The notes under the pieces are model-generated. The model was not told the DNA's origin, did not search any database, and worked only from the letters and a program-made list of their open reading frames with translations. The translations under genes were made by a program, and so were the position numbers. A stretch of DNA of 47,579 nt from Verrucomicrobiales bacterium (GTDB taxonomy: Bacteria; Verrucomicrobiota; Verrucomicrobiia; Verrucomicrobiales; V1-33): positions 1 through 47,579 of the forward strand of contig JAQGPJ010000101.1 of the NCBI GenBank assembly GCA_028293125.1, in the 5' to 3' direction. The stretch's first letter is position 1, and each line of letters opens with the position of its first letter. Positions 1 through 47,579 of this stretch are shown here, one piece after another.

Positions 1-175
1 GACGCCCGGCCTCATAGGCGGCGCGTATCCCCTGCCAGTCTGATTGGGCCAACCCTTCGGGCACCTCATCGGGTGAAGCAAGTTGCTGCGTTCTGCCAGC
101 CAGGCTGCCCGCCTGGCCGCACGGGGCGAAAATGCTCCATAAAAGAAGCGTGAGGCACCGCAGGCGGATATTCAT
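1..175 (-). CDS. N-terminus of a large secreted protein, cut by window edge
   Basis: Reading leftwards from an ATG at 173-175 the frame stays open to base 1 (58 codons). It starts with a short basic stretch and a hydrophobic core (LRCLTLLLWSIFAPCG), which is a probable Sec signal peptide. The mature start contains the string SDWQGIRAAYEAGR. From general knowledge, a 'W..IRAAYEAGRHA' segment just after the signal peptide is common in very large secreted FG-GAP, Ig or PEP-CTERM-type proteins of Verrucomicrobia, so a long exported surface protein is likely (inference). No good ribosome-binding site is visible. The rest of the gene lies outside the window. Confidence 0.6.
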   Translation of the reverse strand, partial: MNIRLRCLTLLLWSIFAPCGQAGSLAGRTQQLASPDEVPEGLAQSDWQGIRAAYEAGR

Positions 176-878
176 GAAGTGGGTTGACGTTGAAGGGGGC
201 ATTACCTTAAATCTTAAATTGCTTGGGCATTCTCTTAAGGGGGAATCCAGCCGCGGGAGGACCCCGGGGTCCTATCGAACAAAAAATCCCCACCCGCAGA
301 GAAAAGTGGCATAGCTGACAAAGCGGATCAAAAAGGACCACTTTGAAGTTATGCCAGCTTCATCCAGCCTGCAAACGCAAAACAAGAGCCCGGAAACGAC
401 GAAATAGTCATTCAGTCGGATGGGTCCTGATGGAAAGGGGATAAAGCTGCGCCAAGCCAGTTTGAAGGACGGGAGGGCCCCGCGTGGTTCACATCAGGCT
501 GCGGATCGGACCGGAAACCCCGGACCGGGAAATCTGTTGAAACCGTGATGGAAATAAATCCGATGTCGTCGGCGTTTTCCGTGACTCGAATCCGCCATAC
601 CGTTGCCTGACGTTTGCGCATTATGGTTTCCGCCCCGCCTGCTCAGCCGATGTTTCGGGCCTCATGCTTCGACCACGCATGCCGTGAGCCGTTTTTTGTT
701 GCAGGGTCGTTATTCCAGTCGAACCATCCACGCCGGACAAGGCGCTGGCGCCAGCCATCGGGGCCTCCCTGATGTTGCTCCTTTTATGATTCACACCTGC
801 ACCGCCGTTTCCACGCCACCCGCCGCCCCGGCGGTCAACACAGCTTGATCGTTCGGGTTATTCAAATTCCCATGGCAA
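176..878. other. Non-coding stretch, nothing recognised
   Basis: About 700 bases with only short overlapping frames in both directions and no convincing codon pattern. The sequence just upstream of the secreted-protein start contains TTAAATCTTAAATTG, an AT-rich patch that could hold its promoter. Two imperfect inverted repeats near 303-355 overlap one another and have no T-run, so they were not called as a terminator. Confidence 0.4.
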
Positions 879-1253
879 ATGGAACCAAAGAAAAAATCCT
901 CCAAATGGCCTTCATGGTTAACATGTTTATCCGCGGCCGGCGGGTTTATGCTCAGCTGTCTAATCGCCATTCATTTCAGCTATTCAGGATCTGTTGCCGC
1001 AGGGTCCGGCCCCGGAGGCTGGAACTTTCATCTGATATTTGTTCACCCCGCCACCTTTGCTATCGTCACCATTGCATCATGCTTCAGCGTTGCAATTGCC
1101 GTGGTATCGCAAGTCCACCTTTTTTCTTCGCTTTCTCATTGCATTGGAAGGCATCTGCGCGGGATCTTTTTTAATAAGTTTTATGCTATTTCGATTTATC
1201 AATTCCCACCAGGGATTGTCGAAATTGATCACCAGAGGTTGTCAGCGGTGTAA
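879..1253 (+). pseudogene. Small membrane protein, probably frameshifted
   Basis: The frame from the ATG at 879 gives a basic start (MEPKKKSSKWPSW), a first hydrophobic helix (about residues 14-33) and a second (about 57-76), then turns into sequence that does not look like protein. From about base 1100 the next frame carries KSTFFLRFLIALEGICAG and SFLISFMLFRFINSH, a convincing third membrane helix, ending near 1290. The simplest reading is one three-helix integral membrane protein interrupted by a single-base frameshift near 1100. The function is unknown and no family was recognised. The alternative is a chance overlap of hydrophobic frames. Confidence 0.35.
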
Positions 1254-1683
1254 ATGGCGGCCATCACCATGCAAAAGAAGGCGAAAAGAGTGACAGGCCG
1301 CGCGCCGGCCCAAATGAGCAAGGAGAGGACAGCTCCAAGCGCGTTTTTCATGAGGGTGGCTTTCGCATTCCGGAGAACGGTCCGGCTGTGGCCGCTGGCG
1401 GCGGCGGTGTCAGTGCCCCTTGGCGAGGAAGTGACCGGGATTGCATGAGCGGGAGGGATAACATGGGGATGGAGAGTGAAAAATACGGATACTTCATGTC
1501 GGAAACAGCCGTTTCCTGTGAACAAACCGCAGAAAACGCGGTCCAACTCCGGCAGCAGCCGGCAAGGCGCGCTGACAGGATTCCGCTCCTCATGGCCTCT
1601 CGTCGTGTCGCATCGAATCGCACCGCGCTCTATCCAATTCAGCCGAACTCAACTCAGCCAACCAACTCAGCAGTCCTTGATTT
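1254..1683. other. Non-coding stretch before the concanavalin-like gene
   Basis: No convincing gene. A 40-codon minus-strand frame (1229-1351) with two hydrophobic runs is the only candidate and is too weak to call. The 60 bases before the next start contain CAACTCAGCCAACCAACTCAG but no clear promoter or Shine-Dalgarno site. Confidence 0.35.
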
Positions 1684-2487
1684 ATGAGCAGAATCTATCT
1701 TCCCACTCTTTTGGCGGCGGCGGTCTCATTCCAGGCGGCGGCGCTGGTTCGGGCCTTGGCGGAGGACGCGCCGAAAGCTCCTGCGGAGGCACCGGTTCCT
1801 GTTCCTGTTCCCTTTACTGCACCGGCTGCACCGGCTCCGGCCAGTGACGCGGCGACCACCAAAGCGCCGGGCTTCACCATCGAGGGCTGGGGGAAAGTCA
1901 CGGATCCGGGCGGGGACTGCGGGGTCACCCTGCAGGGCAAGGTGCTGAAAATCACGGTCCCGCCCACCGGGCCGCACGATCTGGCTCCCGAGATCGGGGT
2001 GACCAATGCCCCGCGCGTGCTGCAGGCGGTGGAGGGTGATTTCAGCATCCGCGTGAAGGTCGGGGGCGGCTACCAGCCGGGCGGCGAAACCACCTCCAAC
2101 GAGCGTGTGGCCTACAACGGCGCGGCCCTGATCGTGATGGCGGATCCCGAAAACGTGATCACTCTGGCCCGCGCAGTGATGCAGCGGGGAGCCTTGGAGC
2201 CCACGCCGTATGCGAATTTTGAGATCCGCTCGCAGGGCCGGCTGCTGGACATGGGATCGGCCGCCACCAAACCGCTGACGGTGGACGGCCCCCTGTGGCT
2301 GAGGCTGGAGCGGCGCGGCTCCCAAGTGACCGGCGCCGTGAGCGCGGACGGCGAAAAATGGGACGCCTTGGAACCCAAGGAAATCCCCGGCACCTGGCCC
2401 AAAACCTTGCACACCGGGGTGGCGGGGATCAGCACCTCGGCCAAGGCGTTCGAACCCGCGTTCTCGGAGCTGCGTCTGGAGAAGTAA
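1684..2487 (+). CDS. Secreted DUF1349-like (concanavalin-fold) protein
   Basis: The protein has 267 residues. Residues 1-26 form a signal peptide (hydrophobic TLLAAAVSFQAAALVRALA). Residues 27-60 form a Pro/Ala/Val-rich linker (PVPVPVP, coded by a hexamer repeat CCTGTT). From about residue 62 to the end there is one beta-rich globular domain. It carries features of the DUF1349 concanavalin-like fold: G-DFSIRVKV early, a middle stretch with YNGAALIVMADPENVITLAR, and a C-terminal LWLRLERRGSQVTGAVSADG segment ending in AFEPAFSELRLEK. Such domains are usually single exported sugar- or polymer-associated modules of unproven activity. No catalytic residues can be assigned. The gene is monocistronic as far as can be seen, and its start is fixed by the signal peptide. 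Confidence 0.75.
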   Translation: MSRIYLPTLLAAAVSFQAAALVRALAEDAPKAPAEAPVPVPVPFTAPAAPAPASDAATTKAPGFTIEGWGKVTDPGGDCGVTLQGKVLKITVPPTGPHDLAPEIGVTNAPRVLQAVEGDFSIRVKVGGGYQPGGETTSNERVAYNGAALIVMADPENVITLARAVMQRGALEPTPYANFEIRSQGRLLDMGSAATKPLTVDGPLWLRLERRGSQVTGAVSADGEKWDALEPKEIPGTWPKTLHTGVAGISTSAKAFEPAFSELRLEK

Positions 2488-2573
2488 CCCTCCCGAACCG
2501 TTAACGGCAGCCGGAAGGGCACCGCCGCCTGCCGACCGCTGTCCGCTGCCCGGTCTGAGCGGACCGACGGGGT

Positions 2574-2616
<43 letters not shown>

Positions 2617-2743
2617 TGCCGGTGCCCTGGCTTTTCGGAGGTTTGCGCCGTGAGTTCAGGGGGTGGATGCATTTTTTGAAATAAATTTTGCCATCCTCAG
2701 CCGTATAGGACATTCTCCTATGGGCATCCCCTCCTTTTTTGGA

Positions 2744-2842
2744 ATGTCTGATTCAGGCACCATGGAAAGGCGGGTTGCTCTCAGGAAACCCGATCCACGC
2801 CAAAAAGAGGTTCCCGCAGTCCGTGGAGCCTGAATCAGACAT
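2744..2842. repeat. Long-armed inverted repeat
   Basis: The 15-base arm ATGTCTGATTCAGGC (2744-2758) has an exact reverse complement at 2828-2842, and the pairing continues inward for about seven more bases with two mismatches. The 55-70 base interior holds no gene. It lies in a gap of about 660 bases (2488-3148) that otherwise shows nothing. It could be a long hairpin at RNA level or the ends of a small decayed mobile element; there is no T-run. Confidence 0.6.
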
Positions 2843-3148
2843 CTCAAGGGTTGGCTTCCCCGGCACACAAGTTGCCGCGGCAGGGCTCCGCCCGGCAGCC
2901 GGGCCGGATGCTGAATCCATCCAGGGATTTGTGGAAGCGGTGTGAAAAAACTTTGGCAGCACCTCCCCTCACCTGTCATGGCCGGCAGGCGGTTTTCTGA
3001 AATGCCAAGCGCCTCTTTTCGCCTGCGTCCGTGAGGTGACCGCCTTCATTGCCGGCTCCTCCACTGGCAAATCTCCGGCCCTGCATGACAGCGGGCCTTG
3101 GGAAAATTTTCGGACTTGTCTGCTTCACTTTGTGCCACAAAGTGATCC

Positions 3149-3751
3149 GTGGACCCATCCTTTTCCTTTCTCCGGAATTTTTACTACTGGGCGTTTCATG
3201 TGACGCTGAACGCGGTTCCGAGTTTTCTGATTCTGCTGGACACAGGCAGGGACCGGATGCCTCCCCTGCGGATTCTGGCGATTGTGTGCGCCGTCGCCTG
3301 CTTCATTGGGGCCTATACCTTTGCAACCGCCCGTCCCTGGCTCCGCCACAGAGTCGGATCCGGCCTGTTTGGCAGGGCGTTCCGGTGGGCCACCAATGCC
3401 AGGGCTGTTATCTCGGGGCTGGCCATCATGGCCTTGGTCACCAAAATCCCCCAGCTTGGTAATCTGATATGGATCGAAGTGATGGCCGGGCTGATGGCCA
3501 CAGGGATTGTGACAAACCTGGGAAGGATAGGATGGGTGCGGGAACTGCGGATTGCAATGCTGGGTCCGGACCCTGTGCAGCGCGCCCAGTCGGTTTGGAT
3601 CGGCGGCATGGAATCCTTCGTTCCGACCTTCCTGACCACCCTCACGGAGGGTGTTATCCTGTCAGGTGTGATGGTGGGGATCGCCCTGATCCTTTATGCC
3701 ATCCTCAGGCTGAAGCATCGATACTGGCAGAAAATGGCCACCCCGGAGTGA
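3149..3751 (+). CDS. Integral membrane protein, unknown function
   Basis: The protein has 200 residues with about four to five hydrophobic helices, roughly at 8-30, 39-60, 86-105, 106-127 and 168-190. The frame opens right after a TGA, with GTG (3149) as the first possible start. An ATG at 3257 would drop the first helix and give 164 residues. Neither start has a strong Shine-Dalgarno site. The C-terminus after the last helix is short and basic (LRLKHRYWQKM). No domain family was recognised. The neighbours do not help: an inverted-repeat region lies upstream and an IS3 remnant downstream. Confidence 0.6.
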   Translation: MDPSFSFLRNFYYWAFHVTLNAVPSFLILLDTGRDRMPPLRILAIVCAVACFIGAYTFATARPWLRHRVGSGLFGRAFRWATNARAVISGLAIMALVTKIPQLGNLIWIEVMAGLMATGIVTNLGRIGWVRELRIAMLGPDPVQRAQSVWIGGMESFVPTFLTTLTEGVILSGVMVGIALILYAILRLKHRYWQKMATPE

Positions 3752-3936
3752 TGACGAGGAGAGCGCTGCTGGGGTCTTCGGTCAATCCAGCCGCCTTGCC
3801 GTCAGCATTTCCGGTTCAGCCGTTTTATGCTGTGAACAGACACCCGCGTTCCGCTGCCCTGATGGCCAGCTGCTGGGCGCGCCTTTTCCGTTCACCCTTG
3901 GATTCGATTCTGCTGAAGCTGACAACACAATGAGCG

Positions 3937-4206
3937 AAGCCTCTGAAGCCGCCTGCGGTTGATGGACACACCGTGATCGCGTTCCAGCACCGTCACCGGA
4001 CGACGGCTGCCGAGGCAGGGATCGATCAGATGGATACCGTCCAACAGACGCTTGATCCGGTTGTCCTCCGCGCTCTCCGCCACGGCTTCGCAGTCCACCG
4101 TCGAGCGCGCCACTCCGAGCAGTTCGCATTGTTTTCCCATGCTCAGTTTAGGATGTGTTTTTTCAACCAACCCGGCCCGCTCCCTCACAGACCGGGTTGT
4201 TTGGAC
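3937..4206 (-). pseudogene. IS3-family transposase OrfB, 5' fragment
   Basis: About 90 residues match the beginning of IS3 OrfB: the ERAGLVEKTHPKLSMGKQCE segment, then LLGVARSTVD, a 'LIDPCLGSRRPVT' version of the usual 'P.YGSRRM', and INRRRLQRLRSL. Homology stops after that. The integrase catalytic core (DDE) that should follow is absent, replaced by unrelated sequence down to about 3750. It is a dead remnant. Confidence 0.7.
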
Positions 4207-4481
4207 TTTTTTGTCAGGTAATCCAGAGCCACGGCCTGCTCTCCGGTCTTCGCGTGGAGCCGCGGGCGCTCCGCTTCGAAGTCCTCCGATTTGGCCCTGC
4301 CTCCACCCGGTCCGAAAACTCCGGGCGCACCGACGGCCATGGTCTTTTTCCACTCGGAAACCTGCACCGGATGAATGTCGAAACCGTGGGCGGTTTGTTG
4401 GATGGTTTTGATGCCCTTGAGCGCTTCAAGCGCCACGCGGGCTTTGAATTCGGGACCGTGTCTTCTGCGTTTTGCCTTCAT
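4185..4481 (-). CDS. IS3-family transposase OrfA
   Basis: The product has 98 residues from the ATG at 4481 (MKAKRRRHGPEFKARVALEA). It carries the helix-turn-helix of IS3 OrfA, typified by the K/R-rich start, 'EFKARVALEAL', 'TIQQTAHGFDIHPVQVSEWKK' and the Leu-rich tail. It ends YLTKKSKQPGL, where OrfB would normally take over in the -1 frame. A longer start at 4532 adds 17 residues that do not match the family. The product alone could bind DNA but cannot transpose, because its partner is truncated. Confidence 0.75.
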   Translation of the reverse strand: MKAKRRRHGPEFKARVALEALKGIKTIQQTAHGFDIHPVQVSEWKKTMAVGAPGVFGPGGGRAKSEDFEAERPRLHAKTGEQAVALDYLTKKSKQPGL

Positions 4482-4575
4482 GGGATGTGTGTTTGGTTCG
4501 GTGTAACGTCCGCACCTCCACACCACAATCATAGCTTAGCTCCCGGCCCGATTTCCGGGGTCCACCTCACAGCCC

Positions 4576-5247
4576 TCAGGCGCTCCGGGTCAGCATACTG
4601 GCCTGCCCGGCTGGGAAAGCATTCCCGGCGGGCCCGGCGCGCCGGCTTATAAACTCCACCGTCTCCCTGCCACCGCTCCAGTGCATCAGGATGGCTTCGA
4701 GCCGCTGGTCTTTGGGCAGCGGCAGCGGGCGGAGCTCGTTTCTGGCATAAATCCGCAGCGGAGTGCTGTGCAGGCCCGTGGGCTGAAGCGTGACCGGGCT
4801 GGGATAACCGGCATCCGCCAGCGCGTCCCGCAGCCTCAGAAGCCGTCTTTGCTCCTTCCTGTATGCCTCCAGCACACGCCGCAGGAGGGCAACGGAGGCG
4901 GACGGCACCCTGAATCCCTCCGGCAGGGCATCGGCGATAACTTTCCGCGATTCAGGGGGAAGGCTTTCAAAGGGCAGGATCACGATCCAGTCGGGGACCG
5001 GATTCAGATTCCAGCACAGGCCAGGATCTCCCTTCCAGGTTTGGGAGCCGGTCCGGATATGAATCTGCCCCCGTCGGAATTCACAGCGTTCGGAGGGATC
5101 CTCATCATCGGACACCTTTGAGCCTGTGTCGAAGGTCAGCGGGTCGCACATCGCAAACCCCTTTTCCGTCAGCACCGCCGGGCAGCCGCCGCCGGCTGCG
5201 TCGATGCTGCAGACCGGTTCGCCAATGATGGAATTGAGATAGTACAT
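4576..5247 (-). CDS. Hypothetical protein
   Basis: The protein has 223 residues from the ATG at 5247 (MYYLNSIIGEPVCSIDAAGG); an in-frame ATG at 5376 would add 43 residues of less protein-like sequence. It is soluble, with no signal peptide and no membrane helix. Visible features are a Cys in 'PVCSID', an acidic patch (SDDEDPSE), a W/P-rich middle (CWNLNPVPDWIVILPFESLPP) and a helical Arg-rich stretch (LLRRVLEAYRKEQRRLLRLR). The C-terminus (RAGPAGNAFPAGQASMLTRSA) looks run-on and may not be the original end, since the IS3 remnant begins under 100 bases away. No family was recognised. Confidence 0.5.
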   Translation of the reverse strand: MYYLNSIIGEPVCSIDAAGGGCPAVLTEKGFAMCDPLTFDTGSKVSDDEDPSERCEFRRGQIHIRTGSQTWKGDPGLCWNLNPVPDWIVILPFESLPPESRKVIADALPEGFRVPSASVALLRRVLEAYRKEQRRLLRLRDALADAGYPSPVTLQPTGLHSTPLRIYARNELRPLPLPKDQRLEAILMHWSGGRETVEFISRRAGPAGNAFPAGQASMLTRSA

Positions 5248-5379
5248 CCTTAAAAATTTGTTATTTTTCCAGATAACGGTGAAAAGGGTTGATCCTGACG
5301 CCGCATGATGGTGATTTTCATGGATGGGGAAATGGCTAAGCATCATTGATGCCATCGACACAGCACGCAGGGTCACAAA

Positions 5380-5570
5380 ACACCTAAAATGTTGATATTG
5401 ATATTGTTGCCTGAGGAAAAAATATTTAAATCAATTGATTCAGAGCGATGTTTTGCCTGTACATTTGCGCGAATCTGTAAATTATTCCGACAGTATGAAT
5501 TTGCAGAAATATTTAAAATCTTGCCCGCGAAGAATTTTCGGAAAATGAGGTCGCATCCCCTTCCGAAAGA
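5380..5570. other. AT-rich island
   Basis: A stretch visibly richer in A and T than anything nearby, with two copies of AATATTTAAA (5421-5430 and 5508-5517) and no credible gene. It sits between the divergent hypothetical gene and the nuclease fragment. It could hold promoters for the former or be a foreign or decayed segment. Confidence 0.5.
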
Positions 5571-5795
5571 TCACTTCAGTTCCGCCTCAGCTTCCCTGGC
5601 CGCGTTGCCGTAGGCCTGCTTCAATTTCAGGGCATCGATTCCGGCCAAGCGGACTTTGATCTGCAGTTTATGGTTGCCGGGATAAACGGTGATGGTGCCG
5701 CCGACGTGAATGCCCGCCACCTTCCCGGCGGGCTGGGCTGAAGAGTGCTCCAGGACTGGGACAGCGGGCATGCCCTGCTGTGCAGGATCGGTCAT
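5571..5795 (-). pseudogene. Staphylococcal-nuclease-like fragment, degenerate
   Basis: The ORF has 74 residues. The second half reads GTITVYPGN..., IKVRLAGIDALKLKQAYGN and AAREAEAELK, which follows the N-terminal half of the thermonuclease (SNase) fold: 'GDTITV....VRLAGIDAPE..QAYG..A...'. Several catalytic positions are lost. The Ca-binding 'DGD' before TITV reads HVGG, and the 'PE' after GID is LK. The conserved Arg (VRL) and the Asp of GID remain. A stop codon follows AEAELK, where the second half of the domain should begin. No signal peptide is present. It is best read as the 5' stump of a decayed extracellular nuclease gene. Confidence 0.6.
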
Positions 5796-6104
5796 TCTCG
5801 GAACTCATCGCCGTAAGCCGGGATGAGGAGTAGAAGTAAAATGACAGTGAGCCAGCCGGATTTTGCCAGCGGATCAGCGATCGTTTCCCTCAGATGCCCT
5901 TCATGGTCAGCCAGCTTATTACGGATGAAGCCGGCAGGCAAACCACGCAGCCTGTAGACCCTTTACAAAACTGGCCGCGCCGGGAATGGTTGAGACAAGG
6001 GGGAAAGATAAGCAGCATTACCGGGGTCGCGGATGGCGGGAAGTTAGGGCGGAGAAGCGGAAACAAAAGCTCGACAGCGCCTGTATTTCCCTTAATCTCT
6101 TATT
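5796..6104. other. Intergenic region upstream of the RHS gene
   Basis: About 300 bases with no gene. The 20 bases before the RHS start (CCCTTAATCTCTTATT) contain no Shine-Dalgarno site. Confidence 0.4.
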
Positions 6105-9100
6105 ATGAAAAAGGCTGCTGTTCTCAGGCGTTGGAGATTTCTGCAGCAGGTGATTTCGGCGCTGCTTTTTTTCCCGCTCGCCATTAATGGACAGCAGCTC
6201 CGGGTGGCGGATGAGTGCGGGGCACCGCTCCCGGCGGCGGCACCGGGGGCCTTTTCCCTCCCCCCGCGGGTGATACCGGCCGCTGCTGCTGTTGCCGCGG
6301 CGGGCGGGCAAGCGGATGCTCCGCCGCAGAAGGCAAACCGGACAGTCCCGGCGGTTGATCCGCCCCGGGCGGGGCTGGAGTTTTCCCAAAATCCCACTGC
6401 ACAGGAGATTTTCCGGGCCCGCCTCTTTGAGGAGCCGCTGGTGCCGGTCGGGGGCGTGCCCTCTGCCGCGGAAAACGCCGCTCTCGCTGCAGCGCTCCTC
6501 GGCTACGCGAAACGTTCCGGCCCGGACGACTTTTCAAGCCTCAACGGCTTTCTGGAAAAGCATCCCGGCTCCCCTTGGCGTGCGGCGCTGCTGACCAATC
6601 TTGGCTTGGAATACTACAACACTGCACACTATTCCCTCACGATGCCGGCGTGGAGCGAGGCGTGGCGGCTTGGGAAAGACGCCACTGAGGCCAGCGGGAA
6701 GGCGATCGCAGACCGCGCCGCGGGCGAGCTTGCCTACATGCTCGCCCGCCTCGGGCGCATGGCGGAACTCGAAGCGCTGCTGAAGTCCGTCGAGGGCCGC
6801 GTCTTCAATGGACCCGGCAGCGAACGAATCTCCGGGGCGCGCGCGGGCCTCTGGAGCATGCAGAACGAGCCGGGTATTTCCTTCCGCTGCGGTCCGCTGG
6901 CCCTGCATCGGATCAAGCTGCTCACCGATCCAAAGAACGCCGGCGGAGAACTCATCCACGCTTCCGCATCCACACAGGAGGGGTTCTCCCTCCCGCAGGT
7001 GGCCGATCTTTCACAAAAGCTCGGAATAAACTACCAAATGGCGTTCCGCGGGGAGGGCGCCGCCATCATCATGCCATGTGTCGTGCATTGGAAAGTCGGC
7101 CACTATGCCGCCATTGTCCGGCGGGAGGGCGGGCGCTATCTTCTTGAGGATCCGACATTCAGGAATGATGTCTGGATTACGAAGGATGCGCTGCAAAGCG
7201 AAGCGAGCGGCTATTTCGCCGTTCCTCCGGGTGACCTTCCGGCTGGCTGGCGGACCGTTGAAGCAAAGGAAGGCGCCTCAATCCGGGGCAAGGGCACCGT
7301 CCCTGGCCCTGATCCTGGCGGCGGTGGCGGGGGACCGGGACCTCCCGGACCATGTCCGGGCATGGCAGTGCCGAGCGTGGACCTTCTGTTTGTGAGCCTT
7401 GGCCTCTCGGACGAGCCCGTGGGCTACTCGCCACCGGTAGGGCCGTCCGTCCGTTTCCTGGTCCGCTACAACCAGCGCGACGCCTTTCAGCCCGCCAACT
7501 TCACGTATTCCAATTTCGGCGCGAAATGGACCTTCGACTGGCTCTCCTACATCAGGGACGACCCGTCCAATCCAGGCGCTGGCGTCCAGTATTACCGGAT
7601 GGGCGGTTTCATCCGCAATTTCACCGGCTTTGACCCATCAACCCAAAGCTACGCCGCGCAGCAACTTGACCAGACCAAGCTCACCCGCACTGCGCCCACG
7701 GGCTATGAGATGGCCTCCGGCGACGGCTCAAAGCTCCTCTTCAGCCAATCTGATGGTTCCAGCGGCACCTCGCGCAAGATCTTCCTCAAACAGATCATCG
7801 ATCGATTCGGAAACGCCGTCACCCTCACTTACGACTCAAACCTGAGGATTGCGGCTGTCAGCGACGCCATCGGTCAGGTCAGCACTCTTTCCTACGAGCT
7901 TCCGGGTGACATCTACAAGATCACGAAAGTCACCGATCCCTTCGGACGGTCCGCCACCTTCAAATACGATGCGTCCAACCGGCTCAGCAGGATCACGGAC
8001 GTCATCGGCCTCACCTCGGAGTTTCTTTACGAAGGCGACAGTGACTTCATTAATGCGCTGGTTACTCCATATGGCACCACGGCGTTTACTAAGGCGGAAA
8101 GCGGCACAACGCGCTCACTGGAAACCCTCTATCCTGACGGCAACCGGGAACGCGTTGAGTTCAACCAGTCGCAGAATCTCGGAATTCCCAACTCGGACCC
8201 GCCCGCTTCAGTCCCCGCCGGGATGGCGGCCCGGAATGAATTCCTCTGGTATCGGAATACGTATTTTTGGAGCAAGATTGCCTCCGCCGCAGGCTACGGG
8301 GACTACACGAAGGCAAAAGTCTATCACTGGCTGCACAGCGCAGACTTCTCCTCCGGCGCCCGCATCCTGGAAAGCGAGAAGGAGCCGCTTGAGGGCCGCG
8401 TCTGGTATGATTACACGGGCCAGTCAAGCCCGATCGCCGCCGGCACCACCAACAAGCCTTCGCACATTGGACGTGTGCTCGATGACGGCAGCACGCAGCT
8501 TTACTCTTACGAATACAATGATTTCGGCAACGTGACGAAGATGGTCGACCCCGTGGGTCGGACCTTTTCCTACATCTACGCCGCCAATGGGCAGGACCTT
8601 CTCGAAACGCGGATGACCCGCAACGGCGCAAACGAGCTTCTCTCCAAGACAATCTACGACTCTCGACACCTGCCATTAACGGTCACCGATGCTGCGGGCG
8701 AGACGACGGCCTACAATTACAACTCCCGAGGGCAGATGATCACCGAGAGCAATGCAAAGAATGAGACCACGACGTCCAACTACGATGCCAACGGGTACCG
8801 CACTTCACTGGACGGCCCGCTTCCTGACGCCCTCGATTTGAACACGTGGACTTACGACGCAATCGGGCGGATTCGCACCAGAACGGACGAAAGCGGATAC
8901 ACCCTGACCTTCGATCACGACGCGCTTGACCGTCTTACAAAGATTACGTATCCGGATGGCACTTACGACCAATCCACCTTCACCCGGCTAGACCTTACCG
9001 TGTTCCGGGATCGAGCCGGTCGCACCACATCCTTTGAACACGATGGGGTCCGGAACATGAGGAAACGGACCGACCCGCTTGAGCGCATCACGCTGTTCGA

Positions 9101-10922
9101 GTGGTGCAAATGTGGTGATCTCAAAAGCCTGACTGATCCGATGGGGCGAACTACCACTTGGATGCACGACATCCAAGCTAGGATAGTAGGAAAACGGTTT
9201 GCCGATGGTTCTAGGATAATCTATCGGTTCGAGAATAGCACCAGCCGCCTGAACCAACGGATCGACGAAAAAGGTCAAGTGACCAACTACACATACCGCT
9301 CCGATAATTTGGCGAGCGGTATTACTTACTCGAATACTTCGATGGCAACGCCCGCTGTCACCCTTGCCTATGATCCGGATTATCCACGGTTGACTTCCAT
9401 GAGCGATGGCACCGGCACGACGCTGTTCAGCTTTCTGCCGATCACGGGAGGAGCCACGCTCGGAGCCGGGCAACTTGGGAGTGTGGATGGTCCTATGCCC
9501 AATGACACAATCACTTATTCTTACGATAAGCTTGGCCGGCGTATTTCGACCGCTGTAAATGGAGTATCTAAAACGCACGTGTTCGACGCTGCGGGACGAT
9601 TGATGAGCACTACTAACGTGCTTGGAACTTTCAACTACACATATGAGGGCGGATCATTTCGAAGAACGTCCCAATCTTACCCGAGCGGACAGGCCGCAGA
9701 ATTCAATTACGCAGCCGTTGATAAAGACAAATACCTTCAGAAGATTACCCACAAACGTGGAAATACTCCCATTTCCGAGTTCATCTATTCACGTAACGTA
9801 CCTACAGGACGTATCATTTCATGGTCACAGCAGACGGGCACGCAACCGCCTTCCATCTGGACCCTCACGTATGACGCAGTGGACCAACTCAACGCGGCCT
9901 CTGTCTCCACAGACGCTAATATCCTGAAAAAATTCAGTTACACCTATGATCCGGCCAGCAATCGCCTTACGGAGGAGGTTAACTCCGTTACTAGGAGAGC
10001 CTCTTATAACGCCCTCAATGAGCTATCAACATCGGACGACGGAACCACTCAGGCAGCCAATTTTCAGTGGGATGCCGAGAATAGGTTGGTCTCTGTCGTT
10101 TCGGGGAGCGAAAGAACTGAGTTTGCATATGATGGTTTCGGTCGCCGGGTCGGAATCCGCCACTTCGTCAACGGTTCCGAACTCTCGAACCGGCGATTTG
10201 TCTGGTGTGATGAAAACATTTGCGAGGAACGCTCTGCTGCGGGCGTCTTGATCAAGCGCTTCTTCGATGAAGGGGTGCAACTGACAGCACAAGCAACACC
10301 TGAGCTTTATTTCTATACGCGAGATCACTTGGACTCGATCCGTGAGATGACTGATGCCACTGGAAACGTTCGGGCGCGATTCTCCTATGACCCCTTCGGA
10401 CGGCAGACCCGCGTTTCGGGGGATTTGGACGCTGACTTTGGGTTCGCTGGTCTATTTTGGTCTCCAGAGGTAGGTCTCAATCTAGCGTTGTTTCGAGCTT
10501 ACGATCCCTCAATTGCACGTTGGCTGTCCCGCGATCCCTTACAGGATGCAGAGCGCCGCCAAGGACCAAATCTTTACGCTTATATTCAAAACGATCCTAT
10601 CAATTCAACTGACTCGTTGGGGCTATGTTGTGAGGACAAAATTGATGCACTTGAGAAAGCTTCTAATACACTAGGTGAATGCAGGTTGATGGTGGAAAAG
10701 GAAAATCCTGGAATTTCGCCTATAAGAAGCGTCGAGCTGTGCTCCGACAGATACAACGAGTTGATGGATGCCATCGACGCTTTAGTGGACTGCAGGCGCT
10801 TGGGATGCGTCGAACCGTCGTGCAAACCCAAGCCCAAACCCAAACCCAAACCCAAACCCAAACCCAAACCCAAGCCCAAGCCCAAGCCCAAGCCCCCTGA
10901 CATTCCAGATACGCGCGACTAG
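6105..10922 (+). CDS. Secreted C39-like peptidase / RHS-repeat protein
   Basis: The protein has 1605 residues. Residues 1-29 are a signal peptide. An Ala/Pro-rich stretch and a helical TPR-like region (about 120-250) follow. Residues about 255-370 form a C39-type papain-like peptidase domain with a plausible triad: Cys262 in FRCGPLAL, His333 in VGHYAAIV and Asp349 in LLEDPTF. A Gly/Pro linker (399-418) leads to the RHS shell with dozens of YD repeats (for example YDSNLRIAAVSD, YDAIGRIRTRTDE). The RHS-associated core is at 1428-1507, starting YDPFGR and ending NDPINSTDSLGL. After the core come 98 residues with seven cysteines (1508, 1509, 1526, 1546, 1563, 1568, 1573), twelve Lys-Pro pairs and PDIPDTRD. 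The usual DPxGL at the core end is DSLGL, which may alter self-cleavage (inference). The LamG gene follows 54 bases downstream. Confidence 0.85.
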   Translation: MKKAAVLRRWRFLQQVISALLFFPLAINGQQLRVADECGAPLPAAAPGAFSLPPRVIPAAAAVAAAGGQADAPPQKANRTVPAVDPPRAGLEFSQNPTAQEIFRARLFEEPLVPVGGVPSAAENAALAAALLGYAKRSGPDDFSSLNGFLEKHPGSPWRAALLTNLGLEYYNTAHYSLTMPAWSEAWRLGKDATEASGKAIADRAAGELAYMLARLGRMAELEALLKSVEGRVFNGPGSERISGARAGLWSMQNEPGISFRCGPLALHRIKLLTDPKNAGGELIHASASTQEGFSLPQVADLSQKLGINYQMAFRGEGAAIIMPCVVHWKVGHYAAIVRREGGRYLLEDPTFRNDVWITKDALQSEASGYFAVPPGDLPAGWRTVEAKEGASIRGKGTVPGPDPGGGGGGPGPPGPCPGMAVPSVDLLFVSLGLSDEPVGYSPPVGPSVRFLVRYNQRDAFQPANFTYSNFGAKWTFDWLSYIRDDPSNPGAGVQYYRMGGFIRNFTGFDPSTQSYAAQQLDQTKLTRTAPTGYEMASGDGSKLLFSQSDGSSGTSRKIFLKQIIDRFGNAVTLTYDSNLRIAAVSDAIGQVSTLSYELPGDIYKITKVTDPFGRSATFKYDASNRLSRITDVIGLTSEFLYEGDSDFINALVTPYGTTAFTKAESGTTRSLETLYPDGNRERVEFNQSQNLGIPNSDPPASVPAGMAARNEFLWYRNTYFWSKIASAAGYGDYTKAKVYHWLHSADFSSGARILESEKEPLEGRVWYDYTGQSSPIAAGTTNKPSHIGRVLDDGSTQLYSYEYNDFGNVTKMVDPVGRTFSYIYAANGQDLLETRMTRNGANELLSKTIYDSRHLPLTVTDAAGETTAYNYNSRGQMITESNAKNETTTSNYDANGYRTSLDGPLPDALDLNTWTYDAIGRIRTRTDESGYTLTFDHDALDRLTKITYPDGTYDQSTFTRLDLTVFRDRAGRTTSFEHDGVRNMRKRTDPLERITLFEWCKCGDLKSLTDPMGRTTTWMHDIQARIVGKRFADGSRIIYRFENSTSRLNQRIDEKGQVTNYTYRSDNLASGITYSNTSMATPAVTLAYDPDYPRLTSMSDGTGTTLFSFLPITGGATLGAGQLGSVDGPMPNDTITYSYDKLGRRISTAVNGVSKTHVFDAAGRLMSTTNVLGTFNYTYEGGSFRRTSQSYPSGQAAEFNYAAVDKDKYLQKITHKRGNTPISEFIYSRNVPTGRIISWSQQTGTQPPSIWTLTYDAVDQLNAASVSTDANILKKFSYTYDPASNRLTEEVNSVTRRASYNALNELSTSDDGTTQAANFQWDAENRLVSVVSGSERTEFAYDGFGRRVGIRHFVNGSELSNRRFVWCDENICEERSAAGVLIKRFFDEGVQLTAQATPELYFYTRDHLDSIREMTDATGNVRARFSYDPFGRQTRVSGDLDADFGFAGLFWSPEVGLNLALFRAYDPSIARWLSRDPLQDAERRQGPNLYAYIQNDPINSTDSLGLCCEDKIDALEKASNTLGECRLMVEKENPGISPIRSVELCSDRYNELMDAIDALVDCRRLGCVEPSCKPKPKPKPKPKPKPKPKPKPKPKPPDIPDTRD
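10824..10895 (+). repeat. Hexamer tandem repeat coding (Lys-Pro)12
   Basis: Twelve units of AAACCC/AAGCCC encode twelve Lys-Pro pairs at the C-terminus of the RHS protein (from residue 1574). Such tracts expand and contract by slippage in multiples of two residues without shifting frame. A basic, stiff polyproline-type tail could contact the cell wall or polyanions (inference). Confidence 0.9.
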
Positions 10923-10976
10923 GCTCAACGTTCGATTTGACCAAACACTTAGCTTTGAAAAGAGGGGAATGTAACT

Positions 10977-13900
10977 ATGCAATACAGTCGCATATACAGG
11001 AGCTTGGGGCTTAGTGTGGGATTTGGGTCTTTGGCGCTGCTATTAGGGTTGATGGTCGGGGCATCAGCCACGGTTCAGTATGCCTATGATGCCGACGGGA
11101 ACGTTGTAAGCCGGACAGCAGGTAGTGGCGGTCCGCCACAGATCATCGGGCAGCCTAGCAGCCAAGTTGTTGACCCGGGCGCTGGCGCGTCCTTGTCGGC
11201 GGTGGTTGCGAATGCGAGCGGGGTCACGTTCCAGTGGAGGTTCAAGGAAACAAATGTCCCGGGTGCGAGGGGCGACAGCTTGGTGCTGACGAATGTCTCA
11301 GCAGCCGACGAGGGTCAGTATTCGGTGGTGGTGACGAACAGCTTCGGCTCCGTGACGAGTGCTTCGGCAGCCTTAACGATCGACAGCGACGGAGACAGTC
11401 TGGCTGACTCATGGGAGCTCGCCGGTTTCGGCAGCCTGAGCCAGGCGGCCACGGGAGACTTCGACGGCGATGGCGTTTCCAACATTGACGAGTTTCTGCA
11501 GGGGACGGACCCGAACAACAATGCCTCGCTGCGGGTCCGCCTGAGTGTTGCGACCATGGGCAGCGGCACGGTGGAGTTCTCGCCCCTCCGCGAGAACTAC
11601 GCCATCGGCGAAACTGTCACGCTCACGGCGGTTCCCTTGGCGCCCTACAGCTTTGCGGGCTGGAGCGGCGCTCTCACCGGAGCTGTCAATCCCGGCACGC
11701 TCGTGCTGAACGGGCACACGAGTGCGACCGCCAATTTCGTGTATGTGCCCCCGCCGCCGGGGCTCCTGGCCTGGTTGCGCGGGGAGGCGGATGCAAGCGA
11801 TCTGATTGCCGGGCATCACGGTGCCTTCTACGCCGGGGACACCGTGGCTGCTCCGTCGGTCACGCCTTCGGGGCTGGCCGGGGGCGCGTTCAACTTCGAT
11901 GGCTCAAATTATATCCGCGTGCCGGACGCAAGTGAGCTGCAGCCGCCGCGCTACACGGTGGAAGCTTGGGTGTTTCCGGCGGTGCAGTCCGCCGCCCCAC
12001 AGACGATCATCGCGCGGGGCTCCGCCACGGCTGATCTGAAGGCGTGGTCGCTGAGCCTTGTGGATGGCAGGGCGCGCTTTGCCTCGCAGGACCTCGGGAA
12101 CCCGCCGGAGTTCATCCAGTCCTTTTCTACAATCCCGCTCAACCAGTGGACGCACTTGGCGGTAGCCTACGACGGGGATGTCCGCATCCTCTACGTAAAC
12201 GGCGCGGAGGAACAGCGCGCCGTGCGCCGCGGCCCGCCGGTCTATGATCCCGCTCCCGTGCCGATGACGATCGGGTCGGAATGGAGGGCGAACACAAGCG
12301 CGGACCGCTTCACGGGCCTCATCGATGAAGTGTCGCTCTACGGCCGGGCGCTGACGCCGGCGGAGATTGGCGCCGTCCTTGGCGCCGGACGGGGCGGCAA
12401 GTGCGTGACCCAGCCTTATTTCACCACGCCGGCGCAACTGCGGGATGGTGTCGCCGGGGAGAGCTACAGCGGGAGCATTGGGACGGCGATCGCCAGCTCC
12501 CCGGTCTCCTTCACCGTATCTGCGGATTCGCTGCCGCCCGGTCTGGCGCTTAGTGAATCGGGCGTGCTCAGCGGCGTGCCGGCGCATGCCGGTGACTACC
12601 GGTTCACGGTCGCGGTCAGGGATGGCGCGAACCGTTTCAATCAGCAGCTCTATTCCCTGCGCGTCGCCGAACGGATCGTGCCTCCCTTGGGCATGCTCGC
12701 GTGGTGGCGGGGGGAAGGCGACGGGAGCGGACTGGAAAGGGACTGGATCGCCGGCCACGACGGGACGTTTTACCGCGGCTCCACCGCGGCAGACCCCGCC
12801 TACATTCCCGAAGGCAAGGTCGGCAGTGGCTTTGACTTTGACGGATCGCTTCACGTGCGTGTGCCCGATTCCCTCGCGCTGCATCCGCCGGAGGTGACCG
12901 TGGAGGGGTGGGTTTATCCGACCTGGTATACGAGCACCCCCTATGGCATCGCGGGCCACGGGAGTGACTGGAACCTCTACCTGTATGACGGGCGGGTCAC
13001 CTTTGCAACCAATCACGGGTTCCCGCTGCAGGGCATCGGGATTTATTCTCCCAACCCGCTGCCACTCTATGAGTGGACGCACGTGGCGGGCACCTTTGAG
13101 AACGGGCAAAAGGTGTTATACATCAACGGCGCGCCGGTCGCCTCCGAGTCCGGCCGGCCTCCGCTGCTGTATGATCAGGGGGGAAACCCGGTGACGATCG
13201 GCTCTCTCGTTGGCCGCGTGGATGAAGTGAGTGTCTATGACCGTGCTTTAACTGAGCCCGAAGTGCTGGCGATTGCAAACGCCGGCGTGGCGGGAAAGTC
13301 CCTCTCCGGGCCGTTCACCATGGACCTCGGAACCGTGGCGGCCGGTCAGCCGTTCTCGTATGACTTCAGTTCCCTGAGCGGGAGGCCGCAGACCGCCGTC
13401 TTTGTGATTTCCGGCGCACTGCCGCCGGGCTTCGCCCTGACCTCCGGCGGCGTGCTGAGCGGAGCCGGTGCCGCGGGCGGCAGCTTTACCTTCACCGTGC
13501 GGGCGAAGGACGCCGGCGGGCTGATCCAGACGCGGATCTGCTCCCTCCGTGTTGTGTTAAGCGCGAGCCGTCCGCCGGGGCTGATCAGCTGGTGGCGTGC
13601 GGAGAATAATGCGCAGGATGCCATCGGCGGCAATCACGGGGTTGCGGCCGGTCCCTCAGGCTACCGGGCCGGCAAAGTCGGAAGCGCGTTCTCCCTGAAC
13701 GGCTTCAGTGATTCCATCCAAATTCCGGATGCCCCCTCCCTGCGCCCGGAATCCGTCACCCTTGAGGCATGGGTCATGATGACATCGCTCCCCGACATTC
13801 AGGTGATTTTTACCAAGCCCGTTGGTGGCGCCATCAGCAACTCCTGGGGCCTGTACTACTGGAATCGCGGTCTCCACGGCGGCATCGGCAATGCGGGCAC

Positions 13901-14600
13901 CTTCGCGGACCTCGGTGCTCCGTGGAACCCGGAACTCGGCCGCTGGTATCATGTGGCGTTTGCCTTTGACGCCGCCAGCCGGCAGCAGAGTCTTTACCTG
14001 GACGGCGTTCGCGCCGCGTCCGGTCCGGTGAGCATCGAGATGGCTTATGACACCCAGCCGGTGCTCCTCGGGCGCGACACGGAGCACGGGGAGGCGCGGT
14101 GGTTTGTGAGCGGAGCCGTTGACGAGCCGGCCATTTACAGCCGGGCGCTTGAGGATGCGGAGATTGCCGCCATCTTCGATGCCGGCCCCGCCGGCAAGGC
14201 CCTTCCGGGCTCCGGTGGGGGCGGCGATCTTGACGACCCCGACGGTGACGGGCTGGTAAACCTGGTGGAGTATGGCTTAAGCACCGACCCCGGAGCTTTC
14301 AGCACTCCGCCGGGCGTGACCGCCCGCTCCGGCCCGGACGGCTCCATGCTGATGGTGATCTCCCTGCTGCGCGACCCGGCAAAAACCGACATCACCCTTA
14401 CGGTGGAGGACAGCAGCGATCTTCTGAACTGGACTCCGGTTGCCTTGAGTGCAGGCGGCGGCCCGTTTGCCGGCACCGCGGGAATTGAGGGTGAGGTGCC
14501 CGGTGCCGCCGCCCGCAAAGTCACCATCATCGAGCCCGTGGCCCCCGCCCCCGCCGGGCAGGGGTCAAGGAGGTTTTTGCGCGTGAAAGTCTCCCGATGA
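10977..14600 (+). CDS. Giant secreted LamG-repeat surface protein
   Basis: The protein has 1207 residues. A good Shine-Dalgarno site (AGAGGGG, 10961-10967) sits in front of the ATG. Residues 1-31 are a signal peptide. The mature protein starts with a single YD-type motif (VQYAYDADGNVVSRTAG, 33-49). The next domains are an Ig-like domain (about 53-135), Asp-rich thrombospondin-type-3 calcium repeats (136-180, DSDGDSLADSWE and DFDGDGVSNIDEFL) and an InlB B-repeat-like domain (187-255, ending in SATANF). Three LamG/concanavalin domains follow (about 262-470, 571-770, 867-1070), each starting with 'LLAWLRGE', 'MLAWWRGE' or 'LISWWRAE'. They are separated by two putative-Ig modules ('LPPGLALSESGVLSG', 'LPPGFALTSGGVLSG'). 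A last DPDGDGLVNLVEYGLSTDP repeat (1087-1105) and a beta domain ending RRFLRVKVSR complete the protein. It is probably a cell-surface glycan or protein binder. It is co-directional with the RHS gene and may be its operon partner. Confidence 0.85.
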   Translation: MQYSRIYRSLGLSVGFGSLALLLGLMVGASATVQYAYDADGNVVSRTAGSGGPPQIIGQPSSQVVDPGAGASLSAVVANASGVTFQWRFKETNVPGARGDSLVLTNVSAADEGQYSVVVTNSFGSVTSASAALTIDSDGDSLADSWELAGFGSLSQAATGDFDGDGVSNIDEFLQGTDPNNNASLRVRLSVATMGSGTVEFSPLRENYAIGETVTLTAVPLAPYSFAGWSGALTGAVNPGTLVLNGHTSATANFVYVPPPPGLLAWLRGEADASDLIAGHHGAFYAGDTVAAPSVTPSGLAGGAFNFDGSNYIRVPDASELQPPRYTVEAWVFPAVQSAAPQTIIARGSATADLKAWSLSLVDGRARFASQDLGNPPEFIQSFSTIPLNQWTHLAVAYDGDVRILYVNGAEEQRAVRRGPPVYDPAPVPMTIGSEWRANTSADRFTGLIDEVSLYGRALTPAEIGAVLGAGRGGKCVTQPYFTTPAQLRDGVAGESYSGSIGTAIASSPVSFTVSADSLPPGLALSESGVLSGVPAHAGDYRFTVAVRDGANRFNQQLYSLRVAERIVPPLGMLAWWRGEGDGSGLERDWIAGHDGTFYRGSTAADPAYIPEGKVGSGFDFDGSLHVRVPDSLALHPPEVTVEGWVYPTWYTSTPYGIAGHGSDWNLYLYDGRVTFATNHGFPLQGIGIYSPNPLPLYEWTHVAGTFENGQKVLYINGAPVASESGRPPLLYDQGGNPVTIGSLVGRVDEVSVYDRALTEPEVLAIANAGVAGKSLSGPFTMDLGTVAAGQPFSYDFSSLSGRPQTAVFVISGALPPGFALTSGGVLSGAGAAGGSFTFTVRAKDAGGLIQTRICSLRVVLSASRPPGLISWWRAENNAQDAIGGNHGVAAGPSGYRAGKVGSAFSLNGFSDSIQIPDAPSLRPESVTLEAWVMMTSLPDIQVIFTKPVGGAISNSWGLYYWNRGLHGGIGNAGTFADLGAPWNPELGRWYHVAFAFDAASRQQSLYLDGVRAASGPVSIEMAYDTQPVLLGRDTEHGEARWFVSGAVDEPAIYSRALEDAEIAAIFDAGPAGKALPGSGGGGDLDDPDGDGLVNLVEYGLSTDPGAFSTPPGVTARSGPDGSMLMVISLLRDPAKTDITLTVEDSSDLLNWTPVALSAGGGPFAGTAGIEGEVPGAAARKVTIIEPVAPAPAGQGSRRFLRVKVSR

Positions 14601-14634
14601 GTAAGCGTCAAACCAAGTGCCCTGGTTGAAGGCA

Positions 14635-14688
14635 GTCATAGGCCCCCCTGGTTGTAGTGTAGCAGCCATGGCCGGCAGTGCCTATGAC
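14635..14688. repeat. Inverted repeat near the IS66 end
   Basis: GTCATAGGC (14635-14643) has an exact reverse complement at 14680-14688, with 36 bases between. It lies inside the proposed IS66 end, before or at the start of its first ORF. It could be a regulatory hairpin of the element. Confidence 0.45.
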
Positions 14689-14941
14689 ACAACTGATATC
14701 GATATCCTCAAAGTGGGACGTGATGGGGCCCGTGCGCACCAGCGCCCGGCAGCGCGAAGCTTTGATGGACGAATTTGAGCACAGAGGACTGAGCGGACCC
14801 AAACTCGCTGAAACGGATGGAGTGTGTTACCAGACCTTCGCCGGGTGGATGCAAAAGCGCACGGTGCCGGCGGGACGGGCCGGTCTGCCCGCGCAGCTGG
14901 ACGGCGTCCAGCTGAAGGTTGCATCAAAGCACCGGCTTTGA
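14678..14941 (+). pseudogene. IS66 TnpA-like accessory protein, truncated
   Basis: The ORF has 87 residues; the family-like part starts around the internal Met at 14723 (MGPVRTSARQREALMDEFEH). It is followed by RGLSGPKLAETDGVCYQTFA and GWMQKR, which matches the helix-turn-helix of IS66 TnpA-type proteins ('...LLDEFE.SGLSG.KFA...GVKYQTFASWVQKRR'). Those proteins normally continue further, whereas here the homology ends after WMQKR and the tail (LPAQLDGVQLKVASKHRL) appears to be a frame-shifted continuation. It is probably non-functional. Confidence 0.55.
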
Positions 14942-15070
14942 GCGGCTGGCGGAGTGGAGGAGACAGGTTTGGAATCAGTGGGCTTGGTTATGGCTTGGCA
15001 TGGATCGGAGTTTTGCTTTTTCCCTGTTCGCGAATCATGGTGGAGATCGCCTGCATGGTGGAGATCTCAT

Positions 15071-15283
15071 CAGGGCAGGGGATACGCCACGCAGGCGGCC
15101 CGCGCCCTCACGGATTACGCCTTGGGCCACCCGGACCTGCGCACGGTGCGGGCCTACACCCTTCCGGAACGGAACGCCTCCACGCGGATCCTGACCAAAT
15201 GCGGCTTTCAGAACACTGGAGAGGTCATCGATCCCGATGACGGCCCGGGGTGGCGCTGGGAAAGAGTGCGGGAGGCGGATTGA
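15071..15283 (+). pseudogene. GNAT acetyltransferase, C-terminal fragment
   Basis: About 70 residues match the acetyl-CoA binding half of RimJ/RimL-type GNAT N-acetyltransferases. QGRGYATQAARALTDYAL is the motif A loop and helix, then LRTVRAYTLPERNASTRILT and KCGFQNTGEV. The N-terminal half is missing: the frame upstream (MEETGLESVGLVMAWHGS...) is not GNAT-like and contains a run-on Trp/Ser stretch. The gene was probably truncated when the neighbouring IS66 material arrived or decayed (inference). Confidence 0.65.
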
Positions 15284-15430
15284 CAGGCCAGGCACCATGG
15301 CTTGGGGATCCACGCCTCCATGCATTCAGGATCAGGTTTGGGCAGGGGATCAGGAAAGCGTTTGGCAAGGACCCCGTGAAACCTCACCAAGAGACCGGCA
15401 CCCCGTTTCCCATCCAAGGACAAAAATCAA

Positions 15431-15464
15431 AAACTCCGCCGGTGTTTGAATACCGGCAGAGTTT
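15431..15464 (-). terminator. Rho-independent terminator of secA, probably bidirectional
   Basis: A 13-bp stem with a single C-A mismatch (arms 15431-15443 and 15452-15464, CGCCGGT core) and an eight-base loop. On the minus strand it is followed by a T-rich run (TTTTTGATTTTTG) and lies 51 bases after the secA stop. On the plus strand ATTTATTTT follows, so it could also stop transcripts arriving from the GNAT side. Confidence 0.85.
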
Positions 15465-15514
15465 ATTTATTTTAAATCAGAGTCAGGCCCGGGTCTCAGC
15501 ACAGCCGCGCGGTT

Positions 15515-18500
15515 TCAGCCCTCTGTGGGCGGCTGCTGCGGTTTGGACTTGGGGTTGGCGGGAACGATGCCGCCGCTGAAGGTGATAGTGCCGCTGGTGC
15601 TGAGCTGGATGGAGGGCGGACGGTCCTGCGGAGCCGGCTGGCCCTGACCTTGACCCTGCGGCTGGGCGGGATTCAGGCCGCCAGTCGCCGGGATGGCGGG
15701 ACGGCGCTGCGACTGCTGACGCGGGGCGGGGGCGGCCAGAGGGGGGCGGGGGGGGCTCAGATCGGGATCGTCCTCGCTGCCGCCGCCGCTGAGCTGCTGC
15801 GGCAGGCTGGCCAGCAGGTCCTCGAAGGCGCGCAGGTTGGTGGTGCTGCGGAAGAGGTTGTTCAGGATCTCGCCCCGGATGGTCTCCATGAGGGTCGAGA
15901 AGAGTGTGTAGGCCTCCGTTTTATACTCCACCAAGGGATCCTTCTGGGCGAACTGGCGCAGGTGCACCCCGTCGCGGAGGGCGTCCATGCTGTAGAGGTG
16001 CTCCATCCACAGGCGGTCAATGGCCTGCAGCAGGACGTAGCGTTCCAGACCCTTCAGAGCCTCCGGATACTCCGTGTTGCTCTTCAGCTCGTAAGCCTCC
16101 TTGACCTTGGCGGTGATCCACTCGGTGTTGCCCTTGGCATCGCGGGTCTCCAAAGCGGCGGTCTCGCGGGTGAGGCGCAGGGGGAAGGTGACGTTCAGCC
16201 ATTGGAGCAGCCCATCGTAGTCCGCAGGACCGTCCTCGGTGGTGAGGAAGGGTGCGATTCTCTCCGGCAAGGCCTCGTCGATGGTCTCCAGGATCAGGGC
16301 ATGGGGATCCTCGCTCGAGAGGGTTTCGTTTCGGAAGTCGTAAATGACCGTGCGCTGCTTGTTCAGCACGTCGTCAAACTCCAGCGTGCGCTTGCGGTAG
16401 GTGTAGTTCCGCTGCTCCACGCGTTTCTGGGCGCTTTCCACGGAGCGGTTCAGCCAGGGATGCTCCAACTCCTGCCCGTCCTCCAGGCCCATGCGCTCCA
16501 TCAGCTTGGTCATGCGCTCGGCGGCGCCGAAGTTCAGCATCAGCTGATCCTCGAAGCTGAGGAAGAAGATGCTCTCACCGGGGTCCCCCTGGCGGGCGCA
16601 GCGTCCGCGCAGCTGGCGGTCGATGCGGCGGGACTCATGGCGCTCCGTGGCCACCACCAGCAGGCCTCCGAGTTCAGCGACGCCGGGCCCCAGCTTGATG
16701 TCCGTGCCGCGGCCGGCCATGTTGGTGGAGACGGTGACCGCGCCCAGACGGCCTGCCTGGGCCACGATCTCCGCTTCCTGACGGTGGAATTTGGCGTTCA
16801 GCACCTGATGCGGGATTTTTTCCCGCTTCATCAGACGGGACAGGGTTTCCGACGACTCCACGCTGGCGGTGCCGACCAGAATGGGCTGGCCTTTGGCGTG
16901 CCGCTCCTTGATGAAGTTTACCACGGCATTGTACTTTTCGCGGCGGGTCTTGTAGATCTTGTCGTTGGAGTCGTTGCGGCTCACCTTGCGGTTGGTGGGC
17001 ACCACCAGCAGGTCCAGTTTGTAAATATCGTGGAACTCCGAGGCCTCGGTCTCCGCGGTGCCGGTCATGCCGGCCAGCTTCTTATAAAGACGGAAGTAGT
17101 TTTGAATGGTGATCGTGGCCAGGGTCTGGGTCTCCTTGTCGATCTGCACACCCTCCTTGGCCTCCACGGCTTGGTGCAGGCCGTCACTCCAGCGGCGGCC
17201 GGGCATCTTGCGGCCCGTGTGCTCGTCCACAATGAGGACCTTGTTGTCCTCCACCACGTACTGCACGTCCTTCTCATAGAGGCAATAGGCGCGCAGCAGC
17301 TGGGAAATGTTGTGCATGCGCTGCGCCTGCGAGTCCATCTGCTGCTGCACGGCCTCCTTGCGGGCCATGCGCTCCTCCACGGTTTCGCTGGAACCGTCGA
17401 TTTCCGCGAACAGCGTGGCCAGGTCCGGCAGCACGAAGGCGTCGGGTTCGTCCGGGTTGAGGAACTTGCGGCCCTTCTCGGTCAGGTCGGTCTCGTGGGA
17501 CTTTTCGTCGATGCTGTAGTAAAGCTCCTCCTTAAGGGCGAAGAGAGACTTCTTCTGGGGATCGGCGTAGTGGCTTAGCTCCTCCCTCTCCAGGGCGCGG
17601 CGGTATTCCGGCTCCTCGGACATGCGCATGAGGGCGCGGTGGCGGGGCTGGCCCAGCTTCAGCTTGAAGAGGCTGCGGCCCAGACCCTCGAAGTCCTTTT
17701 TCTCCGCCTGCTCCTTGGCCTCGCCAGCGATCTGGTTCAGCCAGGTGGACTGCTCGCGCACCAGGCGCTCCACATAGGGCTTGAAGCGGTCGTACTGGTG
17801 GGTGTCCACCGTGACGGGACCGGAAATGATCAGTGGCGTGCGGGCCTCGTCGATGAGCACCGAGTCCACCTCGTCCACAATGGCGAACCAATAGCCCCGT
17901 TGCACCTGCTCGTCCACGCTTTGGGCCAGACCGTTGTCGCGCAGGTAGTCAAAACCGAACTCGGCGTTCGTGCCGTAGGTCACGTCGCGGGCATACTGCT
18001 CGCGACGGACGGAGGGGGACTGGTCGTGCTGGATGACGCCGACAGTCAGGCCCAGGTAGCGCAGCAGGTAGCCCATCCACTCCGAGTCGCGGCGGGCCAG
18101 GTAATCATTCACCGTGATCAGATGAACGCCGCGGCCGGTCAGGCCATTGAGGAAAAGGGGCAGGGTGGCGACGAGCGTCTTGCCCTCGCCGGTGGCCATT
18201 TCCGCGATCTTCCCGTTGTGCAGGGTCATGCCGCCGATCAGCTGCACATCGAAATGCACCATTTCCCAAGTCATTTCCTGCTCGCAGACGATCAGTTTGG
18301 TGCCGCAAAGGCGGCGGGCGGCGTTCTTCACCACCGCAAAGGCTTCAGGCAGAATTTTGTTCAGGTAGGCCTGCACCTCCGAGAATTTCTCGAGCTTGGC
18401 GAGGTCACCCCTCCACTTGGCCACCTTCTCATGCAGCACGGACTCAGGCTGTTTCTGCAGTTCCTCCTCAATGCGGTTGATCTGCTGCACGATTGGCCAA

Positions 18501-18562
18501 AGCTTCTTCAGCTCGCGCTGGTTTTTGGAGCCGACGATTTTACGGAGAATCAATTGCAGCAT
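15515..18562 (-). CDS. secA: Protein translocase ATPase SecA
   Basis: SecA is the motor that drives unfolded preproteins through SecYEG at the inner membrane. The product has 1015 residues from the ATG at 18562 (MLQLILRKIVGSKNQRELKK); the frame is open 124 codons further up, but that part is not SecA-like. The sequence shows Walker A (ATGEGKT, 123-129), the DEAD-type motif region (IVDEVDSVLIDEAR, 228-241), the preprotein cross-linking domain, the second helicase lobe with STNMAGRGTDIKLGPG, and the helical scaffold/wing. The C-terminal tail is Pro/Gln/Gly-rich (QPQGQGQGQPAPQ) and lacks the Cys-rich zinc-binding motif found at the end of many SecA proteins. The gene is monocistronic, ending in the terminator at 15431-15464. 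No Shine-Dalgarno site is seen. Confidence 0.97.
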   Translation of the reverse strand: MLQLILRKIVGSKNQRELKKLWPIVQQINRIEEELQKQPESVLHEKVAKWRGDLAKLEKFSEVQAYLNKILPEAFAVVKNAARRLCGTKLIVCEQEMTWEMVHFDVQLIGGMTLHNGKIAEMATGEGKTLVATLPLFLNGLTGRGVHLITVNDYLARRDSEWMGYLLRYLGLTVGVIQHDQSPSVRREQYARDVTYGTNAEFGFDYLRDNGLAQSVDEQVQRGYWFAIVDEVDSVLIDEARTPLIISGPVTVDTHQYDRFKPYVERLVREQSTWLNQIAGEAKEQAEKKDFEGLGRSLFKLKLGQPRHRALMRMSEEPEYRRALEREELSHYADPQKKSLFALKEELYYSIDEKSHETDLTEKGRKFLNPDEPDAFVLPDLATLFAEIDGSSETVEERMARKEAVQQQMDSQAQRMHNISQLLRAYCLYEKDVQYVVEDNKVLIVDEHTGRKMPGRRWSDGLHQAVEAKEGVQIDKETQTLATITIQNYFRLYKKLAGMTGTAETEASEFHDIYKLDLLVVPTNRKVSRNDSNDKIYKTRREKYNAVVNFIKERHAKGQPILVGTASVESSETLSRLMKREKIPHQVLNAKFHRQEAEIVAQAGRLGAVTVSTNMAGRGTDIKLGPGVAELGGLLVVATERHESRRIDRQLRGRCARQGDPGESIFFLSFEDQLMLNFGAAERMTKLMERMGLEDGQELEHPWLNRSVESAQKRVEQRNYTYRKRTLEFDDVLNKQRTVIYDFRNETLSSEDPHALILETIDEALPERIAPFLTTEDGPADYDGLLQWLNVTFPLRLTRETAALETRDAKGNTEWITAKVKEAYELKSNTEYPEALKGLERYVLLQAIDRLWMEHLYSMDALRDGVHLRQFAQKDPLVEYKTEAYTLFSTLMETIRGEILNNLFRSTTNLRAFEDLLASLPQQLSGGGSEDDPDLSPPRPPLAAPAPRQQSQRRPAIPATGGLNPAQPQGQGQGQPAPQDRPPSIQLSTSGTITFSGGIVPANPKSKPQQPPTEG

Positions 18563-18933
18563 GGCGGAACGTGCGCGGAGGGATGAAAATTCGGGGAACG
18601 TAAATTGTGGAGGGGCTGGCAAAAAATGACAACCGTAAATCGGTCCGGCTACCCTGCCGGCGGTTTCACCGCACCGGCGGAAGCCCATTTCCGCAGGGAG
18701 CGCCGTGTGCCGGGGGAGTTGTCCCTGTAAAAGAGGTTTTGCCGGTTTTCCGGCTATGCCTTTTGGCTTTGGCTTTGGATGTAATCCGCAATTGATGAAT
18801 TTACGTTCATTGCAGCATGTGCCGGTTCTCAAAATCAGGACCTGATGCTGCCGGCCAAATAATGGCATGGCCGGCCATTCATGCGGCAACGGAAATGCCG
18901 GTTCACCCAGGATTGGGAAAGTCGCCGCAGCCA
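18563..18933. other. Intergenic region between EVE gene and secA
   Basis: About 370 bases holding the presumed secA promoter. No gene is seen. A short hexamer-like run (GGCTTT, 18763-18777) is present. The open secA frame extends through this stretch but shows no conservation. Confidence 0.4.
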
Positions 18934-19416
18934 TTATAACGGCATTCCGCCAGCCGCGCCGCCCAGGCTGAGGATGTGGCGGAATTCCGCTTCCGTGACC
19001 GGCGTGATGGACAGGCGGTTGCCGCGCTGGAGCAGGCGCATGCCGGCCAGGGCAGGATCGGTGCGCAGGGTGTCCAAGGGGATGAACCGCGCCAGATCAC
19101 GTTCCCAAGTGACGTCCACCAGGATCCAAATGGGTTTTTCCAGTGTGGATTTGGGATCGAAATAATCATCCCCCGGAACGAACTGCGTGGGATCGGCATA
19201 GGGCTCCGAGGCCACACGGACAATACCGGCCACGCCCGGCTGTGGGCAGCTGCTGTGGTAGAAGAGCGCCAGATCGCCGGGACGCATCAGATCGCGCATG
19301 AAGTTCCGCGCCTGATAGTTCCGCACGCCGGTCCACGGCTCGGTGCGGCGGGGCCGGTTTTTGAGGTCATCGAAGGAGAAGGTGTCCGGTTCGGATTTGA
19401 AGAGCCAGTGGTTCAT
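18934..19416 (-). CDS. EVE-domain protein (PUA-like, modified-base reader)
   Basis: The product has 160 residues from the ATG at 19416 (MNHWLFKSEPDTFSFDDL), the classical EVE start. The longer frame adds a low-complexity leader that the family lacks. Family landmarks follow in order: W-TGVRNYQARNFMRD, GDLALFYHS, PGVAGIVRVASEPYADP, VDVTW and ITPVTEAEFRHIL. EVE domains resemble YTH and PUA folds and are thought to bind modified cytosines or RNA bases. In bacteria they appear alone, as here, or fused to restriction enzymes. It lies downstream of the tRNA-protein transferase gene on the same strand, with about 100 bases between. The cellular role of stand-alone bacterial EVE proteins is not settled. 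Confidence 0.9.
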   Translation of the reverse strand: MNHWLFKSEPDTFSFDDLKNRPRRTEPWTGVRNYQARNFMRDLMRPGDLALFYHSSCPQPGVAGIVRVASEPYADPTQFVPGDDYFDPKSTLEKPIWILVDVTWERDLARFIPLDTLRTDPALAGMRLLQRGNRLSITPVTEAEFRHILSLGGAAGGMPL

Positions 19417-19491
19417 GGATGGGGAAGCGGAGGCGGGCGGCAGGGAGCTGACCGGAGGCTGATTGAGCAGAGCCAGCCCGGCAACCCGGCG

Positions 19492-19523
19492 GATCAATCA
19501 GTCGATCAATCAGTCGATCAATC
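19492..19523. repeat. 12-bp tandem repeat across a stop codon
   Basis: Two perfect units of GATCAATCAGTC and a partial third (GATCAATC). The repeat covers the stop codon of the minus-strand tRNA-protein transferase gene and lies upstream of the EVE gene on that strand. Changes in copy number would move the 3' end and the spacing to the EVE gene. Confidence 0.8.
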
Positions 19524-20195
19524 GGAGGACCGGGGGCAGGGGATCCAGCTGCCGGTTTCCCAATCGTAGGTCTGAAGGCCACTGAAGGCTTTTTTATAAT
19601 CGTAGTGGCTGGGCTCCAGCGTGGCGTAACCGGGATAGAGGAAGCGGCGGCCCGTGCGGCGCGCGAAGGCGATCTCCTCGAGCAGGGTAAGCACGCCGGG
19701 GCTGCGGGGGGCGGCATCGGGCTCGAACATGGCATAGAGACTGGACACCGCCTCCGCCCCGCAGTCCAGGTAGCTCACCGCCAGCAGACGGTCTTTGTCC
19801 AGCAGGCGGATTTCCCGGCACTCGCAGGGAGTGGTCGCCGTGTTGGGCTCGGGGAGGAAGACCTGCAGGGAGTCGGGGATATTGTGGGTGAACCGCTCCC
19901 GGTGCCGCAGGAACATGGCCTCGCGCGCGCTGTCCACCACCGCCGGACCCGACTCGATGGTCAGGTCCGTGTTTTTCCGCATCACGCGGCGTTGGCTGCG
20001 GCTGGGCGTGAATTCATCCAGCACAATGCGCAGGGGCTGGATGTGCAGCAGCCCGCCGGTCTCCGAGAGCGTTACATTGTAGCGAAAGAACCCGCAGCCA
20101 AAATGCCGCCATCCCTGGCTCCAGAGGTAGTCCATGGCTGCGGGCGGAGCGGTGGGCAGGAAGCCCTGTTCCTGAATAAGCTGGGGAGCTGGGGG
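19518..20195 (-). CDS. Arginyl/leucyl-tRNA-protein transferase family protein
   Basis: The product has 225 residues from the ATG at 20195 (MPPAPQLIQEQGFLP); an ATG at 20273 adds 26 unlikely residues. The sequence has the ATE/Bpt pattern: GWRHFGCGFFRYNV near the N-terminus, SRSQRRVMRKN, ERFTHNIPDS, then the GNAT-like C-terminal half with LLAVSYLDCGAEAVSSLYAM, RSPGVLTLLEEI, FLYPGYATLEPSHYDYKKAF and W-TGSWIP. Known members move Arg or Leu from tRNA to N-terminal acidic residues of proteins, marking them for ClpS/ClpAP degradation. The specificity cannot be read here, as the usual N-terminal Cys pairs of Ate1 are not obvious. The stop lies in a 12-bp repeat. Confidence 0.82.
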   Translation of the reverse strand, partial: PPAPQLIQEQGFLPTAPPAAMDYLWSQGWRHFGCGFFRYNVTLSETGGLLHIQPLRIVLDEFTPSRSQRRVMRKNTDLTIESGPAVVDSAREAMFLRHRERFTHNIPDSLQVFLPEPNTATTPCECREIRLLDKDRLLAVSYLDCGAEAVSSLYAMFEPDAAPRSPGVLTLLEEIAFARRTGRRFLYPGYATLEPSHYDYKKAFSGLQTYDWETGSWIPCPRSSD

Positions 20196-20324
20196 CATGA
20201 GGGAAAAGCGGCCAGACAAACCGATGGCGGGAGAGAAAGAAGGATATAAAATAGGATGAGAGGCCCGGGGCAATCGGGGTAATTGGACGGCGGGGAATAG
20301 GCGGCGCCTCTGGCCGGCGGTAGA

Positions 20325-21962
20325 TCAGGGAGCCTGAGCGCTCCGCTTCAGCAGAACATAGGGGGTGCCATCGTCGTCCCTAACCTCCAGGAGTTTTTCG
20401 CTGAAGCCCTGTCGGGCCAGCCGGGAGTTCAGTTTTTTGTCCTCCCATTTGTCCTTCGGTGTCACCAGGTGGGTGGCGTCGGGAGCCACCTGGCCCGGGG
20501 AGGCAATCTCCACGCAGTTTTTCCCCAGATAGAACAGAAAGGGCTGAGGGCCGGGATACAGCGCCGCGATCCGGGGTTCGGGGCCCGCCACTTCCAGAAT
20601 ACGCTCTGCGGGTGGCCGGATGTCCTCGTGCAGCCGCATGATGGGGGTGATGACCACGCCGAAAAAGATCATGCCCCAGGCGGCCAGCAGGCCCGCCTCC
20701 GCGAAGGACCGCCCCGGAGGGGACAGCCGCGCCAGCCGCATGGCGGTCAGCCAGACAACGGGTGCCAAGCCCAGCATCCACGCCATGGAGGCCAGCATGC
20801 TCCCCGGCGCCTTCCACCACGGGAGCGTTACCCCCGCCAGCGTGATGGCCAGCAGCAGCAGCCGCACCGCCGTGCCTGCCCAGCGCGATGCTGTGGAGTC
20901 CACCGCCTCCGCGCCCGCGTGGCGCTGCCAGTGCGCCAGCATCACCACCGCCATCAGGGCGTTCGGCGCCACCAGTGGCAGCTGGAACCGGGCGCGGGCT
21001 TCCGGCAGCAGGGAATAGATCAGCCCCATGCCCAGCATGCCCCAGCCCAGCCCCAGGATCAGGGCGCGGTCCTTCACCGAAAGCTCCGGCCACCACCGCC
21101 GCCGGGCGCGCCGCCACAGATACAGGGACACCAGCGCCCACGGGCACAGCAGCAGCAGCGTTTCCAAGGGGCCCAGAGGATAGCTTTTCCAGTCGATGGC
21201 GGAGGGATCGAGCCGCTTCACGATCTGGTTGACCCACACCTGGGCCTGTCCATCACCGGAGGCAGGCGGCAGGGCCTTCATCCGCTCCGCCGCCGCCAGT
21301 GCCCAAGGCAGCGGCAGCAGCAAACTGAGCACCAGTCCGGCCCAGTGCGCCGGGTGCAGCAGCTCCTTCAGCTGCCGGCTGCGCTGGAGAATGATGATAG
21401 CAAAGCCGTAGAACAGCGGCAGGAAAACCGGCCCCTTGGCCAGCGATGCCAGGCCGAACCACATCCCTGCCCACAGCCAGCGTCCCCAAGGGGCTCCGCC
21501 CCGGTGCCAGCCCCCCAGCCAGCCCAGCATACCAATGCCGGACAGGCTGAGGAAAATGGCCTCAATCTCCGCCAGCCTCCCTTTCTCGATGGTGCCGATG
21601 GTGGTCAAAATGGCCAGCGGCAGCCACCACGCCCCCTGCGGCCCCACAATCACCCGTCCGGCCCAGGCGGCGGTCAGCGCCAGCATCAGCACCGCCAGCG
21701 CGGACGGCAGGCGGGCCGCCCACTCGCTTTCCCCGCCATGCAGCCGGAAGCTGCCGGCGATGGCCCAATTCACCAGCGGCGGCTTGCGGTGGTAGGGTTT
21801 GCCCTCGGACCACGGCAGCACATAGTCCCCCGTCTGCATCATGCGCCGCGCCGGCAGGATGCGCCGGCCCTCCTCTCCCTTCAGCTCCGTGTTGCCCAGC
21901 CCCGGCAGGAAGATGGCGCCCCAGGTGATCAGGATAGTCAGGATTAAAAGCAGCGGTCGCAT
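20325..21962 (-). CDS. ArnT/PMT-like membrane glycosyltransferase
   Basis: The product has 545 residues. The N-terminal half has a first membrane helix (LLILTILITWGAIFLPG) followed by GNTELKGEEGRRILPARRMM, with the acidic motif in the first periplasmic loop that is characteristic of the GT-C fold. Next come the GDYVLPWSEGKPYHRKPPLV stretch and about ten further hydrophobic helices. The C-terminal 100 residues are soluble and beta-rich (PEPRIAALYPGPQPFLFYLG). Relatives transfer sugars from polyprenyl phosphate to lipid A or proteins at the periplasmic face. The acceptor is unknown. The gene is followed on the same strand by the tRNA-protein transferase gene after about 130 bases. Confidence 0.85.
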   Translation of the reverse strand: MRPLLLILTILITWGAIFLPGLGNTELKGEEGRRILPARRMMQTGDYVLPWSEGKPYHRKPPLVNWAIAGSFRLHGGESEWAARLPSALAVLMLALTAAWAGRVIVGPQGAWWLPLAILTTIGTIEKGRLAEIEAIFLSLSGIGMLGWLGGWHRGGAPWGRWLWAGMWFGLASLAKGPVFLPLFYGFAIIILQRSRQLKELLHPAHWAGLVLSLLLPLPWALAAAERMKALPPASGDGQAQVWVNQIVKRLDPSAIDWKSYPLGPLETLLLLCPWALVSLYLWRRARRRWWPELSVKDRALILGLGWGMLGMGLIYSLLPEARARFQLPLVAPNALMAVVMLAHWQRHAGAEAVDSTASRWAGTAVRLLLLAITLAGVTLPWWKAPGSMLASMAWMLGLAPVVWLTAMRLARLSPPGRSFAEAGLLAAWGMIFFGVVITPIMRLHEDIRPPAERILEVAGPEPRIAALYPGPQPFLFYLGKNCVEIASPGQVAPDATHLVTPKDKWEDKKLNSRLARQGFSEKLLEVRDDDGTPYVLLKRSAQAP

Positions 21963-22312
21963 GGCGGGGTAAGAAGGAGGGGCGGATGGCCAGGGATCAG
22001 GCCGGGGCAGGGGGACAGGGCAGAAATGAGGGACCGGGGAGTGGGATGGAATTGTGAAATTCCCTCCCTTTCCTTCCTCACCGCGCCCGCGCTGCGGTCA
22101 AACGCCAAATCCCGCCGCAGGAACGCATGTCCAGTCCTGCAGCGATGCCGGAGCAGGTCTTGTGAAAACCGCGGACAGAGCATCGGTTTTATGAACCGCC
22201 AGTCCGGGGTTGGAACAGAACGCCAGCTTCTGGGCGAAAACTGCTTTTCCAAACGGTGGCACCCCAGCATTCCACCTTGCGCCGTTCCGGAATTTCCCGG
22301 ACCTGAAGCCCC
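21963..22312. other. Divergent intergenic region glycosyltransferase-rsmI
   Basis: About 350 bases that must hold promoters for the two divergent genes. No gene or clear motif was seen. Confidence 0.4.
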
Positions 22313-23035
22313 ATGTCCGCACTTCCTGGCCACCTTTACATCATTGCCACGCCGATTGGAAATCTGCGGGATATCACCCTGCGCGCGCGGGACACGCTGG
22401 CCTCCGTGGACCTGATCGCCTGCGAGGACACCCGGCACTCCGGGGTGCTGCTGCAGCATTTGGAGATCCGCAAGCCTCTGATCAGCCTGCACCAGCACAA
22501 TGAGGCCATGCGCACCGCCGGTTTTTTGACCGATCTGCGGGAGGGCAAAAGCATCGCCTACATCTCCGACGCCGGCATGCCCGGCGTGTCCGACCCCGGG
22601 GCGCGCCTTGTGGCCGCCTGCCGTCAGGCGGACCTGCCTGTGGAGGTGCTGCCCGGCCCCAGCGCCGTGCTCACCGCCCTGGTGGGCAGCGGGTTTCCTG
22701 CGGACGCCTTTTATTTCGGAGGCTTTCTGCCGGTGAAAAGCGGCCAGCGGGAACGCGCCCTGACCGCCGCCCTGGAGGCGGACGAAACCAGCATCTATTT
22801 CGAGAGCCCGCATCGTCTTCCCACCACCTTGGACCTGCTGCGCCGGCTCCGGCCCGACCGCCTCATCTGCGTGGCGCGGGAGCTGACCAAAAAATTCGAG
22901 GAGTATCGCCGCGGCACCGCCACTGAAGTCGCCGCCCATTATGAGGCCCATCCCGCCAAGGGGGAGATCTGCCTGCTCATCTCCGGCCTGGCTCTTCCCA
23001 AATGGGCGGGGCCAAGACCGGAGAATGTTAAATAA
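22313..23035 (+). CDS. rsmI: 16S rRNA 2'-O-ribose C1402 methyltransferase RsmI
   Basis: RsmI methylates the 2'-OH of C1402 in the decoding centre of the 30S subunit using SAM. The product has 240 residues, slightly shorter than the E. coli enzyme because the C-terminal helical extension is reduced. It shows the tetrapyrrole-methylase-fold signature at the start (LYIIATPIGNLRDITLRA), ACEDTRHSG, ISDAGMPGVSDPGARL (84-99), LPGPSAVLTALVGSG and a FGGFLPVKSGQR segment, then YFESPHRLPTTL and CVARELTKKFEEYRRG. It is monocistronic. The start has no clear Shine-Dalgarno site but is fixed by homology. Confidence 0.96.
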   Translation: MSALPGHLYIIATPIGNLRDITLRARDTLASVDLIACEDTRHSGVLLQHLEIRKPLISLHQHNEAMRTAGFLTDLREGKSIAYISDAGMPGVSDPGARLVAACRQADLPVEVLPGPSAVLTALVGSGFPADAFYFGGFLPVKSGQRERALTAALEADETSIYFESPHRLPTTLDLLRRLRPDRLICVARELTKKFEEYRRGTATEVAAHYEAHPAKGEICLLISGLALPKWAGPRPENVK

Positions 23036-23202
23036 TATTGTCTTTGGGCAGGCAGAATGAATCCCAGCCGGACGGCTCTTTGGCAAGAGACCGCCTCGGA
23101 GTGGCTGGGCGGTGGTTCTCGGGAGCCTTTGCAAGTGAGCAGGGCTTAGTGCGGGCCTGTGGCCGGCGTGTAAACCGTGGACAGGCCATCAGCACCTGAG
23201 GA

Positions 23203-23222
23203 CCCGGATTCAAAAATCCGGG
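23203..23222. repeat. Perfect hairpin in the rsmI 3' region
   Basis: An 8-bp perfect stem (CCCGGATT / AATCCGGG) with a 4-base loop (CAAA). It lies 170 bases after rsmI in a gap of about 470 bases (23036-23508) that shows no gene. No T-run follows, so it is not a classical intrinsic terminator. The gap must also carry the EF-hand gene promoter. Confidence 0.55.
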
Positions 23223-23508
23223 ACCCCGAATTTGTGGAAAACCAACCGGCTTGGGAGGCATTCTGCGGCAGGCAATGCAAATGTCCATTGCAGAAAGCAC
23301 CGTTTTGAAATGGGCAGTCTGCCGTCATAAATAGGATACAAAGGCAAACAGCGTCAATTTTCCCCGCTGTGCCACCGAGCATGCCGACTGGTAGCCGGAG
23401 GATGCCAAATAATGGACCGCCCCTTTGGTATGGCGGCATTCATTCTGCGCAGTGGGATGGCAGCCGCAAGGCAACACCCCATATACTCAAAAACAACCAT
23501 ATAAACTT

Positions 23509-24069
23509 ATGAAATTTATTATTCCATCACTCCTTCTCACCGCCACTCTGTTCGCTCAGGAAACGCCCGCACGTCCCGGAACCGGTGCCCAGGGCGGAGG
23601 ATCAGCATCAGGGGGAGCCCCCGGCCAGAACGGCACTGGTGCTCAGGCGGGAGCCTCCGGCTCCGGCGGCACGGACACCACCCAAGGCGGTGGGCAGGCC
23701 GGAAGCGCAGGAGCCGCCGCCAATTCCCGCGCTATGCTTTCAGTGGTTGCCCTTCTGGACAAGGATCGGAACGGCGAGTTCTCACGCGAAGAGATTGCCG
23801 CCATCGGAGCCACGCTGCATGCACTGGACAAAAACAACGATGGCCGGGTTTCCAAAGAGGAGATTGCCGCGCTGACAAACAGCGCCTCGTCGGGAAGCTC
23901 CGAGGTCCAGCCCAGCGGCTCCGGCAGCTCGGAAGTCCAGCCTGGCCGTCCTAGCAGTGGCAGTGGCTCCGGCAGCAGTGGTTCGGGCAGCTCCAGTGGC
24001 AGTGGTTCGGGCAGCTCCAGTGGCACTGGGTCCGGCAGCACAAGTGGCTCCGGGAAAACTGCCCGCTGA
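23509..24069 (+). CDS. Secreted EF-hand calcium-binding protein, Gly/Ser-rich
   Basis: The product has 186 residues from the ATG at 23509, fixed by a signal peptide (MKFIIPSLLLTATLFAQ). A Gly-rich disordered segment (about 20-75) precedes a pair of EF-hands: DKDRNGEFSREE (about 86-97) and DKNNDGRVSKEE (about 110-121). Both have the Asp/Asn and terminal Glu positions needed for calcium. The last 55 residues are a Gly/Ser tract (SGSGSGSSGSG...) coded by imperfect short repeats. It is probably a periplasmic or surface calcium binder. Such small EF-hand proteins are frequent in Verrucomicrobia and Planctomycetes, and their partners are unknown. Confidence 0.85.
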   Translation: MKFIIPSLLLTATLFAQETPARPGTGAQGGGSASGGAPGQNGTGAQAGASGSGGTDTTQGGGQAGSAGAAANSRAMLSVVALLDKDRNGEFSREEIAAIGATLHALDKNNDGRVSKEEIAALTNSASSGSSEVQPSGSGSSEVQPGRPSSGSGSGSSGSGSSSGSGSGSSSGTGSGSTSGSGKTAR

Positions 24070-24100
24070 TACCGGCTTTCACCCTTTTAGCCACCGGTAT
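24069..24100 (+). terminator. Possible terminator of the EF-hand gene
   Basis: ATACCGG (24069-24075), overlapping the stop codon, pairs with CCGGTAT (24094-24100). The 18-base interior can add CT/AG pairing. Only TTTG follows, so it is a weak candidate. Confidence 0.35.
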
Positions 24101-24496
24101 TTGTCAACTTACCTCCAGTTGCGCCAACGGGTGCAGCTGGAGGGCTTTGGCATTGCACGTATCCGGCAAGACGCGGACAGCGGTGCAGGGATGATCCATG
24201 ACAGGTTTTTCAAAAAACAGAAGCTTGTGATGGAATCTTCCGGAGTCCTCAACCACTTGTTTTGAAATAACTGTAATCTCATAAATAGGGTCTTTATAGA
24301 GTGCTGTGCAAGACCTTGGAGCCATACCTCCAGGAAGCGGCATTGAAGCCAGTGGATTAATGGCCGGAAGCAACATCCGGCAGGTCAGTCCTGCACGTTC
24401 AATTACAGGCTCACCATGCCGTGGTACACAAGCGACGGCGCTCTGCAGTCTCCGCAGGACCGGAGGGCGAAAGCCAAAAACTGAAGTGAAAACCAT
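24101..24496. other. Non-coding stretch
   Basis: About 400 bases. A minus-strand frame (24104-24496) is open but lacks a clear start and no family was recognised. A plus-strand promoter for the following small gene would lie here. Confidence 0.35.
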
Positions 24497-24706
24497 ATGA
24501 AAACAAGCGATTCCAAAGATTCCACACCGGACAAGCCACCTGCAGGAAGGGCTGATTCAAATCCGGCCACGAAAAATGGAGAGCCCACCCTCAACACATA
24601 CCGTCCTGAGGAGGACCCGCCCGGAACAGAGTCTCCGCCACCGTCCCCTCCGTTGGGGGAAGAGCTTGGGGAATATGTCTCCACTAAAACACATCCGGAA
24701 AAATAA
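24497..24706 (+). CDS. Small Pro/Glu-rich hypothetical protein
   Basis: The product has 69 residues, starts MKTSDSKDSTPDKPP and is rich in Pro, Glu, Ser and Thr throughout (PPGTESPPPSPPLGEELGE). There is no hydrophobic segment and no Cys, so it is probably disordered and cytoplasmic. The composition is consistent over its length, which favours a real gene, but there is no strong ribosome-binding site and no recognised homologue. It stands alone, with gaps on both sides. Confidence 0.4.
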   Translation: MKTSDSKDSTPDKPPAGRADSNPATKNGEPTLNTYRPEEDPPGTESPPPSPPLGEELGEYVSTKTHPEK

Positions 24707-24831
24707 CGGCGAAGGGAAAAGCAACTGTGCAAAGCCGGTCTGCTCCACAACACGCGGAAAATTCATCGGCGAACGGGCGGGCCGGCCGCTTATGAACCCC
24801 CATGAGTGAGCAGGCCATCACGAATGCCTGC

Positions 24832-25419
24832 TCATAATACTGCCCCGGCACGGTGCGTCAGTTGGTCCGGTGACAGGATCCGACGGAAGGTCAGGCTGAT
24901 ACGGGCACCGTCCGAATCCGTTTTCCGGACGGAGTGGGCCCAATATTCCTGTGTGCGCCGCGTCATATAAAACAGCGATCCGTGCGGCATTGCATAGTCC
25001 ACCAACAAAGAGGGATCCGCCTTGCTGCGGAAGGTCAGGCTCCGTTCCGAACCCAGGGAGATGATTGCCACGCCGGTGCCGGCTGCCAGATTGTGGACCG
25101 CGTCGGAGTGGAATCCCATGGAACACCGGCCATTTTCATAATAGTTGATCAGGCAGTTGGTGGGCTGGAATCCCTGATGCGCCTCCACCGCGCTGCAGAG
25201 CGGCAGCAGCAGCGGATGCATGGGCACGACTGCGTAATCCACGCCGGAGTCGTTATATGTCTGCCCGAAGCACGCTTTTTTCCAGGCTTTCATCCGCTCA
25301 TCCCACACAATACCGGAGACCAAGGCTCCGAACAGCGCGTCAGCCTGACCGGCCTCCAGAAACCCGGGTGTCAAAGCGGCTTCCGGAGCGGTTTCAATGG
25401 AGGGTGCAGGTATTGCCAT
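24832..25419 (-). CDS. AlkB-like Fe(II)/2-oxoglutarate dioxygenase
   Basis: The product has 195 residues. It contains the double-stranded beta-helix signature of AlkB proteins: NCLINYYENGRCSMGFHSD with iron ligands His104 and Asp106, the third ligand His162 in WAHSVRK, and 2-oxoglutarate-binding Arg173 and Arg179 in ARISLTFRRI. ISLGSERSLTF and PHGSLFYMT are also typical. AlkB enzymes remove alkyl groups from DNA or RNA bases by oxidation; this one looks closest to the small eukaryote-like ALKBH2/3-type proteins found in many bacteria, by pattern only. It is monocistronic on the minus strand. The substrate cannot be told from sequence. Confidence 0.88.
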   Translation of the reverse strand: MAIPAPSIETAPEAALTPGFLEAGQADALFGALVSGIVWDERMKAWKKACFGQTYNDSGVDYAVVPMHPLLLPLCSAVEAHQGFQPTNCLINYYENGRCSMGFHSDAVHNLAAGTGVAIISLGSERSLTFRSKADPSLLVDYAMPHGSLFYMTRRTQEYWAHSVRKTDSDGARISLTFRRILSPDQLTHRAGAVL

Positions 25420-25604
25420 AACAGCGGTGAAGTATTAATTTCCAGCCGGTTTTGACAGACAAAAAGGATGGGGCACCACTGTTGGCTTATACCATACGGC
25501 TGTCAATCACCGCACAGGCACAGCGGCATTCCCAGGAACCGGAGAAAAAGCTTTCAGGCCCTTCCGAAAATGAGAGAGCACTCTGTTTCCGGACTCTTTC
25601 GAAC

Positions 25605-26834
25605 TCACGGCGGCAGCCCTGCCGCCCGGCGCAGCCAGTCGAATTTCACCACTTCCCCCCAAGCGGCGGAAGCCTCCGGATCGGACTGCCTGAGCTCTGT
25701 GTAAAGAGCGGCGGCTCCCGCCTCAAAACCTGGCTTCCCGGAGTTGGCGGTCAGCCACTGGCTGAGGGCGGCAGGGTCTTTTTTCGCCCATTCCAGAGCC
25801 GGCCCGTAGCCAATCTGATTGGCCATGCTCGCGATCTGATCGGTTCGGGCACCGGCTTTCACTGAATATTCGCGCACCCACTCAAAAGCGGCGGCGGGGT
25901 CCAGTTTGGCATAATGCCCGGCTGCCAGCCCGGCGTTTGACCACGAGTTGTCCACATAACCCCCGTCGATGACGCCGGACAGCCACCGGCAGACTCCAGC
26001 GGCGCTTTCCGCCGTGTCCGCCGCGTCTGTTTTCCACCGGAGCAGGGCATTGAAAAGCTTTGGATGGGAAATGTAAGACACCCCGCCGCCCTGCTGCTGA
26101 TCGCTGACAGCCTGATGCGCGCGCCAGAGCTTTTCGCCGTCCTCCGGCTGCCCGTGGCGTTTCAGGGCCTGTATGAGCTCCTGCGGTTTGGAGGTGGGAA
26201 AATCATAGGCTCGGAACCGGGGATCGAGGGACAGCCTGATCAAACTGTCGGCTCCGTGCCGGGCTGTGCCCAGAATCATGCCCGGCACCAGCTCTTCCGC
26301 GTTTTTCATAGTCAGGAGACCACACATGAAATCCGCCGCCCTTTGCGGATTCCTGGCTGCCCAGGTGGAGAGCACCACAGCCGTTTTCAGGGGATGCTCC
26401 GCTTCCGCCTCCAGAGCGGCGAAATCTGCCGAGGCCCCGGCTGCGTCCACCTCTGCAAGGCATTGCAGGAAAAGCCGGAGTTCCCCCTCATAATCGTCCT
26501 CCCGTCCCTGAATGAACTGCGCGAAGGATTCCCAGCGGGCTTTCCAGTTTTGGGCATCCACGCCGGCCAGCCAGGCGGCAAAGCTCCGTATGCGGTCCAG
26601 CTTTCCGGCCTGCTGCAGAATTTTCACCAATGGACTCCCGGGCGGAAGCGGTGGGAAAGGATCCGGCGGCGGGGATTGGAAAGCTCCGGCTCCATGCCGA
26701 AGGGCTGTGGATGCGGGACCGCTCGCGGTTCTATTGAACTCATGCGTCCCGCCGCCCAGATAATAGCCAAACGCGGTGCATGCCACAGCCCCAGCCAGCA
26801 TGGTGATGGTGTTGCGGAAGAGGTGGCTGACCAT
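25605..26834 (-). CDS. Membrane-anchored helical-repeat protein
   Basis: The product has 409 residues. One N-terminal hydrophobic helix (about 9-28, ITMLAGAVACTAFGYYLGGG) is followed by a Pro-rich linker (PPPDPFPPLPPG). The rest is an all-helical domain of degenerate repeats in which a 'WA...P..A..W' pattern recurs: VVLSTWAARNPQRAADFMCG, AAGHYAKLDPAAAFEWVREY, ALEWAKKDPAALSQWLTANS and DPEASAAWGEVVKFDW. Proteins with this look occur in paralogous sets in Verrucomicrobia, and no activity is known to me. It is the last of three such genes on the minus strand (25.6-28.8 kb), suggesting local duplication. It is probably anchored in the membrane, with the repeats outside. Confidence 0.75.
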   Translation of the reverse strand: MVSHLFRNTITMLAGAVACTAFGYYLGGGTHEFNRTASGPASTALRHGAGAFQSPPPDPFPPLPPGSPLVKILQQAGKLDRIRSFAAWLAGVDAQNWKARWESFAQFIQGREDDYEGELRLFLQCLAEVDAAGASADFAALEAEAEHPLKTAVVLSTWAARNPQRAADFMCGLLTMKNAEELVPGMILGTARHGADSLIRLSLDPRFRAYDFPTSKPQELIQALKRHGQPEDGEKLWRAHQAVSDQQQGGGVSYISHPKLFNALLRWKTDAADTAESAAGVCRWLSGVIDGGYVDNSWSNAGLAAGHYAKLDPAAAFEWVREYSVKAGARTDQIASMANQIGYGPALEWAKKDPAALSQWLTANSGKPGFEAGAAALYTELRQSDPEASAAWGEVVKFDWLRRAAGLPP

Positions 26835-27161
26835 GGAATCTGATCATGGAATCCTCAGTCTGCAAAAGCAATACATAACACTGGCGGCTCACTTGCCGGC
26901 CCCGGAAAAAGGAGGCCGAACCTTCAGAGCCGGTGGCCCTGCAGTATCACCGCAGGGGAAGGCACAAAGACTTGGAGCAGGTGCGTGGGACATTCAGCCG
27001 GGCCGGTTTGCAACGGTGCCCGGCATTCATAGCGATCACGGTGGTCACATGATCTGCACTTTCAAGCCCCCATTGGTCTGCTGTGCAGTCAGGCCCGCCG
27101 CCGCCTGACTTCGGAGCCGCCTGATTAGAATTTCTGGCAACTGCATCTGAGGCTCCCGCTT
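26835..27161. other. Gap between helical-repeat paralogs
   Basis: About 330 bases on the minus strand between the second and third paralog. No gene, terminator or recognisable promoter. Confidence 0.4.
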
Positions 27162-28362
27162 TCAGGGCATGCCGGCATAAGTCTGAGCGAGGGCGGTGAA
27201 TTTCAGCCCTTCCGGCCAGCTGGCGGTGTTGAGAAAAGCCTCCGCCCCGGCGGTATCCCTGTGCCACCACTGACCCCACGCCCGGACCTGCTGATCCGCC
27301 GTTCCGGTGGACGGGGCGGCGGCATCTGGCAGCGGCAGAGGCTGGGCCTGTGGTGCGGCAGTGGTGGACTTGGCATCGGAAGCCTGCGCTGTTTCCGGCG
27401 GGGCTTTGGCGGGTGCCTCCGACTGGTTGATAAAATGCCGGGCGGCGGCTTGGGCATTCTCCGGCCAAGTGGCCAGCCATTGATCACAGGCCGCCGGATT
27501 CTCTGCATGCCAGCGGACCGCCGTAGTTTCAAAAAGTTCATTCCAGCCCCATTTCCCCATCGCGTGCCGTCCTGAGGAATCCGTGTTCAGAGCGCGGCGC
27601 ATTTCAGCCGGATCACTGGTGTAGGCCACATGTCCCTGGAGTTCGGAACTGATGGCTTTGGCGGCTCCGGGCGCGCGCAGACCCAGGAATTCCGTATTGC
27701 TCCAGACTGTGCCGCGGTTGCACTCCATCTCACTCATGCGGGCAAACCATACGGGAGCATACCCTCCCAATGCCCGCATGGTGCGGGAGATCAGGCTGTG
27801 GCCATGCTTCGGGAACTCCGCATCAGCCCACCGCGCCAGATCCCCTCCATCCCGTGAGGCCCATGTTCGCAGGACGTCGTCCAAGCATTTCTGAGAGTCT
27901 GCCCCTTGCAGATGGCTGAGAATCCATGCCGCCGCCATGGATGGTTCAGACTCCGCCCATTCTGAAAGGAGCAGAGAGAGCAGGGCTGTCCGCTCCGGTC
28001 CGGAGCGCTGAAGGCAATCCTGAAGAAAGGCTTGGCGCTGTTTCCGGGGAGATTGCGCGGAGCCGGAGGGCGCAGGCCAGCCTGCCACGGGCGTCCATCT
28101 TCTGGAAATCCCCGGCGGCGGGGAGGGAGGCCGCCTGCTTTGCGGATGCCGGGCCGGAAAGCAGGGAAGCCCTGCCGGATTGGACAGATGCGCTGCCGGC
28201 ACTTGAACCGCGAGAGGCGGCGAGTTTGGCAAACAGCACTACGGAGGCGAATCCAATGGTGCCCCCCGCCAGCAGAAATGGCATGGTATGGAGAACGCTT
28301 TTCAGTCCGGGAAATGAAATCACGGAAGTGAATGGGGTTCCAGTTCCGGTTTTTCTGATCAT
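27162..28362 (-). pseudogene. Helical-repeat paralog split by a frameshift
   Basis: Two frames are needed. The first starts at 28362 (MIRKTGTGTPFTSV), contains a membrane helix (about 25-48, FLLAGGTIGFASVVLFAKLA) and reads well to about residue 106 (RLRAISP). The second frame then continues RKQRQAFLQDCLQRSGPERT and runs to 27162 with the same 'W....P..A..W' repeats as its neighbour (AAAWILSHLQ, DLARWADAEFP, RWHAENPAACDQWLATWPEN). A CCCC run near 28045 is where one base too many would explain the switch. The joined product would be close to 400 residues, matching the 409-residue neighbour. The first frame's ATG overlaps the stop of the upstream gene (ATGA), so the genes form an operon. The shift may be real decay or an assembly error. 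Confidence 0.7.
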
Positions 28363-28772
28363 GGTTTCCCTCCCGCTTCAAAATCCCGTTGAGCGTCCCG
28401 CATCCGTTGGCGGACTTCCGGAGGCAGGCCGGCCGCCTCCTGCCACTGGGCGGGATCGTTTTTGAGCTCCCCGCTTTGGTGTTGCCGCAGCCATTGCCGG
28501 GTAATGGCGTAAACCAAGGGATCACGGACAGTGGCGTCGGGCAGCTCCGCCGCCCACTGGAGTGCGGTGTCCGGTCTGGAATAGCGGGGTTGGTCCGGGG
28601 CGAAAGCCCGCTTCCGGGCCGCCTCAAGGATGAGAGGGCCACGTTCCGAAGCAGGGATCAGGGGCAGCAGGGACTGCCGGGCATTCGCGCTCAGTGCGAA
28701 GGGTCTCTCTCTCACCGCCTCCCTGACAGCCTCAGCCGCGTTCCAGGGATCGGTCTCCCTTAGCCCCTCCAT
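28359..28772 (-). CDS. Helical-repeat paralog, N-terminally truncated
   Basis: The ORF has 137 residues from ATG 28772, but coding-like sequence (PLKDPSPAL) continues upstream to a TAA at about 28805, so the N-terminus is missing. The content is helical, with TALQWAAELPDATVRDPLVY, AITRQWLRQH and DPAQWQEAAGLPPEVRQRM, the same repeat style as the two genes downstream. It has no membrane anchor. Its stop overlaps the start of the next gene by four bases (ATGA). It is most likely the 3' remainder of a once full-length paralog. Confidence 0.55.
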   Translation of the reverse strand: MEGLRETDPWNAAEAVREAVRERPFALSANARQSLLPLIPASERGPLILEAARKRAFAPDQPRYSRPDTALQWAAELPDATVRDPLVYAITRQWLRQHQSGELKNDPAQWQEAAGLPPEVRQRMRDAQRDFEAGGKP

Positions 28773-28799
28773 CAGGGCCGGAGAGGGATCCTTCAGGGG

Positions 28800-29156
28800 T
28801 AATTACGACCGTTCAGCACATGGCTCATAAGGAATTCCGCCACCATTCCCTTTCGGCGGAGGGGGGCATGAAGCCTGGAGCCGGAAGACAACGGACCATT
28901 TTTTGAGTTTCTGATTTCATAAGTGCAGCGGAATGGCCAAGGACGGAACTGCCCGCCCCCCCGGGTGCAGGCCGCCGCGCTGATGTGAACCCAGTGCAAA
29001 TTACCCTGACTGATTATGCTCCGGCTTGCAATTTCCGTGCTGCTGAAACGGATGCCAACCTGCGGGAAAAGGCCTCCCGCCAAAGCGGCAGATCAGAATC
29101 CCGCTGCCTTCATGAAGTCCTCTGCACCGCGCAAAGAAAAAGAAATGCCGGGCAGC
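28800..29156. other. Non-coding stretch
   Basis: About 360 bases with no gene; overlapping frames on both strands lack any protein-like run. This is where the missing 5' part of the truncated paralog should have been. Confidence 0.4.
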
Positions 29157-29396
29157 TCAGGATTCCACAGCCGGATTAGCGGCTGAGGCCAGAGTCCGCA
29201 GAAGTTTCAATCTGTAAATGCGGGCTCCATAATACTCTCCCATGGCCGCGGAGCGCACCACGTAAGCCTGTCCCTCAAACTCCACCGTCTCTCCATCGAA
29301 TACCTCCGTAACGGTGATCAGTTCCCACTCCTTCCCTTCGGCGGGTGGTATGATACGGACGGGGCGGAGGATATCTTTTTTGTAAATGACTTTCAT
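29157..29396 (-). CDS. Small hypothetical protein
   Basis: The product has 79 residues: MKVIYKKDILRPVRIIPP, then EWELITVTEVFDGETVEFEG, QAYVVRSAAMGEYYGARIYR and LKLLRTLASAANPAVES. The alternating polar and hydrophobic pattern suggests a small beta-rich domain with a helical tail. There is no signal peptide. A longer frame to 29511 is possible but its extra residues look random. No family was recognised and no neighbour gives a clue. Confidence 0.5.
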   Translation of the reverse strand: MKVIYKKDILRPVRIIPPAEGKEWELITVTEVFDGETVEFEGQAYVVRSAAMGEYYGARIYRLKLLRTLASAANPAVES

Positions 29397-29786
29397 TTTC
29401 AGCCTGAAGCTGGGGCGGAAGGGCGGTGATGCTGTCTGGATAAACGCTGACGGTCCTCCCCATGTGATTATAAACAGGCTGAATTTTATACTTTACCGCA
29501 GCCGGCATCATGGCCCTGCAAGGCTTCCCTCAGCCGGTTCCGACCAGCGGGGAGGTAATCCGGCGGATTGGATCCGTTTTGTGGATTCCTGGTGCCGCTT
29601 TCCATCAGGATATTGGACAGTACGAGCCTGTTTCACTAAACTCCCAGAACTGGCCACCTTTTAGGCCCATCCTGCGGGCGGTCCGGAAAACTACAGCAAA
29701 TTTCCGCAGTTGGCGGATGGAGGATGCACCTCATGAATCAGCCACTGCCTGTCAATCCGGCGTATCCACAGCTGGACAGGCCATTT
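29397..29786. other. Non-coding stretch
   Basis: About 390 bases without a supported gene on either strand. Confidence 0.35.
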
Positions 29787-29963
29787 TCAGGGCCCCCAGC
29801 CGCCGCCGCGGTGTCCTGTCTCCTTGGATCCATCGGCTTTTTTGTCCGAAGGACCGTCGGACGGCGCTCCTGCTCCACCGTACTTGTTGCCTTCTGAATT
29901 TCTGCCGCATCCGGTCAGAACCATCATCAGCAGGAGGGCGGGAATAACTGATCTCATTTTCAT
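29787..29963 (-). CDS. Small lipoprotein
   Basis: The product has 58 residues. It starts MKMRSVIPALLLMMVLTGCG, a lipoprotein signal peptide with the lipobox LTGC and the acylated Cys at residue 19. The mature part is short, hydrophilic and Gly/Asp/Lys-rich (NSEGNKYGGAGAPSDGPSDK, then a GHRGGGWGP end), probably disordered and tethered to a membrane. A second in-frame ATG lies two codons later and would also work. No Shine-Dalgarno site was seen. The clear signal makes this a better call than its length suggests. The function is unknown. Confidence 0.65.
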   Translation of the reverse strand: MKMRSVIPALLLMMVLTGCGRNSEGNKYGGAGAPSDGPSDKKADGSKETGHRGGGWGP

Positions 29964-30264
29964 GATATTTGACGGGAAAGTTGATTGAGGCGTAGGAGGA
30001 CGTGCAATCCGGTGCCGAATTTCCGTAGGTGCAGAGGATATGCCGGCTGAATTTGCCCGCAGGAAGAAGATGGAACGAGGGCATGGCCTTGCATTATGCC
30101 ATCAGTCGCCGCACCCTGCATGGCCACGCGGGACCCGTGTCTTTCCACAGGCCTGCGGCCTCCCGATACCCGGTTTCCAAAGAGGCCGGGAAAAGTGCCG
30201 ACAAATCAGCACAGTGCCGGAGAGTCCAAAAAACCGGTTTTGCCTGCTGTCCGCCGTGTTGTCA
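29964..30264. other. Non-coding stretch upstream of the lipoprotein
   Basis: About 300 bases with no supported gene; it would hold the lipoprotein promoter. Confidence 0.35.
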
Positions 30265-30648
30265 TCAGGCGGAGAGAGCCGGCTGATGCCCGGAAAGACG
30301 TTTTTGAACCACGGCTTTCCTCTCAAGCGCATTGGTCATTTTGACAGCCTCAAACTCCCATTTGACCGCGTCGTCCACCTCAATGCGGTTTTCGCGCCAT
30401 TTGCGCTTTTTGAACCACAGGTCGATCAGGGGCGAGACTTCATCCACGGTTCCCTTCACGCTGATCAGGGCCTCAGCCACAACGCCTTCGTCCTCCGGGA
30501 TTGGAGCGGCCTCACCGGATCTCACATGGCCGGTTTTGAGGTAGGACCGGAAGGTTTCGGCCAGTTGCACAGGAACCAGGAGGGAGGTGTAGCCAGGCGC
30601 ATCGTCCTTGCCGCAGATAATGGATTCCACAGGGGGGCAGAGTTTCAT
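30265..30648 (-). CDS. Hypothetical protein
   Basis: The product has 127 residues from the ATG at 30648 (MKLCPPVESIICGKDDAPGY); the frame is open further up but that part is not protein-like. It is a soluble protein with no export signal. Visible parts are a beta-rich front (TSLLVPVQLAETFRSYLKTG), an acidic middle (IPEDEGVVAEALISVKG) and a basic amphipathic helix (LWFKKRKWRENRIEVDD), ending ERKAVVQKRLSGHQPALSA. No family was recognised. Confidence 0.5.
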   Translation of the reverse strand: MKLCPPVESIICGKDDAPGYTSLLVPVQLAETFRSYLKTGHVRSGEAAPIPEDEGVVAEALISVKGTVDEVSPLIDLWFKKRKWRENRIEVDDAVKWEFEAVKMTNALERKAVVQKRLSGHQPALSA

Positions 30649-30997
30649 AAGGGGTAAATGGCGGAACACCACGTTCCGCTGATATATGGGGTCAAACGAC
30701 CGCCAGTAAAAGTCGGATGTTGATATATGGACAGGTCTTTGCACGCGGTACAGCACCGGGCCTGTCCAAAACGCCCGGCGGGCAAAATGCTCACAGACCG
30801 TCAGGCTTTTGAAACATTCTGCCATTCCTCCGCCATCTTTCCCAAAGCTGCTTCAGGGAAAAAGGCTGGCCGGATTTATGCGGAACTGCAATTTCCGCCG
30901 GTTCCGCCCCGTGCACGCCGCCGGTGCCTGACCCCCCTTAATGGTCCCGGGGCCGCACGGGAGCGGAACGTCAATTCATCCCAGCCTTCTCAAACTC
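30649..30997. other. Non-coding stretch
   Basis: About 350 bases between divergent small genes; no motif recognised. Confidence 0.35.
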
Positions 30998-31264
30998 ATG
31001 TCCCCCGTCAGAATCGGCACCACCACCAAGGAGATCACAGACATTGTCTCCTTCGCTTTCAGCCCGCCCGGAAACGACTCCCATCCCCGCACCCGTGCAG
31101 TGCTTCAGGCCAATTACAGTGACGGCAGCTCCGCGGTCACCGAGGGGGATGAGGCAGTGACTTTGAAGGTGCTGCTGTCCTCCCAAGGGATAAAGGATCT
31201 GAGCACCCCGCCTCCAGTGGACCCCCAGCCTGTGCAGAACACTGCCAGCCCGGTCAAAGCCTGA
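30998..31264 (+). CDS. Small hypothetical protein
   Basis: The product has 88 residues starting MSPVRIGTTTKEITDIVSFA. It then continues PPGNDSHPRTRAVLQANYSD, VTEGDEAVTLKVLLSSQGIK and a Pro-rich end (TPPPVDPQPVQ). The alternation suggests a small beta domain. No signal peptide is present. It is convergent with the PAP2 gene, with 35 bases between stops. No homologue was recognised, and the gene call rests on composition alone. Confidence 0.45.
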   Translation: MSPVRIGTTTKEITDIVSFAFSPPGNDSHPRTRAVLQANYSDGSSAVTEGDEAVTLKVLLSSQGIKDLSTPPPVDPQPVQNTASPVKA

Positions 31265-31299
31265 TCCGGGAACTGCTGAAGCGGTGCGCCGAGCCGCGC

Positions 31300-31887
31300 T
31301 TATTTCCGCTTCCTCCCGCCGGAAAGGTTTATCACTTTGGAAACCGCCCATTCCGCAAGAAGACCGATGGCGCTCCCGGCCGCCACATCCGTGGGGTAAT
31401 GGGCTCCGCGCGGAATCTGGCTCAGGGCAATCAGTGAGGCGGCGGCGTGGGCCGGCGCTCCGTATTCCGGATATTCCCGGGCGAAAGCCCGCGCCGTGGC
31501 CACCGCTCCGGCACTGTGGCCGGAGGGAAAACTGGTTTCATCATGGTCCTCACTGTTTCCCGGATGCATTTCATACCTCCCTTCCTGCGTCAGGAGTTCG
31601 GGACGTGTCCGGTTTATTCGATGCTTCACAAAGTTCTTTGTCAGAGTGGCCACGGAATTGGCTGCAACCATGCGCAGTCCGGCGCGTGCCAGCCGTTTGT
31701 TGCCGGTGAGGAGACCAGCGCCAAGCACTACCCCCGAGATGGTGAACATCGGAGGCTGGTCTCCGAGTTTCCCAAGAAAGGAGAGAGCGCGGACCGGCAA
31801 AGTGTGGCGGTAGGGAGCCACCGCTTCGGCCACGGCCACATCGGCTTTTTCAGGAGGGGAAATGTCAGGGGTCGGATCGTTGGCCAT
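31300..31887 (-). CDS. PAP2-family membrane phosphatase
   Basis: The product has 195 residues. The three phosphatase motifs of the PAP2 / acid phosphatase superfamily are complete: K88-x6-RP (KHRINRTRP, 88-96), PSGH (121-124) and SxxxRGxHYxTD (156-167). Hydrophobic helices lie around 46-62, 70-84, 126-136, 146-158 and 168-182. Members remove phosphate from undecaprenyl pyrophosphate, phosphatidic acid or phosphatidylglycerophosphate; the substrate cannot be told here. The N-terminal 25 residues are acidic and unusual. It is on the minus strand, with a hypothetical gene 80 bases upstream on the same strand. Confidence 0.9.
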   Translation of the reverse strand: MANDPTPDISPPEKADVAVAEAVAPYRHTLPVRALSFLGKLGDQPPMFTISGVVLGAGLLTGNKRLARAGLRMVAANSVATLTKNFVKHRINRTRPELLTQEGRYEMHPGNSEDHDETSFPSGHSAGAVATARAFAREYPEYGAPAHAAASLIALSQIPRGAHYPTDVAAGSAIGLLAEWAVSKVINLSGGRKRK

Positions 31888-31947
31888 GCTTTGAAAACGC
31901 TCCCGGGAACAGGAAGGCTGCCGCGGATATTCCCATCCGGTTATTTA

Positions 31948-31970
31948 CCACTGCCACTGCCACTGCCACT
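31948..31970. repeat. Hexamer tandem repeat (CCACTG)n
   Basis: Three perfect CCACTG units and a partial fourth lie between the hypothetical gene and the PAP2 gene, ending at the former's stop codon. Confidence 0.8.
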
Positions 31971-32438
31971 TCACTTTGCCATCTGCGGTGCCGAAACGCC
32001 CGGCACGGGGCCGGAGCGCGGCGGCACATTGCCTTTGGTGACGGAGTCCACCACCGTTTCGATGGCGATCCGGGGATACAAGGCCGCAAAATCCGAATTG
32101 GACTCGGCATGCTCCCTGTCCGGCCACCTTAGAGCCACATGGCCGGAATACTCCTCCTCTCCGGCAAAGGGGATGGAATGTCCTCCCTGATCCGGTTCCG
32201 CATGGCCGGCGATTTTCGCCTGGCCGGAAAAAGGCAGGATACAGGTGTTTCCGATGCAGTCACAGTTTTCACCGGAAAAGACCGGCGGCCCCAGCAGTTG
32301 GAAGACCTTGATGCGTCCTTCCGCGTCGCCGTGTTCCGTGGGCACCGGGACCATCATGCCCTCCGCTTTTTGGACAATACTGCGGGCCACATGCTCAAGG
32401 AAGGGGTCGTGGGAAAGAAGTCGCACAATAATATTCAT
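31971..32438 (-). CDS. Hypothetical protein
   Basis: The product has 155 residues from the ATG at 32438 (MNIIVRLLSHDPFLEHVARS); the frame continues upstream to 32591 but that part looks random. It is soluble, with a CDCIGNTC cluster near the middle (three Cys in eight residues, a possible metal site), a GHVALRWPDREH segment and a helical RIAIETVVDSVTKGNVPP end. It may be co-transcribed with the PAP2 gene. No family was recognised. The stop abuts a hexamer repeat. Confidence 0.5.
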   Translation of the reverse strand: MNIIVRLLSHDPFLEHVARSIVQKAEGMMVPVPTEHGDAEGRIKVFQLLGPPVFSGENCDCIGNTCILPFSGQAKIAGHAEPDQGGHSIPFAGEEEYSGHVALRWPDREHAESNSDFAALYPRIAIETVVDSVTKGNVPPRSGPVPGVSAPQMAK

Positions 32439-32840
32439 TCTGGCCGTGTAACGCTTTGCAATCCGCTGCGGAAACAGGCTTTCCTGTCCGGGTCCATGGA
32501 GCCGGCAGCCTCCACTGCGGCAGCAACCGGCGCTGGCGAAAATAAAAGGCGCCCGGCCGGCCATGTGCCCCGCTTCACTTGGAAATGGCATTCCGGCAAC
32601 GCCGAAGCCGTAAACTCAATCCAAGTGATAGGGAGCGCATTGCAGCAGCGCTCGTTTTGCCGGCGGCTTGGCGGCAGCCGCCTGACAGATGCCGGTAAAA
32701 AACCATTTTCGGACAGGGGATCTCTGAAAATTTCCGCCCCCCAGGCCCAGTGTGAAGCATGGAGTCCACGCGGGCGCTGGGTGGACCCGCGCTCTGCCCT
32801 CTTGCTGCTGCCGTCAGTGGCTTTCGTGCTTTACAGCGTA
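32439..32840. other. Non-coding stretch
   Basis: About 400 bases between two minus-strand genes. No gene is supported. Confidence 0.35.
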
Positions 32841-33240
32841 TTAAAGCGTGAAAATCCTCATGAACGCCCTGGCTTTGCAGGGAAGCTGGGAGATATCGGA
32901 TTTATCCTGGTTCAAAAGCCTGTTGAATCCCTCAAAGCGGGCTGCGTCCATGCTGAGATCCCTGAAAGCCATCGACCATCCGCCGAACTGCCGTGCGGAA
33001 TCTCTTCCCGCAGGAAAATCATGATATTTTTATGGCGGGGATCACGCCTGATTTTCTGAAGCAGGCTGTCAACCACCGCCGCCTCCCTCTCGATCAGCTG
33101 AAGGAAATTCCCGTTCCCGTAAAGCAGAATGCCAGTCATCCCGGGCGGGTATTGTTTTCAAAACCGCCCTTAAGCAGGACGCGCAGCTGCGCCTTGGAAA
33201 ACTCAACGGTCTGGGAGCTCATGTAAATGATATGGATCAT
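32841..33240 (-). pseudogene. BLUF-domain blue-light sensor, two frameshifts
   Basis: Three frames, read in order, rebuild a complete BLUF domain of about 130 residues. They are MIHIIYMSSQTVEFSKAQ through ENNTRPG (33240-33136), MTGILLYGNGNFLQLIE through IMIFLREEIP (33139 to about 33000), and RQFGGWSMAFRDLSMDAARF through MRIFTL-stop (about 32998-32841). All flavin-site residues are kept: the Tyr of IIYMSS, the Asn of ENN, the Gln of NFLQLIE and the Trp/Met of WSMAF. Each join needs one missing base, near 33140-33147 (CCCGGG) and near 32987-33000. BLUF proteins bind FAD and respond to blue light. At the first join the stop and next start overlap (ATGA), so re-initiation is conceivable. No output domain is fused. 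Confidence 0.8.
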
Positions 33241-34252
33241 ATGTGGAAAAGAGGATGAAACCCAGCGCCCCGGCGCACCTGCTGAGCGAAAGCCGGCCCG
33301 GTGTCCCTTCCAGCCACACACACAGCTTCAGGATCGAGTTCACCGGCTGCCAGGCTCCGGCACGGAAAGCCTGTGCGGTGCGGTTCTGAAAGGGAGCCAT
33401 TTCCGCGGAGGATATGAAAGAGGGATAAGGAGGGGCATGAAAGCCTCTATGATTCCCCCGGATGCACATCCAGCATAAATTGTAATTTGGCAGTGTTGTA
33501 TCTTATGGAATTTCATGAGAGCTGACCCGCTTTCCCGTGAAGCAGGGTCAGACGCCTGCGATCTCCCGCCATTGCCCACCGCATCCTTTTCACCGCCGCT
33601 CAAAGCTGCCGGCATCGGGGCTGGTGTTGCCGGAGGGGAGGCGGGCCGGCTCCGGGCAGCATCACTGCTGGTTCCCCGGAGCCGGCATTACTACCATCCA
33701 CACTACCGGGACCATCACGTCCGGCAGGATATGGAAAGCTGCCTTTCCCGGGCCTGCGAGCCTTCGGGACATGAAAAACGCGGATGCATCCATTGCGTCA
33801 TCCTGCGTGTTCGAGTGCCCCGCCGGCTTCGGGGCTATAGCGGCTGAATGATCGGGGAAAGCCGCGGGCGGCGGGTGACGGATCATCACGGGCCGCCATC
33901 TGTTTCCGGGGCCGGTGCACTGATTGCGTGCGGAACAGAAATGATCAATTCCCGGCCCATAGCCGCAGCCGCCGGCCGGGCGGTGCGCTTCCAGGTGCAG
34001 GATGCGATGCTGCCGGGCAGGACAAATGCGGCTGCACCCAACATCCACGTCATGCGGGCATTGCGGAGGAAGGAATCCTGCCAGCGTATCCTCCGCCTGG
34101 GATTCCGGTCAGCGGCATGAAGATTCTTTTCAACAGCCGCCGCGCGGGCAGGACGGCCGGAAACTCTTTTGTGGAGGCCTGTGGCCATGGGAATGTATCT
34201 GGACTGGGTGGAACCGCGCGGCAGGAGCGCGGAAAGGCGGGCACCGGTGCTC
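33241..34252. other. About 1 kb without a supported gene
   Basis: Several overlapping frames exist on both strands. The best is a minus-strand 55-codon frame from 34063 that begins like a lipoprotein (VLPGSIASC), but its body is unconvincing. A plus-strand His-rich stretch (SRHYYHPHYRDHHV, near 33680-33720) could be the end of a lost protein. Nothing is firm enough to call. Confidence 0.35.
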
Positions 34253-34750
34253 CTATGCCGGGACCGCATCAGGGTTTTGGATATAGGACACGACCACCGA
34301 GGGCAGATTGTCCCTTATCCACGCCGCCATCCGCTCCTCATCACGGATGATTCTTCGGCAGACCTCCGCCACCTGGGGCTCATCGATCTCCCTCGCCGCG
34401 GTCTCAATGGCGCGGTAGCAGGCGATTTCAAAATGCTCCTTGGCGTATGTTGCCAGCAGGTCCTTGACACGCTCATCCTGGGCAAACTTCGTGCTCATCC
34501 ACTTGACGGTTTCCCCCGCTTCGGCAAGACCGGTTTTAAGCATGGAGGTGCCTGCCCCAAGGGTTTCAAGGCAGGTTTTCACCGCCTCGGCATGCTGGCG
34601 GGTTTCTGTCAGATGGCGGGCCGCCATTCCACGCACAGCCGGGTGAAGATTTTTGTTCTCTGCTTGTTTGCCGAGGGCAATTTCAAGACCGCGCTCCATG
34701 GCGTAGGCATCGCGGAACCAGTCCGTAATAGTTTCCAGATTGGTGCTCAT
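34253..34750 (-). CDS. DUF892 (YciF-like) ferritin-like protein
   Basis: The product has 165 residues, entirely helical. It follows the DUF892 plan of a four-helix bundle with carboxylate/His metal positions. Helix 1 is TDWFRDAYAMERGLEIAL, helix 2 has HLTETRQHAEAVKTCLETLG (E-x-x-H pattern), helix 3 has ATYAKEHFEIACYRAIETAA (E-H) and helix 4 has CRRIIRDEERMAAWIRDNLP (E-E). Family members such as E. coli YciF are linked to general stress and may form dinuclear iron sites. It is monocistronic on the minus strand; the start at 34750 fits the family length. Confidence 0.85.
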   Translation of the reverse strand: MSTNLETITDWFRDAYAMERGLEIALGKQAENKNLHPAVRGMAARHLTETRQHAEAVKTCLETLGAGTSMLKTGLAEAGETVKWMSTKFAQDERVKDLLATYAKEHFEIACYRAIETAAREIDEPQVAEVCRRIIRDEERMAAWIRDNLPSVVVSYIQNPDAVPA

Positions 34751-35176
34751 ACTTTCTAAAGGTTACTGTAAGTTGGATTCCGGTGGCCCGCAGGCCGGTT
34801 ATAACAGCAGCATGGGAAGGGCCGGAAGGTTTGCCGGAGAGTGTCGGCGTCAGGAGCGGCTCCAGTGGCGCACAATGCAGGATCCCGGCCCTCAGGCCGC
34901 GCGGAATGCCGGTGAGGAGTGCCGGAGGCGCGGACTGTCCCTATAGAATGGGGTTGCCGCCGGGCAGGACCCTTTGGGACCGTGCATCCTTGTTTCTGTT
35001 ACAGAGCTGGACCCCGATTTTTCAAAGGCCCGTTTTAAGCATCCCGCAGCTTGGGTAAAACCCAGGAGACACCATAGACCCGGCATGGGCCTGGGGAAAA
35101 AGTCGTCGGATAACCACTTTTTGGCAGAGCCCTGGGGAGTCTCCGGAAATGGCCTGCTCTGCCGCTTGGGCGGGCT
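34751..35176. other. Non-coding stretch
   Basis: About 430 bases upstream of the DUF892 gene and downstream of the hydrolase gene; nothing recognised. Confidence 0.35.
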
Positions 35177-36010
35177 TTAAACGAATCTGCCATGGTCCGG
35201 AACCGCCACTTCGGCGAAACTGTCCACAAGCCGCTGAAGCCCGCGGGTCAGCTCCTCCCCCTGCATGGCATGCCCATGGCCCGGGACGAGCACCTGAGGC
35301 TGGAGCTCCTGGAGGGTTCTTACGGAGGTCTCCGCAGCTGTCCAATCCGTGGTCAGGTAAACCGGCGGCCCGCAAACCTCCCTTTTCTGAAAGAGAACCC
35401 GGTAGAGGGAGTCCTGCCTCACGGTGATGACCGCATCCCCCGGGACAAGCGTCCGGTCACCGGCCCGGAACAGGGCAATCTGGCCGGGCGAATGCCCTGG
35501 GACGTGCAGCCATCTCCATTCAGGCAGGCCCGGAACCGCTCCACCCTCGGGCAATGGTTCGAGCGCCGGGGATATATCGACCGGCTCAATGGGGTAAAGG
35601 GATGAAAGCTTCGCCAGCAGCCCCCCCTCCACAGAGGTGTCGGGCTCCGGATAGCTCTGTTTACCGGTCAGAAAGGGAAACTCCAGCGGGTGGGCGTAAA
35701 CGGGAACTGCCCATTGCTCAAGCAGATGAACAATGCCGCCGACATGGTCAAAGTGTCCATGGGTCAGAATGACCGCTTTCGGCCTAGCGCCTTTGCCGAA
35801 CAGCTTTTCGGCGGTGGAAAGGATTTCCCCGCCGCATTTCGGCATTCCGGTGTCCACCAGCACCCAGCCGGAGGGGGACTCTATGAAAACAACGTTCACG
35901 ATCTGATTGGTGTACAGATGAACGCCAGTGCTCACCTGCTGCTCCAGATTGCCGCTTGAGATTGAGGTTACAGGGAGATATTTGCTGTCACCGGACTCCT
36001 TCAGTTTCAT
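35177..36010 (-). CDS. Metallo-beta-lactamase-fold hydrolase
   Basis: The product has 277 residues. The metal-binding motifs of the MBL superfamily are complete: ILTHGHFDHVGG (82-93; His84, His86, Asp88, His89), LHVPGHSPGQIAL (His173), VPGDAVI (Asp192) and a last His in VLVPGHGHAMQGEE near residue 245. The front (IVNVVFIESPSGWVLVDTGM) is typical. This type covers lactonases, glyoxalase II-like enzymes and general hydrolases; the long PVYLTTDWTAAE insert before the last strand is common in hydrolases of the UlaG/YflN kind. The exact substrate is unknown. There is no signal peptide, so it is cytoplasmic. Confidence 0.9.
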   Translation of the reverse strand: MKLKESGDSKYLPVTSISSGNLEQQVSTGVHLYTNQIVNVVFIESPSGWVLVDTGMPKCGGEILSTAEKLFGKGARPKAVILTHGHFDHVGGIVHLLEQWAVPVYAHPLEFPFLTGKQSYPEPDTSVEGGLLAKLSSLYPIEPVDISPALEPLPEGGAVPGLPEWRWLHVPGHSPGQIALFRAGDRTLVPGDAVITVRQDSLYRVLFQKREVCGPPVYLTTDWTAAETSVRTLQELQPQVLVPGHGHAMQGEELTRGLQRLVDSFAEVAVPDHGRFV

Positions 36011-36894
36011 GGGATCGATTGGGGGGTTGAGTTGGATCGCTGGGCCCGATGGCTCCTAGCCCTGTCGGGAGTGCTGGATTGACGAGGTGCTCCGCATACC
36101 ATCCTCTGGTGAAATAAGGATCCGCAGCGTTGGAGGAGTAAATAATTCAGACCGGCTGTGCCAAACCGCCGCCTAGAGATTTATAATGATAACCAACAGG
36201 CCGGGATGATGGATGCCCAAAAATCCTGAACTGCAGGATGGATTTTCAAAAGCACCGCGGGACGCTTTCCAAAGTTCTTCTGGGAAATCGCCTTGACGGC
36301 CGGGCGGGCCCCGTACGGAGCTTTACAAAAAGCCTGTATTGGGGGCATGGCAAAGGCGTTTTCCACCTGATGCCGGATTTCAGCAGCAGGACAAAAGTGA
36401 TTATTTCCCTCCCGCCATGCCGCAGAGGCGGCCTTCTGATTGCGCATTGAATTAAAATTTTAAAAAATTACGGGACAGTCGATCATCAGCAGTGACAAGT
36501 TGTTGAGAAGGAAGCCCGAAGGAAACTGGATCTCAGCCAGGCAGGAGCCGCCAAAACATGGGGGAGTGCCGCTTAACACGCTGATCTGCTGGGAAAACAA
36601 CCGGCGCAATCCCTCCGCCTTCACACGGGCAATGCTCAATCATCTTCTGAATGGCATCCTCGGCCGGACACATCCTCGCCCGGCACCAGTATTCCGGAGA
36701 GGAGCCCTGACATTTGCCCGGCAGCAGCCCGCTCCTGCCAAAAGGCGCTCAAATTCCTCCAAAGATAAATTTCCACCAAGATGGTGGCCACCAGTTCAAA
36801 GACGCAGAATATTCGAAAGATCATAAGGTTCTGCCCGCGGAGAGAGGCCCGTCAATTTTTGCGGCTTCGGCTCTCCGCAAAGCGTTACACAGGC
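36011..36894. other. About 880 bases without a supported gene, upstream of ku
   Basis: No ORF with coherent composition. A minus-strand 62-codon frame (36636-36824) starts with a hydrophobic helix (IFCVFELVATILVEIYL) divergently to ku, but it ends in random-looking sequence. An AT-rich patch near 36446-36470 (AATTAAAATTTTAAAAAATT) is a candidate promoter region. Confidence 0.35.
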
Positions 36895-37746
36895 ATGAGA
36901 CCCATCTGGAAAGGCTCCGTCAGCTTCGGCTTGGTGAACATTCCAATCACACTCTTTCCGGCGACGAAACGGGAGGAGCTGAAGTTCCATCAGCTGCGGG
37001 ATTCGGACCTCAGCCCCATCAACTACAAACGCGTGGCCGAGGCCGATGGAAAAGAGGTGCCTTGGGAGAATATTGTGAAGGGCTACGAGTATGAAAAGGG
37101 CAAATACGTGGTGCTCAAGCCCGAGGATTTCGAGAGGGTGGATATTGAGGCCACGCAGTCGGTGGTGATCCAAGCCTTCGTGAGTCTGGATGAGGTGAAC
37201 CCGCTGCTTTTTTACAAACCGTATTTCATGGAGCCTCAGAAGGGGGCTGACCATGCCTATGTCCTGCTGCGGGAGGCATTGGAGGCGTCGGGGAAGATCG
37301 GGATTTCAAAGGTCGTCATCAAGACGCGGGAGTATCTGGCGGCGGTCAAGCCGCAGGGGGACGGCCTCATGCTGGAGCTGATGCACTTCGCGGAGGAGCT
37401 GCTGGAGCTTTCGGAATTCCGCGTTCCCAGACAGACCACTGCCGGCAGGAGGGAGATGGCCATGGCCAAGGATCTGATTGCCAGCATGACGGAGAAATGG
37501 GATCCCGACGCTTGGAAGGATGAGTATCATGAGGATTTGGAAAAGATGGTCCAGGAGAAAATCAAACAGGGGGACAAAAGACCCGCCGCCAAAGCCAAAG
37601 CCAGGCCCGCCACGAAGATTATCGATCTTCTTTCCGTCCTGCAGGAGAGCCTCAAGACGGGCAAGTCCCCCCAGAAGACTCCCGACAAAAAGGTTGCCGC
37701 CAAAAAAACCAAGGCTAAAACGGCTGCAAAGCGGAAGGCTGGCTGA
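36895..37746 (+). CDS. ku: Ku homodimeric DNA end-binding protein (NHEJ)
   Basis: Ku slides onto broken double-stranded DNA ends and recruits LigD. The product has 283 residues from the ATG at 36895 (MRPIWKGSVSFGLVNIPITL), the classical bacterial Ku start; the frame is open 38 codons further up, without conservation. Landmarks are KFHQLRDSDLSPINYKRVAE, GYEYEKGKYVVLKPEDFERV, PLLFYKPYFMEPQKGADHAY, VVIKTREYLAAVKPQGDGLM and LELMHFAEELLELSEFRVP. Residues from about 225 on form the bacterial C-terminal extension, ending in a Lys/Ala-rich tail (KKVAAKKTKAKTAAKRKAG) that in other Ku proteins tunes DNA sliding and ligase stimulation. ligD follows 76 bases downstream. Confidence 0.96.
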   Translation: MRPIWKGSVSFGLVNIPITLFPATKREELKFHQLRDSDLSPINYKRVAEADGKEVPWENIVKGYEYEKGKYVVLKPEDFERVDIEATQSVVIQAFVSLDEVNPLLFYKPYFMEPQKGADHAYVLLREALEASGKIGISKVVIKTREYLAAVKPQGDGLMLELMHFAEELLELSEFRVPRQTTAGRREMAMAKDLIASMTEKWDPDAWKDEYHEDLEKMVQEKIKQGDKRPAAKAKARPATKIIDLLSVLQESLKTGKSPQKTPDKKVAAKKTKAKTAAKRKAG

Positions 37747-37822
37747 AGCCACCGGCCCCCGCCGCATCTGAATGCGGACAGTTAAGGACACCGGCATTCA
37801 CCCAAGCGCCCAGCCCTGACGG

Positions 37823-40384
37823 ATGTCAAAGAAGCAATCAGTCACGGTGGACGGCAGGGAGCTGGTCCTGTCGAATCTGGACAAGGTCCTTTTTCCGGAG
37901 TGCGGATTCACCAAGGGGGAGGTGATTGGCTATTACTCCGCCGCCGCGGAGACCATTCTGCCGCACCTCGCGGGCCGCCCGCTGACCCTGAAACGCTTCC
38001 CCGACGGCGTCGCGGGGGAATTTTTTTATGAAAGGAATGCGCCGTCTCATACTCCGGACTGGGTGGAGCGGTTCACCGCCACCCGCAGCGGCGGGGAGGC
38101 GGTCACCGATTATATTCTTTGCAATGACCGCGCCACACTGCTCTGGGCCACCAATCTGGGGGATATCGAAAAACACGTCCTTCCGGCCCGGGTCCCCGAT
38201 CTGGACTGTCCGACCTCCATGGTGTTCGACCTCGACCCCGGAGAGCCCGCCACCCTCCTCGACTGCTGCCGCACCGGGCTGCATCTGAAGGGCCTGTTTG
38301 AAACCTTGGGCCTGGAATGTTTTCCCAAGGTTTCGGGCTCCAGGGGACTGCACCTGACTGTGCCCCTGAACACGCCCGCAAGTTACGGGGTTGTCCAGCC
38401 CTTCGCTGAAACCGTGGCCCGGCTGGTCACGCAGCAGCTTCCGGAAAGCGTGGTCAGCGATATGGCCAAAACTCTCCGGCGCGGGAAAGTCCTCATCGAC
38501 TGGAGCCAGAACTCGGACTTCAAAACCACGGTATGTGTCTACGCCATGAGGGCCAAACACGGGGAGCCGTTCATCTCCATGCCGGTCACATGGGAGGAGG
38601 TGGCCCGCGCCGCCAAAAGCGGAAAAACCAAAGGCCTTCTCTTCACACCCAAAGCGGCCATCGCCCGGATCGGCCGCATGGGTGACCTCTTCGGGCCGGT
38701 GCTCATCCTCCGTCAGGAACTGCCCGAAGCCTTTACTGCCGCCCTCGGCGCCGCACCCCTGAAGAAGCCGCGCGGAGCCAAAAGGGTAAAGGATAAAAGC
38801 CTCCGGGAATACGAATCCAAACGCGACCATGCGCGGACACCGGAGCCGGAGGCGGAAACCACGCCCCCGGACAGGATCGCAGGCCGGGGAGCCCACCGTT
38901 TCGTCATTCAAAAGCACGAGGCCAGCCACACCCACTATGATTTCCGTCTGGAAATGGAGGGAGTGCTCCGTTCATGGGCGGTGCCCAAGGGACCGCCCGC
39001 TGAACTGAGGCAGACGCGGCTGGCCATGCATGTGGAAGATCATCCTCTGGCGTATGAGAACTTTGAGGGAACCATCCCCAAGGGCAATTATGGGGCCGGA
39101 ACGGTGATGGTCTGGGACCGGGGGACCTATGAGGACCAGACCGGCGACCCGGCGGGGGCTTTTCATGCCGGAAAGCTGCACCTGACCCTTACTGGAAAGA
39201 AGCTGAACGGGGAGTGGATCCTCGTGAAGGACCGGCGGGACGGGGAGGGAAACCGCTGGCTGCTGATCAAGGCCGGGGAATCCATGGCTCCGCTCTCCGC
39301 CAAACAGGATGACACCTCCGTGATCAGTGGCCGGTCCATGCGCCGGATCGCGGTTGACGGTGATGCCCAGTGGGAGAGCGGCGGTGTCGTTCAGAGTCCG
39401 CCGCCGAAGAAGCGGACGGCGCGGAAAAAGGCCCCATCCCCCAGCTTTATCGAACCCATGCAGTGCCAACCGGTGACCGCCCTGCCGGAGGGGGAGGAGT
39501 GGACCTATGAGGTCAAGTTTGATGGATACCGCTGTCTGGCCGTTAAAACCGGACGCCGCGCCAGTCTCATCTCAAGGAATGGGAAATCCCTCAATGTGCG
39601 CTTTCCGGCCTTGGTGAAAGCCATCCGTGCCCTTGAGGGCGGGTTCATGATCGACGGGGAGGTGGTGGCGTTGGACGCGGAGGGCCGTCCCTCATTCCAG
39701 CTGCTTCAGAACAGTCGCGGAAAGCATGCGGCAGTCTTTTTCTATGCTTTCGACCTGCCGCATGCCAACGGCCAGCCCTTGGCGGAGCTGACGCTTTCCG
39801 AGCGCCGCGCGCGGCTGGAGGCATTTCTTGGGATCCCCGATGATCCTGTCCGGCTTTCCGCGATCCTGCCCGGCAAGGCGGCACAGGTTCTCCAAGCGGT
39901 CCGGCAGCTCGGTCTTGAGGGAGTAGTGGCGAAACGGCTGAACTCGGTTTATGAGGCGGGGGAGCGCACCGGGGCCTGGGTCAAGTGCCGGACGAGCCCC
40001 GGACAGGAATTTGTGATTGGCGGATACGTGCCTGGAGCGCGCGGGTTTGACTCCCTTCTGATCGGAGTGTTTGAGGGCCGGGAACTGATGTACTGCGCCA
40101 AGCTGCGCAATGGATTTGTCCCCCGCGTCCGGGAGGAGATTTTCGCCCGGCTTCAAACGCTAGGCACTGCCGAATGCCCTTTCGCAAATCTTCCGGAGCC
40201 TAGGAGCGCCGCCGCTGAGACTGTCCGCATGACCGCCGCAAAAATGAGGGAGTGCCGGTGGGTGAGACCGGAGCTGGTCTGCCAGGCCGCCTTCGCCTCA
40301 TGGACAGACCGTGGACGGTTGCGCCACGTCAGCTTTGCAGGCTTGCGGGACGACAAGCCCGCCAAAGCGGTGGTCAGGGAATGA
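37823..40384 (+). CDS. ligD: Multifunctional NHEJ DNA ligase LigD
   Basis: The product has 853 residues, with domains in the order polymerase-phosphoesterase-ligase, as in Mycobacterium LigD and unlike the PE-LIG-POL order of Pseudomonas. The POL domain (about 1-300) contains the catalytic FDLDP (Asp136, Asp138) and KVSGSRGLHLTVPL. The PE domain (about 355-500) contains KHEASHTHYDFRLE (His365, His371, Asp373, Arg375) and AMHVEDHPLAY (His403), the residues that trim 3' ends. The ATP-dependent LIG domain (about 540-853) has the adenylated Lys565 in YEVKFDGYR, then DGEVVALDAEGRPSF, EGVVAKRLNSVYEAGERTGA and WVKCRTSPGQEFVIGGY. It fills, trims and seals ends brought together by Ku. The linkers at 312-350 and 524-540 are Lys/Pro-rich. 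Confidence 0.97.
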   Translation: MSKKQSVTVDGRELVLSNLDKVLFPECGFTKGEVIGYYSAAAETILPHLAGRPLTLKRFPDGVAGEFFYERNAPSHTPDWVERFTATRSGGEAVTDYILCNDRATLLWATNLGDIEKHVLPARVPDLDCPTSMVFDLDPGEPATLLDCCRTGLHLKGLFETLGLECFPKVSGSRGLHLTVPLNTPASYGVVQPFAETVARLVTQQLPESVVSDMAKTLRRGKVLIDWSQNSDFKTTVCVYAMRAKHGEPFISMPVTWEEVARAAKSGKTKGLLFTPKAAIARIGRMGDLFGPVLILRQELPEAFTAALGAAPLKKPRGAKRVKDKSLREYESKRDHARTPEPEAETTPPDRIAGRGAHRFVIQKHEASHTHYDFRLEMEGVLRSWAVPKGPPAELRQTRLAMHVEDHPLAYENFEGTIPKGNYGAGTVMVWDRGTYEDQTGDPAGAFHAGKLHLTLTGKKLNGEWILVKDRRDGEGNRWLLIKAGESMAPLSAKQDDTSVISGRSMRRIAVDGDAQWESGGVVQSPPPKKRTARKKAPSPSFIEPMQCQPVTALPEGEEWTYEVKFDGYRCLAVKTGRRASLISRNGKSLNVRFPALVKAIRALEGGFMIDGEVVALDAEGRPSFQLLQNSRGKHAAVFFYAFDLPHANGQPLAELTLSERRARLEAFLGIPDDPVRLSAILPGKAAQVLQAVRQLGLEGVVAKRLNSVYEAGERTGAWVKCRTSPGQEFVIGGYVPGARGFDSLLIGVFEGRELMYCAKLRNGFVPRVREEIFARLQTLGTAECPFANLPEPRSAAAETVRMTAAKMRECRWVRPELVCQAAFASWTDRGRLRHVSFAGLRDDKPAKAVVRE

Positions 40385-40438
40385 GGAAGTCCACCGGAAG
40401 GGCGTTTCCCATGAAGGCGGCGGAGCGTATGAAGCATT

Positions 40439-40828
40439 ATGCCTCTCATCTCCCAGCTGGTGCACCATCCCGCTTTTCTCTCGGAGGTCGTGGAGGCCAT
40501 CCGCCAGCAGGTGCTCGGAGCCCTCATCCATGACCACGGCATTGAGGGCACCGTGACGGATTACCGACTGACAACAGCCTTGGATTTTCAACCGGCGGAG
40601 TGCGTGGGAACGACCTGCAGCATTGCCTTTTCCGGCAGGGGGGAGGCCACGGGAACCGGCCCGGGGCCGCAGACAAACTCACCGGTGACCTTCCTCACGG
40701 AAAGGCCCCTTCTGGGATATGTGGACGTTGCCTGGCCGGAGGGCTCCAAAGCGGGAACCCGGGAGGAGTTTCAGGCGCTTTACGCGTCCATGGTTTTTGA
40801 TATACGCGTGGAGTCCGCCGGATTTTAG
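40439..40828 (+). CDS. Hypothetical protein downstream of ligD
   Basis: The product has 129 residues: MPLISQLVHHPAFLSEVVEA, then VLGALIHDHGIEGTVTDYRL, a middle beta-rich part (FQPAECVGTTCSIAFSGRG), PLLGYVDVAWPEGSKAGTRE and a helical end (FQALYASMVFDIRVESAGF). It is soluble, with no export signal. It lies 54 bases after ligD on the same strand and could be co-transcribed with the repair genes. No family was recognised and no repair role can be claimed. Confidence 0.5.
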   Translation: MPLISQLVHHPAFLSEVVEAIRQQVLGALIHDHGIEGTVTDYRLTTALDFQPAECVGTTCSIAFSGRGEATGTGPGPQTNSPVTFLTERPLLGYVDVAWPEGSKAGTREEFQALYASMVFDIRVESAGF

Positions 40829-40916
40829 TAAGCCCGATCAAGGATTTTTCCAATGCGGAAGCCATGGGATTGGACCCAGCTGGTGCCGTGGCGGTCACGG
40901 GAGTCGTTTGCCGGCT

Positions 40917-41537
40917 TCACTTCACAGATGGCTTATGATTGAGAACCTGATCTTTGGTGCTGGCCGCGATGGCCATGACCTGATCAATAAGTTCCTTTTT
41001 AATCTTAAGTTCCTCGAGGGTTTTCTGAAGATGCTCCGCCACAGCGTTGAAGTGAACCTCACTCAGGCCAGGAATGTTCTCATGCGCCTCGCGCAGATTT
41101 TTGCCTGTCCATGGCAACGGGCCTCCGAAGGCGGCGGAGAGAAACTCATTCTGTTTCCGGCGCTGTTTGTTCATGTTGATGTCCTCGAAGAAGCCGTTGA
41201 TGCGGTCATCAGCCAGAACTTTCACATAAAATAGATCGATGGCGGCGTTCATGGCCGCTTTGCCTCCAAGTTTTTGATACAGGCTGTTGGCCCGGTCCGC
41301 ATTCCACTTAGTGCGGCTGGCCTCATCAGCGAACGCGTAAGTCCGGTCCTCATAGATGACCGTGATTTTAGGATCGGCAGGTTTTCCCGTAACCGGGCAG
41401 ATGGTGTTAATGGCGGGCTTTTCAACCTTTGGGGAATTCACTGCGGGAACATTGGAGGAGGTATCCGCAGCGGTGCTGGCGAGGGGTGCGAGACTAAGGA
41501 CGAAACAGGGGATGATAAGGATTGAGATGCGGTTCAT
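40917..41537 (-). CDS. Secreted YHS-like / truncated hemoglobin (TrHbN) fusion
   Basis: The product has 206 residues from the ATG at 41537. The longer frame (to 41606) would run through the NsrR operator, so this start is preferred. Residues 1-23 are a signal peptide (ISILIIPCFVLSLAPLASTAA). Residues about 44-84 resemble a YHS-type metal domain (TICPVTGKPADPKITVIYED and RTYAFADEASRTKW, with one Cys). Residues 86-200 form a group 1 truncated globin: LYQKLGGKAAMNAAIDLFYV (B9-B10 Phe-Tyr at 103-104), DDRINGFFEDINM, FLSAAFGGPLPWTGKNL and REAHENIPGLSEVHFNAVAE with proximal His152. TrHbN proteins with Tyr-B10 typically oxidise NO to nitrate. Export of such a globin is unusual. It is divergent from nsrR. 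Confidence 0.85.
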   Translation of the reverse strand: MNRISILIIPCFVLSLAPLASTAADTSSNVPAVNSPKVEKPAINTICPVTGKPADPKITVIYEDRTYAFADEASRTKWNADRANSLYQKLGGKAAMNAAIDLFYVKVLADDRINGFFEDINMNKQRRKQNEFLSAAFGGPLPWTGKNLREAHENIPGLSEVHFNAVAEHLQKTLEELKIKKELIDQVMAIAASTKDQVLNHKPSVK

Positions 41538-41586
41538 GTGGTTGGTTCTGATGGCGCAGGCCGATGAGAAGAGAGACAATGCTTTA

Positions 41587-41609
41587 AAGATGCATTTCCA
41601 ATACATCTT
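41587..41609. promoter_or_regulatory. NsrR-type operator
   Basis: AAGATGCATTT (41587-41597), one spacer base, then CAATACATCTT (41599-41609): an 11-1-11 inverted repeat with nine of eleven paired positions. This is the layout and sequence of the known NsrR consensus (arms of AAGATGYATTT type). It sits 50 bases before the globin start and about 100 bases before nsrR, so it can govern the globin promoter and perhaps autoregulate nsrR. Confidence 0.8.
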
Positions 41610-41653
41610 TCAGAAAACCGCATTCTGAGCGGTCGCACTGCCGAGCTTGCAAT

Positions 41654-41692
41654 CGCCGGGGTTCCGCCTGAATGGGGCGGAGAACCCCGGCG
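41654..41692 (+). promoter_or_regulatory. Strong leader hairpin in front of nsrR
   Basis: CGCCGGGGTTCCGCC (41654-41668) pairs with GGCGGA plus ACCCCGGCG (41676-41692) across a 7-base loop, with a 2-base bulge on the 3' side. The 15-bp GC-rich stem ends 13 bases before the nsrR ATG, inside the probable 5' untranslated region. No T-run follows, so it is not a terminator. It could limit ribosome access or stabilise the transcript (inference). Confidence 0.7.
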
Positions 41693-41705
41693 GCAACCCC
41701 TGCGA

Positions 41706-42194
41706 ATGAAATTAAGCCTTTTCAGCGATTACTCGCTTCGCGTCCTGATGTACGCCGCGTTGAAAGGCGCTCCTTTCCAGCTGGATGAGGTGACGGACGC
41801 TTATACGATTTCGCGCCATCATCTGGGTAAAGTGGTGAACCGGCTTGCCCGGCTCGGATATCTGGACACCCAGCGGGGGCGGGGCGGAGGCATCCGCCTC
41901 TCACTGGACCCGGCCTCAATCCGGATTGGCCAGCTCCTGCGCAAAACAGAGGATCAGCCCGTTTTCGTGGAATGCTTTGATCCTGCGGCCAACCGCTGCC
42001 CGGTGGCCGGAAGCTGCCGTCTTAAAGGCTTTCTTGCGGAGGCCATTTTGGACTTCTACCGAAGTCTTGACCGGCACTCTTTAAAGGATCTGGTGGAAGG
42101 GCCACACCTCGAAGCGATGCGTCTGACCTTATTGGGCAGCACCCCGTCCCCGGCCATAGGGGAAGTTCATCCCGGGGAATCACCGCCGCCGTGA
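41706..42194 (+). CDS. nsrR: NsrR-type Rrf2 iron-sulfur repressor
   Basis: The product has 162 residues. The N-terminal winged helix (MKLSLFSDYSLRVLMYAALK, ISRHHLGKVVNRLARLGYLD, TQRGRGGGIRLSLDPASIRI) has the Rrf2 signature, including the 'RGRGGG' wing and the HHLxKVVNRL recognition helix found in NsrR proteins. The cluster-binding loop EC-FDPAANRC-PVAGSC carries Cys90, Cys98 and Cys104 with C-x7-C-x5-C spacing, as in NO-sensing NsrR. NsrR holds an iron-sulfur cluster that NO destroys, which releases target promoters. The divergent globin gene and its operator support this identity over IscR or RsrR. The gene is convergent with the antiporter gene, with nine bases between stops. Confidence 0.88.
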   Translation: MKLSLFSDYSLRVLMYAALKGAPFQLDEVTDAYTISRHHLGKVVNRLARLGYLDTQRGRGGGIRLSLDPASIRIGQLLRKTEDQPVFVECFDPAANRCPVAGSCRLKGFLAEAILDFYRSLDRHSLKDLVEGPHLEAMRLTLLGSTPSPAIGEVHPGESPPP

Positions 42195-42203
42195 ACGTAA
42201 TTT

Positions 42204-43508
42204 TCAGGAGACCGGCACTGGCCCGGGCAGTTTGCCCGGAGTGATGGGTTCCATTTCGGGCCGGCTGCGGGCCATGAGCCTTTCAAAAAGTGGGGAGGCC
42301 ATAAGGGTGGTGGTAACCGCCATGATCACGAGAGTGGCGAAAAGCCCCTCCGTGATGATGCCTCTCTGAAGCCCGATGTTGATGATGATCAGTTCCATAA
42401 GACCTCTGGCGTTCATCAGCAGGCCGATGCCCAAGGCCTCCCTGTTGGGAATTCCGGTGGCCCGTGCCGCCAGCCAGCAGGCGACACCTTTACCGACTGC
42501 CGCCGCCAGGAGCACCGCCGCGCAGATGCCCCAGAGATACCAGGAATTCAGAAGACCGATTTTGGTGTTGAGGCCCGAATAGGTGAAGAAGAGCGGCAGG
42601 AGCAGCGTCACAGTGAGAGGCTGGATCCGGTCGATCAGATCGCGGGCCATCACCTTTCTGGGGATCACGGCACCGGTAATGAATGCGCCGAAGACGGCAT
42701 GAAGGCCGATCTTATCGGTAAACCATGCGGCAAGGGCCATGATTGAAAGGCTGACCACCATGCCCGCCTCCGTCAGACTGCCGTCCTTTTCCATCCACCG
42801 TTGGAAGCGTTGCAGAAGCGGCCCCACCACCAGAAAAGTAAAGACCACAAAACCGACACCGCAGCCGATGTTGATGAAAGCGTGGGAGAAATCCCCGTCG
42901 AAACTGGCCAGCACCACCGCCAGCAGGCACCATGCGGCCGCATCGTCCAAGGCACCGGCTCCCAGGGCCACCGTGCCCATGGTGGTGCCGGTCAGTTTCT
43001 TGAAGTGAATAATGCGCGCCAGCATCGGAAACGCGGTGATGCACATGGAGGCTCCGAGGAAAAGCATGGCCTCCATCAGGGAAGTCCGCGCCGGGAACAG
43101 GTGGCTGTGGTAAAACAGGATCCACGCGAGTCCCGCGCCCAGCGCGAAGGGGGTGACCATTCCCGCAATGGAAACCGCCACCGAACTCGCGAACCGTTTC
43201 CGGACGATGTCGACACGGAACTCCATGCCGACGATGAACATGTAGAGCGCCAAACCGAGCTGCGAGGCCGGGAAGAGATAACTCTGGGTGTCACGGGCCT
43301 GCTGTGCGTTGTCCCAGGGAAACAGAGCCTGCTGGGCCTCCGGGGCGAGCAAGCCGAAAAGGGATGGTCCCAAAAGCACCCCAGCAAGCATTTCAGCAAC
43401 CACCTGTGGCTGGCCGCACCGGGCGGCGACAGCCCCCACCAGACGGCAAAACAAGAGAATTACCGCAATCTGCAGAAAAAACTGTACGGCGAGATGAAGG
43501 TTGTTCAT
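42204..43508 (-). CDS. CPA2-family cation/proton antiporter
   Basis: The product has 434 residues from the ATG at 43508 (MNNLHLAVQFFLQIAVILLF), which starts in the first membrane helix; 16 further upstream codons are open but polar. About 12 hydrophobic helices are visible. CPA2/KefB features are QPQVVAEMLAGVLLGPSLFG, LALYMFIVGMEF, ASMCITAFPMLARII, GALDDAAAWCLLAVVLASF (the two Asp of the ion site), GAFITGAVIPRK and LGIGLLMNARGLMELIIINI. It lacks the TrkA-N domain of KefB/C and so is the compact form. It exchanges Na+ or K+ for H+. It is third in a minus-strand row with the haem protein and flavoprotein genes. Confidence 0.92.
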   Translation of the reverse strand: MNNLHLAVQFFLQIAVILLFCRLVGAVAARCGQPQVVAEMLAGVLLGPSLFGLLAPEAQQALFPWDNAQQARDTQSYLFPASQLGLALYMFIVGMEFRVDIVRKRFASSVAVSIAGMVTPFALGAGLAWILFYHSHLFPARTSLMEAMLFLGASMCITAFPMLARIIHFKKLTGTTMGTVALGAGALDDAAAWCLLAVVLASFDGDFSHAFINIGCGVGFVVFTFLVVGPLLQRFQRWMEKDGSLTEAGMVVSLSIMALAAWFTDKIGLHAVFGAFITGAVIPRKVMARDLIDRIQPLTVTLLLPLFFTYSGLNTKIGLLNSWYLWGICAAVLLAAAVGKGVACWLAARATGIPNREALGIGLLMNARGLMELIIINIGLQRGIITEGLFATLVIMAVTTTLMASPLFERLMARSRPEMEPITPGKLPGPVPVS

Positions 43509-43622
43509 GGTTTGATCGGCTTGGATTGGAATGGAATGGGACGGCACGGAGTTCACGGTGGAAGTGAAGAGCCAGCGCGTGGAGGCGCCGCGCTCCTGCC
43601 GTCCCGGGGGGAGGGAACAGCA

Positions 43623-44162
43623 TCAAGGCACCTTTGGCGGGGGCGCGCTTTGAATGGGGACGCGGATTTCGAGCGCGGCAAAGCGGTCCTCCAGGCTCTG
43701 CCGGTCCTTGACGTGGCACTTGAGGCATTCGTTCCGAAGGATGATCGTGCCCGCAAACCGCAGCATTCCGTTTTCCACGGCCATAACCTCCTTTTGCCCC
43801 TCTGTGATTTTCAGAATCGCCGCCTTCTGAAATTCGTCCTTGGCCTTGTTATCGACATTCATGACGGTCGCGTCGGCGGCCAGCCAGCGGAGGGTGATAC
43901 CCCATTCCTGCTGCATCACTTTGAAAACATCCTCCAGTGATTCCGAAGGAATAACCCGGCTCTCATTTTTTCTGAAAAAGTCGCGGTGCATCACACTCAG
44001 GGCTCCGCTGAAGGAGGTGTGGAGAAGCCGTGCCCGCGTTTTGGCCTCCTTCAGTGCCGGAAGTGGTTTTGCCGCCGGGGCCGGCTCCTGAGACTGTCCC
44101 GTCGGGACGGCAACCACGGAGGCAAATAGAAGAATAACGGGCAGTTTGTTCAGAACGGGCAT
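43623..44162 (-). CDS. Tll0287-like (DUF3365) c-type haem protein
   Basis: The product has 179 residues from the ATG at 44162 (MPVLNKLPVILLFASVVAVP), chosen because it begins a signal peptide. The domain matches DUF3365: SFSGALSVMHRDFFRKNESR, EWGITLRWLAADATVMNVDN, KAKDEFQKAAILKITEG, GMLRFAGTIILRNECLKCH. The single haem-binding motif is C146-L-K-C149-H150. Such periplasmic domains bind one c-haem and are sensors or small electron carriers, often in front of kinases; here the domain stands alone. It begins 19 bases after the flavoprotein stop on the same strand and is surely co-transcribed with it. Confidence 0.85.
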   Translation of the reverse strand: MPVLNKLPVILLFASVVAVPTGQSQEPAPAAKPLPALKEAKTRARLLHTSFSGALSVMHRDFFRKNESRVIPSESLEDVFKVMQQEWGITLRWLAADATVMNVDNKAKDEFQKAAILKITEGQKEVMAVENGMLRFAGTIILRNECLKCHVKDRQSLEDRFAALEIRVPIQSAPPPKVP

Positions 44163-44181
44163 GGAATAAAAGGGCAGTCCT

Positions 44182-45492
44182 TCAGGAGGCTTTCGGGATG
44201 CTGAGGTGAGGAACCGCAGCACCCGGCGGGAGCTTGCTTTCAGGGAAAGGAACCCCGTAAGGCAAGGCTTCAGGAAGAGGCACCGTTTCGCCGATCCATT
44301 TCCAGAGCCGGGTGAAATCCCGATTCACGTCGCCGGAGAGGCAGTCTGTGATCATATCTCCGGCTTCAGGGTGCTCGCGGACTATTTTGCCGAAGGAGAA
44401 GGCCGGATTGTAAAAAGCGTAAATGAGCCTGCGCATATTTTCCACGCCCTCCCGGATCACGCGGCCATAATCGTCAAAAAGTTCCGTGGAAAAATCCCCC
44501 GTGCTCAAGGCCTCATGAACGGCCTCTCCCGCCATCTGTCCGCTTTTCAGAGCCATCATGACGCCGCTGCTGAAAACGGGATCCAGAAAAACGAGGGCAT
44601 CCCCCACCAGCACCAGCCCGGGAGCCGCGCAGAATTGTGAATGGCGGCTGTATTCGCTGGTGACATGGTATTTACCGGTGGACTCGCCGGTGGAGAGCTG
44701 ATCCTGAATCCAGCGGTTCTGTCCCACCTCGCGCTGGAAAATCTGTTCCGGATCCCGCAGGCCATCCCGCATGAGATATTTCCCTTCAGCGACCACCCCC
44801 ACGCTGACCATGTCCCCATGCTGGGGAATGTGCCAGAACCAGCCTTTCCCGGAGACATAGGCCACCGTGGTGGTGCCCTCATCAATGCCTGTGCCGCGTT
44901 TCGAGCCCCGGTAGTACGTCCAGACCGCGATCTTGTTCAGATAGGGATCGTTCAGCCGCCAGCCCAGGGCTTTGGCGGCAAGTGCCTCTTTGCCCGTGCA
45001 GTCGAGAACCATGGAGGCATGAAGCTGGCTGACCGCTCCGGAACGACGGTCCACGGCCTCCACTCCCCGAACGCGGCCGTCCTCAATCAACAGGCGGCTC
45101 ACCGAGGTCCTCTCCCGCACCTGCGCCCCTTTTTCCCGCGCATTGTCCAGAAGCATCAGATCGAATTCCGAGCGCACCACCTGCCAGGTCTGGGCGACCG
45201 TCTCCCGATCGTAGCGGTTAAAAAAATAGAATGGCTGGGAGGACTGCCCGTCCGGCTGGACGAAGGTTCCGCTGTACTTTTTAACGAACGGTGAGGCCCT
45301 CATCCTGGGAATCATGCCGAGGCGCTCGAGAGGCTTGAACGCGAAGGGCAGCAGGGACTCTCCGATGTGATAACGGGGAAATTCCTCGCGCTCCAGCACG
45401 AGGACCCGATGACCATATTCCGCCAGAATGGCGGCGGAGGCACTGCCCGCCGGGCCGCCGCCGATCACGATAACATCAAATTCCGCATTCAT
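44182..45492 (-). CDS. Flavin-dependent halogenase-like oxidoreductase
   Basis: The product has 436 residues. The FAD-binding GGGPAG (11-16) lies in FDVIVIGGGPAGSASAAILA. Next come the halogenase/geranylgeranyl-reductase-type HIGESLLPFAFKPLERLGM (42-60), a WFWHIP segment (218-223) that fits the WxWxIP motif of flavin-dependent halogenases, and VLVGDALVFLDPVFSSGV (294-311), the FAD-binding GD motif with the 'DPxFSxG' halogenase-like variant. True halogenases need a catalytic Lys after GxGxx, and the KK at 71-72 is a weak candidate only. It could be a halogenase, or a lipid or natural-product reductase. The first gene of a minus-strand set, it starts 51 bases from the MarR palindrome. Confidence 0.8.
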   Translation of the reverse strand: MNAEFDVIVIGGGPAGSASAAILAEYGHRVLVLEREEFPRYHIGESLLPFAFKPLERLGMIPRMRASPFVKKYSGTFVQPDGQSSQPFYFFNRYDRETVAQTWQVVRSEFDLMLLDNAREKGAQVRERTSVSRLLIEDGRVRGVEAVDRRSGAVSQLHASMVLDCTGKEALAAKALGWRLNDPYLNKIAVWTYYRGSKRGTGIDEGTTTVAYVSGKGWFWHIPQHGDMVSVGVVAEGKYLMRDGLRDPEQIFQREVGQNRWIQDQLSTGESTGKYHVTSEYSRHSQFCAAPGLVLVGDALVFLDPVFSSGVMMALKSGQMAGEAVHEALSTGDFSTELFDDYGRVIREGVENMRRLIYAFYNPAFSFGKIVREHPEAGDMITDCLSGDVNRDFTRLWKWIGETVPLPEALPYGVPFPESKLPPGAAVPHLSIPKAS

Positions 45493-45535
45493 GAAGGAGT
45501 TTGGGGAAGGGTTTGATTAAGTGCGGCCGGAGGGG

Positions 45536-45564
45536 TTGACACTTATCTCGCAAAGCGAGATAAC
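45536..45564 (+). promoter_or_regulatory. Promoter with embedded MarR-type palindromic operator
   Basis: A perfect -35 box TTGACA (45536-45541), a 17-base spacer and a -10-like GATAAC (45559-45564). Filling the spacer and running into the -10 box is a perfect palindrome: arms TTATCTCGC (45543-45551) and GCGAGATAA (45555-45563) around AAA. A dimeric repressor bound here would block polymerase. The ATCTCG/CGAGAT half-sites resemble those of MhqR-type MarR regulators, and a marR gene lies 230 bases away. The promoter points at the cysK stump; the same operator could also cover the flavoprotein promoter on the other strand. Confidence 0.8.
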
Positions 45565-45643
45565 AAGGGCAATCCGCGGTTTCTTTCACGGCGGCACAGC
45601 CGCCCTCCCGAGTTCCGCGGGGCGGGAACCTCTCCATTCCTTT

Positions 45644-45784
45644 ATGTCAGCTTATCAGGATATCACCGGTGCTGTCGGCCGCACTCCATTGGTCCGCTTG
45701 AACCGGATCGCCAAAGGTCCCTCCGGTTCAGGCTGCCCCCGCTGCATCCTGCTCTTCACTGCGGTGGAAACCACTCCTGGGTAA
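45644..45784 (+). pseudogene. cysK: Cysteine synthase 5' stump
   Basis: The ORF has 46 residues. MSAYQDITGAVGRTPLVRLN RIAKG matches the first 25 residues of O-acetylserine sulfhydrylase CysK ('...ILETIGRTPLVRLNRI..G'). The remaining 280 or so residues, including the PLP lysine, are missing; after PSGSG the frame runs into unrelated sequence and stops at 45784, eight bases from the marR stop. The stump keeps a near-perfect promoter with a MarR-type operator 80 bases upstream. It may be the left-over of a regulated cysK deleted next to marR, or, less likely, a leader peptide. Confidence 0.7.
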
Positions 45785-45792
45785 TCCGGTCC

Positions 45793-46194
45793 TCAGGGAT
45801 GAAGAATCCGGGTAAGTTCCTTGAGGAGCAAAGCGCCTTTTGAGGCCAGTTCCTGATTATGAAGTCCGGCCAGCTTTTCGAGTTTTGAGCGGCCCAGGCG
45901 TGTCAGCCGCACAAGAACCTGTCTTTTGTCCCCGGTCGACGGGGTGCGTTTTGCCAGCCCGGCGGCTTCCAGCCTGTCTGTCAGCTCCACCGCTGTATGG
46001 GCGGCGATCTGAAGCCTTTCGGAAAGCTCATTCATGGTCACCTCGTTGCGTCCCGGAAATCCCTCTATCGCCAGCATCGCGAGGTATTGTTTGGTGGCCA
46101 GTCCATGCTGTTTGGCGGCCTGTTCGCTGAAATGTAGGAATTTCCGCAGTTCATAACGGAAGGCGGCCAGTTTTTCGTAGTCGGTTTTGGTCAC
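45793..46194 (-). CDS. MarR-family transcriptional regulator
   Basis: The product has 133 residues when started at GTG 46194 (VTKTDYEKLAAFRYELRKFL). An ATG at 46260 gives 155 residues but would place the second operator inside the coding region, so the GTG is preferred. The winged helix is clear: TKQYLAMLAIEGFPGRNEVT, MNELSERLQIAAHTAVELTD (helices 3-4) and RLEAAGLAKRTPSTGDKRQV (wing with the conserved D-R), then LVRLTRLGRSKLEKLAGLHN. MarR dimers bind short palindromes and let go on binding phenolic or oxidative ligands. The palindromes at 45543-45563 and 46214-46234 are its likely sites, one of them autoregulatory. Confidence 0.88.
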   Translation of the reverse strand: MTKTDYEKLAAFRYELRKFLHFSEQAAKQHGLATKQYLAMLAIEGFPGRNEVTMNELSERLQIAAHTAVELTDRLEAAGLAKRTPSTGDKRQVLVRLTRLGRSKLEKLAGLHNQELASKGALLLKELTRILHP

Positions 46195-46205
46195 GGTGGT
46201 GGAGC

Positions 46206-46237
46206 TTGACAAAATACCTCGCAATGCGATCTCATGG
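46206..46237. promoter_or_regulatory. Second, degenerate MarR operator between marR and DUF488
   Basis: TTGACA (46206-46211) is followed by ATACCTCGC, AAT and GCGATCTCA (46214-46234). Aligned with the first operator, the half-sites agree at 7/9 and 6/9 positions with the same 3-base centre and again a TTGACA just in front. It lies 20 bases from the marR start (minus strand) and 70 bases before the DUF488 gene (plus strand), so one bound dimer could act on both. No good -10 box is seen for the plus strand. Confidence 0.6.
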
Positions 46238-46305
46238 CAGGATTCAATTTTTGGGATCATGACCCCGGTTCCGTCACCCGTCCACCGGGTCCATGATTCA
46301 TCCGC

Positions 46306-46689
46306 ATGTCTGTTTACCTCTACCGCTACGCTTCGGTCGGGCAGCCCGGGGAGGAACTGGGGATTGGTGTCTCCCGGCATGTTCCCCGGGGCGTGCGGCG
46401 GGAAGCCTGGGCGGCGGAAGGCTGGTTTGACTCCTGGCTGCCGCTTCTCGCTCCCTCCGCCCCGCCCGTGGGTGATTACTTAAAACACCGTATTTCCTTT
46501 GCCGTGTTCAGCAGACGTTACCGGACGGGAATGAAACGCCCGGAATGTCTTCAGCTCATCCGTCTGCTGGAAGCTTTCTCACTCACCGCTCCTGTGAGTG
46601 TGGGGTGCTTCTGTGAAGAGGAGCAACACTGGCACCGCGCCATTCTGAGGGACCTGGTCCTGAAAAATCTGCCGCACACATCTCCATAA
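46306..46689 (+). CDS. DUF488-family protein
   Basis: The product has 127 residues. The DUF488 pattern runs through it: RREAWAAEGWFDSWLPLLAP SPP (the 'YDVWLPxLAPS' motif), VGDYLKHRISFAVFSRRYRT ('F..RY...M'), MKRPECLQLIRLLEA and LTAPVSVGCFCEEEQHWHRA (the 'CYCxxxxxCHR' motif, here with Trp in place of the second Cys), ending ILRDLVL. DUF488 proteins are small and cytoplasmic, their activity is not established, and they often sit near MarR regulators and stress genes. It is divergent from marR with a shared operator region. Confidence 0.85.
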   Translation: MSVYLYRYASVGQPGEELGIGVSRHVPRGVRREAWAAEGWFDSWLPLLAPSAPPVGDYLKHRISFAVFSRRYRTGMKRPECLQLIRLLEAFSLTAPVSVGCFCEEEQHWHRAILRDLVLKNLPHTSP

Positions 46690-46750
46690 AAGATTAAATT
46701 CAAATGAATATGCGTTGAGCACAGAACCAGAACGGTGCGGGAGTCTGCCA

Positions 46751-46981
46751 ATGATGACCTTCCTCTGGGATGAACTCGCACGCACCGGTTCCGCAGCCCT
46801 CTTCCATGAGGAGTTTATGGAGGAGCCTGACGCCCTGAAGCGCTTTATGGAGTCTTTCCCCCAGGGTGGCCCCGCTCCGCTTGCCCGCCTTCCGGAGGCC
46901 AGGATCATGTGGGAATTCAGGCTGAAATTCTCCCGGGAGGAGATTCAACGATGCCGCGCTCTGCTGAACCGGGTGAACTGA
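46751..46981 (+). CDS. Small hypothetical protein downstream of DUF488
   Basis: The product has 76 residues from the ATG at 46751 (MMTFLWDELARTGSAALFHE); a TTG at 46715 would add 12. It is mainly helical and acidic: EEFMEEPDALKRFMESFPQG, PARLPEARIMWEFRLKFSRE and EIQRCRALLNRVN. No membrane segment or signal. It is co-directional with the DUF488 gene after a 61-base gap and may share its transcript. No family was recognised. Confidence 0.45.
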   Translation: MMTFLWDELARTGSAALFHEEFMEEPDALKRFMESFPQGGPAPLARLPEARIMWEFRLKFSREEIQRCRALLNRVN

Positions 46982-47507
46982 AAAAAAGCGCTGGAATTGC
47001 TCCTCACGGGGCATGCCCGATGAAGGGCGCATGTCCGTTTTTCAGGATTTCCCCTTCAGCGTCCACACTGCCGCCCCAAGGTCCCGGGACGGGCGGGCTC
47101 CGATGACGCGCAGCAGGCGCACCGTCTCCCGCCGGCCAATGCCGGAGGCCAGCATCAGGCTTTCAAGCCTGCGTTGGAAAACCGGGGCTCCGTCGGTCCC
47201 CTGCTGCCGGAGTTCGGCAAGCAGGACCCTTCACGCCTTTCAGTCCTGTCCCTCCTTGCCGCCCTGTTCCCGGGACTTTCCGGGCTGAACAGCACCAGGA
47301 GCCTTTTGAGAAAGGAGGACATGGCGGTTGCGACAGTGCCGGTGACCTTGGGACCGGCCTCCCGTCCTTGTAAAGCTGCTTAAGATTTTAGGTTAAAAAA
47401 TTAATGAAACGGGTCAATCCCCACACGCTTCTCCTATCCGTGATGCCACTCTCCACGGGACATTGAAAAGCAATCAAAATGTTCGTGTGGATTTTTTAAT
47501 TGGTGCT
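46982..47507. other. Non-coding stretch
   Basis: About 520 bases. A plus-strand frame (LPEFGKQDPSRLSVLSLLAA LFPG, about 47200-47280) has a protein-like hydrophobic run but no start or family. The last 130 bases are AT-rich and could hold the promoter of the next gene. Confidence 0.35.
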
Positions 47508-47579
47508 ATGGTTTCAACCAAGGAGGACCGGCGGATTTCCCGCTGGTTCCCTCCGGAAACCGTTCAAATTTCTGAGCGC
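47508..47579 (+). CDS. Possible start of a gene cut by the window edge
   Basis: The ATG at 47508 opens a frame to the end of the window (MVSTKEDRRISRWFPPETVQ ISER, 24 codons). It is preceded by an AT-rich stretch suited to a promoter (ATTTTTTAATTGG) but no Shine-Dalgarno site; an AGGAGG at 47520-47525 lies inside the frame. Too short to name. Confidence 0.35.
   Translation, partial: MVSTKEDRRISRWFPPETVQISER

Follow-up and report, generated by a model that had tools for sequence, protein, structure and literature searches.

Well-studied globin NO dioxygenases are cytoplasmic and are served by NAD(P)H-linked reductases. The mycobacterial TrHbN (HbN) is likewise cytoplasmic and carries Leu at position E7, where the globin described here has Gln. 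As an NO dioxygenase it shares with our globin the fold and the Tyr-B10 and Gln-E11 pocket; unlike our globin, it has no YHS domain and is not under NsrR. A group 1 truncated haemoglobin under NsrR is found in Legionella (PMC1274295; reviewed in PMC3820574), and in cable bacteria truncated haemoglobins associated with c-type heme are exported (PMC11976967). In the published literature, mostly freely accessible journals, we came across neither a YHS-globin fusion nor an exported globin controlled by NsrR, nor any NsrR regulon described for Verrucomicrobiota.

Here we analyse a 47,579-nucleotide stretch of DNA from a Verrucomicrobiales bacterium (the window), in which a globin gene and an Rrf2 regulator gene diverge from a shared operator (Table 1). 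On sequence evidence, the globin is probably NO-inducible, NsrR-controlled and extracytoplasmic, and would detoxify NO in the periplasm or envelope. The gene, its leader, the globin pocket, the operator, the clade of the regulator, their conservation and the neighbouring genes are direct observations. Elsewhere in the window, at 36781-40384, inspection by eye shows a Ku-like gene and, after it, one resembling LigD, as for the joining of double-strand breaks.

Table 1. Features of the globin locus, in window coordinates
Feature	Position	Strand	Details
Exported YHS-TrHbN globin gene	40917..41537	-	206 aa; open reading frame, Pfam Bac_globin, sequence and fold
Group 1 truncated haemoglobin domain	40941..41285	-	aa 85-199; Tyr104 (B10), Gln125 (E7), Gln129 (E11), His152 (F8)
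Degenerate YHS/TRASH-type front domain	41286..41408	-	aa 44-84; Cys47 the sole Cys left
Predicted Sec signal peptide	41466..41537	-	about aa 1-24, MNRISILIIPCFVLSLAPLASTAA; read from sequence
NsrR-type operator	41587..41609		AAGATGCATTTCCAATACATCTT; match to gATGyAT-N5-ATrCATc (PMC1274295)
nsrR-like Rrf2 regulator	41706..42194	+	162 aa; Cys90-X7-Cys98-X5-Cys104; divergent from globin
Tll0287-like c-heme (CLKCH) exported protein	43623..44162	-	PF11845; two genes beyond nsrR

The original prediction placed a signal peptide, a YHS-like domain and a group 1 truncated globin in one gene, and all three are present at the coordinates of Table 1. The globin part is identified by Pfam (Bac_globin, E=1.7e-17), and group 1 truncated haemoglobins are its closest solved relatives both by sequence and by fold. 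It has the 2-on-2 globin fold, His-F8 and Tyr-B10 of a TrHbN, and Phe-B9, Tyr-B10, Gln-E7, Gln-E11 and His-F8 are constant in 63/63 aligned relatives; the B10, E7, E11 and F8 names come from alignment to known TrHbN and are labels that we take to apply here. An AlphaFold2 model built from 63 sequences is confident over both the YHS and the globin parts, with pLDDT block means of 94-98 from about aa 40 onwards, the C-terminal tail excepted. An alternative start at 41606, where the frame is also open, was rejected, as the operator would fall inside the gene; the start at 41537 is preferred because, in relatives where the start can be assigned, it directly precedes a hydrophobic leader.

The N-terminus of the window globin is hydrophobic, and model confidence is low over aa 1-26, which fits a leader. 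Scored simply for hydrophobicity and inspected by eye, almost every exported relative retains a leader resembling a signal peptide, as expected if the globin does not start downstream of it; a few have an unclear start (cut by the frame or the contig), and four were put in the exported group by hand. In three Opitutae copies (L148:4953-5468, L150:4953-5468 and L152:1076-1591) a lipobox (LTGC) replaces the leader, giving a lipoprotein-like protein, and the front domain is trimmed at its start. The description of the window globin as secreted is best read as a prediction that it is periplasmic or envelope-bound.

The front domain belongs to the YHS family by profile: PF04945 matches 35/42 homologous front domains (best E=7e-9), the window protein's own front domain giving no match to YHS in Pfam. 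Modelled alone, it reaches a pLDDT of 95 and comes closest in fold to L24e treble clefs and to a YHS-like segment in the alpha subunits of toluene monooxygenases, with none of the matches significant (best E 0.09). It differs from the family in having a globin fused behind it and in having lost most of the metal-type cysteine set. Among 63 aligned sequences the cysteines decay, with Cys at position 47 in 54/63, at position 70 in 15/63 and at position 74 in 38/63. Because Cys47 is the only YHS cysteine remaining in the window protein, a metal site there is unlikely, and we rejected a metal role for this part of the window protein. The YHS part is absent from a few exported relatives (L070-L075 and L179), of which L070-L075 are exported and have the operator without any YHS part. 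The earlier suggestion of a metal or redox contact through the YHS-like part is therefore not borne out.

Relatives were collected from 289 same-order genomes and by scanning 84,980 species genomes, with duplicates removed. This yielded 100 non-redundant exported relatives, most with the YHS front, and 13 cytoplasmic TrHbN; the same fusion thus occurs in other Verrucomicrobia, where the original prediction had suggested looking for it. By record title the exported relatives fall in Verrucomicrobiales, Chthoniobacterales, Opitutae and Limisphaerales, and all are apparently Verrucomicrobiota. A few metagenome-assembled genomes (MAGs) with titles such as 'Klebsiella pneumoniae', 'Proteobacteria bacterium' or 'Akkermansia muciniphila' look mislabelled, because their proteins sit among Verrucomicrobiota. 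A Methylocystis plasmid match (query 46-201), considered as a fusion outside the phylum, is a plain cytoplasmic TrHbN whose upstream frame has no YHS-like sequence. Viral contigs yielded no relative, and the globin is absent from four same-genus MAGs that are 68-89% complete. Six genomes of a Prosthecobacter-type group (G082, G105, G102, G148, G036 and G048) have two or three exported copies each.

The operator that the original prediction described, an NsrR-type 11-1-11 inverted repeat before the globin gene, is indeed present and begins 49 bases ahead of the globin ATG. Of its 11 pairs 9 are matched, and its core, GATGCAT-N5-ATACATC, fits exactly the published NsrR consensus (PMC1274295). 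Against an NsrR-type 23-mer consensus it scores 21/22 on both strands, and the runner-up in the window reaches 16/22. A scan of the 6.5-Mb genome allowing up to three mismatches returned this operator, the only strong copy, and two matches with three mismatches, which were set aside because both overlap long open frames. A scan around the operator found no sigma-70 promoter. Between the operator and nsrR, a GC-rich inverted repeat with perfectly matched 11-bp arms (CGCCGGGGTTC / GAACCCCGGCG) occupies 41654-41692.

The divergent gene encodes an Rrf2 winged-helix protein (PF02082, E=5e-26) whose best solved relative in the PDB is S. coelicolor NsrR; its three cysteines, originally described as spaced as in NsrR, align to the Cys triad of that protein. 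The C-X7-C-X5-C spacing is common to nearly all full-length NsrR-like relatives. In a maximum-likelihood tree with long branches among the outgroup rows, and with RsrR and RirA sequences not included, the regulator, E. coli NsrR, S. coelicolor NsrR and 43 Rrf2 proteins of globin neighbourhoods form one group (support 100/95), outside which fall E. coli IscR and the window genome's two other Rrf2 proteins. Grouping with IscR, which would have spoken against the original prediction, was thus not seen. NsrR is also the best NCBIfam model, at 105 bits; because the equivalog cut-off is 182 bits, we call the protein NsrR-clade by sequence and not a proven NsrR.

We searched 320 bp upstream of each globin for a site scoring at least 17/22, and 1.5 kb upstream for an NsrR-like gene. 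Such a site is present at 67% of the 42 exported relatives whose upstream stretch holds an NsrR-like gene (0.02% in shuffles), at 22% of the 54 with none in reach (0.04% in shuffles), and at 0/13 cytoplasmic TrHbN. Compared across loci, the arrangement of operator and regulator is well beyond chance; because only 22% of loci without a nearby NsrR-like gene reach 17/22, either NsrR does not control every locus or some sites have diverged. Conservation of the operator upstream of orthologs, the grouping with NsrR and the kept leaders all speak for what had been proposed, a compact unit responding to NO whose globin is extracytoplasmic.

An NsrR homologue with 51-66% identity to that of the window was found in 16/18 genomes searched, nearly all of which have no nsrR beside the globin. 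In 13 of these 16, all Prosthecobacter-type genomes in which nsrR is unlinked to the globin, nsrR has its own site, AACATGCAYnnnnnRTGCAAGTT, 49-50 bp upstream; a fourteenth genome, G105, has a similar nsrR-side site, AAGATGCACCGGGAGTGCAAGTT. Globin-side sites of the group read AACATGCAYnnnnnATGCAACTT or AACATGCATnnnnnATGCAACAT. The regulator's own site and the target sites drift in the same way, and these sequences therefore give good evidence that the unlinked NsrR acts in trans in this group. Next after the unlinked nsrR comes a gene whose exported product, roughly 450 aa long, has a CLSCH heme-c motif and matches no Pfam family above cut-off (L190:1961-3307, plus strand; likewise at this position in other Prosthecobacter-type loci).

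Three gene layouts recur at globin loci. In the window type nsrR is directly divergent. In Prosthecobacter-type genomes a group III globin is divergent, followed in some by genes that Pfam identifies as NirK-cytochrome c, an FGE/SCO1 protein and NnrS; at L137 (genome G045), for example, trHbP (group III), NirK-cytochrome c, an FGE/SCO1 fusion and NnrS occupy 213-4857 on the minus strand, divergent from the globin at 4893-5486 on the plus strand. Many relatives of this locus have two operator-like sites between the group III globin run and the exported globin. In another family a Tll0287-like c-heme protein is divergent, with nsrR next in 6/8 and the Tll0287-like gene alone in 2/8. The window too has a Tll0287-like gene, two genes beyond nsrR, and of the genome's two such proteins its product is the closer to those beside the globin elsewhere (46% identity). 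It is a possible redox partner of the globin, and its membership in the unit is tentative.

Exported globins also keep company with NO metabolism. Across the 289 same-order genomes, and with shared ancestry ignored, NnrS is found in 46/62 genomes with an exported globin vs 47/227 without (p=1e-14), and NirK in 19/62 vs 14/227 (p=1e-6). Within 6 kb of the exported globin lie NnrS in 17 genomes and NirK in 6, most of these adjacent cases coming from one genus-level group (g11). The window genome itself has no NirK over cut-off and no NnrS. None of its four haem-copper oxidase matches was recognised as an NO reductase: one, read in detail, is cbb3-type, and the other three score like ordinary oxidases. 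The window unit holds no dedicated reductase gene.

We suggest that NsrR, with its cluster in place, occupies the shared operator as long as NO is absent and keeps the globin gene repressed; NO would damage the cluster and release NsrR, allowing the globin to be synthesised and exported, with heme b inserted outside the cytoplasm. In that compartment Tyr-B10, Gln-E7 and Gln-E11 would hold bound O2, and NO would be oxidised to nitrate in an NO dioxygenase reaction. The periplasm has no NAD(P)H reductases, so an exported c-type cytochrome, for example the Tll0287-like protein, would probably re-reduce the ferric heme. In relatives with NirK the globin would handle home-made periplasmic NO; the window genome has neither NirK nor NnrS, and its globin would therefore meet NO from neighbours. 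NO as the signal, export itself, the exact location, heme loading, the dioxygenase chemistry, the electron donor and the role of the YHS part are what we infer here.

Other roles for the globin deserve weighing. With an obvious reductase missing from the unit and the globin repeatedly paired with heme-c proteins, it might act as an NO scavenger, buffer or carrier and not as a dioxygenase that turns over, binding NO at ferrous or ferric heme and holding it or passing it to NirK-linked or Tll0287-type heme proteins. According to a 2026 preprint, stand-alone members of the Tll0287 family look like redox proteins and those fused to signalling modules bind NO (PMC12889525), the latter lending this role some support. 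Against it stands the invariance of the Tyr-B10/Gln-E7/Gln-E11 pocket, typical of O2-holding TrHbN, and we consider such a role unlikely.

The c-heme partners near the exported globin would suit a role in handling or reducing O2 in the periplasm when oxygen is low, the Rrf2 regulator then answering low O2 or redox state and not NO, and O2 reduction has been proposed for the exported truncated haemoglobins of cable bacteria, which are fused to multiheme cytochromes (PMC11976967). The operator and regulator are of the NO type, however, and the exported globin is associated with NnrS and NirK, which makes an O2 role improbable. The nirK adjoining the globin in some genomes could also suggest an anaerobic nitrite or NO reductase in the periplasm; but those genomes already own NirK, and many bearers of the globin, the window genome included, are without it, leaving this explanation very improbable. 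We therefore retain NO dioxygenation by an NsrR-controlled exported globin as the probable function. A broader proposal is more doubtful and is offered tentatively: that Verrucomicrobiota carry out extracytoplasmic NO dioxygenation where NirK makes NO, by an NsrR-induced exported globin that relies on c-type cytochromes dedicated to it in the periplasm, and not on an NAD(P)H reductase.

Verrucomicrobiota are common in soil and water, and an exported, NO-switched globin spread through the phylum would put NO removal at the cell boundary; an exported heme-b globin also raises the question of how heme and electrons reach it. The nearest counterpart in control is glbN-lpg2536 of Legionella pneumophila, where NsrR is predicted to have no other target: here a group 1 truncated haemoglobin, the cyanoglobin, is paired with a ferredoxin reductase (PMC1274295), in contrast to the window unit, which has no dedicated reductase. 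Compared by description and not by sequence, glbN comes from a gammaproteobacterium, and no export leader or YHS part is mentioned for it. The nearest counterpart in export is the truncated haemoglobin-pentaheme fusion of cable bacteria (lPHCtX), described without NsrR or YHS (PMC11976967), in which the truncated haemoglobin is joined to its multiheme cytochrome in one protein. The exported YHS fusion is undescribed in the literature we found; NsrR-controlled TrHbN in Legionella and exported truncated haemoglobins in cable bacteria are already known, and the unit described here would extend NsrR control to Verrucomicrobiota.
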